Shown here: piece after piece, positions 1 through 64,000 of the stretch
Layout of the letters: each line of letters starts with the position of its first letter
Numbering within the stretch: position 1 is the stretch's first letter
From: Pedobacter arcticus A12
GTDB lineage: Bacteria > Bacteroidota > Bacteroidia > Sphingobacteriales > Sphingobacteriaceae
Length of the DNA: 64,000 bases
Assembly: GCF_000302595.1 (NCBI RefSeq)
Contig: NZ_JH947128.1
Span: 310,001 to 374,000 of the forward strand
Reading direction: 5' to 3'
The notes under the pieces: generated by a model
What the model was told of the DNA's origin: nothing
What the model saw: only the letters and a program-made list of their open reading frames with translations
Databases searched by the model: none
Made by a program: the position numbers and the translations under genes

Positions 1-777
1 CCAAAAGCGCAAACTACCAGACATCGTATTTTGGGTATCGTAAATCACGAAGATTATCAAATTGTGTTCTCAGATACACCCGGAATCATCAAACCAAACT
101 ACAAATTGCAGGAGAATATGATGCATTTTGTTGATGATGCTTTAGTAGATGCGGACATCTTAGTTTTTGTAACCGACATTAATGAAAAGCAGGATGAAGA
201 AGATGTGTTGGAGAAATTAAAAAACACGAGCGCTAAGGTTTTGGTGGTGATCAATAAAATTGACGAATCTACCAATGATCTTATCGAAGAAAAGATAAAC
301 TACTGGAAAGAAAAGCTTAACCCCCACGGCATCGTTGGATGCGCTGCTCTGCACTCGTACAACACGGAGCCGGTAATGAGCTTTATTACTGAGAACCTAC
401 CAGAACATCCCGCATATTACGAAAAAGACGAATTAACAGACAGATCAGAAAGGTTTTTCGTTTCTGAGATGATACGTGAGAAGATTTTTAAGTTTTACAA
501 GAAAGAAATTCCTTACAGCACTGAAGTTATCATTACTTCATTTAAGGAAGCAAAAGATATCATTAAGATTAGTGCAGAAATTGTGGTGGAGCGGGATTCA
601 CAGAAAAATATCATAATCGGTACTGGTGGCGCGATGCTTAAAAAAGTTGGAACCTATGCTCGTCAGGATATGGAAGAGTTTCTACACAAAAAGGTATTTT
701 TAGAAATGTTTGTAAAAGTAATTCCAGATTGGCGTAACCGCGAGAATTATTTGAAAAGCTTCGGCTATGCTGAATAG
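1..777 (+). CDS. era: GTPase Era, 3' part (5' end outside window)
   Basis: Era is an essential GTPase that binds the 3' end of 16S rRNA during 30S subunit maturation. The reading frame is open from base 1, so the gene starts upstream; the first visible residues (PKAQTTRHRILGI) are the switch I/G2 region and the P-loop is missing. Visible motifs are DTPG (G3), NKID (G4) and, in the last third, a KH RNA-binding domain with IIGTGGAMLKKVG. The C-terminus (VKVIPDWRNRENYLKSFGYAE) is complete. TTG at base 31 is an internal codon, not a start. Downstream is a short hairpin with a T run, then the convergent glycosidase gene. Identification is secure. Confidence 0.96.
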   Translation, partial: PKAQTTRHRILGIVNHEDYQIVFSDTPGIIKPNYKLQENMMHFVDDALVDADILVFVTDINEKQDEEDVLEKLKNTSAKVLVVINKIDESTNDLIEEKINYWKEKLNPHGIVGCAALHSYNTEPVMSFITENLPEHPAYYEKDELTDRSERFFVSEMIREKIFKFYKKEIPYSTEVIITSFKEAKDIIKISAEIVVERDSQKNIIIGTGGAMLKKVGTYARQDMEEFLHKKVFLEMFVKVIPDWRNRENYLKSFGYAE

Positions 778-788
778 CGCTTCACGTT

Positions 789-806
789 AAGAACGGGTTC
801 TTTTTG
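789..806 (+). terminator. possible weak terminator after era
   Basis: Short inverted repeat AAGAA-cggg-TTCTT followed by TTTTG, 12 bases after the era stop codon. The stem is only 5 bp, so this is a weak candidate. Confidence 0.3.
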
Positions 807-904
807 TTAGCATAATCTCTTGGGAGACATCTCATTAGCAAGATTGCCAAATTGCAGGGTTACCAAATTGTGTTACCTCTCGTTACTTAGACCTGATGAA
901 GGTT

Positions 905-2437
905 TTATCTTTTCAACTTTATTTTAAAAGCTACGGAAGGTTCACTTTCATTTTTTACACGATCTAAGGCAGTAACTATATAAGTATATGTTTCCCCTTT
1001 TTTAACAGTAGTATCTTCCCAAGAAGTAATATCACCGTAATAAATATTTTTGATAGCACTTACGTCGGTAACATCTATCGGCATCTTATCATCAAAACGA
1101 TAAACCACAAAACCGTAGGCTTTTTCATTTTTATGATCTGGTAAGGGCAGTTTCCAGCTCAGCAAAACACCACTATCGCCCTCGATACCCAAAAGATTCT
1201 GAGGCTTGTTTGGTGCTACAGAATCAAGCCATAGCATTAACGGCGGTAAAGCTGGATATTTGTAATAATTCTGGCGTAAGGTATCTGAAACACCCAATGG
1301 GTTTCTTGTCAGCGATTTTGAACTAAAAAACACGCTCCCCTGCACCCGCGGGTTTGCTCTATTGTAAGTTATCTGTCGACCAATTTGACCGGCATTTTTC
1401 CACGCCAGCTCTTTGGTTGCGTTTACCTTATAAGCTCCGTGGCCTATGTATAAATGCCTTCCATAAGTATGGTTGCTCCACCAATCAACCAAATTACCGT
1501 ATGGCGCTGCTCTGGTTTCAAAAGCCCAATAAATCTGCGGATTGATATAATCTACCCAGCCTTCCTGTACCCATTTCCTCGCATCGGCGTAAATTCCGTA
1601 AAATGAATCGCCACCATAACTCAAAGAACCATCAGGATCCTGAGATTTATTTTTCCAGATACCAAAAGGGCTTACACCGAACTTTACATAACTCTTATGG
1701 GCATGCACACTATCATTCACCGCTTTAATCAATAGATTTACGTTGTCTCTGCGCCAATCTTTAATATCCTTAATTCCTCTGTTCTGCAACCAAAAAGTCG
1801 ATTCGTCATCAATAAACTGCCCTTTGATGGCATATGGGTAAAAATAATCATCAAAATGCACACCGTCTATATCGTAGTTATCTACCACGTTTAAAATAAC
1901 TTTATTGATGTATTCACGTACTTCTGGCAAACCTGGGTTAAACAGTTTTTTACCATCGTACTTAAAAAACCAGCTGGGTTTAACTTTTGTAATGTGATCT
2001 GCCGTAATATTTTCTTCTTTCCCATCAAAAGTTGCTCTGTACGGATTAAACCAAGCATGAAGCTCCATTCCGCGTTTGTGACACTCTTCTATTGCAAATT
2101 GTAAAGGATCATAAAATGGATTTGGCGCTTGCCCCTGTTTCCCCGTTAAATATTGCGACCATGGCTCGTCCCCTTTTGCATAAAAGGCATCCGTTGCTGG
2201 CCGTATCTGAAACATAATCGCATTTATACCTTCTTCCTGATGTTTATCTAACAGTTTGATCAATTCATCTTTTTGCTGTTGAGTGGTTAAACCGGCTTTA
2301 CTTGGCCAGTCGATATTGACTACAGTCGCCACCCAAACACCACGGAATTCTCTTTTGGGAGAAAGCTCCTGCGCTGGTGAGGTTAACGAAAGGCTGATGA
2401 ATAAAATGGTGAGAAGTAAATATCTGAATTGCGTCAT
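905..2437 (-). CDS. secreted family-10-like glycoside hydrolase (GHL10/DUF187)
   Basis: 510-residue exported protein. After a signal peptide (MTQFRYLLLTILFISLSLTSPAQ) comes a GHL10-type TIM barrel with hallmark stretches REFRGVWVATVVNIDWPSK, GINAIMFQIRPATDAFY, ELHAWFNPYRATF and DGVHFDDYFYPY. The last ~90 residues look like a fibronectin-III-type module (PNKPQNLLGIEGDSGVLLSW). Family members are putative glycosidases acting on cell-wall or environmental glycans; the substrate here is unknown. The frame is open 66 bases further upstream, but the ATG at 2437 is preferred because it gives a normal signal peptide and lies just behind a TATCTTTG -7-like box. It is monocistronic and convergent with era. 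Confidence 0.88.
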   Translation of the reverse strand: MTQFRYLLLTILFISLSLTSPAQELSPKREFRGVWVATVVNIDWPSKAGLTTQQQKDELIKLLDKHQEEGINAIMFQIRPATDAFYAKGDEPWSQYLTGKQGQAPNPFYDPLQFAIEECHKRGMELHAWFNPYRATFDGKEENITADHITKVKPSWFFKYDGKKLFNPGLPEVREYINKVILNVVDNYDIDGVHFDDYFYPYAIKGQFIDDESTFWLQNRGIKDIKDWRRDNVNLLIKAVNDSVHAHKSYVKFGVSPFGIWKNKSQDPDGSLSYGGDSFYGIYADARKWVQEGWVDYINPQIYWAFETRAAPYGNLVDWWSNHTYGRHLYIGHGAYKVNATKELAWKNAGQIGRQITYNRANPRVQGSVFFSSKSLTRNPLGVSDTLRQNYYKYPALPPLMLWLDSVAPNKPQNLLGIEGDSGVLLSWKLPLPDHKNEKAYGFVVYRFDDKMPIDVTDVSAIKNIYYGDITSWEDTTVKKGETYTYIVTALDRVKNESEPSVAFKIKLKR

Positions 2438-2467
2438 TAAAATATCGGATTTGCTTTTTAGAAAACG

Positions 2468-2475
2468 CAAAGATA
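2468..2475 (-). promoter_or_regulatory. -7 box (TATCTTTG) for the GHL10 gene
   Basis: On the minus strand the sequence reads TATCTTTG, a match to the Bacteroidota TAnnTTTG element. It lies 30 bases before the ATG at 2437. The nearest TTTG is 25 bases upstream, longer than the usual 19-21, so only the -7 part is convincing. Confidence 0.4.
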
Positions 2476-2591
2476 GGGAATTTGGTGTTGGGGAGAAAAC
2501 CAAAAAAACGAATAAGCTGTTAAAATAAAGGGTTCAGAATTTACATTAAGCAAGGAAAATTGATTGAATTAATGCAAGGCCCATTTAAAAC

Positions 2592-2626
2592 AAAAAAGCC
2601 GCCTCGATTTAAAACGAGGCAGCTTT
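2592..2626 (-). terminator. intrinsic terminator of the SusCD operon
   Basis: Hairpin with 12-bp arms (AAAGCTGCCTCG / CGAGGCGGCTTT read on the minus strand, one G-U pair) followed on that strand by a run of T. It lies about 20 bases past the SusD stop codon. Confidence 0.8.
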
Positions 2627-2647
2627 AAAATTATATACTACTTTATA

Positions 2648-4180
2648 CTAATTTGGATCCCAAAAAATCCTAGAAGTTTGTGGATCAATTGTTCCCTCCG
2701 CTTTTACATTCGACGCATTGAAACTGTACTCATTCTGTGGATAAGCTAAACGTAACGGGATTAAACGACCCGCTCGTCCTGTATTTAGAGAAATAGGAAC
2801 ATCGGCTGGAACACCTAACCTACGGTAATCAACCCAAGCTTCAAAGTTATTAATTCCAACTAGAGCTAAATACTTTTGGGAAACTATCAATTTAACTTTG
2901 TCAGTAGCGCCTGACCAACTAGCTATCGCTTGATTGTCTAAATACGTATCAGCCGTTGTTGCTGCGTTTGTTACACCCAACCAAGAAAATGACTCATTAA
3001 CAGCTGCTCTGTAAGCTGTCTCTGCGTCTCCTGTCAACCAACCCCGTTGGGTAGCCTCAGCCTGTAAAAACATACTTTCAACTGATGTGAACAACCATTG
3101 AGGCTGAGTAGCACTTTTCGCTAATCCAGGACCCGCAACATTTGACATAACGCTAGAAAGGGTATCCTTCACAACAGGTCCGCCAAGAATAGAACCATAG
3201 TAATCTCCATTTAATGGATTTGCTGCTTTACTAAACACGTATTGATAACGTATATCAGAGTTATCTATAAACTTACCTAGCATGTATTTACTAGCTCTGT
3301 TGAAATCATCAACTAAATTACCGTTTTGATCACGCAGAAAGGCAGCGTAAAACGGATTCAATTGATATGCATTAATAGAATACCCAGGTTGTACCTGAGC
3401 AGTTTCTCCACCCATTAAAAAACCGTTTCCTTCTGCAATGATTTTATTAATTTCCGCTGTTGGCGCTGAACCAAGTACTTCGGACTGGTGAATTAACAGC
3501 TTTAATTTTTGCGTGTTCGCTAGCTTGTGCCACATCTCAAGATTACCGGAGAACATGATATCCGAACTTCTTAAAGCAGGAGTGATATCCATAGGTTCAT
3601 TGAAAAGTGCATTCGCTGTATCTAACTGCAACAATAGAGCTGCATATATATCGCTCCCTTTATCATATTTAGGTGCAATATACTTAACAACGTTTAAGGC
3701 TTCAGAGTAAGGTACATTGTTGTACATATCCACTAGGTACATAAAACCAATAGACTTCACCACCTTTGCTGCGCCCTGATAAAAGGGTTGATTCAACTCT
3801 TTTGCTTTTTTCTCCATATCATCAGCATCTTTGATGATATCAAACCAAGCAATAGCAGGGTTTACAGAGCTCGTGTTGCCGTTAGACCAATTGTTTTGTT
3901 CGTAAGTGGTAGTGATATTATAATTTTCTAAGGGTATACTCGGACCAAAATTTCCTCCCCGAGCCCAATACCCCATCCACTGAGCAGCAAATCCGTAGTC
4001 TACAGCCATTTTCTTTGCTGTTGCATTCAACACCATAGGTAATAACAAACGAGGCTCAACAGCTTTTTCGGTAGCGAGATTTGGATTTTCGTTTATATCA
4101 AAGAAACTCTTCTTACAACTTGCCATCGTTATCGCGACAAGTGTAAATAGTAAAATTATTTTATTTTTCATTATCTTCAT
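2648..4180 (-). CDS. SusD/RagB-family outer-membrane lipoprotein (SusD-like_2 type)
   Basis: 510-residue surface lipoprotein that would cap the SusC barrel encoded just upstream and bind its substrate. The signal peptide ends in the lipobox ITMASC-KK. The start of the mature protein (FFDINENPNLATEKAVEPRLLLPMVLN) and the later stretch QWLFTSVESMFLQAEATQRGW are typical of the SusD-like_2 group. A second ATG nine bases inside (4171) is an equally good start. It is 18 bases downstream of the SusC gene, so cotranscribed, and followed by a strong terminator. No glycosidase, sigma or anti-sigma gene is adjacent, so the ligand (glycan or peptide) cannot be inferred. Confidence 0.93.
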   Translation of the reverse strand: MKIMKNKIILLFTLVAITMASCKKSFFDINENPNLATEKAVEPRLLLPMVLNATAKKMAVDYGFAAQWMGYWARGGNFGPSIPLENYNITTTYEQNNWSNGNTSSVNPAIAWFDIIKDADDMEKKAKELNQPFYQGAAKVVKSIGFMYLVDMYNNVPYSEALNVVKYIAPKYDKGSDIYAALLLQLDTANALFNEPMDITPALRSSDIMFSGNLEMWHKLANTQKLKLLIHQSEVLGSAPTAEINKIIAEGNGFLMGGETAQVQPGYSINAYQLNPFYAAFLRDQNGNLVDDFNRASKYMLGKFIDNSDIRYQYVFSKAANPLNGDYYGSILGGPVVKDTLSSVMSNVAGPGLAKSATQPQWLFTSVESMFLQAEATQRGWLTGDAETAYRAAVNESFSWLGVTNAATTADTYLDNQAIASWSGATDKVKLIVSQKYLALVGINNFEAWVDYRRLGVPADVPISLNTGRAGRLIPLRLAYPQNEYSFNASNVKAEGTIDPQTSRIFWDPN

Positions 4181-4198
4181 TTTAAATGTTTTAATTAA

Positions 4199-7100
4199 TT
4201 AAAACTTGGCTACAATGTTAAATCCATAAGTTCTTACAGGCGGATTTGATGTTGCATCAATATTTCCGAAAGCGTTTGGATAATCGGAAATCATGCTGTT
4301 AAAATCTGGATCCATAAACTTATTTTCAGATGGCAACCATAAAAACAGATTTCTACCAACAAGAGATACAGTAAGGTTTTTTAACACTTTTTGGTTTTTC
4401 AACAAAGCTTGAGGCACATCATACGATAAAGAAAGCTCTCTTAACCTCCACGTATTGGCACTTACCACAAAATTAGAAGCTGCACTTCTGAATTCATTTG
4501 TATAGTATTCATACATTTCCTCAGTCGCTCCAATTTTAGCTGTTGTGTTTTCAATGTAATAATTAGGGCTAGCAGGATCTGTTACACTAGGATTTCTAAT
4601 TACTGAGTTAGGTAGAATAAACGGCTGACGATTATTATAAGCTGTAGCTTCTGACACTCCAGTCCAAGCCATATCACTTCCGAGTGCATAGAAAGAAGCT
4701 TTATGTCCAGACTTGTGTTCGAAAAGAGCAGACAAACTAAAGTTTTTATAATCTACAGACGGATTTAAACCGATAATCCATTTAGGGATTGTTCTACCAA
4801 GTTCTTTAGTCGTTGGGTCGGCAGATGGCCGTCCGGTTGTGGCATTTACAATCACACGTCCTAAATCATCTCTCTTGTAGTCTGTTCCTTTAAGGATAAA
4901 AGCCGGTTTGCCTTTTATAGCATAATTTCCAGCATCCACATACCCCCCGATAGATAACTCATTTAGTTCTTGTTCCTTATAAATGCTGGTAACCTCACTG
5001 TCGTTATAAGTGGCATTGGCTCTGAAACGGATACCTCCATCTTTAAATTTAATTAAAGGTGTAAGATTCAAGTCCATTTCTATTCCTTTATTAATGAAAG
5101 AAGCCGCATTTAAGTAATACCTAGAGTAACCAGTCGCGTCTGATAGATTAATACTAATGATTTGATCTGTATTATTTTGATAAAAGTAAGTAGATTCAAA
5201 AGTGACTCTATTTCCAAAGAAACTTGCTTCAAAACCTGCCTCCGTACTGTTGATAAACTCAGGCCTTAAGTTTGGATTGTAGAAAGTGTTTCCTGCGGTT
5301 AATCCAGGTGTTGAACCGTAAGGAAATCCAGTGTAAACAGGTTGTGAATAAGTAGACGCTAATAAATACGGTGTGATATCAGCATTTCCAGTTTTACTCC
5401 AAGCTCCTCTTAATTTTAAATATGACAACGCATTTACAGATTTTAATCCTTCAACGGCTTCAGAAAGGACTAACGATCCGCTAACTCCTGGGTAGAAATA
5501 AGAATTTTGTCCGATAGCAAGCAGTGAAGTCCAGTCGTTACGTCCTGTAACCTCAAGGTTTGCCCAACCTTTGTAACTTAAACCTGCACTACCATAAACA
5601 GAAAACAAACGAGATCTGTAACCAGGAGATGACCCTGATAGAATTCCAATCCTGTTACTTACGTTGTAAATACCAGGAACAACCAATGAGCTAGCACCTA
5701 CTCTTGTAGTTCTACTCTCATTCTGGCGAACATAAGTACCTAATATAGCGCTAAGCTTAAAATTTTCATCTAATTGTTTGGTTAAATTTCCAAATAATTC
5801 AGATGTTAATCTATTTTCAGAATATGCACTTTCTTCGATAGAACCAGGAACAGTAGTTTTCCCTCTGTCTAAACCAAAATCATCAGCAACAACTCCTTCT
5901 GATGTATATCTATTAGCAGTATTTTCAGTGGTTAAGCCTGCTCTATATACAAAGTTCAACCAATCTGTTGGTTTATAACTGAAGTCTAGATTTGCAATTA
6001 AATCTTGGCGTTTTCCATTTTTTCTCCAGTTACCAATAGCGAAATAAGGATTTAATCCATAATTACAGTAATAATTATTGTACTGGGAAAAAGGATCATT
6101 TTTATAATCTTTATATTTTGATAAAGGTGCGTTGGCAGCGGTATTTATAAGTTGATCAAATAAGCCATCGTTACCTCCAGTTCCTTGGGCACTAAAATAG
6201 TCAGACATAGCCTGATCATCAAAAACGCTGTAATTCTGTTGGCTGTAGTTTATATTTGCACCAGCCTTGAACTTTCCAAATTCTTTCGCGGAGTTCATTC
6301 TAAAACTAGTTCTGCGATTTTCATCATCTGGCACTATACCTTTAACATTGGCGTCCTGAAGACTTAAATAAAAATCTTTAACTGATAGCGAAACATCTGT
6401 TTGAACAGTTACACCCGTATCATAAAACTTTTGTCTTTCGTCAGTACCAGAATACGTTACCTTTTGTTGAGAACCATCTGGCAACTCGGGACCAATATCT
6501 ACAGTAGATCCATCAAAAGCTGGTCCCCAAGACCAATTTTCAAGAGGATCAATTACTCCATCGTAACCTTGTCCAAAACTCTTTTGTAACTTAGGAAAAA
6601 AAGAAACTTGCTGTAATTGCACAGAATTACTTACCGTAATAACAGGCTTATTAGATCCTTTCTTTGTCGTTATCAGAATCACGCCATTACGAGCATCCGG
6701 ACCATAAATAGCAGCAGAAGAAGCTCCTTTTAATACGCTTATATCCTGAACATCGTTAGGGTTTAATGATGAAAGAAACTCTATCTTCAAAGGTATTCCA
6801 TCAATAACCAGTAATGGATTGTTATTCCCAGTCATGGATCTGATACCCCTTAAGTTGATGCTTACATTTTCAAATACGCCACTGCTTACAGTTGACACAT
6901 TTAAACCAGAAACTTTACCTTGTAAACCATTAGCAACATTTACTGCGCTAGCTTTGGTTACAGTTTCACCACTTACCGTGGCTGCGGCATATCCAAGCTC
7001 ACTTCTCTGTCTCTCGATCCCTAATGCTGTAACAACAACTTCGTTAAGTTGCTTACTATCGTTTGCTAAAGAGACATTAAAGACAGAACGGGTTCCAATC

Positions 7101-7351
7101 TGAATAGTTTGTTTAACAAAACCAATATAAGAAACCTCTAAACTCTTAGCATTTGCGGGAACGTTAAGCGAAAAATCACCCTTCGAATCTGTTTGAGTTC
7201 CTTGATTTGTCCCAGTTACTCTAACTGAAACACCAGGTAATGGCAAACCGTCTTCGGTAGCGGTCACCTTTCCTGTAACTCTTCTATCTTGCGCTAGCAC
7301 ACTAGATGCTATAAGCAACAAGATGAATAAACTTTGTACAAGTTTTTTCAT
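4199..7351 (-). CDS. SusC/RagA-family TonB-linked outer-membrane transporter
   Basis: 1050 residues. Order: signal peptide ending VLAQD, CarboxypepD_reg-like beta-sandwich (residues ~22-95, GKVTATEDGLPLPGVSVRVTG), TonB-box/plug region with QLNEVVVTALGIERQ and NPNDVQDISVLKGASSAAIYG, then a long 22-stranded barrel ending VRTYGFNIVAKF. It would import a ligand captured by the SusD partner using TonB energy. Unlike the second SusC in this window (52657-56013) it has no STN domain, so it is not expected to signal to an ECF sigma factor, and none is adjacent. First gene of a two-gene operon. Confidence 0.95.
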   Translation of the reverse strand: MKKLVQSLFILLLIASSVLAQDRRVTGKVTATEDGLPLPGVSVRVTGTNQGTQTDSKGDFSLNVPANAKSLEVSYIGFVKQTIQIGTRSVFNVSLANDSKQLNEVVVTALGIERQRSELGYAAATVSGETVTKASAVNVANGLQGKVSGLNVSTVSSGVFENVSINLRGIRSMTGNNNPLLVIDGIPLKIEFLSSLNPNDVQDISVLKGASSAAIYGPDARNGVILITTKKGSNKPVITVSNSVQLQQVSFFPKLQKSFGQGYDGVIDPLENWSWGPAFDGSTVDIGPELPDGSQQKVTYSGTDERQKFYDTGVTVQTDVSLSVKDFYLSLQDANVKGIVPDDENRRTSFRMNSAKEFGKFKAGANINYSQQNYSVFDDQAMSDYFSAQGTGGNDGLFDQLINTAANAPLSKYKDYKNDPFSQYNNYYCNYGLNPYFAIGNWRKNGKRQDLIANLDFSYKPTDWLNFVYRAGLTTENTANRYTSEGVVADDFGLDRGKTTVPGSIEESAYSENRLTSELFGNLTKQLDENFKLSAILGTYVRQNESRTTRVGASSLVVPGIYNVSNRIGILSGSSPGYRSRLFSVYGSAGLSYKGWANLEVTGRNDWTSLLAIGQNSYFYPGVSGSLVLSEAVEGLKSVNALSYLKLRGAWSKTGNADITPYLLASTYSQPVYTGFPYGSTPGLTAGNTFYNPNLRPEFINSTEAGFEASFFGNRVTFESTYFYQNNTDQIISINLSDATGYSRYYLNAASFINKGIEMDLNLTPLIKFKDGGIRFRANATYNDSEVTSIYKEQELNELSIGGYVDAGNYAIKGKPAFILKGTDYKRDDLGRVIVNATTGRPSADPTTKELGRTIPKWIIGLNPSVDYKNFSLSALFEHKSGHKASFYALGSDMAWTGVSEATAYNNRQPFILPNSVIRNPSVTDPASPNYYIENTTAKIGATEEMYEYYTNEFRSAASNFVVSANTWRLRELSLSYDVPQALLKNQKVLKNLTVSLVGRNLFLWLPSENKFMDPDFNSMISDYPNAFGNIDATSNPPVRTYGFNIVAKF

Positions 7352-7367
7352 ACAATTTTAAAATAAA

Positions 7368-7394
7368 GTTAATTAGTAATAGTGTTAATTAGTA
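7368..7394. repeat. 11-bp direct repeat in the SusC leader
   Basis: GTTAATTAGTA occurs at 7368-7378 and again at 7384-7394, a 16-bp period, inside the predicted 5' leader of the SusC gene. This could be a regulator site or an RNA-level feature; chance in an AT-rich region is possible. Confidence 0.5.
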
Positions 7395-7395
7395 C

Positions 7396-7428
7396 TAAAT
7401 ATACCATGTACTAAGTGTTAAAAACAAA
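7396..7428 (-). promoter_or_regulatory. candidate promoter of the SusCD operon
   Basis: On the minus strand TTTG (7428-7425), a 21-base spacer, then TATATTTA (7403-7396), one base from TAnnTTTG. It would start transcription about 40 bases before the SusC ATG. Confidence 0.45.
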
Positions 7429-7592
7429 TTAATATTTAACATTTTTTAACATTTTGACATAAATAACTCATATTCAGTATATTAAAAAATTAACAATAAA
7501 TTAGATGTTTTATATCATTTTCGTTACATATACCCCTAAGTAATTTAACAAAAACTCAACAAAAATTCAATTTTATTAACAAAATTCTAAAA

Positions 7593-7630
7593 TTAATAAA
7601 TTTGCTATGCTAACATAGTAAATTTATTAA
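7593..7630. repeat. long inverted repeat
   Basis: TTAATAAATTT-g-CTATG, loop ctaa, then CATAG-t-AAATTTATTAA: 17-bp arms with a single G-T position. It could act as an operator or an RNA hairpin; no gene adjoins it directly. Confidence 0.6.
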
Positions 7631-7975
7631 GCTATTGTTGAGTTTCTTCATTAAAATTTCCTTTAAGATAACGCTGGGTTTATAAACAAGCAGGTTTTAG
7701 AAATATACCCAAAATTCAGACGGTTATCTAACAAAACACCGTCCAAAAATTACAATCCATAGCGCTATATTATTGGATTACATGAATTGATTTTCTGTAT
7801 GTATAACCATCCCAACAGCTGGGGTAAATCCAAAAAATTTAGTATGCAAAATGCTCAGTCTAAAACCGCTAAATATGAGTGAGTTTCTCCCTAGCCACCT
7901 TTATAGAATCCCGCAACAACTCAAAAAGAAAACAGTAAAAATCTAAAGCCCCACTAAAAACATAAAATGATTTAG

Positions 7976-8014
7976 AAGCTGTTTAAATTATAATGTTATT
8001 AATTTAAACAGCTT
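7976..8014. repeat. strong 15-bp hairpin without an adjacent gene
   Basis: AAGCTGTTTAAATTA, a 9-base loop, then TAATTTAAACAGCTT: perfect 15-bp arms. It resembles a terminator stem but no gene ends nearby on either strand and the T run is weak. Confidence 0.6.
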
Positions 8015-8041
8015 GTTTATTGCCATAAAACAGGTGTCCCC

Positions 8042-8051
8042 CGCTGGCGGG
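8042..8051. repeat. left target-site duplication of the MITE-like element
   Basis: CGCTGGCGGG directly abuts the left terminal inverted repeat and recurs exactly at 8205-8214. Confidence 0.8.
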
Positions 8052-8204
8052 CAATGTCATTAAGTTAAGGAGCGTCGTCATGTCGAACGATAGGGAGACA
8101 TCTCACAAATAGGTGTCATGTTAGTATGGAAACCCTGCAAGTGAGATTTCTCGTACCTCGAAATGACGAAATGCAGAGAAAAATCTATTAACTTAATGAC
8201 ATTG
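8052..8204. mobile_element. MITE-like non-autonomous element, 153 bp
   Basis: The ends are perfect 17-bp inverted repeats, CAATGTCATTAAGTTAA at 8052-8068 and its complement at 8188-8204, flanked by an exact 10-bp direct repeat (8042-8051 and 8205-8214). Inside is a second, imperfect inverted pair (8076-8106 against 8141-8168). There is no coding capacity, so transposition would need a transposase in trans. Removing the element and one flank restores a GC-rich palindrome (CCCCCGC-TG-GCGGGGG), which supports a real insertion. A degraded relative lies at 46166-46341. Confidence 0.8.
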
Positions 8205-8214
8205 CGCTGGCGGG
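8205..8214. repeat. right target-site duplication of the MITE-like element
   Basis: CGCTGGCGGG, identical to 8042-8051, directly follows the right terminal inverted repeat. Confidence 0.8.
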
Positions 8215-8277
8215 GGCAGGGGTGGTTAGCAAAAAACAGGCAGTCTACCTTGCAAAATGCAGAACCTCCCTCTTTAT

Positions 8278-8293
8278 CTCCCTCCAGAGGGAG
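8278..8293. repeat. GC-rich extragenic palindrome
   Basis: CTCCCTC-CA-GAGGGAG, 7-bp arms with a 2-base centre. Its complement continues like the palindrome interrupted by the MITE (TGTC, arm, TG, arm, then G-rich), so the two look like inverted copies of one extragenic repeat family. Confidence 0.5.
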
Positions 8294-8480
8294 ACATTGT
8301 GTGGAACCTATAAATATAGACAAGCAAAGAAATGAGATACTATAAAAAATTCTACAACATAAATTTAAAAGTTTCTTAATATTTTCTGAGAAAACAATAA
8401 AAATCGGACTCAAAACCTGCCTTAAAACCATATTGAGGATACCTGATCTAGAAGTAATACAAAATAAATAAAAAATATTA

Positions 8481-8501
8481 GTACTATGCATTGCATAATA
8501 C
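8481..8501. promoter_or_regulatory. candidate PadR operator
   Basis: GTACTATGCA-T-TGCATAATAC: arms of 10 bp with one mismatch around a single base. It covers the TTG at 8491-8493 of the predicted promoter, as expected for autorepression by the PadR protein encoded immediately downstream. Confidence 0.55.
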
Positions 8502-8522
8502 CAACTAATACATATATCTTTG
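8491..8522 (+). promoter_or_regulatory. promoter of padR-pspC
   Basis: TTG (8491-8493), 21-base spacer, TATCTTTG (8515-8522). The -7 box ends 5 bases before the first ATG, so the transcript would be leaderless or nearly so if the ATG at 8527 is used. Confidence 0.6.
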
Positions 8523-8526
8523 TAAT

Positions 8527-8880
8527 ATGTTAGCAGATAATACTCAAACACAAATGAGGAAAGGTATTTTAGAATACTGTATCCTCACCATTATATCGCG
8601 GGGAGAAATCTACGCATCAGATATTATAGGAGAACTAAAAGAAGCAAGACTATTGATTGTGGAAGGCACTCTGTATCCGCTCCTTACTCGTTTAAAAAAT
8701 AACGGCTTGTTGGTTTACAATTGGCAGGAGTCTACTTCTGGACCACCACGTAAATATTATGAGCTGTCTGAAAGTGGCAAAGAAGTTCTTTTAAGGCTAG
8801 ACCAAACCTGGCAAGATTTAGCCTACGCAGTACAAACCACCATTAGCAAAAGAGATTTATCATCACAAAAAAAAGACTAA
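8527..8880 (+). CDS. PadR-family transcriptional regulator
   Basis: 117 residues forming a winged helix: MRKGILEYCILTIISRGEIYASDIIGELKE, then the recognition part VEGTLYPLLTRLKNNGLL and wing GPPRKYYELSESGKEVL. PadR proteins are usually repressors of neighbouring membrane-stress or efflux genes. The stop codon is 4 bases before the PspC gene, so the two form one operon, a pairing common in Bacteroidota. The palindrome upstream suggests autoregulation. An internal ATG (residue 10) is a possible alternative start given the very short distance to the promoter. Confidence 0.93.
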   Translation: MLADNTQTQMRKGILEYCILTIISRGEIYASDIIGELKEARLLIVEGTLYPLLTRLKNNGLLVYNWQESTSGPPRKYYELSESGKEVLLRLDQTWQDLAYAVQTTISKRDLSSQKKD

Positions 8881-8884
8881 AGTC

Positions 8885-10528
8885 ATGAATAAAACCATCA
8901 TCATAAACATATCTGGTGTAATCTTTCATATAGAAGAGGATGCCTACCAGCTTTTGAAAAGCTATATGGACGACATCAAACGACATTTCGCAAGCTATAA
9001 AGACAGTTTCGAAATTGTAAGCGATATAGAAAGCAGAGTTGCCGAAATGTTTTCTGAACAATTATTGGCAGACAAGAAGCAAGTGATTGTGATTACAGAT
9101 GTTACCGAAGTAACTACAAGAATGGGAAAGCCTGCTGATTTTGAAACGGAGGAAGACAATGAAAATGCAAGCAATCACGAGCCGGCAACATCCACAAAAA
9201 AGCTTTTTAGAGATACAGAAGACCGGTTTATAGGTGGCGTTTGTTCCGGCATTGGGCATTACTTCGGTATCGAAGCAAAATGGGTGCGTGTTTCCTTTAT
9301 CGTATTACTGATTTTTTTCGGATTTAGTATTCTGCCTTATATATTGTTCTGGATTGTAATGCCAAGAGCGATAACCCGAGCAGAGAAAATGGAGATGAAA
9401 GGTGAAAAAATCAACTTACAGTCTTTCCAAAAAAACATTGAAGAAGAATTGAATGCTGTAAAAGAAAACTTTAAAAACGCAAGAAAAAATGCCCCAACAA
9501 TCGAAAAGATTATCGCTTTTATTAAAGAAGTTGTTGATAAACTAATCTCGATTTTAGGAATAACTGGTAAACTGGCAATCAAGTTCTTTGCAATTGTGAT
9601 TATGTTTATTTTAGGAGCGCTACTAACCGTAGCATTCGTTTTTCTAATGATTTTTTTAGGCTACATAGGTAGTGCAGAAGTTGAAACCATGTTTCCTTTA
9701 AATATGATAAACGAAGGATTACGACCAATTTTACTGACTTGTGCTTTTTTAGTTGCTGTTATTCCTTTAATATCACTGATATTTATTTTGTTACGGGTGG
9801 TTTTCAATAGTAGAACAATATCTAGAAATATCACTTTGGGCTTAGCTGCAATATGGATTTTAGCAGTCGCCACCGGAACTTTCTTTATTGCAAAAATCTC
9901 TACAGACTTTAAGCAAGAAGCAAGCTATAGCGAAACCATAAATTTGAAGCCAAATGCCACTAACATCTATATTCTAAGGTTGGGAGATGAGCGCACAATT
10001 CAAGAAAATTTTTATGATGATAGCACCAGTAACCGAATAATAAAAATTACTGGAAGCGATGCCGATTTTGACACGCCGGATGATTTAGATTTTGATTTGA
10101 AAGTAGCGGACGGTGACTTGCCTATGCTATCTAAAACTTACGCCGCCCGTGGACGCAATTTTAAGCAAGCTTTACAAAATGCGCACAAGATTAATTACTA
10201 TTACCACCAACAAGATTCTGTTTTAACGTTCGACTACCATTATGGTTTAAAAGATAGAAGCTTATGGAGAAGTCAAAAAGTGGCTATTAAATTGCACATC
10301 CCCATAAACAGTAACTTACTGATAGAAAAAAGATTAGCTAATCGATTTTTTAGCTATGAACTTGACGACTGTATAGATGAAGATGCTAACGATGACAGTT
10401 TAATTGCAATAACGGTTACAAAAGCAGGTTTTTCATGTAAAAAAACTGCCGAAGCAATTAAACATGAAAAGGCAGATAATACTCGTAGAAACGTTAATGA
10501 AGAAGTTAGCGATACGGTTATATTTTAA
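8885..10528 (+). CDS. PspC-domain membrane protein
   Basis: 547 residues. An N-terminal soluble part (~1-95; IIINISGVIFHIEEDAYQLLKSYM) precedes a PspC domain (~100-160; LFRDTEDRFIGGVCSGIGHYFGIEAKWVRV followed by hydrophobic helices). Further membrane helices lie around 225-335, and a C-terminal region (~345-520) with many Asp/Asn residues is probably extracytoplasmic. PspC-type proteins take part in envelope stress responses; the exact role of this Bacteroidota architecture is not established. It is cotranscribed with padR and ends before a bidirectional terminator. Confidence 0.88.
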   Translation: MNKTIIINISGVIFHIEEDAYQLLKSYMDDIKRHFASYKDSFEIVSDIESRVAEMFSEQLLADKKQVIVITDVTEVTTRMGKPADFETEEDNENASNHEPATSTKKLFRDTEDRFIGGVCSGIGHYFGIEAKWVRVSFIVLLIFFGFSILPYILFWIVMPRAITRAEKMEMKGEKINLQSFQKNIEEELNAVKENFKNARKNAPTIEKIIAFIKEVVDKLISILGITGKLAIKFFAIVIMFILGALLTVAFVFLMIFLGYIGSAEVETMFPLNMINEGLRPILLTCAFLVAVIPLISLIFILLRVVFNSRTISRNITLGLAAIWILAVATGTFFIAKISTDFKQEASYSETINLKPNATNIYILRLGDERTIQENFYDDSTSNRIIKITGSDADFDTPDDLDFDLKVADGDLPMLSKTYAARGRNFKQALQNAHKINYYYHQQDSVLTFDYHYGLKDRSLWRSQKVAIKLHIPINSNLLIEKRLANRFFSYELDDCIDEDANDDSLIAITVTKAGFSCKKTAEAIKHEKADNTRRNVNEEVSDTVIF

Positions 10529-10553
10529 TTTCAAATTTCTACAGCTAGCTCAT

Positions 10554-10589
10554 AAAAAAAGCAAGTCGGTTAGACTTGCTTTTTTTTTA
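10554..10589. terminator. bidirectional terminator between pspC and carB
   Basis: AAAAAAAGCAAGTC-ggtta-GACTTGCTTTTTTTTT: a 14-bp stem bordered by A run and T run, so it works for both convergent genes. Confidence 0.85.
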
Positions 10590-10608
10590 TATAGTACAAG
10601 TTTTAGCT

Positions 10609-10636
10609 TTTAACTTTGCACTTTCGACTTTCACCT
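10609..10636. repeat. short degenerate ACTTT tandem run
   Basis: ACTTT recurs three times at 8-9-base spacing (AACTTTGCACTTTCGACTTT) between the terminator and the carB stop codon. It is low-complexity intergenic sequence with no assigned function. Confidence 0.35.
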
Positions 10637-10644
10637 TAACGATA

Positions 10645-13461
10645 TTACTTACTCAAATACATTGATTTCTCTCTAGACAATTGTATAAAGTATGGGTCTT
10701 CTAAATCTTTGATGAAACGGATGGCTTCACCAGTTGATTTCATTTCTGGACCTAACTCTTTCTGAATCTCGGGGAACTTATTGTAAGAGAAAACCGGTTC
10801 TTTAATGGCGTAGCCTTTCAGCTTTCTAACAATGGTAAAATCTTTCAATTTTTTAGTACCCAACATCACCTTTGTAGCAATATTGATGTAAGCAACACCA
10901 TAAGCTTTCGCGATAAAAGGAACCGTACGTGATGCTCTTGGATTAGCCTCAATTACATAAACTACTTCATCTTTAATTGCAAACTGCATATTCATCAGTC
11001 CACGGATATCCAAAGCTTTCGCAATTTTGGTAGTGTAAGCTTCCATCTTAGCAATAACGGCATCAGATAAACTGAAAGTTGGCAACACCGCACTCGAATC
11101 TCCAGAGTGGATTCCGGCAGGCTCAATATGCTCCATTAAACCAATGATATGTACATCATCACCATCAAAAATACAGTCAGATTCTGCTTCTTCTGCCCTA
11201 TCCAAGAAATGGTCAATCAACACGCGGTTTCCTGGCAAATCTCCTAAAAGCTTGACTACTGCTGTTTCTAAATCTTCATCGTTGATCACAATACTCATTC
11301 CTTGTCCGCCTAAAACGTAAGACGGACGAACCAACACCGGGTAACCTACTTCTTTGGCTACCACAATTGCTTCTTCAGCACTTTCGGCAACACCATACTT
11401 TGGGTAAGGAATATCTAACTCTTTCAATAAATCAGAGAAACTTCCTCGGTCTTCGGCCATATCCATATTCTCGAAACTAGTTCCGATAATCTTGATACCT
11501 TTTTCGGCAAGTTTTTCCGCCATTTTTAAAGCAGTTTGCCCACCTAACTGAACAATTACACCTTCTGGTTGCTCTAGGTCGATAATCTCACGCACATGCT
11601 CCCAAAAAACTGGCTCAAAATATAATTTATCAGCCATGTTGAAGTCGGTAGAAACTGTTTCTGGGTTACAGTTGATCATGATTGCTTCGTAACCTTCCTC
11701 GTGTGCGGCAATTAAACCGTGTACACAAGAATAATCGAACTCAATACCTTGCCCAATTCTATTCGGACCCGAGCCTAAAACAATAACTTTCTTTTTATCT
11801 GATGGCTTAGATTCGTTTTCGCCTTCGTAAGTTGAGTAGAAATATGGTGTTTGTGCCGGAAATTCTGCTGCACAAGTATCAACCATTTTATAAACTCTTT
11901 TTATCCCTAATTCTTTTCTTCTATCGTAAACATCATCTTCAGTAACGTTGCCTAAAATCCAAGCAATCTGCACATCAGAAAAACCTTTTTGTTTAATGGT
12001 GTAGAAGAAATCTTTAGGAATATTGTTCAGTGCATAGCGTTTAAGCTCTTGCTCTAAAGCCGTCATTTCCTGAATCTCATTCAAAAACCACTTGTCAATT
12101 TTGGTTACTTTACGGATAGATTCCAAAGGAACACCCATGCGCATTGCATCTTTGATTGCAAACAAGCGGTCCCAACTTGGGTGCTCCAACTTGTGCATGA
12201 TGTCTTCGATATTGCGGTTTTCTTTTCCGTCTGAACCCAAACCTGCTCTGCCAATTTCTAAGGACTGACAAGCTTTTTGTAGTGCTTCAATGAATGAACG
12301 GCCAATTCCCATTACTTCACCTACAGATTTCATCTGTAAACCAAGTTCTGTATTTGCTCCTTTAAATTTATCAAAATTCCAACGAGGGATTTTTACGATA
12401 ACGTAATCTAAAGTAGGCTCAAAATATGCTGATGTTGTTTTTGTAATCTGGTTTTCTAATTCGTCCAGGTTGTAACCGATAGCCAGTTTAGCCGCGATTT
12501 TTGCAATTGGATATCCTGTTGCTTTTGATGCTAAAGCCGATGAACGAGAAACACGTGGATTGATCTCGATAGCGATGATGCTTTCATCTTCCGGATTTAC
12601 CGAAAACTGAACGTTACAGCCTCCAGCAAAATTACCGATCGCTCGCATCATTTTGATAGCTTGGTTACGCATATCTTGATAACAACGATCAGATAATGTC
12701 ATTGCCGGCGCTACGGTAATCGAATCTCCGGTATGGATACCCATTGGGTCAAAGTTTTCGATAGAACAGATGATGATGACGTTATCTTTATTGTCACGCA
12801 ATAGTTCTAACTCGTATTCTTTCCACCCGATAACGGCTTGTTCAACCAAAACCTCATGTGTTGGAGAAGCTGTTAAACCGTGAGAAAGTGCAGCGTCAAA
12901 ATCTTCTTTTTTGTGCACAAAACCACCTCCGTAACCGCCTAATGTATAAGAAGGACGGATTACTAATGGAAAACCAATTTCTTGTGCTGCTTCTTTACCT
13001 TCTAAAAATGAGTTCGCAATTTTAGATTGTGCAACGCCAATACCTATATCAACCATCAACTGACGGAAAGCCTCACGGTTTTCTGTTTTTTCGATTGCTG
13101 CAGTATCAACCCCAATAATTTTTACACCGTATTTTTCCCAAATACCGCGTTCTTCTGCTTCTATTGCTAAGTTTAAAGCGGTTTGACCGCCCATTGTTGG
13201 CAATACTGCATCAATTTGGCGCTCTTTTAAAATCTCTTCTAAAGAAGCTACGGTTAAAGGTTTTAAGTAAATATGGTCTGCAATTACCTCATCTGTCATG
13301 ATGGTTGCAGGGTTGGAATTGATGATGGAAACTTCGATTCCTTCTTCTTTTAATGACAAAGAAGCCTGAGAACCGGCATAATCAAATTCACAAGCCTGAC
13401 CAATGATAATAGGTCCTGAACCGATGATTAAAACTGATTTAATGGAATTATTTTTTGGCAT
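10645..13461 (-). CDS. carB: carbamoyl-phosphate synthase large subunit, lacking the C-terminal MGS domain
   Basis: 938 residues. It makes carbamoyl phosphate from bicarbonate, ammonia (from CarA) and two ATP for pyrimidine and arginine synthesis. Two homologous ATP-grasp halves are visible: the first opens SVLIIGSGPIIIGQACEFDYAGSQ, the second KVIVLGSGPNRIGQGIEFDYSCVH. Both carry the glycine-rich loops (RPSYTLGGYGGG, RPSYVLGGQGMS) and ENINPR-like signatures (IEINPRVSRSSALASKATGYP, IEANPRASRTVPFIAKAYG). E. coli CarB is about 1073 residues; here the protein stops at LSREKSMYLSK just after the second half, so the allosteric MGS-like domain is absent. I believe this length is usual in this clade. 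carA is not in the window. Confidence 0.96.
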   Translation of the reverse strand: MPKNNSIKSVLIIGSGPIIIGQACEFDYAGSQASLSLKEEGIEVSIINSNPATIMTDEVIADHIYLKPLTVASLEEILKERQIDAVLPTMGGQTALNLAIEAEERGIWEKYGVKIIGVDTAAIEKTENREAFRQLMVDIGIGVAQSKIANSFLEGKEAAQEIGFPLVIRPSYTLGGYGGGFVHKKEDFDAALSHGLTASPTHEVLVEQAVIGWKEYELELLRDNKDNVIIICSIENFDPMGIHTGDSITVAPAMTLSDRCYQDMRNQAIKMMRAIGNFAGGCNVQFSVNPEDESIIAIEINPRVSRSSALASKATGYPIAKIAAKLAIGYNLDELENQITKTTSAYFEPTLDYVIVKIPRWNFDKFKGANTELGLQMKSVGEVMGIGRSFIEALQKACQSLEIGRAGLGSDGKENRNIEDIMHKLEHPSWDRLFAIKDAMRMGVPLESIRKVTKIDKWFLNEIQEMTALEQELKRYALNNIPKDFFYTIKQKGFSDVQIAWILGNVTEDDVYDRRKELGIKRVYKMVDTCAAEFPAQTPYFYSTYEGENESKPSDKKKVIVLGSGPNRIGQGIEFDYSCVHGLIAAHEEGYEAIMINCNPETVSTDFNMADKLYFEPVFWEHVREIIDLEQPEGVIVQLGGQTALKMAEKLAEKGIKIIGTSFENMDMAEDRGSFSDLLKELDIPYPKYGVAESAEEAIVVAKEVGYPVLVRPSYVLGGQGMSIVINDEDLETAVVKLLGDLPGNRVLIDHFLDRAEEAESDCIFDGDDVHIIGLMEHIEPAGIHSGDSSAVLPTFSLSDAVIAKMEAYTTKIAKALDIRGLMNMQFAIKDEVVYVIEANPRASRTVPFIAKAYGVAYINIATKVMLGTKKLKDFTIVRKLKGYAIKEPVFSYNKFPEIQKELGPEMKSTGEAIRFIKDLEDPYFIQLSREKSMYLSK

Positions 13462-13504
13462 GGCGTAATTTTAAGGGGATTTTACGCTTTGTGATAAAAC
13501 AAAA

Positions 13505-13526
13505 ATCCCGAATGCTTGTTCGGGAT
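13505..13526 (-). terminator. hairpin with T run upstream of carB
   Basis: On the minus strand ATCCCGAA-caagca-TTCGGGAT followed by TTTTGTTTT. It lies 47 bases past the stop of the TonB-C gene and 44 bases before carB, so it can end the former. A TACCTTTG box at 13535-13528 just ahead of it leaves open that it is the first structure of the carB leader. Confidence 0.65.
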
Positions 13527-13527
13527 G

Positions 13528-13535
13528 CAAAGGTA
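13528..13535 (-). promoter_or_regulatory. -7-like box (TACCTTTG) ahead of carB
   Basis: The minus strand reads TACCTTTG, matching TAnnTTTG. No TTG lies 19-21 bases upstream, so only the -7 element is supported. Confidence 0.3.
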
Positions 13536-13572
13536 GGAAATGTAAACTTTTATTTAGTATATATTTTAGAAT

Positions 13573-14544
13573 TTATTGTTTAAGGCTAAAGAATATTGGG
13601 ACACCGTAATTTACTCTCACAGACTTACCTCTTTGCTTCCCCGGAATCCAATTAGGAGAACTCTTCATTATTCGTAGGGCTTCTGCATCAACAATATAAG
13701 CTGAAACACCCTTTATTACCTTAAAGTTTGCAAGTTCTCCTGTTCTCTCAACTACAAAGGAAAGATATATTCTTCCTTGATTATTATTAGTTTTACGTGA
13801 AGTTATTGAGTAATTCGAATTATTTTGTAAAAATTTCTCGAAATTTTCCTGCCCCCCGGCAAAAATTGGATCTGTTTGTAATTCAGTATAATTTAATATA
13901 ATCCCGTCTGATTGAATAGTTTTACCCTTGATAAATTTGTTCTTGAAATATTCATCTTCATAGTTTTCATTTAGTTCTGCATTATAACTTTTCCAAAGTC
14001 CGGTTTTAAATCCTTTGAGATACTTGCCACTTTCTGTATCTCCATTATTTAGCGTTTTACTGAATCTTCCATTGCCTTTTCCATCCAAAAAGGCATTTCC
14101 CAAGCTATCCACAATTTGCATTATTTTATAGTTCTGAGGCTTATGATTTTCTTTTGTTTTTTTATCTCGTTTTAAAAAAATCCTATGCTCCTTCAAATTG
14201 CCATTAGGGTAAAAAAAATAGGCGTTTCCTTTTAATCCATTTTTGCTAAAATTAAGTATGGTTTGTTTATTTCCATTTTTATTATAACTAATGTATCGTC
14301 CTAAATAATGTAAATTAGGCTTAATACCCTTCATTGTTGCCTCAAATTTTATTTTACCGTTATTATATATTTCAATTATCTTATACTTATTATTTCCATT
14401 TTCGGTAACTGTTTTACTATATAGCGTATCAGTAGTGTTTTTAATTTCACGACTATTAATGTCATAATACGTTATAGTTTGTTTTTTCTGCGCAATGGCA
14501 AATAAGGTTGATAGAGTGAAAATAAGAGTAAATATTTTTTCCAT
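13573..14544 (-). CDS. secreted protein with MORN-like repeats and a C-terminal TonB domain
   Basis: 323 residues. A signal peptide (MEKIFTLIFTLSTLFAIAQ) is followed by several Tyr/Gly-rich strands of the MORN/YwqK type (GRYISYNKNGNKQTILNF, GNAYFFYPNGNLKEHRIF, GKYLKGFKTGLWKSYN). The last ~90 residues form a TonB C-terminal domain (GRIYLSFVVERTGELANFKVIKGVSAYIVDAEALRIMKSSPNWIPGKQRGKSVRVNYGVPIFF). There is no uncleaved membrane anchor or Pro-rich spacer, so it is unlikely to be a classical energy transducer; it is more like the free periplasmic TonB-C proteins frequent in Bacteroidota. Function unknown. Confidence 0.82.
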   Translation of the reverse strand: MEKIFTLIFTLSTLFAIAQKKQTITYYDINSREIKNTTDTLYSKTVTENGNNKYKIIEIYNNGKIKFEATMKGIKPNLHYLGRYISYNKNGNKQTILNFSKNGLKGNAYFFYPNGNLKEHRIFLKRDKKTKENHKPQNYKIMQIVDSLGNAFLDGKGNGRFSKTLNNGDTESGKYLKGFKTGLWKSYNAELNENYEDEYFKNKFIKGKTIQSDGIILNYTELQTDPIFAGGQENFEKFLQNNSNYSITSRKTNNNQGRIYLSFVVERTGELANFKVIKGVSAYIVDAEALRIMKSSPNWIPGKQRGKSVRVNYGVPIFFSLKQ

Positions 14545-14617
14545 GTTTGGGTTTAATAAGTCAATATTAGAAAAATATTTGGAATAATCTTTGCCTAACT
14601 AACCAAAAAACAGAACA

Positions 14618-15142
14618 ATGAAAAAGCAAATTATAGCATTTAGCGCACTTGTAATTTTTATAAGCAGCTGCGCTACAATACAATCTATCGTTAAATCAAC
14701 ATTTCCGTACACTGCAACTTTAATTGTTCCTGCAAACCAAAGCACTGGAAAAAACTATTCGGCAACCAGTCCTGCTAGTAGCTTGGATCAAATTTTTACG
14801 GGGAGCAATTCCAACACCGATCAAATCAGCCAAGTACGGATTAATTCTGCAAAAATAGAAGCGATAAATCCATCGAACCAGAATTTAGGCGTGTTCAAAT
14901 CCGTAAAGGTTTATCTACTAAATGGGAACACCGAAGTGATGGTTGCCTCAAGAAATGACGTTGCTTCCACCGTAGGTAAAAGCTTGGTTTTAGATATCGA
15001 CAATAGTAAGTTTTTAGACAGCTATTTAAAAAACGGACCAGTTAGGATACGCGTAGATTATATTTTACAGAATAACTTAGGTGTAGATTTAAGTATCAAA
15101 GCGAGTTTAGGATTTAACACCAGCCCTAGCACCAGTAACTAA
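14618..15142 (+). CDS. hypothetical lipoprotein
   Basis: 174 residues with a lipoprotein signal (MKKQIIAFSALVIFISSC-A). The mature part is Ser/Asn/Thr-rich and beta-strand-like (YTATLIVPANQSTGKNYS, VRINSAKIEAINPSN, VKVYLLNGNTEVMVASRNDV). I recognise no domain family. It is a stand-alone gene divergent from the TonB-C gene and followed by a 140-bp gap containing the promoter of the next gene. Confidence 0.8.
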   Translation: MKKQIIAFSALVIFISSCATIQSIVKSTFPYTATLIVPANQSTGKNYSATSPASSLDQIFTGSNSNTDQISQVRINSAKIEAINPSNQNLGVFKSVKVYLLNGNTEVMVASRNDVASTVGKSLVLDIDNSKFLDSYLKNGPVRIRVDYILQNNLGVDLSIKASLGFNTSPSTSN

Positions 15143-15201
15143 ACAACAAATTATAGATATAAAAAATAGCCCACTTTCTATTTGCAGGGTGATATTTTTT
15201 A

Positions 15202-15232
15202 TTTGGGTAGGATTGTAAAGCTGTTATATTTG
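15202..15232 (+). promoter_or_regulatory. promoter of the NadR-like kinase gene
   Basis: TTTG (15202-15205), exactly 19 bases, TATATTTG (15225-15232): a full match to the Bacteroidota housekeeping promoter. Transcription would start about 45 bases before the ATG at 15283. Confidence 0.65.
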
Positions 15233-15282
15233 TACTAAATTATTTAAGCAAGCCCGCTTAAATGCGGTGGCGTTAAACATCA

Positions 15283-15813
15283 ATGACGAAAGAATTGATT
15301 AAAATTGCTGTTGTCGGTCCAGAATCTTCAGGAAAATCTACCTTATCTCAGAATTTAGCAAAACACTACCAAACGCAATGGGTCCCAGAGTATTCTCGTT
15401 TTTATTGTGAAAAATTAGATCGAGACGCTACTTTACAAGACGAGCTTAATATGTTTCATGGTCAGCTTGCTTTAGAAAAAGCGGTAGAAAGTATTACAGA
15501 AAAAAACGTTTTAATTTGCGATACCACTGTATTAACTGTGAAAATCTGGTGTGACGAGCTTTTTAAAGAGACGCCAAAATTGGTATTAGATCAATTAAAA
15601 TCACATCCCTACGATTTTTACATTCTACTAAAAAACGATTTGCCTTGGCAGGATGACCCACTACGAAACTTTAAAGGCCGAGGAGATTATTTTATGAATA
15701 TTTGGCGCAAAGAGCTAAAAGCACTAAATGCTTGTTACCAAGAAGTAGGTGGCTTAGCAGACCGAACGGCCAATGCCATTGAAGCCACAGACAATTTCCT
15801 AAAATCCATATAA
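15283..15813 (+). CDS. NadR-like AAA ATPase / putative nicotinamide riboside kinase
   Basis: 176 residues, all one P-loop kinase domain. Walker A is VVGPESSGKSTLSQNLA. Further motifs VPEYSRFYCE, LICDTTVLTVKIW and LLKNDLPWQDDPLRN closely resemble the ribosylnicotinamide kinase part of NadR, without the adenylyltransferase or helix-turn-helix parts. The likely role is phosphorylation of nicotinamide riboside to NMN for NAD salvage. No PnuC transporter gene is adjacent, so the assignment rests on the motifs. The M16 peptidase gene follows after 24 bases and may be cotranscribed. Confidence 0.82.
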   Translation: MTKELIKIAVVGPESSGKSTLSQNLAKHYQTQWVPEYSRFYCEKLDRDATLQDELNMFHGQLALEKAVESITEKNVLICDTTVLTVKIWCDELFKETPKLVLDQLKSHPYDFYILLKNDLPWQDDPLRNFKGRGDYFMNIWRKELKALNACYQEVGGLADRTANAIEATDNFLKSI

Positions 15814-15837
15814 ATTAAATTACATCTCTTATAAAAC

Positions 15838-18669
15838 ATGAAGATTAAACATATCATTTACAGCTTTTCGATGGCACTTTTTATAGTGGCTTGTAGCCCA
15901 AAAGTGAACAGCCCAGTCGTTGAAATCGCAAGTGCTACCATCCCCACCGATAGTGGCGTTGTTATTGGCAAACTGCCAAACGGCTTAACGTACTACATCC
16001 GTAAAAATGTTGAACCAAAGAACCGAGCAGAACTATATTTGGTAAACAAGGTAGGTTCAATTGTAGAAAATGACGACCAGCAAGGTTTAGCGCACTTTAC
16101 CGAACATATGGCTTTTAACGGCACACGTGATTTCCCTAAAAATGAATTGATCAGCTACCTACAGAAAGCAGGTGTACGTTTTGGTGCAGACTTAAATGCT
16201 TACACCGGCTTTAACCAAACAGTTTATCAACTGCCTTTGCCAACAGATAGCATAGCAGTTTTTGAAAAGGGATTTGATATTTTAGCGAATTGGGCAGGTT
16301 ATGTTACTTTGGACGATAAAGAAATTGACCAAGAACGAGGCGTAATTGTAGAGGAAGACCGCCAAAGAGGTAAAAATGCCCAAGAGAGAATGAGCAAGCA
16401 GTTATTACCTGTTCTGCTGTCTAACTCACGATATGCGGAACGTTTGCCCATTGGTAAATTAGACATCCTAAACAGTTTTAAATACGAAACCATTAAACAG
16501 TTTTATAAAGATTGGTACCGCCCAAATTTGCAAGCAGTAATTGCTGTCGGCGATTTTGATGTGGCAAAAGTTGAACAGTTGATCAAAGACAATTTTTCGG
16601 ATTTAAGCAATCCGGATAACGAAAGAAAAAGAGAAAACTATGGAATTCTAGACAATGCCGAGCCTCTTGTTAAAATAGTTACCGACCCAGAATTCCCCTA
16701 TAACGTTGCGGCCGTTACCTACAAACACCCAGAAGTGGTGGAGAAAAACGAAGCGCAATTAAAAACAAAAATCTTAACCAGTTTAATCAACACCATGTTG
16801 AGCAATCGTTTAACAGAGATTGTACAAAAAGGAAATGCTCCCTTTGTTTTTGCACAAAGCAATTATGGTTCTTTCCAAGGTGGTTTGGTAAATTTAGATG
16901 CTTTTAACAGTGTAGCTGTGTCTAAAGACGCTTCAGGCTTAGAAGCCGCAATTAAAGCGGTGATTACCGAAAACGTACGGATGAAGAAATATGGTTTTAC
17001 TACAACTGAGCTTGACCGAGCAAAAATAAACCTACAAACGGGTGTAGACAAACAGTTTAAGGAGAAAGACAAAACCAAATCAGCAGTTTTTGTACAGCAA
17101 TATGTGGAGAGCTTTTTAAAAGGGCAAGCTATACCGAGCATGGATTATGTCCATGATTTTTATACCAAAAACATAAGCAGTATTTCTATAACGGAGATTA
17201 ATAAACTAGCGGCTACGTTTGTTACAGATGATAACATGATAGCCATTTTACAAGCGCCAGAAAAAGAAAAACAAAATTTACCAAATGAGGCTACTTTTTT
17301 AACTTGGATTAAAACCGCAGGTGATGACGTACAACCTTATATCGACAATACCGTTGATAAACCTTTAATGACAAATAAACCTATTGCAGGAACAATTGTA
17401 GCCGAGAAAAAGATTGAAGATATCGGCGTTACCGAACTTACTTTTTCTAACGGTGTTAAAGTAGTTTTAAAGCCTACGGATTTTAAAAACGACCAAATCT
17501 TATTTAGCGCTTCAAGCAAAGGTGGTACTTCTTTAGCTTCTGACGAAGATTTCCGTTCGGCACAGATGGCAGATGAATTGGTAGGACAATCTGGTATTGC
17601 TGATTTTGATGAAAGTCAGTTAGGGAAACTTTTGACCGGAAAAGTTGCCAGTGCCAACCCTTTTATTGGCACTTACAGCGAGGGTATCAACGGTTCTGCT
17701 AGTCCAAAAGATTTAGAAACCGCATTGCAATTGACCTACCTTTATTTTACCGCACCACGTAAGGACGCAAGTGTTTTAAAAACACAGTTAGAAAGCATGC
17801 AAACTATTTTAAGTAATCGTTTAACACAACCTACGGCAGTTTTTCAGGACACGGCAATTGCAGTTTTAAACAGTTACAAAAAGCGGGCACAACAAATCAC
17901 CATTCCAGAACTTAGTGAGATAAATTTAGATAGAGCTGTTGCATTTTATAAACAACGTTTTGCCAATGCTGGCGATTTCACCTTTACGTTTGTAGGTAAT
18001 TTTAATCTGGATGAGATTAAGCCGTTATTAGCAAGCTATCTGGGCAGTTTACCTTCAAACGGTGCTAAGGAGAGTTTCAAAGATTTAGGTTTAGAACCAT
18101 TACCTGGTGATATTACCAAAAAAGTGTATAAAGGCTTAGAGGATAAGGCAAATGTATCTTTAGTTTATCACGGAAACTACAATTACTCGGACAAAGAAAA
18201 CCTACAGTTAGATGCGCTAAAAGCAATTTTAGAAATCAAGATTTTAGAGCGCCTAAGAGAAAAAGAAAGCGGTGTTTACAGTCCTAGAGTCAACGTAAAT
18301 TATGATAATGAACCAAAAGCACAATACAGCCTTGGTATATCTTTCAGTTGCGCATCTGCAAACGTTGATAAGCTAATTGCTGCCACAATTGATGAGGTTA
18401 AAGAACTACAAAAAAATGGTGCTTCGGCAGATGATATCCAAAAATTTAAAGCAGAAGAGGTACGCCAGTTAGAACTTCAGACGCGTGAGAACGGCTTTTG
18501 GCTAGGTTACCTGCAAAATGCCTACGATAACAATAAAGATCCTAAAGCGGTTTTAGCTTATAACAAAAGTTTAGTGGAAGTAAGTAATGCAAGCACCAAA
18601 ACAGCCGCAAACAAATATTTAAAAAGCGATAATTTTATTAAGCTGATTTTATTGCCCGAAAAAAAGTAG
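15838..18669 (+). CDS. M16-family zinc metallopeptidase, PqqL-like, lipoprotein
   Basis: 943 residues with a lipoprotein signal (MKIKHIIYSFSMALFIVAC-S). The first half carries the inverted zinc motif HFTEH (His86, Glu89, His90) and a downstream Glu-rich helix (ERGVIVEEDRQRG) supplying the third ligand. The second half is a homologous M16 module without the motif, the usual catalytic/inactive pairing within one chain. Such enzymes degrade peptides in the periplasm or at the outer membrane. It may share the NadR-like gene's transcript. A long hairpin follows about 120 bases downstream. Confidence 0.92.
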   Translation: MKIKHIIYSFSMALFIVACSPKVNSPVVEIASATIPTDSGVVIGKLPNGLTYYIRKNVEPKNRAELYLVNKVGSIVENDDQQGLAHFTEHMAFNGTRDFPKNELISYLQKAGVRFGADLNAYTGFNQTVYQLPLPTDSIAVFEKGFDILANWAGYVTLDDKEIDQERGVIVEEDRQRGKNAQERMSKQLLPVLLSNSRYAERLPIGKLDILNSFKYETIKQFYKDWYRPNLQAVIAVGDFDVAKVEQLIKDNFSDLSNPDNERKRENYGILDNAEPLVKIVTDPEFPYNVAAVTYKHPEVVEKNEAQLKTKILTSLINTMLSNRLTEIVQKGNAPFVFAQSNYGSFQGGLVNLDAFNSVAVSKDASGLEAAIKAVITENVRMKKYGFTTTELDRAKINLQTGVDKQFKEKDKTKSAVFVQQYVESFLKGQAIPSMDYVHDFYTKNISSISITEINKLAATFVTDDNMIAILQAPEKEKQNLPNEATFLTWIKTAGDDVQPYIDNTVDKPLMTNKPIAGTIVAEKKIEDIGVTELTFSNGVKVVLKPTDFKNDQILFSASSKGGTSLASDEDFRSAQMADELVGQSGIADFDESQLGKLLTGKVASANPFIGTYSEGINGSASPKDLETALQLTYLYFTAPRKDASVLKTQLESMQTILSNRLTQPTAVFQDTAIAVLNSYKKRAQQITIPELSEINLDRAVAFYKQRFANAGDFTFTFVGNFNLDEIKPLLASYLGSLPSNGAKESFKDLGLEPLPGDITKKVYKGLEDKANVSLVYHGNYNYSDKENLQLDALKAILEIKILERLREKESGVYSPRVNVNYDNEPKAQYSLGISFSCASANVDKLIAATIDEVKELQKNGASADDIQKFKAEEVRQLELQTRENGFWLGYLQNAYDNNKDPKAVLAYNKSLVEVSNASTKTAANKYLKSDNFIKLILLPEKK

Positions 18670-18721
18670 GCTACACAATTGAATTGCTTCAGGATTTATC
18701 CCGAGGTTAGAAAAATAAGAA

Positions 18722-18774
18722 TTGGGCTATAGCCAAAGATTTATAATTTCATTTCCCCGGGGCTGAGGCCCGGG
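18722..18774. repeat. extragenic palindromic repeat region
   Basis: Two palindromes lie side by side: TTGGGCTATAGCCAA (18722-18736) and the GC-rich CCCGGGGC-tgag-GCCCGGG (18756-18774). Such GC-rich stems stand out in this AT-rich genome and look like dispersed extragenic repeats. Confidence 0.4.
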
Positions 18775-18792
18775 TAATTGATAAAACTAAAT

Positions 18793-18835
18793 GAAGCTTG
18801 GGGCAAGAAATAAAAAAAATCTTTCCCTAAGCTTC
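18793..18835. terminator. hairpin between convergent M16 peptidase and hpt genes
   Basis: GAAGCTTGGGG and CCCTAAGCTTC pair across a 21-base loop containing an A run. It sits directly after the hpt stop codon and about 120 bases after the peptidase stop, so it may serve both. Confidence 0.45.
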
Positions 18836-18840
18836 CTATT

Positions 18841-19383
18841 TTATCCTTCGCACAAACGGTAGATATCCTTTAAATTACGACCTAAACCATCGTAATCTAA
18901 ACCGTATCCTACTACAAATTCGTTCGAAATCTCAAAACCAACGTAATCAATTTCTCCCAAATCCACTGCTAAAGCATCTGGCTTTTGTAGTAAAGTAGCA
19001 ATTTTTACACTCGCTGGTTTCAGCGCTTTTACTTTCTTTAAAAGGTAAGCCAAAGTTGTGCCGCTATCCACAATATCTTCCACTATAATTACGTCGCGGT
19101 TTTGCAAGTCCATCGCTATTCCTAACTCTTCGGTTATTGTTCCAGAACTTTGTAAATCTCCATGGTACGATGCCAGTTTAACAAAAGTAGTTTCGCAGGG
19201 AATACTGATTTCTTTCAGCAAATCTGCCATAAACATAAAAGAACCATTTAGTACACCTAAAAACACGGGCACACTTTGCTCATACGCTATACTAATTTCT
19301 AAACCTATTAATCGGGTACGCTTTTCTATCATGCAGTACTCAATCAGGGTTTCAAAATTTTTATCTTTTATGGTGATATTCAT
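18841..19383 (-). CDS. hpt: hypoxanthine phosphoribosyltransferase
   Basis: 180 residues. It converts hypoxanthine (and guanine) plus PRPP to IMP/GMP in purine salvage. The PRPP-binding signature VIIVEDIVDSGTTLAYLL is intact, as are the flexible-loop region (VKLASYHGDLQSSGTI) and the C-terminal base-binding part (DYVGFEISNEFVVGYGLDYDG). It starts 6 bases after the M16 peptidase gene on the same strand, so the two are cotranscribed. Confidence 0.95.
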   Translation of the reverse strand: MNITIKDKNFETLIEYCMIEKRTRLIGLEISIAYEQSVPVFLGVLNGSFMFMADLLKEISIPCETTFVKLASYHGDLQSSGTITEELGIAMDLQNRDVIIVEDIVDSGTTLAYLLKKVKALKPASVKIATLLQKPDALAVDLGEIDYVGFEISNEFVVGYGLDYDGLGRNLKDIYRLCEG

Positions 19384-19389
19384 TTTCTG

Positions 19390-20628
19390 TTAATTGGATT
19401 CTTCTGGACTGTAGAGCAATAAGCTCAAATTATCTTTATCTAAAACTTCGTTTGCAACTGAAATCAAATCCTCGTCACTTACTCCATTTATTTTAGTGTA
19501 AATTTCTTTCAGAGAATCTATTTTACCGTAATCCAATAAGCTTTTGGCCATAGAAATTAAAACGCCCATGCGGTTTTCCTCGCCCAAAGCTATTTGACCA
19601 ATAAATCTTTTTTTAGCTTGTGATAGCTGAATTTTACCCAGTTTATTTTCACGTACTTTTTTAAGTTCTTTATAAATCAAGCTCAACGCTTTATTCACTT
19701 TTTCGGTATCAGTACCAAAATAAATAGAGAAAAGCCCCGTATCCGTTAAAGGTGTATAGCTAGACTCTATGGTGTAAGCAATGCCGTGTTTTTCGCGGAT
19801 TTCCAAGTTTAACCGGGAGCTCATCCCAGTACCTCCCAATAAATTATTGAGCAATAACAAACTTGGCTTTTGTTTTTCGTGGATACTGTAAGCCTTTGCC
19901 CCCAACATACAATGCGCTTGGTTAATGGGCTTAATTACCCTTTTAGTTTGGGTGAGAATAGGCTTAGGTGCGGTTCTAATTTTAACCGATTTATTCTCGG
20001 GAATAATCCCAAAATATTTATCTACCAGTTTTTCAACTTTAGCAAGCGTATAGGAGCCAGAAACTGCAAAAATAATTTCGTGGGTGTTGTAGTTTTTAGC
20101 AATAAAATTTACCAGATGCTTTTTCTGAAAGCTTTTAACAGATGCGGGTGTACCCAAAATATTTTCGCCAAGGGTATGTCCGCTAAAAATCATGGACTCA
20201 AAATCATCATTAATAGCTTCTTCTGGTTGATCTTCGTAGCTAGAAATCTCGTCTAAAATAACCTCCTTTTCTTTCTCCATTTCTACAGCGGGGAAAGTAG
20301 AGAAGAAAGCGATATCCTGCAACAGTTCCATAGCCCGCTCTAAATGTGGCTTTAGAAATGAAGCTTGCAAGCAGGTATATTCTTTGGTGGTGTAAGCATT
20401 TAAATCTCCACCAACAATCTCTAACCGATTTAAGATTTGGTTGGTGTTACGCTTTTCTGTTTCCTTAAACAGTAAATGCTCAATAAAATGTGCTAAGCCG
20501 GGCTCGCCAACTTCCTCATCACGTGAGCCAGCATTAATAATTAAACAGCAATGCGCAATTTGCGATTTTACTGGTTTCAATAGCACACGAATGCCGTTTT
20601 TAAGCGTAATAATTTGATGATCTCTCAT
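19390..20628 (-). CDS. M16-family processing peptidase-like protein
   Basis: 412 residues, cytoplasmic by sequence (no signal). The zinc motif is HFIEH within GEPGLAHFIEHLLFKET, followed by the Glu-rich helix KEKEVILDEISSYEDQPEE; length and single catalytic half match the mitochondrial-processing-peptidase-like class (compare YmxG/PepR). The frame is open 75 bases further upstream, but ATG 20628 is preferred: it places MRDHQIITLKNGIRVLL at the N-terminus, as in the family, and sits just behind a TATCTTTG box. First gene of a likely operon with hpt. Confidence 0.9.
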   Translation of the reverse strand: MRDHQIITLKNGIRVLLKPVKSQIAHCCLIINAGSRDEEVGEPGLAHFIEHLLFKETEKRNTNQILNRLEIVGGDLNAYTTKEYTCLQASFLKPHLERAMELLQDIAFFSTFPAVEMEKEKEVILDEISSYEDQPEEAINDDFESMIFSGHTLGENILGTPASVKSFQKKHLVNFIAKNYNTHEIIFAVSGSYTLAKVEKLVDKYFGIIPENKSVKIRTAPKPILTQTKRVIKPINQAHCMLGAKAYSIHEKQKPSLLLLNNLLGGTGMSSRLNLEIREKHGIAYTIESSYTPLTDTGLFSIYFGTDTEKVNKALSLIYKELKKVRENKLGKIQLSQAKKRFIGQIALGEENRMGVLISMAKSLLDYGKIDSLKEIYTKINGVSDEDLISVANEVLDKDNLSLLLYSPEESN

Positions 20629-20637
20629 GTATAAATG

Positions 20638-20645
20638 CAAAGATA
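20638..20645 (-). promoter_or_regulatory. -7 box (TATCTTTG) for the M16 peptidase-hpt operon
   Basis: The minus strand reads TATCTTTG 10 bases before the chosen ATG. No TTG is found at the usual 19-21-base distance. The position argues against the longer open frame upstream being translated. Confidence 0.4.
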
Positions 20646-20915
20646 AGCTTTTAACAGGCTTTAAAAATTTTTGCAATTTCTTGATATTTTTAAGACAATT
20701 CACAATCTGTGGTTGAACCGATTTGGAAACGAGTTCTGTTTTGCATTAACGATAGCAACGGATACCGGCCTGTGGCTAATGCCTTGTGCAGTATGAGTGA
20801 ATAGCGTGTTAAAATGCCCACATAAAAATAACACTAGAAGGCTATGGCGTAATTATTGTGCCCAAACAAATCATAATCAGTAACTTTAAATCTTTAACAC
20901 GTAAATTTAAAAATC

Positions 20916-21725
20916 ATGAATTTAAAATTTAGTTCCCCATTTTTATTTTCTGGCTTAATAGCTTTAGCGAGCTTAGGCGCATGTAACCAAAATGGCGCAA
21001 AATCTACCGACACGCAAGACAGTGTTGCCAAAACAGCAATGAGTATTGAACCTTTAAATGAAACAGAAGATTTCCCTACTGCAAAGCTGACGATAGCAGA
21101 CGTAAAAACAGAAAAGGTTGGTACGGATTCGGTGAAGTTAACGTACGCTTTTAACGTAGCAAATTACGAGCTATCTAAGCAGACAATGGACAACCATTCT
21201 GGCGAATGCGCAAACTCTGAAAAAGGACAGCATATTCATTTTATTATGGACAACAAACCATACCAAGCTTTATATAAGCCAGAAAACACGGTTACTTTAC
21301 CTGTAAATTCCGAACATTATCTACTTAGTTTTTTGTCCCGCTCGTACCATTTATCTGTAAAATCTGCAGATGCTTCTGTTCTGGTTCATTTTAAGATAGA
21401 TAAAGACGGGAAATATGTTGAAATGGAAAGTGTAAAAGAGCCAATGTTGTTTTATAGTCGCCCTAAAGGTGAATATGCAGGCAAAGACACCCAAAACGTA
21501 TTGTTAGATTTTTACGTAAAAAACGCGACGCTTGCACCAGATGCTTATAAAGTGAAGGTTAACGTTGGCGACACCACATTTACGGTTGATAAATGGCAAC
21601 CCTACTTTATTAAAAACGCACCAATGGGCGATTTAAATCTTAAAATTACTTTGTTGGATGCTAGCGGAAAAGAATTAACGGGAGACAATACTTCTGTAGA
21701 AAGAAGTGTTACGCTAAAACAATAA
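20916..21725 (+). CDS. hypothetical lipoprotein
   Basis: 269 residues with a lipoprotein signal (MNLKFSSPFLFSGLIALASLGAC-N). The mature protein appears to hold two beta-rich modules: one with a His-rich patch (GQHIHFIMDNKPYQALYKP) and later HYLLSFLSRSYHLSVKS, then a C-terminal sandwich (APDAYKVKVNVGDTTFTVDKW). I do not recognise a named family with certainty. It stands alone and ends in a terminator shared with a convergent lipoprotein gene. Confidence 0.82.
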   Translation: MNLKFSSPFLFSGLIALASLGACNQNGAKSTDTQDSVAKTAMSIEPLNETEDFPTAKLTIADVKTEKVGTDSVKLTYAFNVANYELSKQTMDNHSGECANSEKGQHIHFIMDNKPYQALYKPENTVTLPVNSEHYLLSFLSRSYHLSVKSADASVLVHFKIDKDGKYVEMESVKEPMLFYSRPKGEYAGKDTQNVLLDFYVKNATLAPDAYKVKVNVGDTTFTVDKWQPYFIKNAPMGDLNLKITLLDASGKELTGDNTSVERSVTLKQ

Positions 21726-21745
21726 ATATTAGATTACATTTTTTT

Positions 21746-21777
21746 AAGTCATCTTGGAGAACAAACCAAGGTGACTT
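21746..21777 (+). terminator. terminator between convergent lipoprotein genes
   Basis: AAGTCATCTTGG-agaacaaa-CCAAGGTGACTT, 12-bp arms with one G-U pair on the plus strand, followed by ATTTTATT. The right arm reaches into the stop codon of the opposite gene. Confidence 0.7.
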
Positions 21778-22264
21778 ATTTTATTGCCACCACCAAGCCT
21801 CTTGCTTCAAAAAAAACCACGTCTTTAAAAGAGGTTATTACAACACCCTCTAATGGCTTATTAGCATCTTCAACAGCAAGCTGATTTTGTTCCTCTACAG
21901 ATAACTTTCCTAATTTTGCCTCGCCATACAAAATAACTTCTTTCCCAATAACCGACTGGGGGAAATTAAATTTGTCATCAATAGCGCTCACCATAATCTC
22001 TCTACCTGTTCCGTTTTCAAGCCTAAGCCAATTACCTTTTTTAGAGACAGCATTTACTTTACCTTTTAAATTAGCTTTAACGGCATCTCCATGTGCAATA
22101 AGTGCAATTAAGCTCTCAGTGGTCTTGATATTTTTATCTAAAACCGAGTCTCCAATAACTATCCCTTTTATGGCTTGCGGTGCTCTTAAATTTACTTTCG
22201 CTGAATTTTGACAAGCACTGAATAACAACAAGTGTATGGCAAAATATATAACTGCATTTTTCAT
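21776..22264 (-). CDS. DUF4920-like lipoprotein
   Basis: 162 residues with signal MKNAVIYFAIHLLLFSAC-Q. The core (VKANLKGKVNAVSKKGNWLRLENGTGREIMVSAIDD, then GKEVILYGEAKLGKLSVEEQNQLAVEDA) resembles the OB-fold-like DUF4920 pattern of Bacteroidota periplasmic proteins. The Cys usually seen in the KKGCW stretch is Asn here (KKGNW). Function unknown. It converges with the preceding lipoprotein gene, whose terminator overlaps its stop codon. Confidence 0.75.
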   Translation of the reverse strand: MKNAVIYFAIHLLLFSACQNSAKVNLRAPQAIKGIVIGDSVLDKNIKTTESLIALIAHGDAVKANLKGKVNAVSKKGNWLRLENGTGREIMVSAIDDKFNFPQSVIGKEVILYGEAKLGKLSVEEQNQLAVEDANKPLEGVVITSFKDVVFFEARGLVVAIK

Positions 22265-22471
22265 TCTAAAAATTAATGCGACAAAAATGAGGTTTTTTAT
22301 TCAATACAACAGTTTATTAACCTATTTGTAGATTCACGCTTTTGTCATTTCTTTTTTAGATAACTATAACGCTAAAAAATAAATTATCACAAACACTTCA
22401 CACCGATTTAACAAAGTCCGATTTACTATCTGGTAATTAAATCTTAAATTGGCATCCGTAAAATTTATATC

Positions 22472-24142
22472 ATGAAGATTCTTAGAACTGTAATTCTCCT
22501 TGCGCTGTTTTCTCCCTTTTATTCTTCGGCACAAAAACCCAGAGTCCCTGTATTAGTTAACAAATTAAGCAATGCTCCTGCTCGCCCTAAGTTGGTTGTA
22601 GGTATTGTAGTTGATCAAATGCGTTGGGATTATTTATACCGATACGCAAATAGATATGGCAATGGCGGTTTTAAAAGATTACTAAACGAAGGTTTTACTT
22701 GCGAAAACACACACATTCCTTATATTCCAACATATACCGCACCTGGGCATACTAGCATTTATACGGGTTCTGTACCTGCCATCAACGGAATTGCCGCTAA
22801 CGATTTTTTAATACAGAAAACAGGAAAATCAATGTATTGTACAGAAGATAGCACTGTAAATTCTGTTGGAAGTGAGTCGAAAGCGGGGAAAATGTCGCCA
22901 GCAAATTTACTGACCACTACAATTACCGACGAATTACGACTGGCAACTAACTTTAGATCTAAAGTAATTGGAATTGCATTAAAAGACCGTGGCGGAATTT
23001 TGCCAGCTGGCCATACCGCAAACGCTGCTTATTGGTTTGACGATAGTAACGGGAGCTGGATTACAAGTACTTTTTATATGAAAGAGTTACCTACTTGGGT
23101 AAACAATTTCAATAATCAAAAATTACCAGAAAAATACATCAACCAAGATTGGAACACCTTATATCCTATTGAAACCTACACGCAAAGTACTGCGGACGAG
23201 AATCTTTACGAAGGAAAATTAAGTGGCGAAACTGCTCCGGTATTTCCTCATTATTTATCGAAGATGTTTAAAGGCAAAAATTACGGTGTCATTAGAAATA
23301 GCCCTCAGGGAAACCAATTAACTCTTGATTTTGCAAAGGAAGTGCTTAAAAACGAAGGACTAGGAAAAGGGACGGATACAGACTTTTTAACCGTAAGTTT
23401 CTCATCTACCGATTACGTTGGGCATAATTATGGTTTAAATGCCATTGAAACGGAAGACACTTATTTGCGATTAGACAAAAACCTAGAAGATCTTTTTAAT
23501 ACTTTAGACGCCCAGGTAGGTAAAGGCCAATACACCGTTTTTATTTCTGCAGATCATGGCGCAGCACATAACCCTAGATTTTTAAAAGATCGTAACATAC
23601 CAGCGGGTCTTTGGCCAACTTCATCCGTATTAAAAAGTTTAAATGCAGCGCTCGAAGCGGAGTTTAAACAAGCAAAAATTGTAACTAGTTTGAGTAACTA
23701 CCAAGTGAATTTTAATAATCCTTTAATAGAAAGCAAAAACCTTAATCTCGAAACGTTAATAGAGTTCGCTATTAAGTTTCTGAAAAAACAAGATGGTGTA
23801 ATGTATGTGATTGATATGGAAAAAGCATCGATATCAAGTGTTCCCGACGTTATTAAAAGCAAGATTATCAACGGATACAATACCCAAAGAAGTGGAGCAA
23901 TTCAAATTATTTTAACACCAGGTCTTTTCTCTGGCTATGCCAAAACTGGCACATCTCACGGCTCTTGGAATCCTTACGACACCCATATTCCCTTGGTTTT
24001 TATGGGCTGGGGGATCAAACACGGTTCGTCAAACCGATTAACCAGCATGACAGATATTGCCCCAACTTTAGCCGCTTTATTACACATTCAAGAACCTAAT
24101 GGCAACATCGGTTTGGTAATAGAAGAAGTATTAGCAAAGTAG
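22472..24142 (+). CDS. PafA-type alkaline phosphatase
   Basis: 556 residues, exported (signal MKILRTVILLALFSPFYSSAQ). It is an alkaline-phosphatase-superfamily monoesterase: metal-ligand start VVGIVVDQMRWDYL, Thr nucleophile in PTYTAPGHTS (Thr89 by comparison with the superfamily), the PafA hallmark Lys-x-Arg in ALKDRGG (Lys171, Arg173), and late metal ligands in FISADHGAAHN and GTSHGSWNPYDTHIPLVFMG. PafA hydrolyses phosphate monoesters in the periplasm to release phosphate. Single gene, followed by a strong 14-bp hairpin. Confidence 0.9.
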   Translation: MKILRTVILLALFSPFYSSAQKPRVPVLVNKLSNAPARPKLVVGIVVDQMRWDYLYRYANRYGNGGFKRLLNEGFTCENTHIPYIPTYTAPGHTSIYTGSVPAINGIAANDFLIQKTGKSMYCTEDSTVNSVGSESKAGKMSPANLLTTTITDELRLATNFRSKVIGIALKDRGGILPAGHTANAAYWFDDSNGSWITSTFYMKELPTWVNNFNNQKLPEKYINQDWNTLYPIETYTQSTADENLYEGKLSGETAPVFPHYLSKMFKGKNYGVIRNSPQGNQLTLDFAKEVLKNEGLGKGTDTDFLTVSFSSTDYVGHNYGLNAIETEDTYLRLDKNLEDLFNTLDAQVGKGQYTVFISADHGAAHNPRFLKDRNIPAGLWPTSSVLKSLNAALEAEFKQAKIVTSLSNYQVNFNNPLIESKNLNLETLIEFAIKFLKKQDGVMYVIDMEKASISSVPDVIKSKIINGYNTQRSGAIQIILTPGLFSGYAKTGTSHGSWNPYDTHIPLVFMGWGIKHGSSNRLTSMTDIAPTLAALLHIQEPNGNIGLVIEEVLAK

Positions 24143-24154
24143 ATTTTGGAGGTT

Positions 24155-24189
24155 TGTATAAAAATTGAAGAAAAATCAATTTTTATACA
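24155..24189 (+). terminator. hairpin after the PafA-type phosphatase gene
   Basis: TGTATAAAAATTGA-agaaaaa-TCAATTTTTATACA: perfect 14-bp arms 12 bases after the stop codon. There is no T run after the stem, but the right arm itself contains TTTTT. Confidence 0.6.
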
Positions 24190-24193
24190 CCGG

Positions 24194-24277
24194 GCTTTCC
24201 GCTGTACTCCGTTTGCCTTGAAAAAAAAGGCAATCCGGGGTGCCACTACAATCCCTAACCCTTTTAATGCGGAAAGC
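24194..24277. repeat. structured extragenic element between the phosphatase gene and thiE
   Basis: GCTTTCCGC (24194-24202) pairs with GCGGAAAGC (24269-24277), enclosing a smaller hairpin TTGCCTT/AAGGCAA (24213-24233) and a conserved-looking GC-rich segment. It is markedly richer in GC than its surroundings. It resembles a dispersed extragenic repeat more than a riboswitch. Confidence 0.5.
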
Positions 24278-24315
24278 TTAAAACCGAAACATCCTGACAT
24301 AATTGATTAAATTAA

Positions 24316-24948
24316 ATGAAAAAATACATATCAAAATTACATTATATCACACAAGATTTACCCAATCTAACACATACAGAACAAGTACAGATGGCTTGTG
24401 AAGGTGGTGCAAATTGGATTCAGTATCGCTGTTTTAGCAAACCTGATGACGAAATGTTAGAAGAATTACATCCAATAGCAACAATCTGCGATGATTGGGG
24501 CGCAACTTTAATAGTGACCGATCATGTTCATTTGGTACCACTAGCTGATATTCAAGGTGTGCATATAGAAGATATTGATGCAGATATTACTTTGGTACGC
24601 AACCAACTTGGCGATGCGAAAACTATAGGGGTTTCTGCTGTAAACTTAGATCAGATCAAAAAACACATTGCCAATGGTGCAGATTATATCGGCTGTGGAC
24701 CTTTTGCCCATACAGATACTAAACCGAATGACTTCCCGCTTTGGGGTTTTGATGGTTACAAAAGTACTGTGGAGGCTTTAAAACATGGAGGGTATACCTT
24801 ACCGATAATAGCTGTTGGTGGCATAAAAAACGAAGATGTTGTTGCCTTAATGGAAACTGGCGTGGACGGCATTGCTGTTTCTGCAGCAATTAACCTATCA
24901 GACAATATTGTAGAAGCTTATAGCGAAATGCATCGCTTGGTTTACTAA
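24316..24948 (+). CDS. thiE: thiamine phosphate synthase (ThiE family), stand-alone
   Basis: 210 residues, TIM-barrel enzyme joining HMP-PP and THZ-P to thiamine phosphate. Compared with B. subtilis ThiE, the pyrophosphate/thiazole-binding residues are kept: Gln-Arg in WIQYR, Asp in VTDH, Asp in HIEDID, Ser in GVSA, and Thr-Thr-Lys in HTDTKPND. Two positions differ: the Asn of the usual ND is Thr, and the Lys two residues after the Arg is displaced (RCFSK). It lies outside any thi operon and no TPP riboswitch is seen. It may be an active enzyme or a divergent paralogue. A strong terminator follows. Confidence 0.82.
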   Translation: MKKYISKLHYITQDLPNLTHTEQVQMACEGGANWIQYRCFSKPDDEMLEELHPIATICDDWGATLIVTDHVHLVPLADIQGVHIEDIDADITLVRNQLGDAKTIGVSAVNLDQIKKHIANGADYIGCGPFAHTDTKPNDFPLWGFDGYKSTVEALKHGGYTLPIIAVGGIKNEDVVALMETGVDGIAVSAAINLSDNIVEAYSEMHRLVY

Positions 24949-24953
24949 CCTCG

Positions 24954-24997
24954 CGGTAGCAAGGTTTAAAGTCAAACCTTGCTACCGTGATATTTTT
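24954..24997 (+). terminator. terminator after thiE
   Basis: CGGTAGCAAGGTTT-aaagtc-AAACCTTGCTACCG, perfect 14-bp arms, followed by TGATATTTTTTTT. A textbook intrinsic terminator on the plus strand. Confidence 0.9.
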
Positions 24998-24998
24998 T

Positions 24999-26375
24999 TT
25001 AGCTCAGCTTCCCTACCAACTCTTCCACGCCAACTTTTACCTGTTCGCCAGTTGCCATATTTTTTAAACTTAACTGGCCACTCTGCATTTCATCACCACC
25101 AATCACCAATACGTAAGGGATATTTTTATCATTAGCGTAAGCCATCTGTTTTTTCATTTTTGCCCCATAAGGGAAAAGCTCAGTGTTAATATCAGCTTGA
25201 CGGAGTTTATTTAAAATAGGCAAACTAAAAGTTTCTTCTTCTTCCCCAAAAACACATATCAACACCTTAGTACTTTCATTTGTAGTTGATGGAAATAAAC
25301 TAAGTTCTTCTAAAACATCATAGATTCTATCTGCACCAAAAGAGATTCCAACGCCGGTCAGTCCTTCTTTGCCAAACATTCCGGTCAAATCATCGTACCT
25401 GCCACCACCGCCAATAGAACCCATGGTAGCTTCATTTGTTTTTACCTCAAAAATGCATCCGGTATAATAATTTAAGCCTCGGGCTAAGGTTAAATCAAGA
25501 TCAACTTTAGCGGTTTTTAAACTAAAGGAATTTAAGTAGTTTAGTACTTTTTCAATTTCCTGAACACCATTTTGTCCAACCGTAGAGCTTGCTAAAATCG
25601 TAGAAAGCGAAGCCAGTTTTTCTTGATTCGAACCTGATAACAGAATTACCGGTTTCAATATGGCTAAATCTTCGGAAGTGAATCCTTTTTCTAAAAGTTC
25701 TTTTTCAACCCCATCTAGCCCTATTTTATCCAATTTATCAATGGCAACGGTTAAATCTACAATCTGTTCGGGCTTACCAATTAACTCCGCAATACCTGAT
25801 AAAATTTTACGATTGTTGATCTTTATGGTAAAATCCTTTAGCCCTAAATTGCTCAATGCTTCATCATAAATGCAAACAAATTCGGCTTCGTTTAACAAAG
25901 AATCAGACCCTACCACATCGGCATCGCACTGGTAAAACTCGCGGTAACGGCCTTTTTGCGGTCTATCTGCTCGCCAAACTGGTTGCACTTGGAAACGCTT
26001 AAAGGGTGAAGTAATTTCGTTTTGGTGCATCACTACGTAACGGGCAAAAGGCACTGTTAAATCATAACGTAATGCTTTCTCAGAAATAATTGGCAATAGC
26101 TTTTTTGAACTTAATTCTTCACCTTTCTGCTTTAAGCTTTCCGCTTTAAGCATATAATCGCCACTATTTAAAATCTTAAAAATCAGCTGATCTCCTTCGT
26201 CACCATACTTTCCAGTTAGTGTATCCAAATTCTCCATGGTTGGAGTTTGTATCTCTTGATAACCGTACTTTTTGAATACCTTTTTTATCGTATCAAAAAT
26301 ATAGTTCCGCCTAATCATTACCTCTGGACCAAAATCTCTGGTACCTTTTGGAATTGCTGCTCTCACATTTGCCAT
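24999..26375 (-). CDS. hisS: histidyl-tRNA synthetase
   Basis: 458 residues, class II synthetase charging tRNA-His. Motif 1 ([35 protein letters not shown]), the motif 2 loop ([31 protein letters not shown]), the histidine-specific stretch [15 protein letters not shown] and motif 3 ([17 protein letters not shown]...[11 protein letters not shown]) are all present, followed by an anticodon-binding domain. Length is normal. Transcribed alone; a TACTTTTG box lies 5 bases before the ATG (26387-26380). Confidence 0.97.
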
Positions 26376-26520
26376 GGCGCAAAAGTAAACATTACAATAT
26401 TAATTTGTTTGGAGTTTTCGCCTAATTTTTAACCAGCGATTAGCCTATTCCACACGGTAGTTTTAATGAACCAGGTTTGCTTAGGTATAATCAATTACAA
26501 TTTGCGAAGACCTTTTAAAC

Positions 26521-26556
26521 AAAGAAACCACAATAGTTTTTCTATCATGGTTCTTT
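26521..26556 (-). terminator. probable terminator after the OMP beta-barrel gene
   Basis: On the minus strand AAAGAACCATGATA pairs, with a bulge and a mismatch, with TATTGTGGTTTCTTT across a 7-base loop, followed by GTTTAAAA. It lies 18 bases past the stop codon at 26574. Confidence 0.5.
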
Positions 26557-26573
26557 AAAATGTGTGCTAATAC

Positions 26574-29294
26574 TTAATGTCGCCTGTAACCACCGCCTCC
26601 CATATCTGGCATTTCGCTACTTTTACCGGCAAACTTGGAGAAGTTAAAAGTAAAACTCAACAGAAAATACCTAGCTAATCTGTTACTTTCTGATAAAGTG
26701 GTAGTGTTCCCTGTTGCAGCATAAGAAAGGCTGGTACTTTGATCTAAAATATCAAAGGCCTGTAGTTTAAACGATGCCTTTTTACCTTTTAAAAATTGCT
26801 TTTCTAGGTAACTGTTAATAATTAATGGGTTTGAGCTAATGGTGCTGTAACCGCTGTTGAAGGTTTTATCCAACTTACCACCAAAAATCCATGTTTTTAA
26901 GAAGTAGATTTTGGTATCTATATTAAAACCTAAAGAATTAACTTCTGTATTGGCTCTGTTATTTAATGTGTTCGCATTTTTGTTATAAGTATAAGTTGCT
27001 TCTGGCGTTAACTCAAACCATTCAACCGGGTTAATTTGTAGACCAACACGTTGACTTAAAATCAGGTTCTTCCCTGTATTTTTTGCGTCATCAATAAAAG
27101 AAATATTGTTGTTATAAATAGCCGATCCTCTAAACCTTAAAACATATTTTTTTTCTTGAAATGGTTTCGAGAATGCATAAAAACCGTTTAAATTATAGTA
27201 ACCATCGGTATTCAAATACCTGTTTTCACGCAATACAGATGGATCACCAGCAATTGGAGAAGTGATGGTATTGGTTACTATTTTATTGTTTGTACTACTG
27301 TAGGATATGCTTGCGAATAACACATTGCTAGTTGCAAAATCAAAATTCGCATACCTTAACCTCATGCTATTGCTAAACTCGGGGCGTAAATCTGGGTTAC
27401 CCGTTACATAAACACTTTTGTTAGATTGGTCTGTAATTGGTTGCAGTTGGCTATAATCTGGCTGATTGCTTCGCCCATCGTAAGTAAAACTTAGCTCCCT
27501 AGTTTTAGAAAACTTATAGCTGAACCTTGCATTGGGAAATAAGTTTGTTTCACTTTTATCAGCAACATTGGTATTGCTTTTTAAAACTGAAGGTTGTGCA
27601 GAAAAACCCACATTATAGTTATATTTTTTTTCGTTTACACGATAATTCAGTCCAAATTTATTGGTAATATAATCAAACTGGTATTGGTTACTTTGCAAAG
27701 GATCAAAAACTGGAGTGCCACCGTCCACTTTTGTACTTTCTACCGTTCGGTCATTATCTGCTCTGGCAAATCCATAAGTATAATTGAATTCTAAATTTTT
27801 TGTTGAAGTGATCGGCTCTTGATAAGAAACCTTAAGCTCCACATTGTTATTTTTATTATCGCCAAATATCAACTGCTTTTGATAGCTATCGATCTGTCCA
27901 TTTGGCGTGTTATCATTAGAGTTATATAGATAATCCTGGTTTTGACTGTTTGAACTCGAATTTAAACTCGCATTAAGCGACAAGTTCCTTGCTTTTGCTC
28001 CAAAACGATGGTTGTACAGAATGTCCGTTCCGTAATTTGGTTTTGTGTAATTATTAAACTCTTGCGATGTGCCTTTTGAAACTATATCCTGTGTATTAAT
28101 ATCAAAATTGGTAAATGTATCACCTTTATTTTTACTATAACTGATTTTCGGTGAGATTTTGAGATAGTTTAAACTATCAATCTTATACTCGAAATTAAAA
28201 TCTATACGATGACCATTTGATACAGAACCGGCATTGTTAAAGTTGTTATTATAAAAGGTATTATCCTGCGTTAAAATATCCTGCAAACTCTTACTGCTGA
28301 TTGTGTTGTCTTTATTTGAAAAACTATAACTACCGTAGGCTGTGATTTTGCTACCCCAATTATCACGATAGTTAAACCCGATAGAGCTTACATTGGTGAG
28401 TCCATCGCGGTCATCCGGATTATAGTTCCCCCTCCTTCTACCGCCACCTGTATTGCTTAAATTAAAAACATTTGCGTTAACATTATTGAAATTTGCCAAC
28501 AACGCCAACTGGCGGTTATTGTTAAATCCAGCTGCAAACACAGACCCTTGATAGCGATCACTATTCCCACCTCCAATAACGCCACGGGTTAAGTAACCTT
28601 TATTTTTATCTTCCCTAATCGTAAAATTTAAAATCTTCTCTGCATCACCACTTTTAACGCCGGTAATATTAGCCTGATCGCCATAATCATCAATTACCTG
28701 TACATTTTTTATCACGTCTGCAGGCAACTGTTGTGTTGCCGTTTTAACATCGCCACCAAAAAAGTCTTTCCCATTAATACGTATCCGTGTAATTTCCTTA
28801 CCCTGAGCTGTAACGTTACCATCTTTATCTACCTCTACCCCAGGTAACTTTTTTAACAAATCTTCTGCTAAAGCATTCTCCTTAAGTTTATACATATCCG
28901 CTCTGTATTGTAAAGTATCTTCCTTAACAGTAACCTCTGGCGTACCATTAACTACAATTTCGTTAAGCATTTTGCTGTCATTTTTTAAAATGATGGGGCT
29001 TAAAATTTCTTGCTTTACGTTAGGTTTTACCACAACACTGCGTTTAGCTATTTGATAACCAAGCGATGTAATGGTAATAGAAAACTGATTTGATTTAACG
29101 TTATTAAAAACAAAACCACCATCCACATTTGTGCTTGTTAAAATGGTATCTGTTGCTGTTGCCAACTTAACTGCGGCACCAATAACACTTAGTTTTGTGG
29201 TATCCAATACAGTACCTCTTACCGTAATTAGCGACTGTGCCTGCGCAAAAAAGGCACTAAAAATTAACAAGCTTAGGTAAGCGATTTTCTTCAT
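26574..29294 (-). CDS. outer-membrane beta-barrel family protein (TonB-receptor-like, OMP_b-brl_3 type)
   Basis: 906 residues. Signal peptide ending AQAQS, a CarboxypepD_reg-like domain (~22-105; VRGTVLDTTKLSVIGAAVKL), a plug-like domain with MLNEIVVNGTPEVTVKEDTLQYRAD and KEITRIRINGKDFFGGDVKTATQQLPAD, then an Asn-rich beta-barrel. The C-terminus is Gly-rich (MPDMGGGGYRRH) rather than a typical aromatic end. Such proteins are outer-membrane receptors or assembly factors of unknown ligand. It lies directly downstream of the LytTR/His_kinase pair with a 192-bp gap. Confidence 0.88.
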   Translation of the reverse strand: MKKIAYLSLLIFSAFFAQAQSLITVRGTVLDTTKLSVIGAAVKLATATDTILTSTNVDGGFVFNNVKSNQFSITITSLGYQIAKRSVVVKPNVKQEILSPIILKNDSKMLNEIVVNGTPEVTVKEDTLQYRADMYKLKENALAEDLLKKLPGVEVDKDGNVTAQGKEITRIRINGKDFFGGDVKTATQQLPADVIKNVQVIDDYGDQANITGVKSGDAEKILNFTIREDKNKGYLTRGVIGGGNSDRYQGSVFAAGFNNNRQLALLANFNNVNANVFNLSNTGGGRRRGNYNPDDRDGLTNVSSIGFNYRDNWGSKITAYGSYSFSNKDNTISSKSLQDILTQDNTFYNNNFNNAGSVSNGHRIDFNFEYKIDSLNYLKISPKISYSKNKGDTFTNFDINTQDIVSKGTSQEFNNYTKPNYGTDILYNHRFGAKARNLSLNASLNSSSNSQNQDYLYNSNDNTPNGQIDSYQKQLIFGDNKNNNVELKVSYQEPITSTKNLEFNYTYGFARADNDRTVESTKVDGGTPVFDPLQSNQYQFDYITNKFGLNYRVNEKKYNYNVGFSAQPSVLKSNTNVADKSETNLFPNARFSYKFSKTRELSFTYDGRSNQPDYSQLQPITDQSNKSVYVTGNPDLRPEFSNSMRLRYANFDFATSNVLFASISYSSTNNKIVTNTITSPIAGDPSVLRENRYLNTDGYYNLNGFYAFSKPFQEKKYVLRFRGSAIYNNNISFIDDAKNTGKNLILSQRVGLQINPVEWFELTPEATYTYNKNANTLNNRANTEVNSLGFNIDTKIYFLKTWIFGGKLDKTFNSGYSTISSNPLIINSYLEKQFLKGKKASFKLQAFDILDQSTSLSYAATGNTTTLSESNRLARYFLLSFTFNFSKFAGKSSEMPDMGGGGYRRH

Positions 29295-29486
29295 TATATT
29301 ATTTGTTTTTAACGATAATCAAATAGGTTTAAGAATTGTTTTGTATGATGCTCATAAAAAGCACCTAACCCTTAAGATTGTAGTTCTTTTGCAAACTGTG
29401 GCAATGATAGCAAGCACTTTCCACTTTTAAAAGTATTTGCTACCTACGCTTATAAAAAATAGATGAAACGGGGTTTTTAAGGAGGT

Positions 29487-30203
29487 TTAGAGATTTTTGT
29501 CACTGATATGTTGCAAAACTGCATCTCGGTAAAAGTCTGTTACCGTGATTTCTTTGCGAGGTAGAATAATGTGGTTTCTTTTAAAAGCGGTCATGTGGTT
29601 TAAAGAAACTATGTACGATTTATGAACACGCAGAAAATCCTTATTAGGTAATTTCTCTTCCAAATATCGCATAGTTAAACGGGTAATTACAGGCTTATCA
29701 TTACCTATCAAATAAATTTTAATATAATCTTTTAGTCCCTCAATGTATTCAACCTGATCTAACTTAATTTTTACGTTAGCATAATCTGCGTTTACGAATA
29801 AATATTCTCGGTTTACTGTGGTGCTATTTGTTGTAGTATTCCGCAACATAAATAAATCATGGGCTTTGTTTGCAGATTTTAAAAAGCGGTCTAAAGAAAC
29901 CGGTTTCAACAGATAATCTACAACATCAAGCTCAAAACCTTCTAAAGCATATTTCTCATAGGCTGTCACCAAAATAATCATTGGCGGGGTTCCGGTAAGG
30001 CTCTTCAACATTTGCAAACCGCTTATCCCAGGCATTTGGATATCAAGAAAAACAAGGTCAATCTGTTGTGTTTTTATTAGCTCTAAAGCTTGTACCGCAT
30101 TTTTACAACAGGCCACCAAGTTTAAAAAAGAAAGAGATTTAATATTGTCTTCTATTAACTCTCTGGCTAAATGCTCATCATCAACTACTAAACAATTAAT
30201 CAT
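29487..30203 (-). CDS. LytTR-family response regulator
   Basis: 238 residues. Receiver domain first ([14 protein letters not shown], phospho-acceptor in [10 protein letters not shown], conserved [24 protein letters not shown]), then a LytTR DNA-binding domain (~135-238; [13 protein letters not shown]-like region and [15 protein letters not shown]). The frame can be opened at a TTG at 30212, but the ATG at 30203 is the normal start (MINCLVVDD). It overlaps the end of the sensor kinase gene by 8 bases, so the pair is translationally coupled. The OMP gene downstream is a possible target. Confidence 0.94.
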
Positions 30204-31221
30204 ATTTTCCAATTTTCAATTGTACCTTATACTTCCCCTTGCTTTTTGTTATGGTAAGTTGATGATTTTTTTGATAAAGCAACTCCAATCTTCTTTTTGT
30301 ATTGATAAGCCCAATTCCCGAACTGCTATCTTTAGTATCGGTGTTTGGTGCAATGTCGTTATCTACTTCAAAAACAAGAAGTTCATCTGAGGCTGTCAAT
30401 CTGATATCTATCCTTGGTTTTTCCAAAGTACCCATCCCGTGTTTAAAAGCATTCTCCACAAAAGGGATCAAAATCATAGGCTCAAGAATAAAGTGGCTAG
30501 CATCGCCAACAACAGTAAACGACACATCTACATCATCACCAAATCTAAGTTTTTGCAAGTCTATATATCCTTGTAAATAACCAATTTCTTGTGCTATAAC
30601 AATTTTATTTTCATGTCCCTCATATAACATATACCTTAACAAGGTAGATAATTGCAATAAGGCAGGCTCCATTTTGTCGCTTTTTTTACGAGCTAAGGAA
30701 ACTAAATTATTAAGCACATTAAACATAAAGTGAGGGCTCACCTGCGACCGCAAAAAGCTAAGCTCCGTTTTTAAATTCTCGGTCTCTCTTTCTTTTGTTA
30801 ATTTCTTACCCTTTATATAATCAACAATAATGCAATAGCTACAGCTTATTCCAACGATAAAAACATAGCTAAATAGCTCTGGAATAATCGACTTTTTCCA
30901 CCGCTTTTTAGATGGAAAAACGTCGGTTGCAATGTATCGAGAAACTAAATAAGCTACCAATAAAGTTAATAAAAGCATCAAAAGGTAAAATACCCAGTTC
31001 TGCTTTTTAAATATTACCGGAAAAAGGTAGTATGCATTGAGATAGAATATAACAATGAGCAGAAAGTTGTTGATTAACATCCGATACACAAAACTATCGG
31101 AAACGGTACCAGTTGGTGAGTTAAATTTAAACAGAAAGGCAGGCAAAAGCAACATACACCAAAAGGCAAAATGCAACGCAAGCAAAGAAATATTTAAATT
31201 TTTAGGACTGAATGTTTTCAA
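30196..31221 (-). CDS. sensor histidine kinase, His_kinase (LytS/YehU-like) family
   Basis: 341 residues. Four membrane helices fill the first ~130 residues, followed by a coiled linker ([21 protein letters not shown]) and the His_kinase box with phospho-acceptor His in [22 protein letters not shown]. The ATPase domain has the N box [10 protein letters not shown] and G box [17 protein letters not shown]. It phosphorylates the LytTR regulator encoded by the overlapping gene. The only upstream in-frame start is TTG at 31221; the nearest in-frame ATG lies inside the first membrane segment. A minus-strand terminator-like hairpin stands about 110 bases upstream (31332-31364). Confidence 0.92.
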
Positions 31222-31641
31222 TTTTACGGAGTTAAACTTTACTAAGGAACAACTTCACGAATGAACTAACAACAAATTGGGCTTAACCTACTTTATTTTT
31301 AGACCAAAAGCCAAAATATGGCTATTAAAAAAATACCCGACCTCACGTTCTGAGGGCGGGTATTACACAATAAAACTTAGAAAAGATTTGTAACCCGATA
31401 TTTTGAATACCATCAAACCTCTTAGCAACCTTAGCACAAGGCTACTTAGGCTTTCTACGACGATAAACCAAATAGGTTATTAAATTCTAAATAAAAATAG
31501 AAAAAAATAATATTAAAAGAAGCTATAAACAGGAACGTCTCTTTTTTTTTACGTAATGCTTATAATAGACTGACAAAAGCAAAAAAAATCAAACCTTATT
31601 AATATCTACTCGTATAAATTACATAACAAAGTATTAAAATT
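31222..31641. other. 420-bp intergenic region between divergent signalling genes
   Basis: It holds one clear structure, a minus-strand terminator-like hairpin at 31332-31364. The remainder is AT-rich with no open frame showing family resemblance. The promoters of the sensor kinase and Hpt genes must lie here, but no full consensus match was found. Confidence 0.6.
31327..31364 (-). terminator. orphan terminator-like hairpin upstream of the sensor kinase
   Basis: On the minus strand AATACCCG-c-CCTCA-gaacg-TGAGG-t-CGGGTATT followed by seven T. Both stem blocks are perfect. No gene lies upstream of it on this strand within the intergenic region, so it is either an attenuator in the kinase leader or the end of a small RNA. 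Confidence 0.65.
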
Positions 31642-32013
31642 ATGGTTGAACTTGAAGATAGTATGCAACGCCCAGATAGCCACTTCAATTTTGACAGAAT
31701 GTACAAATACCTTGGTAACGACAAGGAAAGTATCAAAGAAATTCTTTTAATGGTGCTTGATGAGCTTAAGTTGTCTGTACAAAAATTTGAAGATCACATA
31801 TTTAACGGGAGTTTACAAGAAATTAAAAACACGGCTCATAAGCTTATCGGCACTACTGCCTCTGTAGGGCTAGAAAAACTGTGCGCTACCGCAAAAAAAA
31901 TAGAACAGATAAAATACTTTGATTCAGAAACCTTGCAGTTGCTTTTATCTAAACTTAAGACTGAAGCTTCGCTGGTAAAAAAACTCATAAAAAGCTACCT
32001 TATCAACAGCTAA
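31642..32013 (+). CDS. stand-alone histidine phosphotransfer (Hpt) protein
   Basis: 123 residues, one Hpt four-helix domain with phospho-acceptor His in NTAHKLIGTTASVGLEKL. It would relay phosphate between a hybrid kinase and a response regulator. It is clearly paralogous to the Hpt domain at the C-terminus of the next gene: both have HFN...GND opening helices, an AHKL/GHKL-(I/F)-GT-x(2)-S-x-GLE active-site helix and a (L/V)-V-(K/S)-KL-(I/V)-K end. It is probably the free partner of that kinase, 135 bases upstream. Confidence 0.88.
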   Translation: MVELEDSMQRPDSHFNFDRMYKYLGNDKESIKEILLMVLDELKLSVQKFEDHIFNGSLQEIKNTAHKLIGTTASVGLEKLCATAKKIEQIKYFDSETLQLLLSKLKTEASLVKKLIKSYLINS

Positions 32014-32148
32014 CCTACTTACAGCAGGGTTACAAACCCAACTAATCCGATTAAAATTTTCAACTAAGACGATACGTTTGTAATTTTATTATTGCCTAAA
32101 TAATTTAAATAAAATTTACCCGTATTTAGATTAAAATTATCCACACGC

Positions 32149-35100
32149 ATGATCAATCACAACGAAAATGAACGAGTAGACGCATTAAAAAACTATCAGA
32201 TTTTAGATACCTTACCAAAAGAATCGTTTGATAGGTTCACAAAATTGGCTTCCATCATTTGTGAAGTTCCTATTTCGTTAATTTCATTACTTGACGAGAA
32301 CAGGCAGTGGTTTAAATCTAAAGTGGGTATAGATGCAAGCGAGACACCTAAAAACATTGCATTTTGTAGGTACACCATATTAAATAATGAGATTTTTGAG
32401 GTAGAAGACGCTACAGAAGACGATCGTTTTAAAGAAAACCCTTTAGTCACTTCTTCACCACATATCAAATTTTATGCGGGCTACCCACTGATCGACCCTC
32501 AAGGATATGCACTAGGAACACTTTGCGTAATTGACACTAAACCCAGAAAACTTAAGCCCTATCAAAGAGAGGCGCTTAAGCTTTTAACACGATCAATTAT
32601 TGAGCTCATTGTATTGCAAAGAAAAACACAAGAAGTTGACAATTTCGATCGGCTTTTTAAAATATCTAGAGACCTAATCTGTATTTTGGAACCCAATGGG
32701 CAGTTTGTAAATGCTAATCCAGCTTTTAAACATTTATTGGGTTGGAATCAAACCTACTTAAAAGATAAATCTTTTTTTGACTTTGTACACCCAGATGATA
32801 TAACTGAAACAAAGGAGAAAATCAATAAGTTAATTACAGGAGTTCCCACCGTAAGTTTCTCTCACCGATTTAAAAATAAAGAGGGCTTATATCGGATGCT
32901 AGAGTGGGCTGCAACTCCGGAGCCATCTACAAAAATGTTCTTTGCCATTGCCAGAGACGTAACAGATGCCAAAGCAAAAGAAATAGCTTTACATGTTTCG
33001 GAACAAAAGTTAAGAGCATTTTTCGAAAACTCTACCGCATTTATGTGTACCCATGATTTAGACGGTCGTCTTTTAACCGTAAATGGTGCAGGGGCGAAAA
33101 GCTTGGGGTACAGTAAAGAAGAAATCGTTGGAAGTACGCTATTTCAGCTTATCCCTAAAAGCCGGTACGAGCCAATGAAAGCTTACTTAGCTGCAATAGA
33201 AAAGTTTGGAGAGGCCAAAGGTCTGATGTACACACAACATAAAAATGGAGACACGCTAACCTGGCTTTTCAATAATGTGCTGGAAACTGCACCAAATGGC
33301 GACAAATATGTGATAGGAAATGCCGTAGACATTACAGAGCGCTACAAACTTGAGGCTGACCTAACACGCACCAAAGAGATGCTGGAGCAAACGAATGGCA
33401 TTGCAAAAATTGGTGCTTGGGAAATAGATTTAAGAACACAGAAAATCTACTGGTCAAGCATTACAAAAGTATTACATGAGGTTAGTGAAAATTACGAACC
33501 CAATTTTGAGGATGCTGTCTCTTTCTTTGGCGACTATGAATCAGTTATTAGAGAAGCTTTTGGAAAAGCCGTGGAACATGGCACTTCTTACGACCTTGAA
33601 ATACAGTTAGCCACTGCCAAACATAATAACCTATGGGTTAGAGTTATTGGCACACCTGAGTTTAAAGACGGAAAATGTATTCGTGTTTCAGGAACTTTCC
33701 AAGATATCACAGAAAACTACCTCCACAGGATTGCATTAAACACAGCCAAAATACAGGCAGAAGAAGCCAGCGTAGCCAAATCTGAATTCTTGGCAAGTAT
33801 GAGCCACGAGATACGCACACCGTTAAACGGGATAATTGGATTTACAGACCTGGTATTAAAAACCGTTTTAAACCAAACTCAACAACAATATTTAACAATT
33901 GTAAATCAATCTGCAAACGCATTATTAGGGGTAATTAACGATATTTTAGATTTCTCTAAAATTGAAGCCGGAAAACTAGAGCTCGATATCGAAAAATCTG
34001 ATCTATTTGAACTTACCAGCGAGGCATCAGATATCATTACTTTTCAGGCGCAAAACAAAGGTTTAGAAGTACTACTAAACATCGAACCGAACTTACCACG
34101 TTATGTTTATATCGACAGTATACGTCTAAAACAAGTTCTTATCAATCTTTTGGGTAACGCTATTAAATTTACGGATAACGGAGAGATAGAACTTAAGATA
34201 TATACAGAAAGCGATTTAAACAAAGAATATGTTGATTTCTGTTTTGAAGTTAGAGACACCGGAATCGGCATTCAGCCAGACAAACAAATCAAAATTTTTG
34301 ATGCTTTTTCTCAAGAAGATTCATCAACCACCAAAAAATATGGCGGAACAGGTTTAGGACTTACCATTTCTAACAGGTTGTTAGATTTAATGGATAGTAA
34401 ATTAGAATTAAAGAGCAAGGTTGGTTTTGGAAGCACCTTTTATTTTAAAATAAGATTAAAAGCCCAACATGGGGAAGTACAGCCTTCTGAAGATATTAGC
34501 TTTATAAAAACGGCTTTAGTTGTTGATGATAACGAAAACAACCGATTGATTTTAAGGCAAATGCTTTTGATCAAAAATATTAAAGTTACAGAGGCAAAAA
34601 ATGGTTTAGAAGCACTGCAATTGCTAAGCGAAGGCAAAAGATATGATGTGATTTTAATGGATTACCATATGCCTTATATGGACGGGCTCGAAACTATTGC
34701 AAAAATCAGAAAAAGCTTTGTTCAAGATTCAGATTATCAACCTATCATGCTCTTGCACAGCTCCTCTGACGATGAAAAAATTATTCAGATTTGTGAAGAA
34801 TATGGCGTTAACCTAAGAATGGTTAAACCTATTAAAATGCAAGATCTGTTTAATAAGTTAGCCAAATTAAACTTAAAAGAACCAACGACAATAGATATAG
34901 TTTTAGAAAAACCAGTTGTTACAGATTCTTATAAAATATTAGTTGTTGAAGATAATTTGGTAAATAAATTACTAGCTAGAACAGTAATTGCAAGAATATT
35001 ACCAAATGCTCATATTTTAGAAGCCAACAACGGAGTAGAAGCCATTGAGCAATACAAATCTAACCTGCCAGACCTCATACTTATGGATTTACAGATGCCT

Positions 35101-35685
35101 GTAATGAATGGTTATGAAGCTACTGAGAAAATTAGACTGATTGATAAAGAGCATAACCGATCCACAATAATAGTTGCCTTAACAGCAGGAAATGTTAAAG
35201 GAGAAAAAGAACGCTGTTTAGAAATTGGCATGAATGACTTTGTCACCAAACCTTTTGTAGAAGAAAACCTAGCGATACTTTTTTCAAAATGGCTCATCAA
35301 AAATTCGTCAGAAGAAATTGAAGAGCCTGATTTGACCCATAGTGAGACCCATTTCAATATGGGAAAAATCAAAAATTTTATGGGCAATGACATCGATACC
35401 ATTAAACTTGTATTAAACTTAACCATCGACGAGATCAAAAAGACCGATATCGCCTTTAAGCAATTGATAAGTTCACCAAGTTTAAACCTTGTTACTGCTT
35501 TGGGACATAAATTATTTGGTACAGCTTCTAGTACCGGCTTAGAGGTTTTGGCAAATCTTGCCCGAGAGATTGAGCAACTCAAAGAGATTGACCAGGAACA
35601 ATTAAACGAATTATATGCATCGTTACATAAGGAGGTTAATTTAGTAAGTAAACTGGTGAAAAAAGAGCTGGAACAACTTGACTGA
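32149..35685 (+). CDS. hybrid sensor histidine kinase with GAF, PAS, two receivers and Hpt
   Basis: 1178 residues, no membrane segment, so cytoplasmic sensing. Order: GAF (~15-150), three PAS-type domains (~165-285, 290-405, 410-525), HisKA with acceptor His in SMSHEIRTPLNGIIGF (~545-610), HATPase (N box LINLLGNAIKFTDNG, G boxes VRDTGIGI and GGTGLGLTIS), receiver 1 (ALVVDDNENNR, VILMDYHMPYMDG), receiver 2 (ILVVEDNLVNKLL, LILMDLQMPVMNG) and a C-terminal Hpt domain (acceptor in LGHKLFGTASSTGLE, His ~1119). A full phosphorelay is thus present in one chain. The separate Hpt gene upstream offers an alternative outlet. Input signal and output regulator are unknown. Confidence 0.94.
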   Translation: MINHNENERVDALKNYQILDTLPKESFDRFTKLASIICEVPISLISLLDENRQWFKSKVGIDASETPKNIAFCRYTILNNEIFEVEDATEDDRFKENPLVTSSPHIKFYAGYPLIDPQGYALGTLCVIDTKPRKLKPYQREALKLLTRSIIELIVLQRKTQEVDNFDRLFKISRDLICILEPNGQFVNANPAFKHLLGWNQTYLKDKSFFDFVHPDDITETKEKINKLITGVPTVSFSHRFKNKEGLYRMLEWAATPEPSTKMFFAIARDVTDAKAKEIALHVSEQKLRAFFENSTAFMCTHDLDGRLLTVNGAGAKSLGYSKEEIVGSTLFQLIPKSRYEPMKAYLAAIEKFGEAKGLMYTQHKNGDTLTWLFNNVLETAPNGDKYVIGNAVDITERYKLEADLTRTKEMLEQTNGIAKIGAWEIDLRTQKIYWSSITKVLHEVSENYEPNFEDAVSFFGDYESVIREAFGKAVEHGTSYDLEIQLATAKHNNLWVRVIGTPEFKDGKCIRVSGTFQDITENYLHRIALNTAKIQAEEASVAKSEFLASMSHEIRTPLNGIIGFTDLVLKTVLNQTQQQYLTIVNQSANALLGVINDILDFSKIEAGKLELDIEKSDLFELTSEASDIITFQAQNKGLEVLLNIEPNLPRYVYIDSIRLKQVLINLLGNAIKFTDNGEIELKIYTESDLNKEYVDFCFEVRDTGIGIQPDKQIKIFDAFSQEDSSTTKKYGGTGLGLTISNRLLDLMDSKLELKSKVGFGSTFYFKIRLKAQHGEVQPSEDISFIKTALVVDDNENNRLILRQMLLIKNIKVTEAKNGLEALQLLSEGKRYDVILMDYHMPYMDGLETIAKIRKSFVQDSDYQPIMLLHSSSDDEKIIQICEEYGVNLRMVKPIKMQDLFNKLAKLNLKEPTTIDIVLEKPVVTDSYKILVVEDNLVNKLLARTVIARILPNAHILEANNGVEAIEQYKSNLPDLILMDLQMPVMNGYEATEKIRLIDKEHNRSTIIVALTAGNVKGEKERCLEIGMNDFVTKPFVEENLAILFSKWLIKNSSEEIEEPDLTHSETHFNMGKIKNFMGNDIDTIKLVLNLTIDEIKKTDIAFKQLISSPSLNLVTALGHKLFGTASSTGLEVLANLAREIEQLKEIDQEQLNELYASLHKEVNLVSKLVKKELEQLD

Positions 35686-35706
35686 GGTTAATTTATGGTA
35701 AAACAG

Positions 35707-35742
35707 AAAACGCTAATCAATAATAAGATTAGCGTTTTTTTT
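35707..35742. terminator. terminator after the hybrid kinase
   Basis: AAAACGCTAATC-aataataa-GATTAGCGTTTT, perfect 12-bp arms with a T run on the plus strand and an A run before the stem, so possibly also useful for the convergent TPR gene. Confidence 0.85.
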
Positions 35743-35778
35743 GTGGTAAATAATCTCCCAGAACTCAATTCCAAAAAA

Positions 35779-37260
35779 TCAATACCCCAATCTTTTTAAA
35801 CCGTCTTTCGCTTTGGTTTCAATGCTATTTTCGTACTCGTGATGTTTCATGGCTATAGCCTGTTTATAATAGCTAGCCGCCTTAACTTTATCACGTTTAT
35901 TTTCATAAATATTGCCAATGCTTAACGCCGCATTTGCTGCATAATAATAGCTGGTCTGTTTGCCGGAGTTAATGGCTTTTTGATAATGGCTAATTGCCTC
36001 ATTATCTTTTGAAAGTTCATCATAAATCCTCCCTAAACGATAATCTACCTCTATTTTATCTCTTTGCAATTTAAAATCTCCCGCATCTTTACCAGCCAAA
36101 GTTTGTAAGGCTTGAGTATAATAACCGCCGTCAAACTGTAGTCTTGCTTTCAGCAAATTAATATCGGGTATCGCATCATTAGCTTCCTTTAGCGCTTGTT
36201 TATCTTTTTCGTCATACAAATCACCTTGGGATTTCACCATCTTTAAAAAAGCATTGTAATGCCCCATATCGCCACGTAAATAATAGTAATAAGCCAACTT
36301 TAAATAGCCATCCTTTACATAGTTGATCCCTTTATATTCTTTCAAATAATTAATTAGATAAACATTGGCGTCAGAATCCATCCGGTTTAACTTAGCTGTA
36401 CCCAATAAATAATTCAGCTTAGGAAAATCCATATAGGCCGCACCTTTTGGCCTTCTCAGCAAATAACCAATTGCACTATCGTTATGCGCAGTTCTGCTAG
36501 CTACATAACCTTGCAAATAGGTTTTCAGCAAGCTTTGGCTATTCATGGTGTTGGTATAACTTATTATTTTATTGTAGCTTGTTTTATTTGGGATTAAATC
36601 GGTTTCTATGTAGCACAGAAAAAAAACCACCTCATCTGAATAAAACTGATAACTAGTTTTAGGCAAGGCTACCATTAAAGCTTCCAGCGTTTTAATTCCG
36701 TTATTTACATTACCACTGAAACCAAATGTGCTCGCTATACCTTTAATATTGGTAGGGATTGATCCCAGAACAACATCAATTAAACCTGCGCTTTTTTTAT
36801 TCGGTAAAAAGCTAGGGTACTTTTTCTCATTCTCATTTAATAAGCTGTTGGCTTTTTTAACATCAAAACCAGAGGATAAATAATCCTGAAAACGGCTTTT
36901 TAACAATCCCCATTGCAGGTATACCTCTGCCTGCGCAAAAAGATAATAGGGTGAGTTTTTATCCTGTTTGCTTAAGAATGATAATCGAGCATCTCTACGA
37001 GATTTTATACGTTCATAGTCTGATTTACTTTCAGAAGATAATAAAGTAAAAAAATCAATATAATTATCTAATAAAATAGGAATTGCGTTCTGCGGATTTT
37101 GAGATTTTTCTCGCTGTAACAGTACCTCAGCATCTTTAATCCGTAAATCAAAAATAGCATTGTAAGCATTTATGCAATTACTATTAAAATCAAAGTTCGC
37201 TTTAGTTACTAAAGTGTTTGCTAAAATAAAAAGTAGTGAAAAGAGTGCTTTTTTAATCAT
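35779..37260 (-). CDS. secreted tetratricopeptide-repeat protein
   Basis: 493 residues with a signal peptide (MIKKALFSLLFILANTLVTKA). The C-terminal half holds recognisable TPRs, for example YRLGRIYDELSKDNEAISHYQKAIN and YYYAANAALSIGNIYENKRDKVKAASYYKQAI; the N-terminal half is helical with weaker repeat character. Periplasmic TPR proteins mediate protein interactions. Partner unknown. It lies downstream of the NIF3/zinc-ribbon pair on the same strand but is followed, not preceded, by its own gap; the terminator at 37288-37318 separates it from those genes. Confidence 0.85.
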   Translation of the reverse strand: MIKKALFSLLFILANTLVTKANFDFNSNCINAYNAIFDLRIKDAEVLLQREKSQNPQNAIPILLDNYIDFFTLLSSESKSDYERIKSRRDARLSFLSKQDKNSPYYLFAQAEVYLQWGLLKSRFQDYLSSGFDVKKANSLLNENEKKYPSFLPNKKSAGLIDVVLGSIPTNIKGIASTFGFSGNVNNGIKTLEALMVALPKTSYQFYSDEVVFFLCYIETDLIPNKTSYNKIISYTNTMNSQSLLKTYLQGYVASRTAHNDSAIGYLLRRPKGAAYMDFPKLNYLLGTAKLNRMDSDANVYLINYLKEYKGINYVKDGYLKLAYYYYLRGDMGHYNAFLKMVKSQGDLYDEKDKQALKEANDAIPDINLLKARLQFDGGYYTQALQTLAGKDAGDFKLQRDKIEVDYRLGRIYDELSKDNEAISHYQKAINSGKQTSYYYAANAALSIGNIYENKRDKVKAASYYKQAIAMKHHEYENSIETKAKDGLKRLGY

Positions 37261-37287
37261 TACCTATAAAAAATGAGTGTAAAACGA

Positions 37288-37318
37288 AAAAACACCTTGA
37301 GGTTATCAAGATGTTTTT
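37288..37318 (-). terminator. terminator after the zinc-ribbon gene
   Basis: AAAAACACCTTGA-ggtta-TCAAGATGTTTTT, 13-bp arms (one G-U pair when read on the minus strand), 26 bases past the stop codon. Confidence 0.75.
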
Positions 37319-37343
37319 CTTATGAACAATAAAAATACCAATG

Positions 37344-38093
37344 TTAAACGGCTGTTCCTTTTATTTCTTCTGCCATAGTTTCATCAACTAAAATTCTACC
37401 GCAATGCTCGCAAACAATAATTTTTTTACGTTGGCGGATATCAGACTGGCGCTGAGGTGGAATTTGGTTAAAACAACCAGAACATGAATCACGTTCGATG
37501 GTTACCACTGCCAAGCCGTTTTTAAAGTTACTTCTTAAACGGTTGTAAGCAATTTTCAAACGGTCGTCGATTTTTTCAGATGCTTTATCAGCTTCTTTAA
37601 CCAAAACTTCTTCTTCTTTTTGAGTTTCTGAAGTAATGTTATCTAATTCTGTTTTTTTGCCTTCAAGATCCTTTTTTCTCTCCTCTAAAGCAACTAACGC
37701 CGCTTCGTAAACTTCGGTTTTGCTGTTTATTTCAAACTGAGTTTCTTTGATTTTCTTTTCAGATACCTGAACATCTAAACCTTGGATCTCAATTTCTTTT
37801 GAAATAGCATCAAACTCGCGATTGTTCTTTACGTTGTTTTGCTGTGTTTCGTATTTTTTAACCAATGCCTGAGAATCCTTAATCATATTTTTACGATTAA
37901 CGATAGCATCTTCTAAATCATCTAATTCAGACTTTATCTTTTGGATACGAGTTTCCAATCCGGCAACGTCATCTTCTAAATCTGCTACTTCCATTGGAAG
38001 TTCTCCACGGGTCTGACGGATTTTATCAACTTTGGTGTGGATGGTCTGTAGCTCGTATAAAGCTTCAAGCTTTTGTTCTACGGTTTGTTCCAT
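37344..38093 (-). CDS. coiled-coil zinc-ribbon protein (CT398-like)
   Basis: 249 residues. A long antiparallel coiled coil (~10-185, heptad-rich with Lys/Glu) is followed by a C4 zinc ribbon, CSGCF...CEHCGRILVDE. The family resembles C. trachomatis CT398 and H. pylori HP0958, proposed nucleic-acid or secretion-associated adaptors; the role in Bacteroidota is unsettled. Its ATG overlaps the stop of the NIF3 gene in TAATG, a coupled pair widely conserved in bacteria. Confidence 0.9.
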   Translation of the reverse strand: MEQTVEQKLEALYELQTIHTKVDKIRQTRGELPMEVADLEDDVAGLETRIQKIKSELDDLEDAIVNRKNMIKDSQALVKKYETQQNNVKNNREFDAISKEIEIQGLDVQVSEKKIKETQFEINSKTEVYEAALVALEERKKDLEGKKTELDNITSETQKEEEVLVKEADKASEKIDDRLKIAYNRLRSNFKNGLAVVTIERDSCSGCFNQIPPQRQSDIRQRKKIIVCEHCGRILVDETMAEEIKGTAV

Positions 38094-39190
38094 TAAGACA
38101 AATATTTTATTGGGTTTGTATTATTTCCAGTTAAACGGATTGCAAAGTTAGGAAATTTTTCCGTAATAATATCCAAGAGTAATTGTTGTGTAAATTGCTC
38201 ACTTTCAAAATGTCCAATGTCTGCAATTATCAGTTTATCTTCGGCATCAAAAAACTCGTGATATTTAAAATCTGCAGTCACAAATACGTCGGCATTTGCT
38301 CTAATCGCATTCTTTAGCAAAAAACTACCAGATCCGCCACATACTGCTACTCGCTTTATTTTTTTAGGTAATATTTCTGTATGTCTAATTACGCTTAGCT
38401 CCATTGATTGTTTTAAATGTCTCAAAAAATCTAAGGCATCCATTTCTTCGGTTAATTCGCCCACCATCCCGGCTCCAACATCTTGATGCTGGTTATCTAA
38501 ACTATAAATATCATAAGCAACTTCCTCGTAAGGATGAGCGTTTAACAAGGCTTTGATAATTTGAGATTCCGCTTGGGCGGGATAAACAACCTCTACCCTT
38601 TGTTCTGCTTCTGTATGGATTTCATTTTTTTGCCCTACAAATGGGTTTGCCTTTTCATTAGCCTTAAAGGTTCCTTCGCCTTTTACCGAAAAGCTACAAT
38701 TGCTATAATTCCCAATTTGCCCGGCACCAGCATTAAAAATTGCATTTTTGACCACCTCTGTAGCTGTTAAAGGAACAAAAAAGCAGAGCTTTTTAAGAAT
38801 ACCACTTTTAGGTGCTAAAGTTTTGCAATTGGTTAAGCCTATTTTTTCACAGATTTTAGCATTTACACCTGTAGAAACACTATCTAAATTGGTATGGATA
38901 GCATAAAGTGCAATATTATTAGCAATAGCCTTCATGACCACACGTTCTACATAATTGCTTCCGTTAAATCGCTTTAAGCCTTTAAAAACAATTGGATGAT
39001 GCGATATAATGATATCACAACCTGTAGCAATGGCTTCGTCAACGATTGCCTCGGTACAGTCCAAACTTACCAACGCTTTGTTGATTGTTTGGTTATAATC
39101 GCCAACAATTAAGCCCGAATTATCATAGCTTTCTTGATAATTAGAAGGCGCAATGGATTCGAGATAATTTGTTAAATCTTTAATTTGCAT
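38093..39190 (-). CDS. NIF3-like dinuclear metal-centre protein
   Basis: 365 residues of the NIF3/YbgI/DUF34 family, hexameric rings with a dinuclear metal site, sometimes annotated GTP cyclohydrolase I type 2. Visible are the opening QIKDLTNYLESIAPSNYQESYDNSGLIVGD, metal ligands in IISHHPIVFKGLKRF and the C-terminal VTADFKYHEFFDAEDKLIIADIGHFESE. A central insertion (~125-245, YqfO type) is present. The frame is open 78 bases further upstream, but ATG 39190 matches the family start. Its stop codon overlaps the zinc-ribbon ATG. Confidence 0.9.
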   Translation of the reverse strand: MQIKDLTNYLESIAPSNYQESYDNSGLIVGDYNQTINKALVSLDCTEAIVDEAIATGCDIIISHHPIVFKGLKRFNGSNYVERVVMKAIANNIALYAIHTNLDSVSTGVNAKICEKIGLTNCKTLAPKSGILKKLCFFVPLTATEVVKNAIFNAGAGQIGNYSNCSFSVKGEGTFKANEKANPFVGQKNEIHTEAEQRVEVVYPAQAESQIIKALLNAHPYEEVAYDIYSLDNQHQDVGAGMVGELTEEMDALDFLRHLKQSMELSVIRHTEILPKKIKRVAVCGGSGSFLLKNAIRANADVFVTADFKYHEFFDAEDKLIIADIGHFESEQFTQQLLLDIITEKFPNFAIRLTGNNTNPIKYLS

Positions 39191-39276
39191 GCTCAAATTT
39201 AAAGATAGATTTTTAAAGAAAGGCTTTTCTAAATAATCAAATGCTAATTCGGAATTTACTGACTGCACAAGATTCT

Positions 39277-40545
39277 TTATCCCCGCATCATTCCAATATG
39301 TCCTCCATCCCAGTCCGGAAACAAAATATTGTCTTTATTAATCCCTAAGTGCTTATCGGCAACTTCACTAAACACGCTACGGAAATCTGTAGTAACTGCC
39401 AAATCCCGACCATCTTCTAAGTTTTCTATCGCTAGCTCATTCATTTTTCCGTGAACCTTGCCTCCAAAAACATCATTCCCTAAAATAAAATTACACGATG
39501 CTCTTCCGTGGTCTGTTCCACCGGTACCATTCTGTTTCACGGTTCTACCAAATTCTGTCATGGTCATCACGGTCACATCATCTTGCAGCGTTCCCATATC
39601 GTTCCAAAAAGCCACCATACTTTCGCTCAAGTCGTTTACGTTTCTGGCAAAAATCCCAGTGTCTGTTCCTTGATTAAAATGGGTATCCCAGCCACCAGAT
39701 TCGGCAAAAGCAACTTCCAAGCCTACATCCATTTTAATTAACTGGGCAATTTGTTTTAACGAATTTCCTAAAGCAGTATTTGGATACTGTGCATTGTTTG
39801 CAGGTTTATAATTTTTGGTATCCATCTTTTTAAGCATGTTCATTGCTTCAAAACTATCTTTCCCGGTATCTTTTAACAAACCCTGCGTAGTTTGATCGTA
39901 TAAATCTTCGAAACTTTTTGCGGCCATATTGGCTCCGCTTGGGTTTCCCCGCATTTGGATGTTGAAATCCTGCAGATTACTGATGGCAACCGAAGGATTA
40001 TCGCCGTAGAATGAGCGTGGCAACGAAGAAGTAAGACTCACGCCTTGAAAAGGCGTTGCCGTATCATGACCTAAAAGCCCCACTGCCCTATTTAACCAAC
40101 CGCTTGCTGTACCTTTTTTAAACGGAGTACCAGATTCCATATAATCTTGAGCATCAAAATGCGACCGCGTGTTGTTAGGTGACCCGATACCATGCACAAT
40201 TCCTAAACGACCATCTTTAAAAACCGATTGAAAAGCACTCATGGATGGATGAAGTCCAAACTTTCCGTCGAGGTCAATCAAAGATTTTTTGGTATCGCTT
40301 TTAGCAGCCGACATAAAAAGTGTAGGACGGGCGGCTTTCAGATACTCATCAGTAAATGGTGTAACGGCCATTAATCCGTCCATTGCACCACGTTGAAAAA
40401 TACAGACCAAAGTTTTTCGTCTTTTAAATAAACCCGGTTGTTTTATTTGTGCAGCGGCTTGGGTTACAAAAGTGGGCAAACCACCTAATCCAATTCCAAA
40501 TACGGCTAAACCGCCTGCTTTTAAAAATCCTCTTCTAGATGTCAT
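39277..40545 (-). CDS. DUF1501 protein with Tat signal
   Basis: 422 residues. The N-terminus MTSRRGFLKAGGLAVFGIG is a twin-arginine signal, so it is exported folded. The body is of the DUF1501 (sulfatase-like fold) family: CIFQRGAMDGLMAVTPF, SHFDAQDYMESG, GGWDTHFNQG and MTEFGRTVKQNGTGGTDHG. ATG 40545 is chosen because it places the RR motif at the N-terminus; an upstream TTG/ATG extension would bury it. It lies 22 bases after the DUF1800 gene. The pair is common in Bacteroidota and Planctomycetes; function unknown. Confidence 0.92.
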   Translation of the reverse strand: MTSRRGFLKAGGLAVFGIGLGGLPTFVTQAAAQIKQPGLFKRRKTLVCIFQRGAMDGLMAVTPFTDEYLKAARPTLFMSAAKSDTKKSLIDLDGKFGLHPSMSAFQSVFKDGRLGIVHGIGSPNNTRSHFDAQDYMESGTPFKKGTASGWLNRAVGLLGHDTATPFQGVSLTSSLPRSFYGDNPSVAISNLQDFNIQMRGNPSGANMAAKSFEDLYDQTTQGLLKDTGKDSFEAMNMLKKMDTKNYKPANNAQYPNTALGNSLKQIAQLIKMDVGLEVAFAESGGWDTHFNQGTDTGIFARNVNDLSESMVAFWNDMGTLQDDVTVMTMTEFGRTVKQNGTGGTDHGRASCNFILGNDVFGGKVHGKMNELAIENLEDGRDLAVTTDFRSVFSEVADKHLGINKDNILFPDWDGGHIGMMRG

Positions 40546-40567
40546 GATCAATTTCTTTTTAAAATTA

Positions 40568-42478
40568 TTATCTTTTTTGAAATTCTGGAGCTCCAATAAT
40601 AACCCCTACTACTTGCGCTAACATTTCATTATTTGCAAAGGTTGGTTTATTTAATGGCGCACTTGGCTTTGTTTTTACCATACTATCCCCGCTCATCATC
40701 TCATCATCTGTTTGCTCCATAGCGCTTGTAGGTTTGTTTTTACTTGCCGCCTGATTCACTTTTTGCACCAAGTTCGGATCGTTCAAAAAAGGCGTTAACC
40801 TGTCTATTGTATGTGCTAAATCCCGTTCGGGTAAAATAATTTTGCCGTAAGTTCTTAGTGCGGCATCGGTACTTTCTGGTTCGTGATTGTTGTTCAATTT
40901 TGCCAGGTTTATTTTTACACCACTAATTTTTTGCCCAGCTAGTGCCAAACCAAAATTCATGCGGTTCAAGAGCGCACCGGTGTTAATCCAGTATTGCCCC
41001 TTATCCGGGAAACCGGTAGGCGCCTGGTAGTAATATACTTTTTGACCCATTTTATTTATCCAAGTATATAATGGATATGGCTGTGTTATATTGGCATCTA
41101 AAGCCCTAACCGCACTGATTGCTAACTCAAATGGAGATTTTGTTTTTTCGTCTAAAGAATTTTTTGCCCAAAACTCTGGCGCATTAACCATAGTAGTTAA
41201 CACCGCACTAATGTCTCCGTCTTTTGCTAAAAACGTTTTTGTCATTTTATCAATGATGCTTTGTGCTGGATTATCATTCACAAAACGTACTGCTAATTTT
41301 GTACAAATAAATTTAGCTGTTGACGGGTGGTGCGCTAACATGTTTAAAAGGTCAACTCCTTCTTGGTAACCGCCATCAGCGAATTTCTTCCCTAAAACTA
41401 CCTTATCACCTTTATCATGTCTATTGGGAACAAATAGAAAGTCTCCATCATGTACATAACCGCGTTTTTCTAAGGTACTTGCATCAAGCTTATCTAACTG
41501 CTTCAACATGGCTGCACCACCGCCGTAAGTTCCCATTGGGTAAATTGTCCATCCGGTTAATACCCTAGCCGCTTGTGTAACGTCGCTTTGGGTGTATCCG
41601 CCGTCTACGCCTAAAGTATGTAGCTCCATCACCTCTCTGGCATAGTTTTCATTTAGCCCTCTTTTATTTTTATTCTGTTGAGCTTTCGCTAGTGCGGCTT
41701 TTACCTTGGGATTTTGCGCATCCTTCTGCATTGCAGCCATTTCATTCTCATTACTTGCCACGCTACTAAAGTTATCCAAGTAAAAAAGCATTGCCGGAGA
41801 TTTTGCTGTTGCAATTAATAAATTGCTAAACTTGCCAAATACGTTTGGCCGAATAACATCACGCTCGTAAGCTGGGATATACATGGCGCAATCATTTTTA
41901 CTTAAAGAAACGTTAAAGTGGTTGAACCAGAAATCGGTTAAAACTTCTTGTAACTGGTTTTCTGAGTAAGCTGCTCTTAATATTTTTTGATTGATAAATT
42001 GGCGAGTTAACTCTTGAGTTGGACGAAAACCCTTGCTATCCATATACGCATTGAGTTTATTTCTATATTCTTTCTTATCTCCAGTTTGAACTGAATCCTT
42101 ATCGATAAAGCCATCTTTTATCGCCATTCTAAGTACCTGTGGGTTTTTTGGAAATATTTTATTTACCTCCTCATTACTCAAATTAATGGCATCGTAATTT
42201 GCTAGACGACTATTTAAATCGGCATCACTAAATTTCGCCAACAACTGTTGCGAAAACCATTTATCTGTCCCAATTTTCAACAGTTCTTCTATATCATTTG
42301 GTTTAGGACCAAATGTAAATCTGTTCAATAAATGTAAGGCAGCTTGCCGATCTGTTAAACCAGCTTTTTTATAGGCATTAGCTAGGTTACTCGTTTTATT
42401 ACCAAAAAATGAGGATAACAATAAAACACCCGTCAATAGCAAAAATGGCAAATAAAAAAATCGAAGTAAGGTTTTCAT
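40568..42478 (-). CDS. DUF1800 protein
   Basis: 636 residues with a signal/anchor (MKTLLRFFYLPFLLLTGVLLLSS). Family features: LTDRQAALHLLNRFTFGPKPNDIEELLKIG near the N-terminus, LTDFWFNHFNV, ENYAREVMELHTLGVDGGYTQSDVTQAARVLTGW and the C-terminal KGQYWINTGALLNRMNFGLALA. Partner of the DUF1501 protein, first gene of the pair. ATG 42478 is preferred over the upstream one because it starts the signal peptide. A decayed fragment of a paralogue lies at 58290-58503. Confidence 0.92.
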   Translation of the reverse strand: MKTLLRFFYLPFLLLTGVLLLSSFFGNKTSNLANAYKKAGLTDRQAALHLLNRFTFGPKPNDIEELLKIGTDKWFSQQLLAKFSDADLNSRLANYDAINLSNEEVNKIFPKNPQVLRMAIKDGFIDKDSVQTGDKKEYRNKLNAYMDSKGFRPTQELTRQFINQKILRAAYSENQLQEVLTDFWFNHFNVSLSKNDCAMYIPAYERDVIRPNVFGKFSNLLIATAKSPAMLFYLDNFSSVASNENEMAAMQKDAQNPKVKAALAKAQQNKNKRGLNENYAREVMELHTLGVDGGYTQSDVTQAARVLTGWTIYPMGTYGGGAAMLKQLDKLDASTLEKRGYVHDGDFLFVPNRHDKGDKVVLGKKFADGGYQEGVDLLNMLAHHPSTAKFICTKLAVRFVNDNPAQSIIDKMTKTFLAKDGDISAVLTTMVNAPEFWAKNSLDEKTKSPFELAISAVRALDANITQPYPLYTWINKMGQKVYYYQAPTGFPDKGQYWINTGALLNRMNFGLALAGQKISGVKINLAKLNNNHEPESTDAALRTYGKIILPERDLAHTIDRLTPFLNDPNLVQKVNQAASKNKPTSAMEQTDDEMMSGDSMVKTKPSAPLNKPTFANNEMLAQVVGVIIGAPEFQKR

Positions 42479-42563
42479 GATTATTGGTTTTATGGCTATA
42501 TGACTAATCATCGGCCATAAGGATTAAAACCAAAGCCAATTTTTTCTAATTTTTTAAAAAAAC

Positions 42564-42598
42564 CAAAAAAAAAGCCCGACATTTTTCTGTCGAGCTTT
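42564..42598 (-). terminator. terminator after the DUF6503-like gene
   Basis: On the minus strand AAAGCTCGACA-gaaaaa-TGTCGGGCTTT (one G-U pair) followed by a run of T. It lies about 22 bases past the stop codon at 42621. Confidence 0.85.
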
Positions 42599-42620
42599 AA
42601 CCTTTATATTCCTTTTGAAC

Positions 42621-43349
42621 CTATTTAATACTCAAATTTTTGAAGGTAATTTGAGATAAAGTAGTCAATTTATCCTGCTCAAATAAAGTGTAATAATCCT
42701 TTAAATCTTTCTTTAGATCACCTTTATTCTCCAGGTTTGTATAGTTCTGTAAATATATCCCGTTAGAATTGATCAACCCGTTTATGGCTCTAAAACGGTT
42801 TCCTCCTTTGCTATATGCGAAGTAATCCATGCTACTGTCTTTGGCATCAAACCAAAAGTAAAAAATATCATCGTGATGGCTTCCACCATTTTTATCATCA
42901 AAACCTACCTCAACTTGGTGGTAATCGTCCCCTTTAATGGGTACGGTTCGTAAAAACTTAGCGTTTACTGCTTTATCCTTAAGTTTTAACGGTAACAAGG
43001 CAAAATAAACCACCGAGTTTAAAGATTCGGCATATTTTATAGAGTCTTTTTGAGAAAGCGGAACTACTAAGCCATTTTGCTCTCTTACAAAACCATGGTT
43101 GCTCAACTGGTCTTTAACCAATCCTAAACTATCTTTAAAACTACTTTCGTAGAAATACTCACCTTTATTTAATTTGATAGTAAAGTGCTTTTCTCTGAAA
43201 TCAAAATCGACGGTTTTACCATTCAACTTATCCATACCATAAAAAGCGATTGATTTTTTGATGATACTGTCGGCGCTTTCTCCCATAGAACAAGCATTAA
43301 GTATGAAAACTGTAATAGCAACTAATACAATTGAAAGTTTCTTTTGCAT
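42621..43349 (-). CDS. lipoprotein resembling DUF6503
   Basis: 242 residues with lipobox (MQKKLSIVLVAITVFILNAC-S). The mature protein looks like a lipocalin/LolA-type beta structure: DSIIKKSIAFYGMDKLNGKTVDFDFREKHFTIKL, later DIFYFWFDAKDSSMDYFAYSKGGNRFRAINGLINSNGIYLQNYTN, which resembles the DUF6503 pattern. Function unknown. Own transcription unit ended by a strong terminator. Confidence 0.78.
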   Translation of the reverse strand: MQKKLSIVLVAITVFILNACSMGESADSIIKKSIAFYGMDKLNGKTVDFDFREKHFTIKLNKGEYFYESSFKDSLGLVKDQLSNHGFVREQNGLVVPLSQKDSIKYAESLNSVVYFALLPLKLKDKAVNAKFLRTVPIKGDDYHQVEVGFDDKNGGSHHDDIFYFWFDAKDSSMDYFAYSKGGNRFRAINGLINSNGIYLQNYTNLENKGDLKKDLKDYYTLFEQDKLTTLSQITFKNLSIK

Positions 43350-43535
43350 AGCCCGAAGTTAAGAAATGATTTGCTTTTAAAGGCTCAAAGTTTAAGGATG
43401 AAAGCACAAAGCCAAGATTCCTAAGCTGTTGCAACTTTCTATTTACACAAAGTCCGATAATTAATTACACATAAGCCGAATATAATAGCCTTTTTTCAGG
43501 CTTTTAGCATTATGCCTTGTGCTTTAAATTTTTAT

Positions 43536-44570
43536 TTAAACGCTATTTTTAAGTGTGGAGTTTCTAATGATCAGTTGAGGTTTGATATTGACTATTTTGC
43601 CAACTTCGGTAGCTAAGCCTTTTTTCATTTTCTGGAAGTAAAGATTGGCTACATTTTTACCTATTTCTTTACTAAATTGATCTATTGTAGTTAATGATGG
43701 TTGCGTAATCTGAGTAAACTCCTCGTTAGAAAAACCACATATACCTAATTCTTGTGGTACTTTTATCCCTTTGCTTTGTGCAACATCCAAAACACCTAAA
43801 GCCGCAAAATCAGATGTGGAAGCAAAGATGGCATCTGGCGGTTCGGGCAAACTCAAAAGATCTTTGGTTGCATTTGCACCCAATTCTCTGGTCCAGGCAT
43901 TCTCTATTATCAGATTCTCAATAATTGGAAAACCATGTTTACTTAAAGCCGCCAAATAACCCGCCTTTCTTTGCTTAAAAATATTTAAATTCTGAGGTCC
44001 TTCTAACAGCGCAATTCTTTTATAACCTTGTTCAATTAGGTGCGAAACAGCTTCAAACGCCGCTTCTTCATTTCCGCAAAGTACTTTGTAGGTATCCAAA
44101 CTATCGTCGACCCTGTCAAATTGCACCAGGTTTATCCCATGTTCTGCTACCGATTTTAAATGTTCGTTATTCTCGAAATCGGCACTTATCGATAAAAAAA
44201 TACAACTTACATGTTGGTTAATTAAGGTATCTACACATTTAACCTCGCGTTCGTAAGATTCGTTAGATTGGCAAATGATTAGATTATAACCTTTTTGATA
44301 GGTCACCTCCTCTATACCCGCAATAATATTTGAGAAATAGTTTTGATTGATACGTGGCACAACGACGCCAATAGTCCGATTCTCGCCCCTTCTAAGGTTT
44401 GAGGCCATGCTATTCGGACGGTAATTCAACTCCTTCGCTGTTTTTAAAATCAGCGCTTTGGTAGTTTCACTAACGTTACTCTTACCACTTAAAGCCCTAG
44501 AAACCGAGGAAGCATTAAGATCTAACTTCCTAGCGATATCATATATTGTGGTACGTTTTTGATTTTCCAT
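43536..44570 (-). CDS. LacI-family transcriptional regulator of the xylose genes
   Basis: 344 residues. LacI helix-turn-helix and hinge at the N-terminus (TTIYDIARKLDLNASSVSRALSGKSNVSETTKALILKTAKELNYRPNSMASNLR), then a periplasmic-binding-protein-like sensor domain (IGVVVPRINQNYFSNIIAGIEE, PDAIFASTSDFAALGVLDVAQ). ATG 44570 is preferred; the 12 extra upstream residues are not family-like and would run into the operator. Divergent from xylB; the palindrome in between (44603-44614) covers the xylB promoter, so repression lifted by xylose or a derivative is the likely mode. Confidence 0.93.
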   Translation of the reverse strand: MENQKRTTIYDIARKLDLNASSVSRALSGKSNVSETTKALILKTAKELNYRPNSMASNLRRGENRTIGVVVPRINQNYFSNIIAGIEEVTYQKGYNLIICQSNESYEREVKCVDTLINQHVSCIFLSISADFENNEHLKSVAEHGINLVQFDRVDDSLDTYKVLCGNEEAAFEAVSHLIEQGYKRIALLEGPQNLNIFKQRKAGYLAALSKHGFPIIENLIIENAWTRELGANATKDLLSLPEPPDAIFASTSDFAALGVLDVAQSKGIKVPQELGICGFSNEEFTQITQPSLTTIDQFSKEIGKNVANLYFQKMKKGLATEVGKIVNIKPQLIIRNSTLKNSV

Positions 44571-44602
44571 AACCTGATGCAATATTATAAAAAGATTTTT
44601 AT

Positions 44603-44614
44603 GCAATCGATTGC
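44603..44614. promoter_or_regulatory. LacI-type operator between the regulator and xylB
   Basis: GCAATCGATTGC, a perfect 12-bp palindrome with the central CG typical of LacI-family operators. It includes the TTG of the xylB promoter and lies 33 bases before the regulator's ATG, so it could control both genes. Confidence 0.75.
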
Positions 44615-44640
44615 TTTTCTAAATACTTTACTTATTTTTG
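44611..44640 (+). promoter_or_regulatory. promoter of xylB
   Basis: TTG (44611-44613), exactly 19 bases, TATTTTTG (44633-44640). The start of transcription would be about 35 bases before the ATG at 44680. Confidence 0.65.
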
Positions 44641-44679
44641 AGTTTCAATAACCAAGAATAAACCGTAAACCAGAAAAAA

Positions 44680-46155
44680 ATGCTCCTATTAGGTATTGAT
44701 GTTGGTACATCATCCATCAAAGTTTCTGTAGTGGATGCCCAAACCGGCAAAAATGTTGCAAATGCAAGTTATCCCGATAAGGAAACAGAAATTATTGCTG
44801 TAAAAAACGGATGGGCAGAACAATCGCCTAACATGTGGTGGAACAATGTACAGGAGGCCATTTTAAAATGCAATGCCAGCGGAAAATATAATTCTAAAGA
44901 CATTACCGCAATTGGTATTGCTTACCAGATGCATGGTTTAGTTTTGGTTGATAAAGCCAGTAACAGTTTAAGAAACAGTATTATCTGGTGCGATAGCCGA
45001 GCCGTCGAAATCGGAAACAAAGCTTTTAAAGATTTAGGCGAAGAATTCTGTTTATCACATTATTTAAACTCGCCAGGAAATTTTACAGCATCCAAACTGG
45101 CTTGGGTAAAACAGAACGAACCAGAAATATATGCTAAAATTGATAAGGTAATGTTGCCTGGCGACTTCATCGCTTTGAAGCTAACTGGCCAAGCTACAAC
45201 TTCTGTTTCTGCACTTTCTGAAGGTGTTTTTTGGGATTTTGAAGCTAATAGTTTGGCGACAGAGCTGATGGATTATTACGGAATTTCTAAAGATTTTATA
45301 CCTGAGATTAAAGATGTATTCTCTACCCACGGTTTATTAGGTAAACAAATCGCGGAGAAACTAGGCTTAAAAGAAAATGTATCTGTTAGTTATAAAGCTG
45401 GTGATCAGCCTAATAATGCGTTATCATTAAACGTAACAAAACCGGGAGAAGTTGCCGCAACGGCAGGGACGTCGGGTGTAATATATGGCGTTACCGATCA
45501 ATTGCTTTTTGATAAGCAATCTCGTGTAAACACTTTTGCTCATGTTACACATACTGAGCAAAAAAACAGATTAGGCGTTCTATTATGCATTAACGGAACA
45601 GGAAGCTTAAACCGTTGGATAAAGAATATTGGTGGGGAAGATTTGGATTACCAAACTATGAATCACTTATCGTCGACCATTAACGAAGGAAGCGATGGTT
45701 TATCGGTTTTACCTTTTGGAAATGGAGCAGAAAGGATGTTGAACAACAAAATAGTAGGCGCTTCTTTACAGAACATCGATTTAAACATCCACAGCCAAGC
45801 TCATGTTTTTAGAGCAGTGCAAGAAGGAATTGCTTTTTCATTTAGGTACGGATTTGATATTTTGGAAGAAAACGGAATGCAGGCGTCGGTTATTAAAGCC
45901 GGTAAAGCAAACCTGTTTTTGAGCGATGTTTTTACCCAAAGTTTTGTAAACATAACCGGTGTTCCGGTAGAATTGTACGATAACGACGGTAGCCACGGTG
46001 CTGCTATTGGCGCAGGAATTGGTGCTGGCATTTTTGCTTCGGCAGATGATGCTTTTGCTAATAATAAAGCGCTAAAATTAATAGAACCGCAGACAAACAA
46101 TTTAGAAGAAGCTTACCAGGAATGGGAGAATTTGCTGGCTGATAAGCTCGCTTAA
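44680..46155 (+). CDS. xylB: xylulokinase
   Basis: 491 residues, FGGY-family carbohydrate kinase phosphorylating D-xylulose to xylulose 5-phosphate. N-terminal ATPase phosphate-1 motif GIDVGTSSIKVSVVD, substrate-binding YQMHGLVLVD and WCDSRA, phosphate-2/adenosine region AATAGTSGVIYG, and the C-terminal GKANLFLSDVFTQSFVNITGVPVEL...GSHGAAIGAGIGAG are all present. Position beside xylA and the LacI-type repressor supports xylulose as substrate. Confidence 0.94.
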   Translation: MLLLGIDVGTSSIKVSVVDAQTGKNVANASYPDKETEIIAVKNGWAEQSPNMWWNNVQEAILKCNASGKYNSKDITAIGIAYQMHGLVLVDKASNSLRNSIIWCDSRAVEIGNKAFKDLGEEFCLSHYLNSPGNFTASKLAWVKQNEPEIYAKIDKVMLPGDFIALKLTGQATTSVSALSEGVFWDFEANSLATELMDYYGISKDFIPEIKDVFSTHGLLGKQIAEKLGLKENVSVSYKAGDQPNNALSLNVTKPGEVAATAGTSGVIYGVTDQLLFDKQSRVNTFAHVTHTEQKNRLGVLLCINGTGSLNRWIKNIGGEDLDYQTMNHLSSTINEGSDGLSVLPFGNGAERMLNNKIVGASLQNIDLNIHSQAHVFRAVQEGIAFSFRYGFDILEENGMQASVIKAGKANLFLSDVFTQSFVNITGVPVELYDNDGSHGAAIGAGIGAGIFASADDAFANNKALKLIEPQTNNLEEAYQEWENLLADKLA

Positions 46156-46165
46156 GGTAGCCTTT

Positions 46166-46341
46166 AGGTAATGCCTTTATTTAGGGAGGTCGCGTCATGT
46201 TGAACGATAGTGAAACATCTCACAAACAGGTATGAAACACTATATGCAGACTCTGCTTGTGAGATTTATCTTCGATGAACTAACGTTTCTCGTACCTCGA
46301 AATGACGTAAAGCAGAAGAAATATACTTATTATAACGAATA
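46166..46341. mobile_element. degraded relative of the MITE-like element, between xylB and xylA
   Basis: Core segments match the element at 8052-8204: CGTCATGTTGAACGATAG with ACATCTCAC (46193-46223) and the right part TTTCTCGTACCTCGAAATGACG (46287-46307 region). The ends are only partly similar to the 17-bp terminal repeats, and an extra ~18 bases (ATCTTCGATGAACTAACG) are present on the right. No target duplication is recognisable. It is an older, non-mobile copy that fills most of the gap between the two xyl genes. Confidence 0.65.
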
Positions 46342-46376
46342 AAAATTAAATATAAAAACTATATAAAACAAATAAT

Positions 46377-47690
46377 ATGGCTACAGAATTTTTTAAAGGA
46401 ATTGGACAAATTAAGTTTGAAGGATTAGAAAGCGACAATCCTTTAGCTTTTAGATGGTATGATGCTGATCGCGTTATTGCAGGCAAAACCATGAAAGAGC
46501 ATCTACGTTTTGCGGGCGCTTATTGGCACTCTTTCAACGGAAACGGTGCTGATCCGTTTGGTGGACCAACGCATATTTTCCCTTGGGATGCAAAAAGCGA
46601 TGTGATTGAAAGAGCAAAAGACAAAATGGATGCTGCTTTTGAATTTTTAACAAAAATGAATTTGCCTTTTTACTGTTTCCATGATGTGGATGTGGTTGAT
46701 TACGGTAACGATATCGCCGAAAACGAACGTCGTCTGCAAACCTTGGTTAATTATGCAAAACAAAAGCAAGCTGAAACAGGCATTAAATTATTGTGGGGAA
46801 CTGCAAATCTGTTTTCGCACAGCCGTTATATGAATGGCGCTTCTACCAATCCAGACTTCCACGTATTAGCACATGGAGCGGCGCAAGTTAAAGCAGCTAT
46901 AGATGCAACCATTGAATTAGGTGGCGAAAATTATGTTTTCTGGGGTGGTAGAGAAGGTTATATGACTTTGTTAAACACGGATATGAAACGTGAGCAAGAG
47001 CATTTTGCTAAGTTTTTACATGCTTCCAAAGACTATGCTCGTAAAAACGGTTTCAAAGGAACTTTCTTTATCGAGCCAAAACCATGTGAACCATCTAAAC
47101 ACCAGTACGATTATGATGCAGCAACCGTTTTGGGCTTCTTGCAGAAATATGATTTGATGGAAGATTTCAAATTAAACCTAGAGGTTAACCACGCAACTTT
47201 AGCTGGCCATACTTTCCAACATGAATTACAGGTTGCTGTTGATGCCGGAATGTTAGGCTCTATCGATGCTAACCGTGGTGATTACCAAAATGGTTGGGAT
47301 ACTGACCAATTCCCTAATGACATCAATGAATTAACAGAAGCGATGTTGATTATTTTAGATGGTAAAGGAATCCAAGGTGGTGGAATTAACTTCGATGCTA
47401 AAATCAGAAGAAACTCTACAGACCAAAAAGATTTATTTTACGCCCACGTTGGCGGAATGGATTTGTTTGCAAGAGCATTGGTTACTGCTGATAACATTCT
47501 TCAAAAGTCTGATTACAAGAAAATCAGAAGCGACAGATATGCCTCTTTTGATACTGGAAAAGGTGCAGAATTTGAGGCTGGAAAATTAAGCTTGGAAGAC
47601 TTAAGAAACTATGCTGCTGAAAATGGGGAACCAAAAACCATCAGCGGAAAGCAGGAGTTTATGGAAAACTTGATTAATAGGTATATTTAA
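46377..47690 (+). CDS. xylA: xylose isomerase
   Basis: 437 residues, class II length. It isomerises D-xylose to D-xylulose, the substrate of XylB. Catalytic His in [12 protein letters not shown], metal-binding and catalytic Glu/Lys in [39 protein letters not shown], and [21 protein letters not shown] are intact. It follows xylB after 221 bases that contain a MITE relic rather than a second promoter match. Terminator directly downstream. No xylose transporter is in the window. Confidence 0.97.
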
Positions 47691-47704
47691 TTATCACTAA
47701 AATT

Positions 47705-47750
47705 AAAACAAAAGCCCTGTTTCCTTCGAGGATTCAGGGTTTTTGTTTTT
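47705..47750 (+). terminator. terminator after xylA
   Basis: AAAACAAAAGCCCTG pairs with CAGGGTTTTTGTTTT across a 15-base loop, ending in a T run. Confidence 0.8.
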
Positions 47751-47890
47751 ATAGTTCAAATTCTAAATGCTTTTTAAACAACTTCTGTTCTTTTAGCATT
47801 AGGGTACGGTTAAACTTGATTTAAATATACTACAGTAACTACGCTATAGATTTAACACAAGCCCAATAGCTACTAATGTAGTACGTATTT

Positions 47891-48889
47891 TTATTTAACT
47901 ACATTTAACTCTGCCATACCTGCTCTTTTCCCACTTACCAAAGAGGTAATATCCAATCTAAAATATCTGGCCTGCACCGGAGCAATGAAATTAATATTCT
48001 TTAAATCTGGATTTGTAGCAGATGATGTTGAGATGGGACCGCTACCTTCCCAAGACCCCTGTACCGTCCAAGTTACATTGTCCAAACTGGTCGAAATATC
48101 TATTCCTGTTGCATTCTCACTCAGAGAAACATAATTTGGTACAAATACGAAACCCTTAATTTGTTGCGCAGCACCCATATCTATGCTTATCCACTTCTCA
48201 GCAGAGGATGAACTACTTGATCTCCACGCCGTGGCATTATTGCCGTCCAATAGACCAGAAGCTGCCCCGCCTGTAGTTGTGTTACTTACAGTGAGCACCC
48301 AACTTGTTCTTGCGACAAATGTTCCAGCAAGTGTTGTTTGCAATTCACTAATATTAGAAAAGCTTCCTTTTACAATAATATAAACAGTTTTATAATTCTC
48401 ACTAGACTTTACACCTTTGTCCTTACCCGAAATGTTACGAATTGAAAGTGGAAGGATATAGCCTATTTCATTATTTAATTTTGTCCTGTCTAAGATCTGA
48501 ACCCTTAATGAATCTGTTGATATCAGGCTACCTGCTGGAATCATAAGCTGTGTACTGCCCACTATTTTATAATTAGCAGCAGGCAATAATTCATAATTTG
48601 TTTCATGTGCAGTATTAAAAGCGCTAACTAGGCTTTCATCAGCGGCAATATCTAACAGCGCATCGCTACTGATTTCTCTGGTTAAATATGCGGGAAATTT
48701 AGCGATAGAATCACCAGATGCTGCTAGTGGAGTTCTTTTAAAGTTAATATTCGCTACGTGAACGTCTCCATCACTAGATTTAATAAAAGCCGATAGCTCT
48801 TTCGAATTAAAATCTCCATCTTTTTTACAGGCACTAAAAATCAGTGTGCTGAAAATGATTACATATCCGAATTTATGTCTTGTTTTCAT
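47891..48889 (-). CDS. DUF1735 plus F5/8-type C (discoidin) surface lipoprotein
   Basis: 332 residues with lipobox (IIFSTLIFSAC-K). A DUF1735 domain (~30-165; FNTAHETNYELLPAANYKIVGSTQLMIPAGSLISTDSLRV) precedes an F5/8-type C carbohydrate-binding domain (~180-332; GGAASGLLDGNNATAWRSSSSSSAEKWISIDMGAAQQIKGFVF, ending VQARYFRLDITSL). A surface glycan-binding protein of the GH18 locus. DUF1735 proteins are typical companions of GH18 endoglycosidases in Bacteroidota. Last gene of the operon, 24 bases after the GH18 gene. Confidence 0.87.
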   Translation of the reverse strand: MKTRHKFGYVIIFSTLIFSACKKDGDFNSKELSAFIKSSDGDVHVANINFKRTPLAASGDSIAKFPAYLTREISSDALLDIAADESLVSAFNTAHETNYELLPAANYKIVGSTQLMIPAGSLISTDSLRVQILDRTKLNNEIGYILPLSIRNISGKDKGVKSSENYKTVYIIVKGSFSNISELQTTLAGTFVARTSWVLTVSNTTTGGAASGLLDGNNATAWRSSSSSSAEKWISIDMGAAQQIKGFVFVPNYVSLSENATGIDISTSLDNVTWTVQGSWEGSGPISTSSATNPDLKNINFIAPVQARYFRLDITSLVSGKRAGMAELNVVK

Positions 48890-48913
48890 ATTTTAATATT
48901 TTACATTAATGAA

Positions 48914-49858
48914 CTAACGAACAGCAGGATTCATAATTTGAATAGCCTGGCGAGTATATTTATAATCAGGATTGAGCGGATATTCATATTCAGGGTGATA
49001 AGCAGCTACACCTCCTTTACGACCTCCCGATGGATTCCATGCAGCATACGCCGCTAGCAATCCACCAGTTGCCCAAAGAGCTTCAAAGTTTTCTGCTGCG
49101 ATACACTTAGAGAAGGGCATCCCGGGTGCTTGTCCGAACCGACTTTGTAACTTTGCCACAGTCCCTCCCTGAGGAGAATAGGCCTGCACTACATAATAAT
49201 CCAAATAAGGAACCACTTCTGCTGGAAGAACCTCTACATAACTATCCATCACAAGGAGTTTACCCGTTCCGGATTTCGGTCCTAAATATTTTGATACTGC
49301 CTTTATGAATTTAATTGTGTTGGCTTGTGCCCCTAATATCTCACCACCTTCATAATCCAGATCAAACCCATCAAGATTAAATTTGTTAATAGTATCAGAA
49401 AGAGACTTGGCTAATAGCTCAATACCTGTATCTAATTCAGCTTCGCTTTTACCCATATATTTATCTTCAAAACCCGGTCCTGCAAAATCTTTCACTCCTT
49501 GAGGAAAAGAAACCTTTAGAAAGCGAGTACCTTTTAATTTCTGGGTGTTTTTTATCACATTATGATTATAAGAGCCCATTGGAGGTATACCTCCCCAAAG
49601 GCTAACAATATCCACACTGTCAGGAATCTGATCTAATACGCCTGGAACTTCTGCATTCCCCTCACCACCTGTACCTCCAAACCAGCCGTAAAAAATCTGA
49701 TGATCTGTTTTTTTATACGCTCTTAAATTAGCATAATAATCATCAGACCTTTGAAGAACTTGTTTCATGGGTATATTTTCAGGCATATTCTCTTTCGAAC
49801 ATGAAAAGAAGGATATACTAACCGCCAGTATACTGGCATTTATTAATAACTTATTCAT
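48914..49858 (-). CDS. GH18 endo-beta-N-acetylglucosaminidase-like lipoprotein
   Basis: 314 residues with lipobox (ILAVSISFFSC-S, Cys20), so placed on the cell surface. The GH18 catalytic signature DGFDLDYE is at residues 163-170, with Glu170 the acid/base; the sheet-end VVQAYSPQGG also fits. Size and the companions (DUF1735, SusCD) match the EndoF/EndoH-like branch that cleaves the chitobiose core of N-glycans, rather than large modular chitinases. Chitinase activity cannot be excluded from sequence alone. Operon with SusCD and two binding lipoproteins. Confidence 0.85.
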   Translation of the reverse strand: MNKLLINASILAVSISFFSCSKENMPENIPMKQVLQRSDDYYANLRAYKKTDHQIFYGWFGGTGGEGNAEVPGVLDQIPDSVDIVSLWGGIPPMGSYNHNVIKNTQKLKGTRFLKVSFPQGVKDFAGPGFEDKYMGKSEAELDTGIELLAKSLSDTINKFNLDGFDLDYEGGEILGAQANTIKFIKAVSKYLGPKSGTGKLLVMDSYVEVLPAEVVPYLDYYVVQAYSPQGGTVAKLQSRFGQAPGMPFSKCIAAENFEALWATGGLLAAYAAWNPSGGRKGGVAAYHPEYEYPLNPDYKYTRQAIQIMNPAVR

Positions 49859-49901
49859 CTTTATAAAGATTGCTTTATGTTACGTTTATACTTACTAAAT
49901 A

Positions 49902-51008
49902 TTAATTAGGGCATCTTATCCCTGTAATCCATTTCACAGTCCCGCTTATAGTCCCTGTATGTCCATGACCAGTGGCATCTGCAACAGTATTACCTGTTCC
50001 CTCGTCGAATCTCCAATAGCCATAAAGGCCATCAGAAGTGGGATTTACCGCACAGATACCGCTACTTATTTCTTTTTGAGTGAGGGCCTTTGTCCAGAAT
50101 CTCAGTTCCTGTACTTGCGCTTTTCCTCCAAAACCCATTGTTGACAGATTAAACTTAGTATTCGCCGGGGCAGACGTGGTACCATCTAGTTTTCCATCTA
50201 CATAGATTTTAAAACTGTTGGCATTACCATCAAAAACATAGGCAATATGATACCACTTGTTGGATAAAAACTCTGTAGATGAAGCTGGTTGTATACCTGC
50301 ATATTTAATCTGTAATTGGTTCGGTTTAATAACCACATCGCCAAACCGTGAATAAATCGGATCAGGTCCAGCAGAAAATAAAGCCATATTATTTACAAAG
50401 GTTGTAGTTACTCTCACCCTCATTTCTACTGTAAACTGTGTCAAATCTTTAATCGGATCAGGTATAGCAAACGCTACTCCGGTATGTCCTGCATCTAATG
50501 CTGGATTGATGAGCACCCGATTGATTATTATGTACAAAATCCTTGACGCCGCAATTACCGGAATATCAGATGATGCTTCTTTAATCTCAACCGGTACCAT
50601 ATACAAATCACCATCTTTTATTGTCGCATCCAAAGGCGAAACGGTTATTTTTATGGCATTTGAAACACTTGCCCCTGCTGGAATAACGGTCGTATTGTTC
50701 GACAATGAATAAAATTTATCAGGGAGAGGTTTGTAACTTGTATTGTGCTTTTTATTATACTCTGCCACCTTATTGGCATCAGAAACGTAAGAAATACTAA
50801 TGTCTTCCTGAGTTTGCGCATAAGAACTTGATGTTAGACTAATTGAGCCACCTTGATCATCAACGGAAACAAATCCCTCAACAGATTCGGCAGCGTTGGT
50901 AATAAAGATTCCTTTATTTTCTAGTTTACTCTTTTTACAGGCAAAAAATAGCACCAGAATTAAAACCGGCAAAATTTGATAATAAATATTATACTTTTTC
51001 ATATTCAT
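49902..51008 (-). CDS. DUF1735 plus LamG-type lectin domain lipoprotein
   Basis: About 368 residues with lipobox (LILVLFFAC-K). A DUF1735 domain (~35-170; NKKHNTSYKPLPDKFYSLSNNTTVIPAGASVSNAIKI) precedes a LamG/concanavalin-like domain (~175-360; FTVEMRVRVTTTF, SNKWYHIAYVFDGNANSFKIYVDGKLDG, ELRFWTKALTQKEI, GYWRFDEGTG). It is probably a surface glycan-binding protein of the GH18 locus. Start could be ATG 51008 or 51002; the upstream ATG at 51032 would give an atypically long signal. It starts 30 bases after the SusD gene. Confidence 0.85.
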   Translation of the reverse strand: MNMKKYNIYYQILPVLILVLFFACKKSKLENKGIFITNAAESVEGFVSVDDQGGSISLTSSSYAQTQEDISISYVSDANKVAEYNKKHNTSYKPLPDKFYSLSNNTTVIPAGASVSNAIKITVSPLDATIKDGDLYMVPVEIKEASSDIPVIAASRILYIIINRVLINPALDAGHTGVAFAIPDPIKDLTQFTVEMRVRVTTTFVNNMALFSAGPDPIYSRFGDVVIKPNQLQIKYAGIQPASSTEFLSNKWYHIAYVFDGNANSFKIYVDGKLDGTTSAPANTKFNLSTMGFGGKAQVQELRFWTKALTQKEISSGICAVNPTSDGLYGYWRFDEGTGNTVADATGHGHTGTISGTVKWITGIRCPN

Positions 51009-51038
51009 GATATTATGGTCTTTAAAATACATTGATAT

Positions 51039-52634
51039 TTACGGCTTTTTATCCCACCACAGGCGTGTTCCGCCATTATCAGCTCCACCTAATAAGGCTA
51101 TTCCTTTTGCTACCTGCTCTCCGTTTTGCTGATACTGAGCTAGAGGATATGGCAGTCTACGTACCTGCTTCACAATGTCTATATTCCCCTTATTTAAACT
51201 GATTGGGAAAATCTTAGGAAATCCAGTTCTTCTGAATTCGCTCCAGGCTTCCTGACCATTTGGATATAGCGCCAACCATTTCTGTGTGATTATTCGCTCT
51301 AACTTGACCTCAAATAAAGCAGCATCGTCCCATTTAATGGTAATTGTAGAAGCTGCATTGCGACTATTCGAACTGCCCCCGGCAGCAAAATCAGTATAAT
51401 CTTTTGGCTTAGAAAGATTGTCTGTAAGATAACCTACCGGCATCGCAGCGCCCGTTTCTGAGAATGCCGTAGTAATTCCTGTTTCATACCATTGTTGTGC
51501 AGTCCCTCCCGCATTCCATCCTCGTAATGCACCTTCAGCCTTTAGAAAACATACTTCAGAAGCTTGCATCCAAGGCATCGGTGTCTGGTCAGTTACATTC
51601 AATTCAGAAAATGGTTGATACGAAGCTCTTGTTACATTAATACCACTTCGGATACCTAAATATTCTGAAGTATGACCAACTAGCGTGGCAGGTTTAAACC
51701 AAACAGCTATTCTTGGATCATTATAACCCGTTAATATGGATTGCATAGAAGCGCTCATTCTAGCCTCTTTGTAATCTTGCGTTAGTGTACGTAATGGATT
51801 AGCATAGTTAAATGCCCCATTACCTGGTTTAATGCCTTGTGTTGCATTATCAGACCCAATAGCAATCATGCCTGCTTGGTTTGCAATTGCTTCTTCTGCA
51901 TATTGTTTTGCTTTATCGGGAGCTACATAGGCCATCCGTATAGAGAGTCTTAATATTAAAGAATTAGCAAACCTGGCCCATTTCAAATAATCACCGGCAT
52001 AAATAAGATCATAAGACTTTAAAGGTGATCCAGCGCCTCCGCCAAATTTAAATAGGATGTCTCTTGCTCTAATTAAATCGGCTAAAGCTGCATAATATAT
52101 ACTTTCTTGACTTTCATAAGATGGCGTAAAAGATCCTGAAGCTAATGAACTGCTCGGAATTGGTCCATAGCTATCGGTAGCCTTTATAACTCCGGCAACT
52201 TTAATGATTTGTGCTACCGAAAACTGCAAAGAGTCACCTGATAATGTAGTCAAATCCCTTACGTTTTTCCATCCGGCCATTAGCTTACCTGTAAGTGTAA
52301 ACTGCTCGTTAACCCAACTTAGGTTAAAAGCATAGGTAAGATTATTTGAATTGCCACCCCAATCACCCGCTTGTCCCATAAATCCGGAAAAGGAATCCCC
52401 AGCTAAATTATAGCCTATTTGATAGCTATTTACAAAATCTGTTCTGCCCAAGGCATCTCCTGCAGGCAAGACCGCATTGATCATTGCTGGGAAATTCTTA
52501 CCGGAAGCATAATTATCTGCTTCCTGTTGCTCCAATGTTGACAGATATGGATTCGTATTATAATCTTCATATTTTTTTGTACAGGCAGATACAATGATGA
52601 CTAGCCATAACAAAAATATTTGCTTCTTTTTCAT
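51039..52634 (-). CDS. SusD/RagB-family lipoprotein (SusD-like_2) of the GH18 locus
   Basis: 531 residues with lipobox (LLWLVIIVSAC-T). The mature start KKYEDYNTNPYLSTLEQQEADNYASGKNFPAMINAVLPAGD and later WMQASEVCFLKAEGALRGWNAGG fit SusD-like_2. It should bind the glycan released by the GH18 enzyme and hand it to the SusC barrel encoded 22 bases upstream. Confidence 0.94.
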   Translation of the reverse strand: MKKKQIFLLWLVIIVSACTKKYEDYNTNPYLSTLEQQEADNYASGKNFPAMINAVLPAGDALGRTDFVNSYQIGYNLAGDSFSGFMGQAGDWGGNSNNLTYAFNLSWVNEQFTLTGKLMAGWKNVRDLTTLSGDSLQFSVAQIIKVAGVIKATDSYGPIPSSSLASGSFTPSYESQESIYYAALADLIRARDILFKFGGGAGSPLKSYDLIYAGDYLKWARFANSLILRLSIRMAYVAPDKAKQYAEEAIANQAGMIAIGSDNATQGIKPGNGAFNYANPLRTLTQDYKEARMSASMQSILTGYNDPRIAVWFKPATLVGHTSEYLGIRSGINVTRASYQPFSELNVTDQTPMPWMQASEVCFLKAEGALRGWNAGGTAQQWYETGITTAFSETGAAMPVGYLTDNLSKPKDYTDFAAGGSSNSRNAASTITIKWDDAALFEVKLERIITQKWLALYPNGQEAWSEFRRTGFPKIFPISLNKGNIDIVKQVRRLPYPLAQYQQNGEQVAKGIALLGGADNGGTRLWWDKKP

Positions 52635-52656
52635 GTTCTTTTAAGTTTATTATACA

Positions 52657-55600
52657 CTAAAACTGAGCACTTACGCTAAAGCCAAAGCTACGGTAACTAG
52701 GCTGTCGGAAATAGTCAACACCTTGATTATAAGTCCCTGTAGAAGATGTGGACTCAGGATCGAACGGAGATTTGTTATAAAACATGAATAGGTTACGCCC
52801 TGTAAGTGCAACTTTTACATGATCTAATTTACCTCCTAACAATTTCGAAGGAAGGGTATAACCGAATGAGGCTTCTCTCAACCTTACATTGGTGGCGCTA
52901 TATACATAATAACCGCTCATTCCTACGGTGGCACCTGAAGCGGCGCCAATTAAATTGTAAAGTTTCTCTACATCAGCGTATTTTTTTCCATATACGGTAA
53001 CTCCGCCATTGTCTCTATCTTCTGCCGACTTTTGAGATACACCGAAAGCATCCATTATTGACTGGGTATAAGAAACGCCAACTCCTCCCACACGGGCATC
53101 AACCAAAAATGAGAGGTCAAAATTTTTATAGGTAAAATTGTTTCTCCATCCAACGGTATAATCAGGTGTAGTGTGGCCAATAAAACGCCTTGGGATTGTT
53201 ACTTTTTCTATGCTACCATTACCTGGATCAACCCAAAGGTTTCCTTGGTTATCTTCCCGCAGAGCCTGAGAAACATACAAATCGGATGTAGACCCTCCCA
53301 CTGCCAATAAATTTTGCAAATCACCTACACCTCCCATATTGGTACTGTCGCGTCCAAATACTTCCTGTGTTATTGGATTTTTATAGCCTTCGGAAAGACG
53401 TTTTATTTTATTACGGTTAAGTGTGAAAATTGCAGATGTTGCCCAGTTAAAGTCCTTTAAACGGGCATTATAACCTAACATAGCTTCAATACCCTGATTT
53501 TGAATATTTCCTGCGTTATAATAGAATACAGAATATATATTACCCGTTAACGGTTGTGAAAGCAATTGATTGACTGTATTAGATTGATATACTGTGGCAT
53601 TCAAGCTTAGTTTGCCTTTTAAAAACTTTAATTCTAAACCTGCCTCATAAGATTTTGTACGTTCAGGTTCAAAATCCGGAAATGGAGCAGGTCTGCTCGC
53701 ACTAGGATCTATTAGAGAAAACGTAGGAAAACCCAAGTTAGGTGGATTTCCTACTTCGGCGTAAGAAACTCTCAGTTTAGCAAATGAAACCACCGTTGTC
53801 GGTATGTTTAACGCATCACTAATCACAGTAGAAATTCCAACCGATGGATAGAAATAAGACTTTTTGTTAGCAATTGATAACCGGGACGGCCACTCATACC
53901 GCCCTGTAGCATTTAGAAACAGCCATCTTTTATAGTCAAATTCTGTAGTAGCAAATGTTGATTGTAATTGTGTATGGGCATAAGACTGCGATGGTACATT
54001 AGATGTATTTTCTTGAACAGAATAAAAGTTAGCCAGTCTTGCCAGTTTTCCACCACCCAAAAGTCCGTCTGCCTTATCGTCTTGATAACTGCCTCCAATA
54101 TTGGCATTAAACCCCAGATCAGGAGTTATGTTTTTATCTATGGAAGCTATTAAATCAGCATAAGTATTTCTCATCAAACTCTTTCCGCTTGTATAGTAAC
54201 CAAACTCTGAAGCAAAAATCCCATCTGTTCCGGCAGGGCGTTTTACTTCGCTTTGTACATCATTGTTGTCCATACGCACCCGGGCAACAAAATTTAGCCA
54301 GTTGAACACCTCGTATTTGACTGTAGCGCTTAGCATATAACGATCTGTTTTATTTGTATTGGATTCCGCATCAGTAATCCAGTAAGGATTTTGAATACCT
54401 AGTCCCTGATTTCCGAATGGCCAGAATTGTGTGGAAATTTTACGATTCGGGTCAAACCTAGTATATACCTCATACTTCCGGATGTCATCACCTGGCGGGA
54501 AAAGATAAATCGGGATTAAGGGATTGTGGTATTGTCCCTGAGCAATCATATTTTTGTCATCCGTTTTAGCATACATCGCACTAAAATCAACAGTAAACTT
54601 ATCCGTTAAATTAGCGTTATGCCTCAGATAGAAATTGTTTCTGTTGTATTCGTTTTCACGGATAATTCCATTTGCATTGTTTATGCCCGCAGAAAAGAAA
54701 GTCTGACTTTTTTCTGTTCCTCCGGATATACTTATAGAGTTAAATACATTGGAGCCCGTTTGGAAGAAATCTTTCGGTTTATAAGTAGAAGGTGTTTCCA
54801 ATTTTGTTCCCCAGCTGGTCATCTGTGCATCATTATTCTGACCGTAGATATTCTGAAAACGAGGCATCACAAATGGAGAAAAGAAATCAGTGCTATTGGT
54901 TATGTTGATTTTAATTTTCCCTATGCTTCCTTTCTTTTTCGTCACCACGATTACACCATTAGCCCCTTGATTACCATATAATGCAGTGGCAGAGGGGCCT
55001 GTAAGCGCCGAGATACTTTCTATGTCTTCTGGATTAATACTGGAAATGCCTTCTCCACTTACCACACCTGCAAATGGGCCTCCTACAGCACCTCCATTAT
55101 TATTTGGGATTGGAATACCATCCACCACATACAATACGTTATTATTCCCTGAAATGGACTTTACTCCACGCATCACTACTCTACTGGCACCGCCAATACC
55201 AGACGAACTAGGATTAATTGTTACCCCAGCAACCTTACCGGCAAGTGCATTTACAAAGTTTGCGTCTTTATTTCTAGTTAATTCTTCTCCTTTTATTTCT
55301 TGGACACTATAGGTTAATGCTCTGACTGATTTCCTTATACCTAAAGCAGTAACCACCACTTGACCTAAGTCAATTTTTTCTTCTCTTAGTGTAACATTAA
55401 TTCTGGTTTCTAAACTGATTTTCATCTCTTGTTTTATGTAACCAACTAAAGAGAAAACGAGTATATCATCTGCATTTGCGTCTATAGCATAACTACCATT
55501 AGCATCGGTTATGGCAACCTTATTACTCTGCTTGTTTAAGACCAATACACCGGGAATAGCTATCCCTGCAGTATCCTTAACATTACCAACAATTTTTTTG

Positions 55601-56013
55601 AACTGGTAGTCATCTAAAGATAAAAATGGTGTTTTAACCATATTTTCTTTTGGTGAGATTACAATAAATTTGTTGTGAATTACGAATTCGAGAGACTGAT
55701 TTTTTAAAATTTCACTCATCGCTTCTGTTATCGTTCTGTTTTCCAAGGAAACATCAATAGCCTCTATCTTCTTCAAAGTATTCTTTTCGTAGATAAAATT
55801 ATAGCCACTCATTTTTTCAATTTTGGCAAAAACAGTTTCAATCTTAGCATTCTTTAGCTTAAGATCAATTTTTTGTGAATAGCTTTTTGCAGAGACTATC
55901 GTTACAAAAGAAAATAGCAATATTACAGTACTTTTCATGACGATCCAGGTTTTTGATCGGTCGATTGCATCAAAAAAATCCAGTATTTTTTTGAACTTAG
56001 AATTTAATCGCAT
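52657..56013 (-). CDS. SusC/RagA TonB-linked transporter with N-terminal STN signalling domain
   Basis: 1118 residues. An N-terminal cytoplasmic-looking stretch precedes the signal (MKSTVILLFSFVTIVSA). Then an STN domain (~50-120; KIDLKLKNAKIETVFAKIEKMSGYNFIYEKN, TITEAMSEILKNQSLEF), a CarboxypepD_reg-like domain (~138-210), plug (LGQVVVTALGIRKSVRAL, NPEDIESISALTGPSATALYGNQGANGVI) and barrel ending RSFGFSVSAQF. The STN domain contacts a FecR-type anti-sigma factor; one is encoded immediately upstream, so binding of ligand would both import it and switch on the operon through the ECF sigma factor. Confidence 0.95.
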   Translation of the reverse strand: MRLNSKFKKILDFFDAIDRSKTWIVMKSTVILLFSFVTIVSAKSYSQKIDLKLKNAKIETVFAKIEKMSGYNFIYEKNTLKKIEAIDVSLENRTITEAMSEILKNQSLEFVIHNKFIVISPKENMVKTPFLSLDDYQFKKIVGNVKDTAGIAIPGVLVLNKQSNKVAITDANGSYAIDANADDILVFSLVGYIKQEMKISLETRINVTLREEKIDLGQVVVTALGIRKSVRALTYSVQEIKGEELTRNKDANFVNALAGKVAGVTINPSSSGIGGASRVVMRGVKSISGNNNVLYVVDGIPIPNNNGGAVGGPFAGVVSGEGISSINPEDIESISALTGPSATALYGNQGANGVIVVTKKKGSIGKIKINITNSTDFFSPFVMPRFQNIYGQNNDAQMTSWGTKLETPSTYKPKDFFQTGSNVFNSISISGGTEKSQTFFSAGINNANGIIRENEYNRNNFYLRHNANLTDKFTVDFSAMYAKTDDKNMIAQGQYHNPLIPIYLFPPGDDIRKYEVYTRFDPNRKISTQFWPFGNQGLGIQNPYWITDAESNTNKTDRYMLSATVKYEVFNWLNFVARVRMDNNDVQSEVKRPAGTDGIFASEFGYYTSGKSLMRNTYADLIASIDKNITPDLGFNANIGGSYQDDKADGLLGGGKLARLANFYSVQENTSNVPSQSYAHTQLQSTFATTEFDYKRWLFLNATGRYEWPSRLSIANKKSYFYPSVGISTVISDALNIPTTVVSFAKLRVSYAEVGNPPNLGFPTFSLIDPSASRPAPFPDFEPERTKSYEAGLELKFLKGKLSLNATVYQSNTVNQLLSQPLTGNIYSVFYYNAGNIQNQGIEAMLGYNARLKDFNWATSAIFTLNRNKIKRLSEGYKNPITQEVFGRDSTNMGGVGDLQNLLAVGGSTSDLYVSQALREDNQGNLWVDPGNGSIEKVTIPRRFIGHTTPDYTVGWRNNFTYKNFDLSFLVDARVGGVGVSYTQSIMDAFGVSQKSAEDRDNGGVTVYGKKYADVEKLYNLIGAASGATVGMSGYYVYSATNVRLREASFGYTLPSKLLGGKLDHVKVALTGRNLFMFYNKSPFDPESTSSTGTYNQGVDYFRQPSYRSFGFSVSAQF

Positions 56014-56140
56014 AAATTTGGTTAGTTAGGGTGAAAAAATATTCCTTCGTGGGAAACTATTATTGAGCCTTGTACTTTTACCGGTTTGCCTGCAAGCAGA
56101 TCGGTTTCTTTATTTCAGGCCATGAGGTTAAAGTAATTGT

Positions 56141-57310
56141 TTATTTCATAACGGTAAGTGTATTTTTATCTATTTTAAAATGGACCTGTTTAGTTAGTTC
56201 GAGCAAGTTAATCAACTCCAGCAAAGTAATATTTCTGGGCAATCGAGCTACAAAATCAACCTGAACATCATCTTGGTAAATGACACGTACATCGTACCAC
56301 TTTTCAACCTGTTTCATTAATTCATGTAAACTAATTCCTTCTGTACTGAAAAAACCATTTTTCCAAGCTACTACTTGGTTTACGTTTACATCATCAACCA
56401 GCTCAATGTTTTTATCACTTTTATTTACAAGCGCCTGCTGTCCGGGCGAAATTTTAGCTGTTTTCTGCCCTATCTTCACAACCACAGAACCTTCCAGCAG
56501 GGTAGTATTGATTTCCTTTTCTTCCTCGTAGGCACTGATATTAAAGTGCGTTCCAAGTACAACTACTTCAGCCTGATTACTCATTTTAACTTTAAATGGC
56601 TTTTTAGCGTTTTTTGCGACTTCAAAATAAGCTTCCCCTTTCAGTTCTACCTTACGTTCATTACCAACAAAAAATGTAGGAAAACTCAATTTTGTACCTG
56701 CATTGAGCCAAACTTTTGTTCCGTCTGGCAGATTGACCTGATATTGTCCACCATTTGGTGTTTCGATAGTATTTAATGTAGCGGGTTCTTTTTCATCCCC
56801 TATCACATTGTATACCAGTTGCCCATTTGTAGTTTTCGAGATTGAAATATTACCCTGTTTAACCAGAACACCATTTGCTATTGTGTCTAGAATAATTTTT
56901 TTTCCATTGCCCAAAGTTAAAGTCGCTTTATTTCCTCCTGGAGCAATATGCTGTGTTTGCAATACCAATAAATTATTCTGAGCTTTTTTATAAAAATATA
57001 ATCCAAAGCAAAAGATTCCCACCACTAAAACTGCAGCATACTTTGCCCAGTTAAGGTTAAACATTCTCACTTGGCGAACAGGTATATCAGTTTCTGCTTT
57101 GTGGTGTATATTGTTAAGGATTTTTTCTTTTATCTCAGGACTGAATTCAAGGATTGACTGATCAGTCATGTACCTAGTCTCCATTAGTGAAACCAGAGTT
57201 TCATCAGATTTAAGTTGGGCAACAAGGCCCATAAATTCTATGCGTTCTTCTGAAGTGGCTGTTTTATCAAAATATTTGCCGAACAAATAATCTAATCTTG
57301 AGTCTGACAT
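56141..57310 (-). CDS. FecR-family anti-sigma factor
   Basis: 389 residues. A cytoplasmic sigma-binding segment (~1-85; LDYLFGKYFDKTATSEERIEFMGLV), one membrane helix (~90-108; WAKYAAVLVVGIFCFGLYFY), the FecR domain (~180-285; TPNGGQYQVNLPDGTKVWLNAGTKLSFP, KVELKGEAYFEV) and a C-terminal DUF4974 domain (~310-389; SLHELMKQVEKWYDVRVIY) that meets the STN domain of SusC. It holds the ECF sigma factor inactive until the transporter signals. 127 bases before the SusC gene. Confidence 0.94.
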   Translation of the reverse strand: MSDSRLDYLFGKYFDKTATSEERIEFMGLVAQLKSDETLVSLMETRYMTDQSILEFSPEIKEKILNNIHHKAETDIPVRQVRMFNLNWAKYAAVLVVGIFCFGLYFYKKAQNNLLVLQTQHIAPGGNKATLTLGNGKKIILDTIANGVLVKQGNISISKTTNGQLVYNVIGDEKEPATLNTIETPNGGQYQVNLPDGTKVWLNAGTKLSFPTFFVGNERKVELKGEAYFEVAKNAKKPFKVKMSNQAEVVVLGTHFNISAYEEEKEINTTLLEGSVVVKIGQKTAKISPGQQALVNKSDKNIELVDDVNVNQVVAWKNGFFSTEGISLHELMKQVEKWYDVRVIYQDDVQVDFVARLPRNITLLELINLLELTKQVHFKIDKNTLTVMK

Positions 57311-57389
57311 TGGTTATAATTTTAAAGCCGTAATAGACTGCTTTATACTAAAGACACCCAAACTAAAAAAAAGTGGTAATGAGTTTTAT

Positions 57390-57989
57390 TTAAAAAGAGA
57401 TTATTGCAAATAACAGGATGTAAGTCACAACTTCATCCATATGGTTATATACATGCTCCTTAATGGTTTTAGTAGCCAGATACATGTGTTTTTTCACGGT
57501 TTCCACACTCAGGTTTAGCTGTAACGCAATTTCTTTATATTTTAGCCTTTCAAACCTACTCAACTGATAAACTCGTTTCTGCTGTAATGGTAATCGCTCA
57601 ATAGCGTTGTCAATCAGTAAACGAAAATCTTCATAAAGATCATTTTCCTCTTCTATCCGAACATCTGTCTCCAATTCCTTTTCTAACGACTGAAAATGAG
57701 CACTGTACCGGGCTTGTTTACGCAGATGATTTAATGTTTTATTCTTTGAAAGTATAAATAGATAATTACTAAAACTACGAATCTCCGGCAAAGTTTCCCG
57801 TTTAACCCATACTTTGATAAAAACATCTTGTACAATTTCTTCAGTAAGCTCCATCGATTCGGTAAGCTTAAAAACATAAGATGCCAACGATTTGTAATAG
57901 CCCTCAAAGAGAATCGTAAAGCCACGCTTGTCTCCCTTACTAATCTTTAAAAGTAGTTCAGTTTCATTACTAAGAGGTGAGATAGCCAT
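57390..57989 (-). CDS. ECF RNA polymerase sigma factor (Bacteroidota FecI-like group)
   Basis: 199 residues. Region 2 (FTILFEGYYKSLASYVFKLTESMELTEEIVQDVFIKVWVKRETL, then NYLFILSKNKTLNHLRKQ) and region 4 (LPLQQKRVYQLSRFERLKYKEIALQLNLSVETVKKHMYLATKTI) are complete. It directs RNA polymerase to the locus once released from the FecR protein. First gene of the sigma/anti-sigma/SusCD cascade. Confidence 0.94.
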   Translation of the reverse strand: MAISPLSNETELLLKISKGDKRGFTILFEGYYKSLASYVFKLTESMELTEEIVQDVFIKVWVKRETLPEIRSFSNYLFILSKNKTLNHLRKQARYSAHFQSLEKELETDVRIEEENDLYEDFRLLIDNAIERLPLQQKRVYQLSRFERLKYKEIALQLNLSVETVKKHMYLATKTIKEHVYNHMDEVVTYILLFAIISF

Positions 57990-58483
57990 TTAGGTATGAA
58001 TTTAGATTTCGAAAGTTAATTATTAATTCCAATAAAAAAAAACGATCATATAATAACACTTCGGCATTGATCAATATTAAATTCATAACTTAAAAGAAAT
58101 CAATAGCGTCCAACAAAACATAGATCTGCTATTTACATTTTTACCCGTATGACAATTAATTACACCAACCTGAGCTCCAGTTAATCTAGAAAAAGAGTTG
58201 ATTATCGTTTTCCTTAAATTTCATTTTATAAAGCGTTTTTTCTCTGACTGCGGCTCACTAGCTTCTTGAAATTTCTCATAACTAAAAACACAGCTTTCTT
58301 CTTTTTTAATCGAAAGAGATAATAACATTGGAAATGCATATCAGAAAGCTGGCTTAACAGACCGGCAAGCTGCATTAGATATTTACTTTTGAAACCAAAT
58401 CTAATGATATTGAAGGCATAGCGAAAACACCAACCACAAGGGAACTAAAAACTCTCATCAGCATAGCAGAGATTAGAGAATCG
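57990..58483. other. 494-bp region without an intact gene
   Basis: The first ~300 bases are AT-rich and should hold the sigma factor promoter, though no full consensus is seen. The last part (from about 58290) is a recognisable relic of a DUF1800 gene on the plus strand. Confidence 0.7.
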
Positions 58484-58503
58484 TTAAACCAACCTAACCA
58501 ATA
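58290..58503 (+). pseudogene. decayed N-terminal fragment of a DUF1800-family gene
   Basis: Translated from 58321 the plus strand gives NNIGNAYQKAGLTDRQAALDI, matching NLANAYKKAGLTDRQAALHL of the intact DUF1800 protein at 40568-42478. The similarity reaches back to LSSF (58294 region) at exactly the same spacing. After a net 10-base loss the other frame continues FTFETKSNDIEGIAK, matching FTFGPKPNDIEELLK. There are stop codons, a frameshift, no start and no C-terminal two-thirds. It is on the opposite strand to the intact gene and its end overlaps the 3' end of the small membrane protein gene. Confidence 0.8.
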
Positions 58504-58678
58504 AAACAAAAAACAGGATCACCAATATCACTACAATATAGGCGAGTGGATTGCCAAAGTTCAATACTTTACCAAACCACGAACCGGGTTTAACCACCCA
58601 TAAATTTTCGTTTTTTTCGTCGAAATAGAGAAACCCATTCTTTTTATTCGACTGGTTTTTTGGTGGGAAATTATCCAT
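58484..58678 (-). CDS. small membrane protein resembling DUF5808
   Basis: 64 residues. A soluble part (NGFLYFDEKNENLWVVKPGSWFGKVLNFGNPLAY) has the pattern of DUF5808 (aromatic strand, VxKP, LNFGNP), followed by one membrane helix (VVILVILFFVLLVRLV). Its ATG lies 8 bases inside the miaE gene, so translation is coupled. Function unknown; too small for certainty, but the overlap and clean TM make it a credible gene. Confidence 0.68.
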   Translation of the reverse strand: MDNFPPKNQSNKKNGFLYFDEKNENLWVVKPGSWFGKVLNFGNPLAYIVVILVILFFVLLVRLV

Positions 58679-59279
58679 GTATCGTCTCCGCTTTTCCGTA
58701 ACGTTTAATCACTTCGCCTTCATAAGCTAACCATTCTTCCCAGCGCTTTTCTACATCTATTCCGGTGCCATATTTACGAGCCAAGCCTATAAATAACGTG
58801 TAGTGATTGGCTTCAGAAATCATCAATTCATAATAAAACTCTGAGAGTTCTTTATCATCCACATGTTCTGATAAAGTTTTAAATCTTTCACAGCTACGGG
58901 CTTCAATCATCGCGGCAAGCAAAAGCCGATCAACCATACTTTCAGTTCGTTTCGCTTCGCCACCGCCTCGTTTCAAAAACTTAATGAGTTCATTTACATA
59001 ATTGTCTTTCCGCTCCAAACCAAAGCTATAACCGCGTTTAATGATAATATCATGCACACGTTTAAAATGATCCATTTCTTCTTTTACCAGTTCTGCCATC
59101 TCCGAAACCAATTCTGGAATTTGTGGATTTTGGATAATTAAGGTGATGGCATTTGTAGCAGCCTTCTGCTCGCAATAAGCATGATCTGTTAACAACTCTT
59201 CAATGTTACTTTCTACTACATTCTTAACCCAAAATGGATCAGTAGGTAGTTGCAGCTTAAACATGGTTTTCTCACTCAT
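58671..59279 (-). CDS. miaE: tRNA-(ms2io6A)-hydroxylase
   Basis: 202 residues, ferritin-like diiron monooxygenase that hydroxylates the isopentenyl group of the modified A37 in tRNAs reading UNN codons. Iron-ligand helices are visible: EELLTDHAYCEQKAATNAI, KEEMDHFKRVHD (ExxH), MIEARSCERFKTL and SEANHYTLFIGL (ExxH). ATG 59279 (MSEKTMFKLQLPTDPFW) fits the family start better than the ATG 36 bases upstream. Overlaps the small membrane protein gene. Confidence 0.94.
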   Translation of the reverse strand: MSEKTMFKLQLPTDPFWVKNVVESNIEELLTDHAYCEQKAATNAITLIIQNPQIPELVSEMAELVKEEMDHFKRVHDIIIKRGYSFGLERKDNYVNELIKFLKRGGGEAKRTESMVDRLLLAAMIEARSCERFKTLSEHVDDKELSEFYYELMISEANHYTLFIGLARKYGTGIDVEKRWEEWLAYEGEVIKRYGKAETIHG

Positions 59280-59455
59280 GGCGTAAAAGTAACGATTTTT
59301 AATACTTAAAGGCACTTTTATACCTTCAAAATAAAATGATGAAAGTCAAAATTTAATATTTAAATTTATTTACCTAAACTCAAATTATTTTTACTTCGTC
59401 AGGGTAACATTCTCAGTTTTAGTTTTATCTATGGTTAAATATTAAATCTCGCATC

Positions 59456-62395
59456 ATGAAAAAAGTTCTTAAATTTCTGATTTTTAGCTTGGGTGCTTAT
59501 GCAAGTGCGCAAGCTCAAATCCCTGGAGCCCCAATCGGGGGTGTTGCTGTAAAAGGTGGTAAAAATCCGGGCGGAGGCATGTTAATAAACGTGAGCGGTG
59601 GATTATCCACTCCGGCATCGACAACAAAAACCAATACCTTTTTAGGTTCTGGAAAAAACTTTAATGCTGGCATCTATCTCCCAGTTTACAGCTTTGGTCC
59701 AAACAATAATTTTACTTTCGGTCCAAATATCAGCGGAAGCTATTTAAAATTTAGTGGCGATGTAGATGCTTCGCCTAAATACAATGTCACCGGTCAAACT
59801 TCCCCTCCTACTGCTTCAAAAAGTGGGGATGGAAATGCATCGGGTTTTACCGCCGAAGCAGGATTACATGCAAACTTTTCTTTCGGAAAAATTACAATTT
59901 CACCTATTTTAAATGCTGGGTACCTAAATCTTAAACAAGATGCATTTAAGGTAACACAAACAAGTCAGGCCAATGGTCAAACTTTTACTTCAGACTTATA
60001 CAGTCAAAAAGAGAGTAAAGAAACTGGCTTTGCATTTATCCCTAAATTACGTGTAGGTTATTTCCCAGGAAAATTTGGACTTTTTCTAGAGAGTAATTAT
60101 ACAATGGGTCCAAATATTACTTCCTCACAATCCACGCTTAAACCTTTAGGAACTGGAAATGATAAAGATGGAAGTTACCAGTTTGACCAATTAATGGCCG
60201 GAAAACAAGTAACATCTGAAAGAGCTACTCCCTTCAAAAATTTAGGTTTTAATTTTGGACTGAGTTATGCGATTCAACAAAGTTATAGACCGGGCAAAAA
60301 CAAACCCGTAAGAGTAACAGCTTCGAAAATCATAAAGGACGAAAGTCCCATATACGAAGATTCAGGAACAACAACGATGAATCCATTATTTGAAGGAAAA
60401 CTTGTCTACAGTCACGACTATTCAGTTACCGATGGAGCAATTTTAAGCTATTTACAAACCGATCAATTGGTGATTAAGAAAGGGACTTATCAACCAGATT
60501 TTTCAAATAATCCTTTCGGAGATATTACCCTTGAGCTTGCAAACCCAGTTAGCGCAAAAGGCATAACACAGTCTGGAATCAAGAGATCAATCTCTGAACC
60601 TACAAGTGCCAAAGGAATTAAAGAGTCTGGAGTTGCAAGAGCAGTTAGAACTCCGCCAACCGAGGATAGGAGCATTACCGAATCTGGAATTAAAAGAGGC
60701 GAAACACCGCCAACTAATGAGAAAGGTATTCAAGAAAATGGAATAAAGAGATCAGTTTCTGAAGCTACAAGCGCTAAAGGAATCACTGAAAACGGAATGA
60801 AAACACAGCAGTTTAGTGGTTTCAGATGCGATGAATCTTGCAAGGAAGAAGGAACTTATTGTTTCACTTGCAAAACAAGCAGTTCTTCAGCACTTTATTA
60901 CGAGTTTGAGATTATTCCGGTGATTGAAAATGAAATGATCACGCATATCATTTTATCAAATAGTGCTGTAAGTAAAGACGGACTGCCGGTTACTGGTAAC
61001 AATCCGGGTTCTGAACCGCAAAATCAAAGTGTTGTTAGTACCACAAGAAGCAACACGAAAGATAGAGTTGCGGTTGAGAATATGGAGATGATGTCATTGA
61101 CTTACACAGGGCTAGATCCAGTTCTTAAACAAACTCAATTGAGCGTATTAGGGTCTGGAAAAACGTTAGCAAATGGAACTCCAATTGTAGCGGGTAGAGT
61201 GGTAAAAGGAAAAATTACCGGTTCAGTTATCATCAACAATGGGAACCTACGCGTTATAAATACCATTTCCATTAAACAACCTGAATCTGGTGATGAAGGA
61301 AGTTCAATTTTAGACAACGATGGCAACTTTACCATAAACCTCGGAAGCGATACTTTACACAGCGTTTATATCAACGATAAAGAGTTTGGTAAGATTAAAA
61401 TAGAAAGTCAGGTACTTAACCCGCTTTTTCAAGACGAAGGAAAGTTGGGAGACAATCCAAATGCCGCTAAACCTGGCCAACCTATTGGTGGAATCATTGT
61501 AAAAGGCGGAAGAAATCCGGGTGGACAAATGAGATTGACTTCTAGTAGCGATGGCTCATTTACATTTCAAAATTCAAAAACGTCAGATTTTAAGTTTACG
61601 ATTGAGACACCAGAAACTAATAGCAGCAGCGGAAATGTAGCTAGACCAGGTGAGCCAATCGGTGGGATTATCGTTAAAGGAGGCAGAAACCCAGGTGGAC
61701 AAATGTTTACCAAAACTGCTAACGGAAATGGCGAAGTAGAGTTTAAAAACTTGCCAGCAGGTAATTATAAATTCACAGTAACCGCTCCAACTGAGCCTAA
61801 ACAATTTGAAAATTTTAGAAAAGGCTGGGACGGTACGGTAAAAGGAGGTTCTATAAATAGTGTAAATAAAGGAAAAAACCCACTTTATGAGGAGAAAGGA
61901 AATTCGGGAGTGAATCCACTGTCTGAGCCGTCTAATGCAGCTAAACCTGGAGGACCAATTGGCGGAATCGTTGTAAAAGGCGGTAAGAATCCGGGTGGTC
62001 AAATGAAAATGCTCTCTAACAGCAAAGGGGAGTTCGCTTTTCAAAATCCAAAAACTGCCGATTTTAAATTTACTATTGAAACACCACAGATTATCAATAT
62101 TGATCGAAATTATGCCAGACCAGGAAACCCAATTGGCGGAATCGTGGTAAAAGGCGGGAAAAATCCAGGTGGACAAATGTTTACCACCACTGCTAACGGA
62201 AACGGCGAAGTAGAATTTAAAAACTTGCCAGCAGGTAATTATAAATTCACGGTAACCGCTCCAACGGAACCTAAACAATATGAGAGTTTTAGAAAAGGCT
62301 GGGATGGTACGGTAAAAGGGGGTTCTAAAAAAGAAAATCCAGTTTATCAGCGACAAAATACTGAACACATGAGTCCGCTATACAAAGGGAATTAA
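59456..62395 (+). CDS. exported outer-membrane-type protein with repeated PGxPIGG-VKGG-NPGG motifs
   Basis: 979 residues, exported (signal MKKVLKFLIFSLGAYASAQA). Order: a first copy of the motif PGxPIGGxxVKGGxNPGGxM (23-42); a beta-barrel-like region (~45-285) with alternating aromatic strands (FTFGPNISGSYLKFSG, FGLFLESNYTMGPNI); five ~17-residue repeats of type SAKGIxESGIKR-xxxEPT (~365-450); a four-Cys patch (FRCDESC...CFTCK); a beta-rich middle; then four more motif copies, each heading a small beta domain (GEVEFKNLPAGNYKFTVTAP). The last four form two near-identical A-B blocks. I do not recognise the protein; a surface or peptidoglycan-facing structural role is a guess. Monocistronic, strong terminator. 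Confidence 0.85.
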   Translation: MKKVLKFLIFSLGAYASAQAQIPGAPIGGVAVKGGKNPGGGMLINVSGGLSTPASTTKTNTFLGSGKNFNAGIYLPVYSFGPNNNFTFGPNISGSYLKFSGDVDASPKYNVTGQTSPPTASKSGDGNASGFTAEAGLHANFSFGKITISPILNAGYLNLKQDAFKVTQTSQANGQTFTSDLYSQKESKETGFAFIPKLRVGYFPGKFGLFLESNYTMGPNITSSQSTLKPLGTGNDKDGSYQFDQLMAGKQVTSERATPFKNLGFNFGLSYAIQQSYRPGKNKPVRVTASKIIKDESPIYEDSGTTTMNPLFEGKLVYSHDYSVTDGAILSYLQTDQLVIKKGTYQPDFSNNPFGDITLELANPVSAKGITQSGIKRSISEPTSAKGIKESGVARAVRTPPTEDRSITESGIKRGETPPTNEKGIQENGIKRSVSEATSAKGITENGMKTQQFSGFRCDESCKEEGTYCFTCKTSSSSALYYEFEIIPVIENEMITHIILSNSAVSKDGLPVTGNNPGSEPQNQSVVSTTRSNTKDRVAVENMEMMSLTYTGLDPVLKQTQLSVLGSGKTLANGTPIVAGRVVKGKITGSVIINNGNLRVINTISIKQPESGDEGSSILDNDGNFTINLGSDTLHSVYINDKEFGKIKIESQVLNPLFQDEGKLGDNPNAAKPGQPIGGIIVKGGRNPGGQMRLTSSSDGSFTFQNSKTSDFKFTIETPETNSSSGNVARPGEPIGGIIVKGGRNPGGQMFTKTANGNGEVEFKNLPAGNYKFTVTAPTEPKQFENFRKGWDGTVKGGSINSVNKGKNPLYEEKGNSGVNPLSEPSNAAKPGGPIGGIVVKGGKNPGGQMKMLSNSKGEFAFQNPKTADFKFTIETPQIINIDRNYARPGNPIGGIVVKGGKNPGGQMFTTTANGNGEVEFKNLPAGNYKFTVTAPTEPKQYESFRKGWDGTVKGGSKKENPVYQRQNTEHMSPLYKGN
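60542..60807 (+). repeat. five tandem ~17-codon repeats inside the 979-residue protein
   Basis: Translated units begin with variants of SAKGITQSGIKR, SAKGIKESGVAR, DRSITESGIKR, NEKGIQENGIKR and SAKGITENGMK, separated by Pro/Thr/Glu-rich linkers. Confidence 0.8.
61460..62330 (+). repeat. duplicated two-domain block in the 979-residue protein
   Basis: Block 61460-61860 (domains A1-B1) recurs at 61939-62328 (A2-B2). The B domains are nearly identical in DNA (for example AACTTGCCAGCAGGTAATTA in both), pointing to recent duplication or gene conversion. Confidence 0.8.
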
Positions 62396-62400
62396 ATTAT

Positions 62401-62447
62401 AGCCTTACGATTCGACGCTTTTTATAGTTGAATCGTAAGGCTTTTTT
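62401..62447 (+). terminator. terminator after the motif-repeat protein gene
   Basis: AGCCTTACGATTC and GAATCGTAAGGCT pair perfectly (13 bp) across a 16-base loop, followed by TTTTTT. Confidence 0.9.
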
Positions 62448-62508
62448 ATATTAAAAAAGAGCTCTGATATTTTCGTCGATTGAAAGGAAAACTTTAATCT
62501 TATTTAAA

Positions 62509-62895
62509 TTAAGAAGCTTTTAAATCGTAGTCTTTTACCAAATATTGAACGGGAATTCTTAAGAGTTCGCTAAACTTTTTTATCATATTTAAGGACAGTG
62601 ATTGCTTATAATTTAAGACCTTGCTTACCGTCCCTTTATCGCCGTAGGCACTTGCTAAATCAGCTGACTTATAGCCAAAATCCTCCATCCTGATTTTTAT
62701 CATTTCTATCGGATTCACATCTGGCAAAGTTGAATTTGCTTTTTCGTAGGTTGAGATCAAGTGAACCAATAGCATTTTTTCTTTATGCTCATCGGTTCCA
62801 TTTAGAGTGTATTTTATCTGCTCAAATCTCTCAACCGCTTTCTCATAATCTTCGTCGGTTTCAACTAAAAACCATTGTTTTTTTAACGTTGCCAT
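62509..62895 (-). CDS. higA: HigA-type antitoxin
   Basis: 128 residues. An N-terminal toxin-binding region (LVETDEDYEKAVERFEQI) precedes a Cro/C1-type helix-turn-helix (IKIRMEDFGYKSADLASAYGDKGTVSKVLNYKQSLSLNMIKKFSELL). ATG 62895 (MATLKKQW) is preferred; the 14 upstream codons overlap the toxin gene. It neutralises the toxin encoded 4 bases upstream and should repress the operon through the palindrome at 63236-63254. Toxin-first order is the HigBA arrangement. Confidence 0.9.
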   Translation of the reverse strand: MATLKKQWFLVETDEDYEKAVERFEQIKYTLNGTDEHKEKMLLVHLISTYEKANSTLPDVNPIEMIKIRMEDFGYKSADLASAYGDKGTVSKVLNYKQSLSLNMIKKFSELLRIPVQYLVKDYDLKAS

Positions 62896-62899
62896 GTCT

Positions 62900-63193
62900 T
62901 TAAATTTTTTCAGCATCAATTTTATCGTATTCAGCATGTGTACCTATAAATCTGATATCCACAATAGAATCTCCAAACTCAACTTCAACAATTAATCGGT
63001 ATTTGTTGCCTACAATTTTAAATCTTGCCCTACTGTTCTTAATTATTTTGGCTTTCGGAAAATCCCGTAAAACATCTAAACTTGTTTTCCAATTCGCATT
63101 TTCAACAACAAACTTCCACGCTCTTAAATTCTTGCTGCAGTCTGAATGCTTTTTAGCAAACTTATCAAGCATCAAGGATTTAACTATAAACAT
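62900..63193 (-). CDS. higB: HigB-type mRNA interferase toxin
   Basis: 97 residues of the HigB_toxin (RelE-superfamily) type. Diagnostic stretches: [48 protein letters not shown] and the C-terminal [20 protein letters not shown], which contains the conserved His-Tyr active-site region. Such toxins cleave ribosome-bound mRNA. ATG 63193 is used; an internal ATG (residue 8) is possible. First gene of the pair. Confidence 0.93.
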
Positions 63194-63221
63194 AGACTAT
63201 CTAAGTTGCAAACCAATTGAA

Positions 63222-63252
63222 CAAATATAATAAAGAGTTGGCAATTAACCAA
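63222..63252 (-). promoter_or_regulatory. promoter of higBA
   Basis: On the minus strand TTG (63252-63250), 20 bases, TATATTTG (63229-63222), 28 bases before the higB ATG. It lies just beyond the stop codon of the upstream gene. Confidence 0.6.
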
Positions 63253-63254
63253 CT
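63236..63254. promoter_or_regulatory. candidate HigA operator
   Basis: AGTTGG-caattaa-CCAACT, an inverted repeat of 6-bp arms. It overlaps the promoter TTG and the stop codon of the upstream gene, as expected for antitoxin autoregulation. Confidence 0.5.
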
Positions 63255-64000
63255 AATAAAGCACCCTAAACTTTATCGTATTCTCAATTTTACGTAATTC
63301 TTTTAAAAGTGCTTTATCGTAACTGGTATCCGTATCCGTAATTACGTAACCAATCTGGGCGTTAGTCATCAAAAACTGACCTAAAATGTTAATCTCATGC
63401 TTTGCTAAAACCTTGGTAATTTTAGACATGATACCCGGAACGTTTTTATGGATATGAATTAAACGGAATGAACCAGCAATTTTCGGCAACTGCAAATTGG
63501 GGAAGTTGGTACTTCTAAAAGTGGTTCCCGTATTGATAAAATCTGCCATACGTTTGGCTATCAATGTTTTGTTGCTGAGCGGTTTTGCACTATCAAAAAC
63601 CACCATACCCATTTCTGTGCAGATATGTAAATTGATTTTCTCGGCAGCATGCCCCAAATAACCCAAAGTTTTCAGCTTAACCGCTTTGCGCAAGGTTTCG
63701 TCAGAAATGGTTTCGCCATCGCCCAAAAGCAACATACCCACATCTTTCACATATTTTTCTTCGAACGAATCTTTATGACGGATAGAAAAACCATCTTTCT
63801 TTAAATAATCAATACTTTCTTGCGGAACGTCACCTACCAATAAACAAAGAATTCTGTTTTTTGGATAAGAGATGGTCTGTGGCAAATTGCTCACATATAA
63901 AAACTCATCAAAACTTGGCGCAACGTGATCGGCTTTCGCAGCAACTGCTTTACGTTCGATGTTTTCTGTATAAGCGAAAAACTTTTTAATCATTCCAGAT
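63253..64000 (-). CDS. serine-pathway protein with ACT domain, C-terminal part (5' end outside window)
   Basis: At least 249 residues; the frame is open to the window edge, so the ATG at 63993 may be internal. The first ~40 residues (KKFFAYTENIERKAVAAKADHVAPSFDEFLYV) look like the end of a SerB-type HAD phosphatase. Next comes a region like the substrate-binding part of a 2-hydroxyacid dehydrogenase (LKTLGYLGHAAEKINLHICTEMGMVVF), then directly STNFPNLQLPKIAGSFRLIHIHKNVPGIMSKI and an ACT domain ending IENTIKFRVLY, as in SerA. The Rossmann fold with GxGxxG and the catalytic His/Arg region of SerA are absent. Phosphoserine phosphatase fused to a regulatory remnant is my best reading. Confidence 0.7.
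   Translation of the reverse strand, partial: SGMIKKFFAYTENIERKAVAAKADHVAPSFDEFLYVSNLPQTISYPKNRILCLLVGDVPQESIDYLKKDGFSIRHKDSFEEKYVKDVGMLLLGDGETISDETLRKAVKLKTLGYLGHAAEKINLHICTEMGMVVFDSAKPLSNKTLIAKRMADFINTGTTFRSTNFPNLQLPKIAGSFRLIHIHKNVPGIMSKITKVLAKHEINILGQFLMTNAQIGYVITDTDTSYDKALLKELRKIENTIKFRVLY

Follow-up and report, generated by a model that had tools for sequence, protein, structure and literature searches.

The window, the whole stretch of 64,000 nucleotides of Pedobacter arcticus A12 that was analysed, contains a SusC-like gene on the minus strand (starting at 7351) and a divergent gene for a PadR-like regulator on the plus strand (8527). Between them lies a block of approx. 0.8 kb (7665-8478) that is rich in palindromes: AAGCTGTTTAAATTA..TAATTTAAACAGCTT at 7977-8014, a GC-rich target repeat, the insert interrupting it, and CTCCCTC..GAGGGAG near 8268-8297. 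The sole Rfam match, below threshold, was to the whalefall-1 RNA (25.7 bits, gathering cut-off 37) at 8263-8297 on the minus strand and coincided with the short palindromic repeat beside the insert.

Read directly from the letters, window positions 8052-8204 form a 153-bp insert with perfect 17-bp inverted ends. It is short and carries neither a transposase nor any other gene (Table 1). A preliminary description had interpreted it as a MITE with exact inverted ends, a 10-bp direct repeat abutting both of them and an imperfect inverted pair inside (CGTCATGTCGA... / ...TCGAAATGACG), and all of these parts were borne out. Its in silico excision could also be reproduced, as the joined flanks of 8042-8214 gave GTGTCCCCCGCTGGCGGGGGCAGGGG, containing the GC-rich palindrome CCCCCGC-TG-GCGGGGG.

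Table 1. Features of the element, of its target and of its second copy in window coordinates, and complete insertion sequences from other genomes that share its ends.
Feature	Position or length	Strand	Basis or remark
Target duplication, left copy CGCTGGCGGG	8042..8051	+	sequence; duplications in the element class most often measure 10 bp
Left terminal inverted repeat CAATGTCATTAAGTTAA(G)	8052..8068	+	sequence; same letters as the inverted repeat given for ISSsu2 in PMC10886379
CGTC-tagged REP-like unit 1 CGTCATGTCGAACGATAGGGAGACATCTCACAAATAGG	8076..8113	+	alignment; 31 genome places match the unit-1 half
CGTC-tagged REP-like unit 2, inverted, CGTCATTTCGAGGTACGAGAAATCTCACTTGCAGG	8133..8168 (boundaries approximate)	-	sequence, alignment, pairing with unit 1
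Right terminal inverted repeat (TTAACTTAATGACATTG on +)	8188..8204	-	sequence; exact reverse complement of 8052-8068
Target duplication, right copy CGCTGGCGGG	8205..8214	+	sequence
Interrupted target repeat, left part (GTGTCCCCCGCTGGCGGG...)	8034..8051	+	uninterrupted copies GTGTCCCCCGCTGGCGGGGGTTGGGGGTGG at C3:147930 and C3:157623
Interrupted target repeat, right part (...CGCTGGCGGGGGCAGGGGTGG)	8205..8227	+	uninterrupted copies GTGTCCCCCGCTGGCGGGGGTTGGGGGTGG at C3:147930 and C3:157623
Older second copy of the element: core, left end decayed (TAATGCCTTTATTTAGG)	46193..46324 (G000:C4:356193-356324)	+	similarity search
Complete IS sharing these ends, L074	1450 bp		same-family genome
Complete IS sharing these ends, L126	1467 bp		Aquimarina; exact 10-bp duplication
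Complete IS sharing these ends, L124/L175/L179	1643-1646 bp		Allobaculum; exact 10-bp duplications

Copies, empty sites and target preference

The locus was compared in same-genus relatives whose intergenic region aligns to both flanking genes. In these relatives, for example at L282, positions 7351-7664 aligned almost adjacent to approx. 8478-8529 and the 0.8-kb block was absent. The 173-bp arrangement of insert and duplications is thus not conserved among them, in support of the MITE reading. Because the two aligned segments lie nearly back to back, the element, the target repeat and the neighbouring palindromes were either gained in the lineage of the window or lost from the relatives.

The exact 17-bp end occurs three times in the genome, at both ends of the insert and once at the end of contig C3, and additional copies with one or two mismatches were detected. 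A 193-bp query gave 26 matches, itself included, several of which retain both ends. The further copies of the ends that were looked for in the genome were thus found, together with approx. 25 related copies of the element. Predicted duplications were alike in 8 of 10 bases at L013 (C2:666067) and in 9 of 10 both at L032 (C4:439227) and at L022/L006 (C2:959642), the last located inside the palindrome GCAGGGTTTCT..GAGAACCCTGC. In a genome of the same genus (G004) exact 10-bp duplications were found at L043, which is 86% identical, and at L061. Around the second copy in the window no duplication was recognised.

The flanks of the insert are themselves a dispersed repeat. Uninterrupted, this target repeat is present twice on contig C3, as GTGTCCCCCGCTGGCGGGGGTTGGGGGTGG and as a one-base variant, and again in other genomes of the genus. 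The two copies on C3 are paralogous empty sites.

For a count over many insertions, 100 distinct sites were selected by their ends alone and a duplication was scored with at most one mismatch. Duplications of 10 bp were present at 44 of these sites and of 9 bp at 20, compared with 0.8 and 0.5 expected when left and right flanks were re-paired at random. With 44 against 0.8, a chance origin of the 10-bp duplication at the insert is excluded. Approximately one third of the sites had no duplication, as a result of decay, recombination or wrong pairing of ends. The targets were short GC palindromes of the form CCCN3GGG / GGCN4GCC. In the 9-bp class the consensus of the duplication was symmetric (C18/C16/C17 ... 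G16/G16/G16 of 20), and in the 10-bp class it was GGC....GCC and weaker. Reconstructed target sites exceeded local DNA in palindromicity (P ~2e-9), and one repeat, GCCGGTATCCGC, was common to several insertion sites across three genera. Near-identical MITEs with these IS4-type ends and exact 9-10-bp duplications occupied many sites in the genome G256 (L394-L398), and likewise with the interior found in the genome G241; they are recent bursts.

The whole insert was predicted to fold as a single very stable hairpin (-81.5 kcal/mol, z -7.4). A hairpin of this kind between divergent genes could be a chance palindrome or a structural, non-mobile one, such as a cruciform, an attenuator or a terminator. 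A consensus scan found neither a terminator-like nor a promoter-like site. Against a fixed structure stand the absence from syntenic relatives, the approx. 25 dispersed related copies and the duplications. On this insertion evidence a non-mobile palindrome was ruled out as the origin of the insert, and we regard that explanation as extremely improbable.

The ends and their autonomous partners

All 17 letters of the end agree with the inverted repeat of ISSsu2, an IS4-like element of Streptococcus suis for which CAATGTCATTAAGTTAA was printed as the inverted repeat and circular intermediates were detected by PCR (PMC10886379). Of 301 genomes of the family, 52 contained the exact 18-mer CAATGTCATTAAGTTAAG, frequently on both strands, and it was also found in numerous named genomes; the reversed 18-mer, used as a control, gave 0 matches among the genomes listed. 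This 18-bp end class is common to Bacteroidota, Firmicutes and others. The ends also fit the signature -AATR--------WTW---- of the IS4 subgroup, whose members make 10-13-bp direct repeats (PMC2266710).

In other genomes, pairs of the 18-bp end 1.45-1.65 kb apart bracket IS4 transposase genes. Five such complete elements are given in Table 1, and L074 is the sole one of them without an exact 10-bp duplication. The L074 transposase matched the NCBIfam model NF033592 (IS4 family) with 191.5 bits against a cut-off of 115, and also Pfam DDE_Tnp_1. Its translation contains Y-FR-R-WKI-E-TYFDEL-K with the spacing Y-2-R-3-E-6-K, the YREK signature by which the IS4 family is defined (PMC2266710).

The preliminary description had taken the exact ends and duplication as signs of a recent insertion, with a transposase able to act on them elsewhere in the genome, and had looked ahead to an insertion sequence with matching ends and 10-bp duplications. 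The latter was found in other genomes, together with its IS4-family transposase. The claim for the window's own genome held in part: one decayed transposase copy was detected (C2:625-1185, 42% identical, 5 stops), and the start of an IS, 49 bp with the same 18-bp end, forms the last bases of contig C3. Outside the short contigs C9-C16, several of which are IS-sized, no intact matching transposase was found. Contigs of several related genomes likewise break at 18-bp ends, as expected for multi-copy IS elements. Matches to PF01609 elsewhere in the genome (C6:58586, C6:76639, C6:78632 and C3:992516) were not tied to the 17-bp ends, and the one at C3:992516 belongs to a truncated element whose flanks are different.

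That the MITE arose as an internally deleted form of the resident IS was considered and rejected, because over the 49 bp of IS start that could be compared the similarity stops after approx. 20 bp.

We concluded that window positions 8052-8204 are very probably a non-autonomous IS4-family element (MITE).

The REP-like pair inside the element

The preliminary description had missed that the interior is a REP-like repeat pair that also occurs apart from the IS ends. The core consists of two units in inverted orientation, both starting with CGTC, with the tags pointing outward. In most of the other genomes, too, an inverted pair of REP-like palindromes fills the space between the ends. The half-unit was found at approx. 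30 places in the genome (31 matches), and the exact pattern matched 8. Single units folded no better than shuffled sequences, and a stem of 8-9 bp with a loop of 4-5 bases was not found in them.

A pair of outward-tagged repeats resembles REP dimers, and the insert could have been of REP type (a REPIN) and owed its movement to a RAYT (Y1 tyrosine transposase); the 17-bp repeats and the 10-bp duplication would then be incidental. RAYT-like Y1 genes are present in the genome, and the one at C2:69144 adjoins two copies of the core. The palindrome directly flanking this gene and the one at C4:507440 is nevertheless GTCCAAGCAGGGTCTC... and not the CGTC core. The ends of the insert are those of IS4 elements, and 10-bp duplications are the rule at end-bearing sites, whereas RAYT or IS200-type insertion is, to our knowledge, not accompanied by a target duplication. 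In view of the duplications and of the other palindromes directly flanking the RAYT genes, a RAYT was rejected as the mover. It is contradicted for the whole element, for which we hold it very unlikely; for an earlier spread of the core alone it is possible.

Several observations on these genes were made alongside. The RAYT-like Y1 genes in L331 (G000:C2:68000-71000) and L248 (G000:C4:507440) are flanked by GTCCAAGCAGGGTCTCTCGCAGAGGACTCTGCG palindromes, and a palindrome of the GTCCAAGCAGGGTCTCTCGCAGAGGACTCTGCG type is also the insertion site of the MITE copy at C2:959642. Two more RAYT-like genes, L246 (G000:C1:760607) and L247 (G000:C2:808471), each lie beside a different palindromic array (CTCCGCTAGTGCGAGCTTGTAGCTCG and AGTTCGACATGCCCTGCGGAACATATCGAACAGC, respectively). 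Five copies of a Y1 transposase (L240-L244, 151-aa frames) score identically and apparently represent a recent expansion of IS200 type in the genome.

With the IS4-type ends retained as the ends of a MITE, the core copies lying free of them could be old MITE copies whose ends have decayed, and the repeat family would then be the IS4 MITE family and nothing else. In a scrambled-end test, remnants of an end were recognised on at least one side at 15 of 30 half-core sites of the window's genome, the others being without; several of the remnants fit an older end variant, CAATGTCATTATTTAAG. Wherever the genome has a convincing match to the end, the core also lies beside it, the IS start on C3 excepted. 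Since part of the core-only copies carry end remnants, some of the seemingly free REP pairs in this genome are eroded MITEs.

The genome G241 argues against extending this to all of them. It holds 28 exact 18-mer ends, and its end-bearing copies are young, with approx. 12 interiors that agree at 99-100%. A further 20 copies of the interior are diverged but have sharp edges, and a recognisable end pair was present at 0 of the 20; in the end-remnant test 4 of their 40 flanks reached the nominal 5% level. In this genome the REP-like pair is clearly present as a repeat of its own. Moreover, the interiors vary between genera, the same IS4 ends enclosing different repeat pairs. We therefore consider it rather unlikely that the family consists of decayed MITEs only. 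Occurrence apart from the ends was checked for the window's core and for the G241-type interior; the other interiors were judged to be REP-like by sequence and fold.

The folds were evaluated for 31 distinct interiors from insertions with confirmed duplications, the ends being removed before folding. A z below -3 was obtained for 25 of the 31, compared with 6% of local controls (P ~1e-12). At least 10 pairs joining the two ends were predicted for 19/31 interiors and 50/155 controls. A hairpin interior may help to bring the two ends of so short an element together, and these figures are no more than suggestive of such an aid to synapsis by a single hairpin.

A possible route of spread and its relation to known systems

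We propose that the element would be moved in trans: a DDE transposase of the IS4 family, working by cut and paste, would bind both identical 17-18-bp ends, excise the element and insert it at a short GC-rich palindrome, where filling of the 10-bp staggered cuts would leave CGCTGGCGGG at each side. The payload would be the inverted CGTC-tagged REP-like pair, which is dispersed in the genome also where no IS ends can be recognised. In this way the IS4 ends would serve as a vehicle by which a palindromic pair that already existed is copied to new places in the genome, frequently inside other palindromic repeats. Which transposase moved the copy at 8052-8204, its cut-and-paste action in this host, and the capture of REPs rather than their origin as eroded MITEs are inferred.

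As a single insertion this is an ordinary IS4 MITE. The weight lies in the pattern of ends and interior across genomes: one end class with GC-palindrome targets repeatedly brackets an inverted REP-like pair that varies by genus, which suggests that IS4-type ends have repeatedly captured such pairs. In a survey of REPs from 2013, CGTC elements seemed to have no dedicated transposase, and it was suggested that a wide range of transposases might mobilise them (PMC3733652). For this reason the architecture is worth following. It is a concrete, testable candidate for that idea, and carriage of REP-like pairs between IS4-type ends would be one candidate way for CGTC-tagged repeats to spread. Tentatively, transposases of the IS4 subgroup may even be a general carrier of REP pairs in many bacteria, above all in Bacteroidota, with a pair of the host captured, spread as a MITE and dropped into other palindromes; this wider proposal is possible, though we do not favour it over its negation. 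If true, the mobiliser that CGTC-type REPs seem to lack would be found in such carriers.

Foreign DNA between ends of the IS4 family is known from the MIC231 mobile insertion cassettes, in which IS231 ends are mobilised in trans and carry passenger genes. The present element resembles them in this arrangement and, as we propose, in its movement in trans, but it has no gene, its passenger is a non-coding repeat pair and its ends belong to the IS4 subgroup and not to IS231.

The terminal inverted repeat of ISSsu2 is identical to both ends of the insert. ISSsu2, however, encodes a transposase, whereas the insert has none, contains REP-like repeats and comes from a different phylum. With the IS4 subgroup (PMC2266710) it shares the end signature, direct repeats of about 10 bp, the YREK transposase in its full-length relative and a palindromic GC target; it differs in being non-autonomous, and 9-bp repeats are also common in its end class. 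Its own duplication, exactly 10 bp, lies within the range of 8-13 bp, about one helix turn.

ISRm22 (PMC1525189), likewise of the IS4 family, is similar in inserting specifically into GC-rich REP palindromes. In contrast to the 153-bp element it is autonomous, was assigned 6-bp repeats and was not described with REPs inside (PMC1525189).

The inner units differ from CGTC-tagged REPs and HH dimers (PMC3733652) in that single units do not form the defining stem-loop and pair mainly with each other. Because this stem-loop is missing we did not file them as members of the CGTC-REPs, with which they have in common the CGTC start, the inverted pairing, the outward tags and the lack of a dedicated RAYT that they directly flank.
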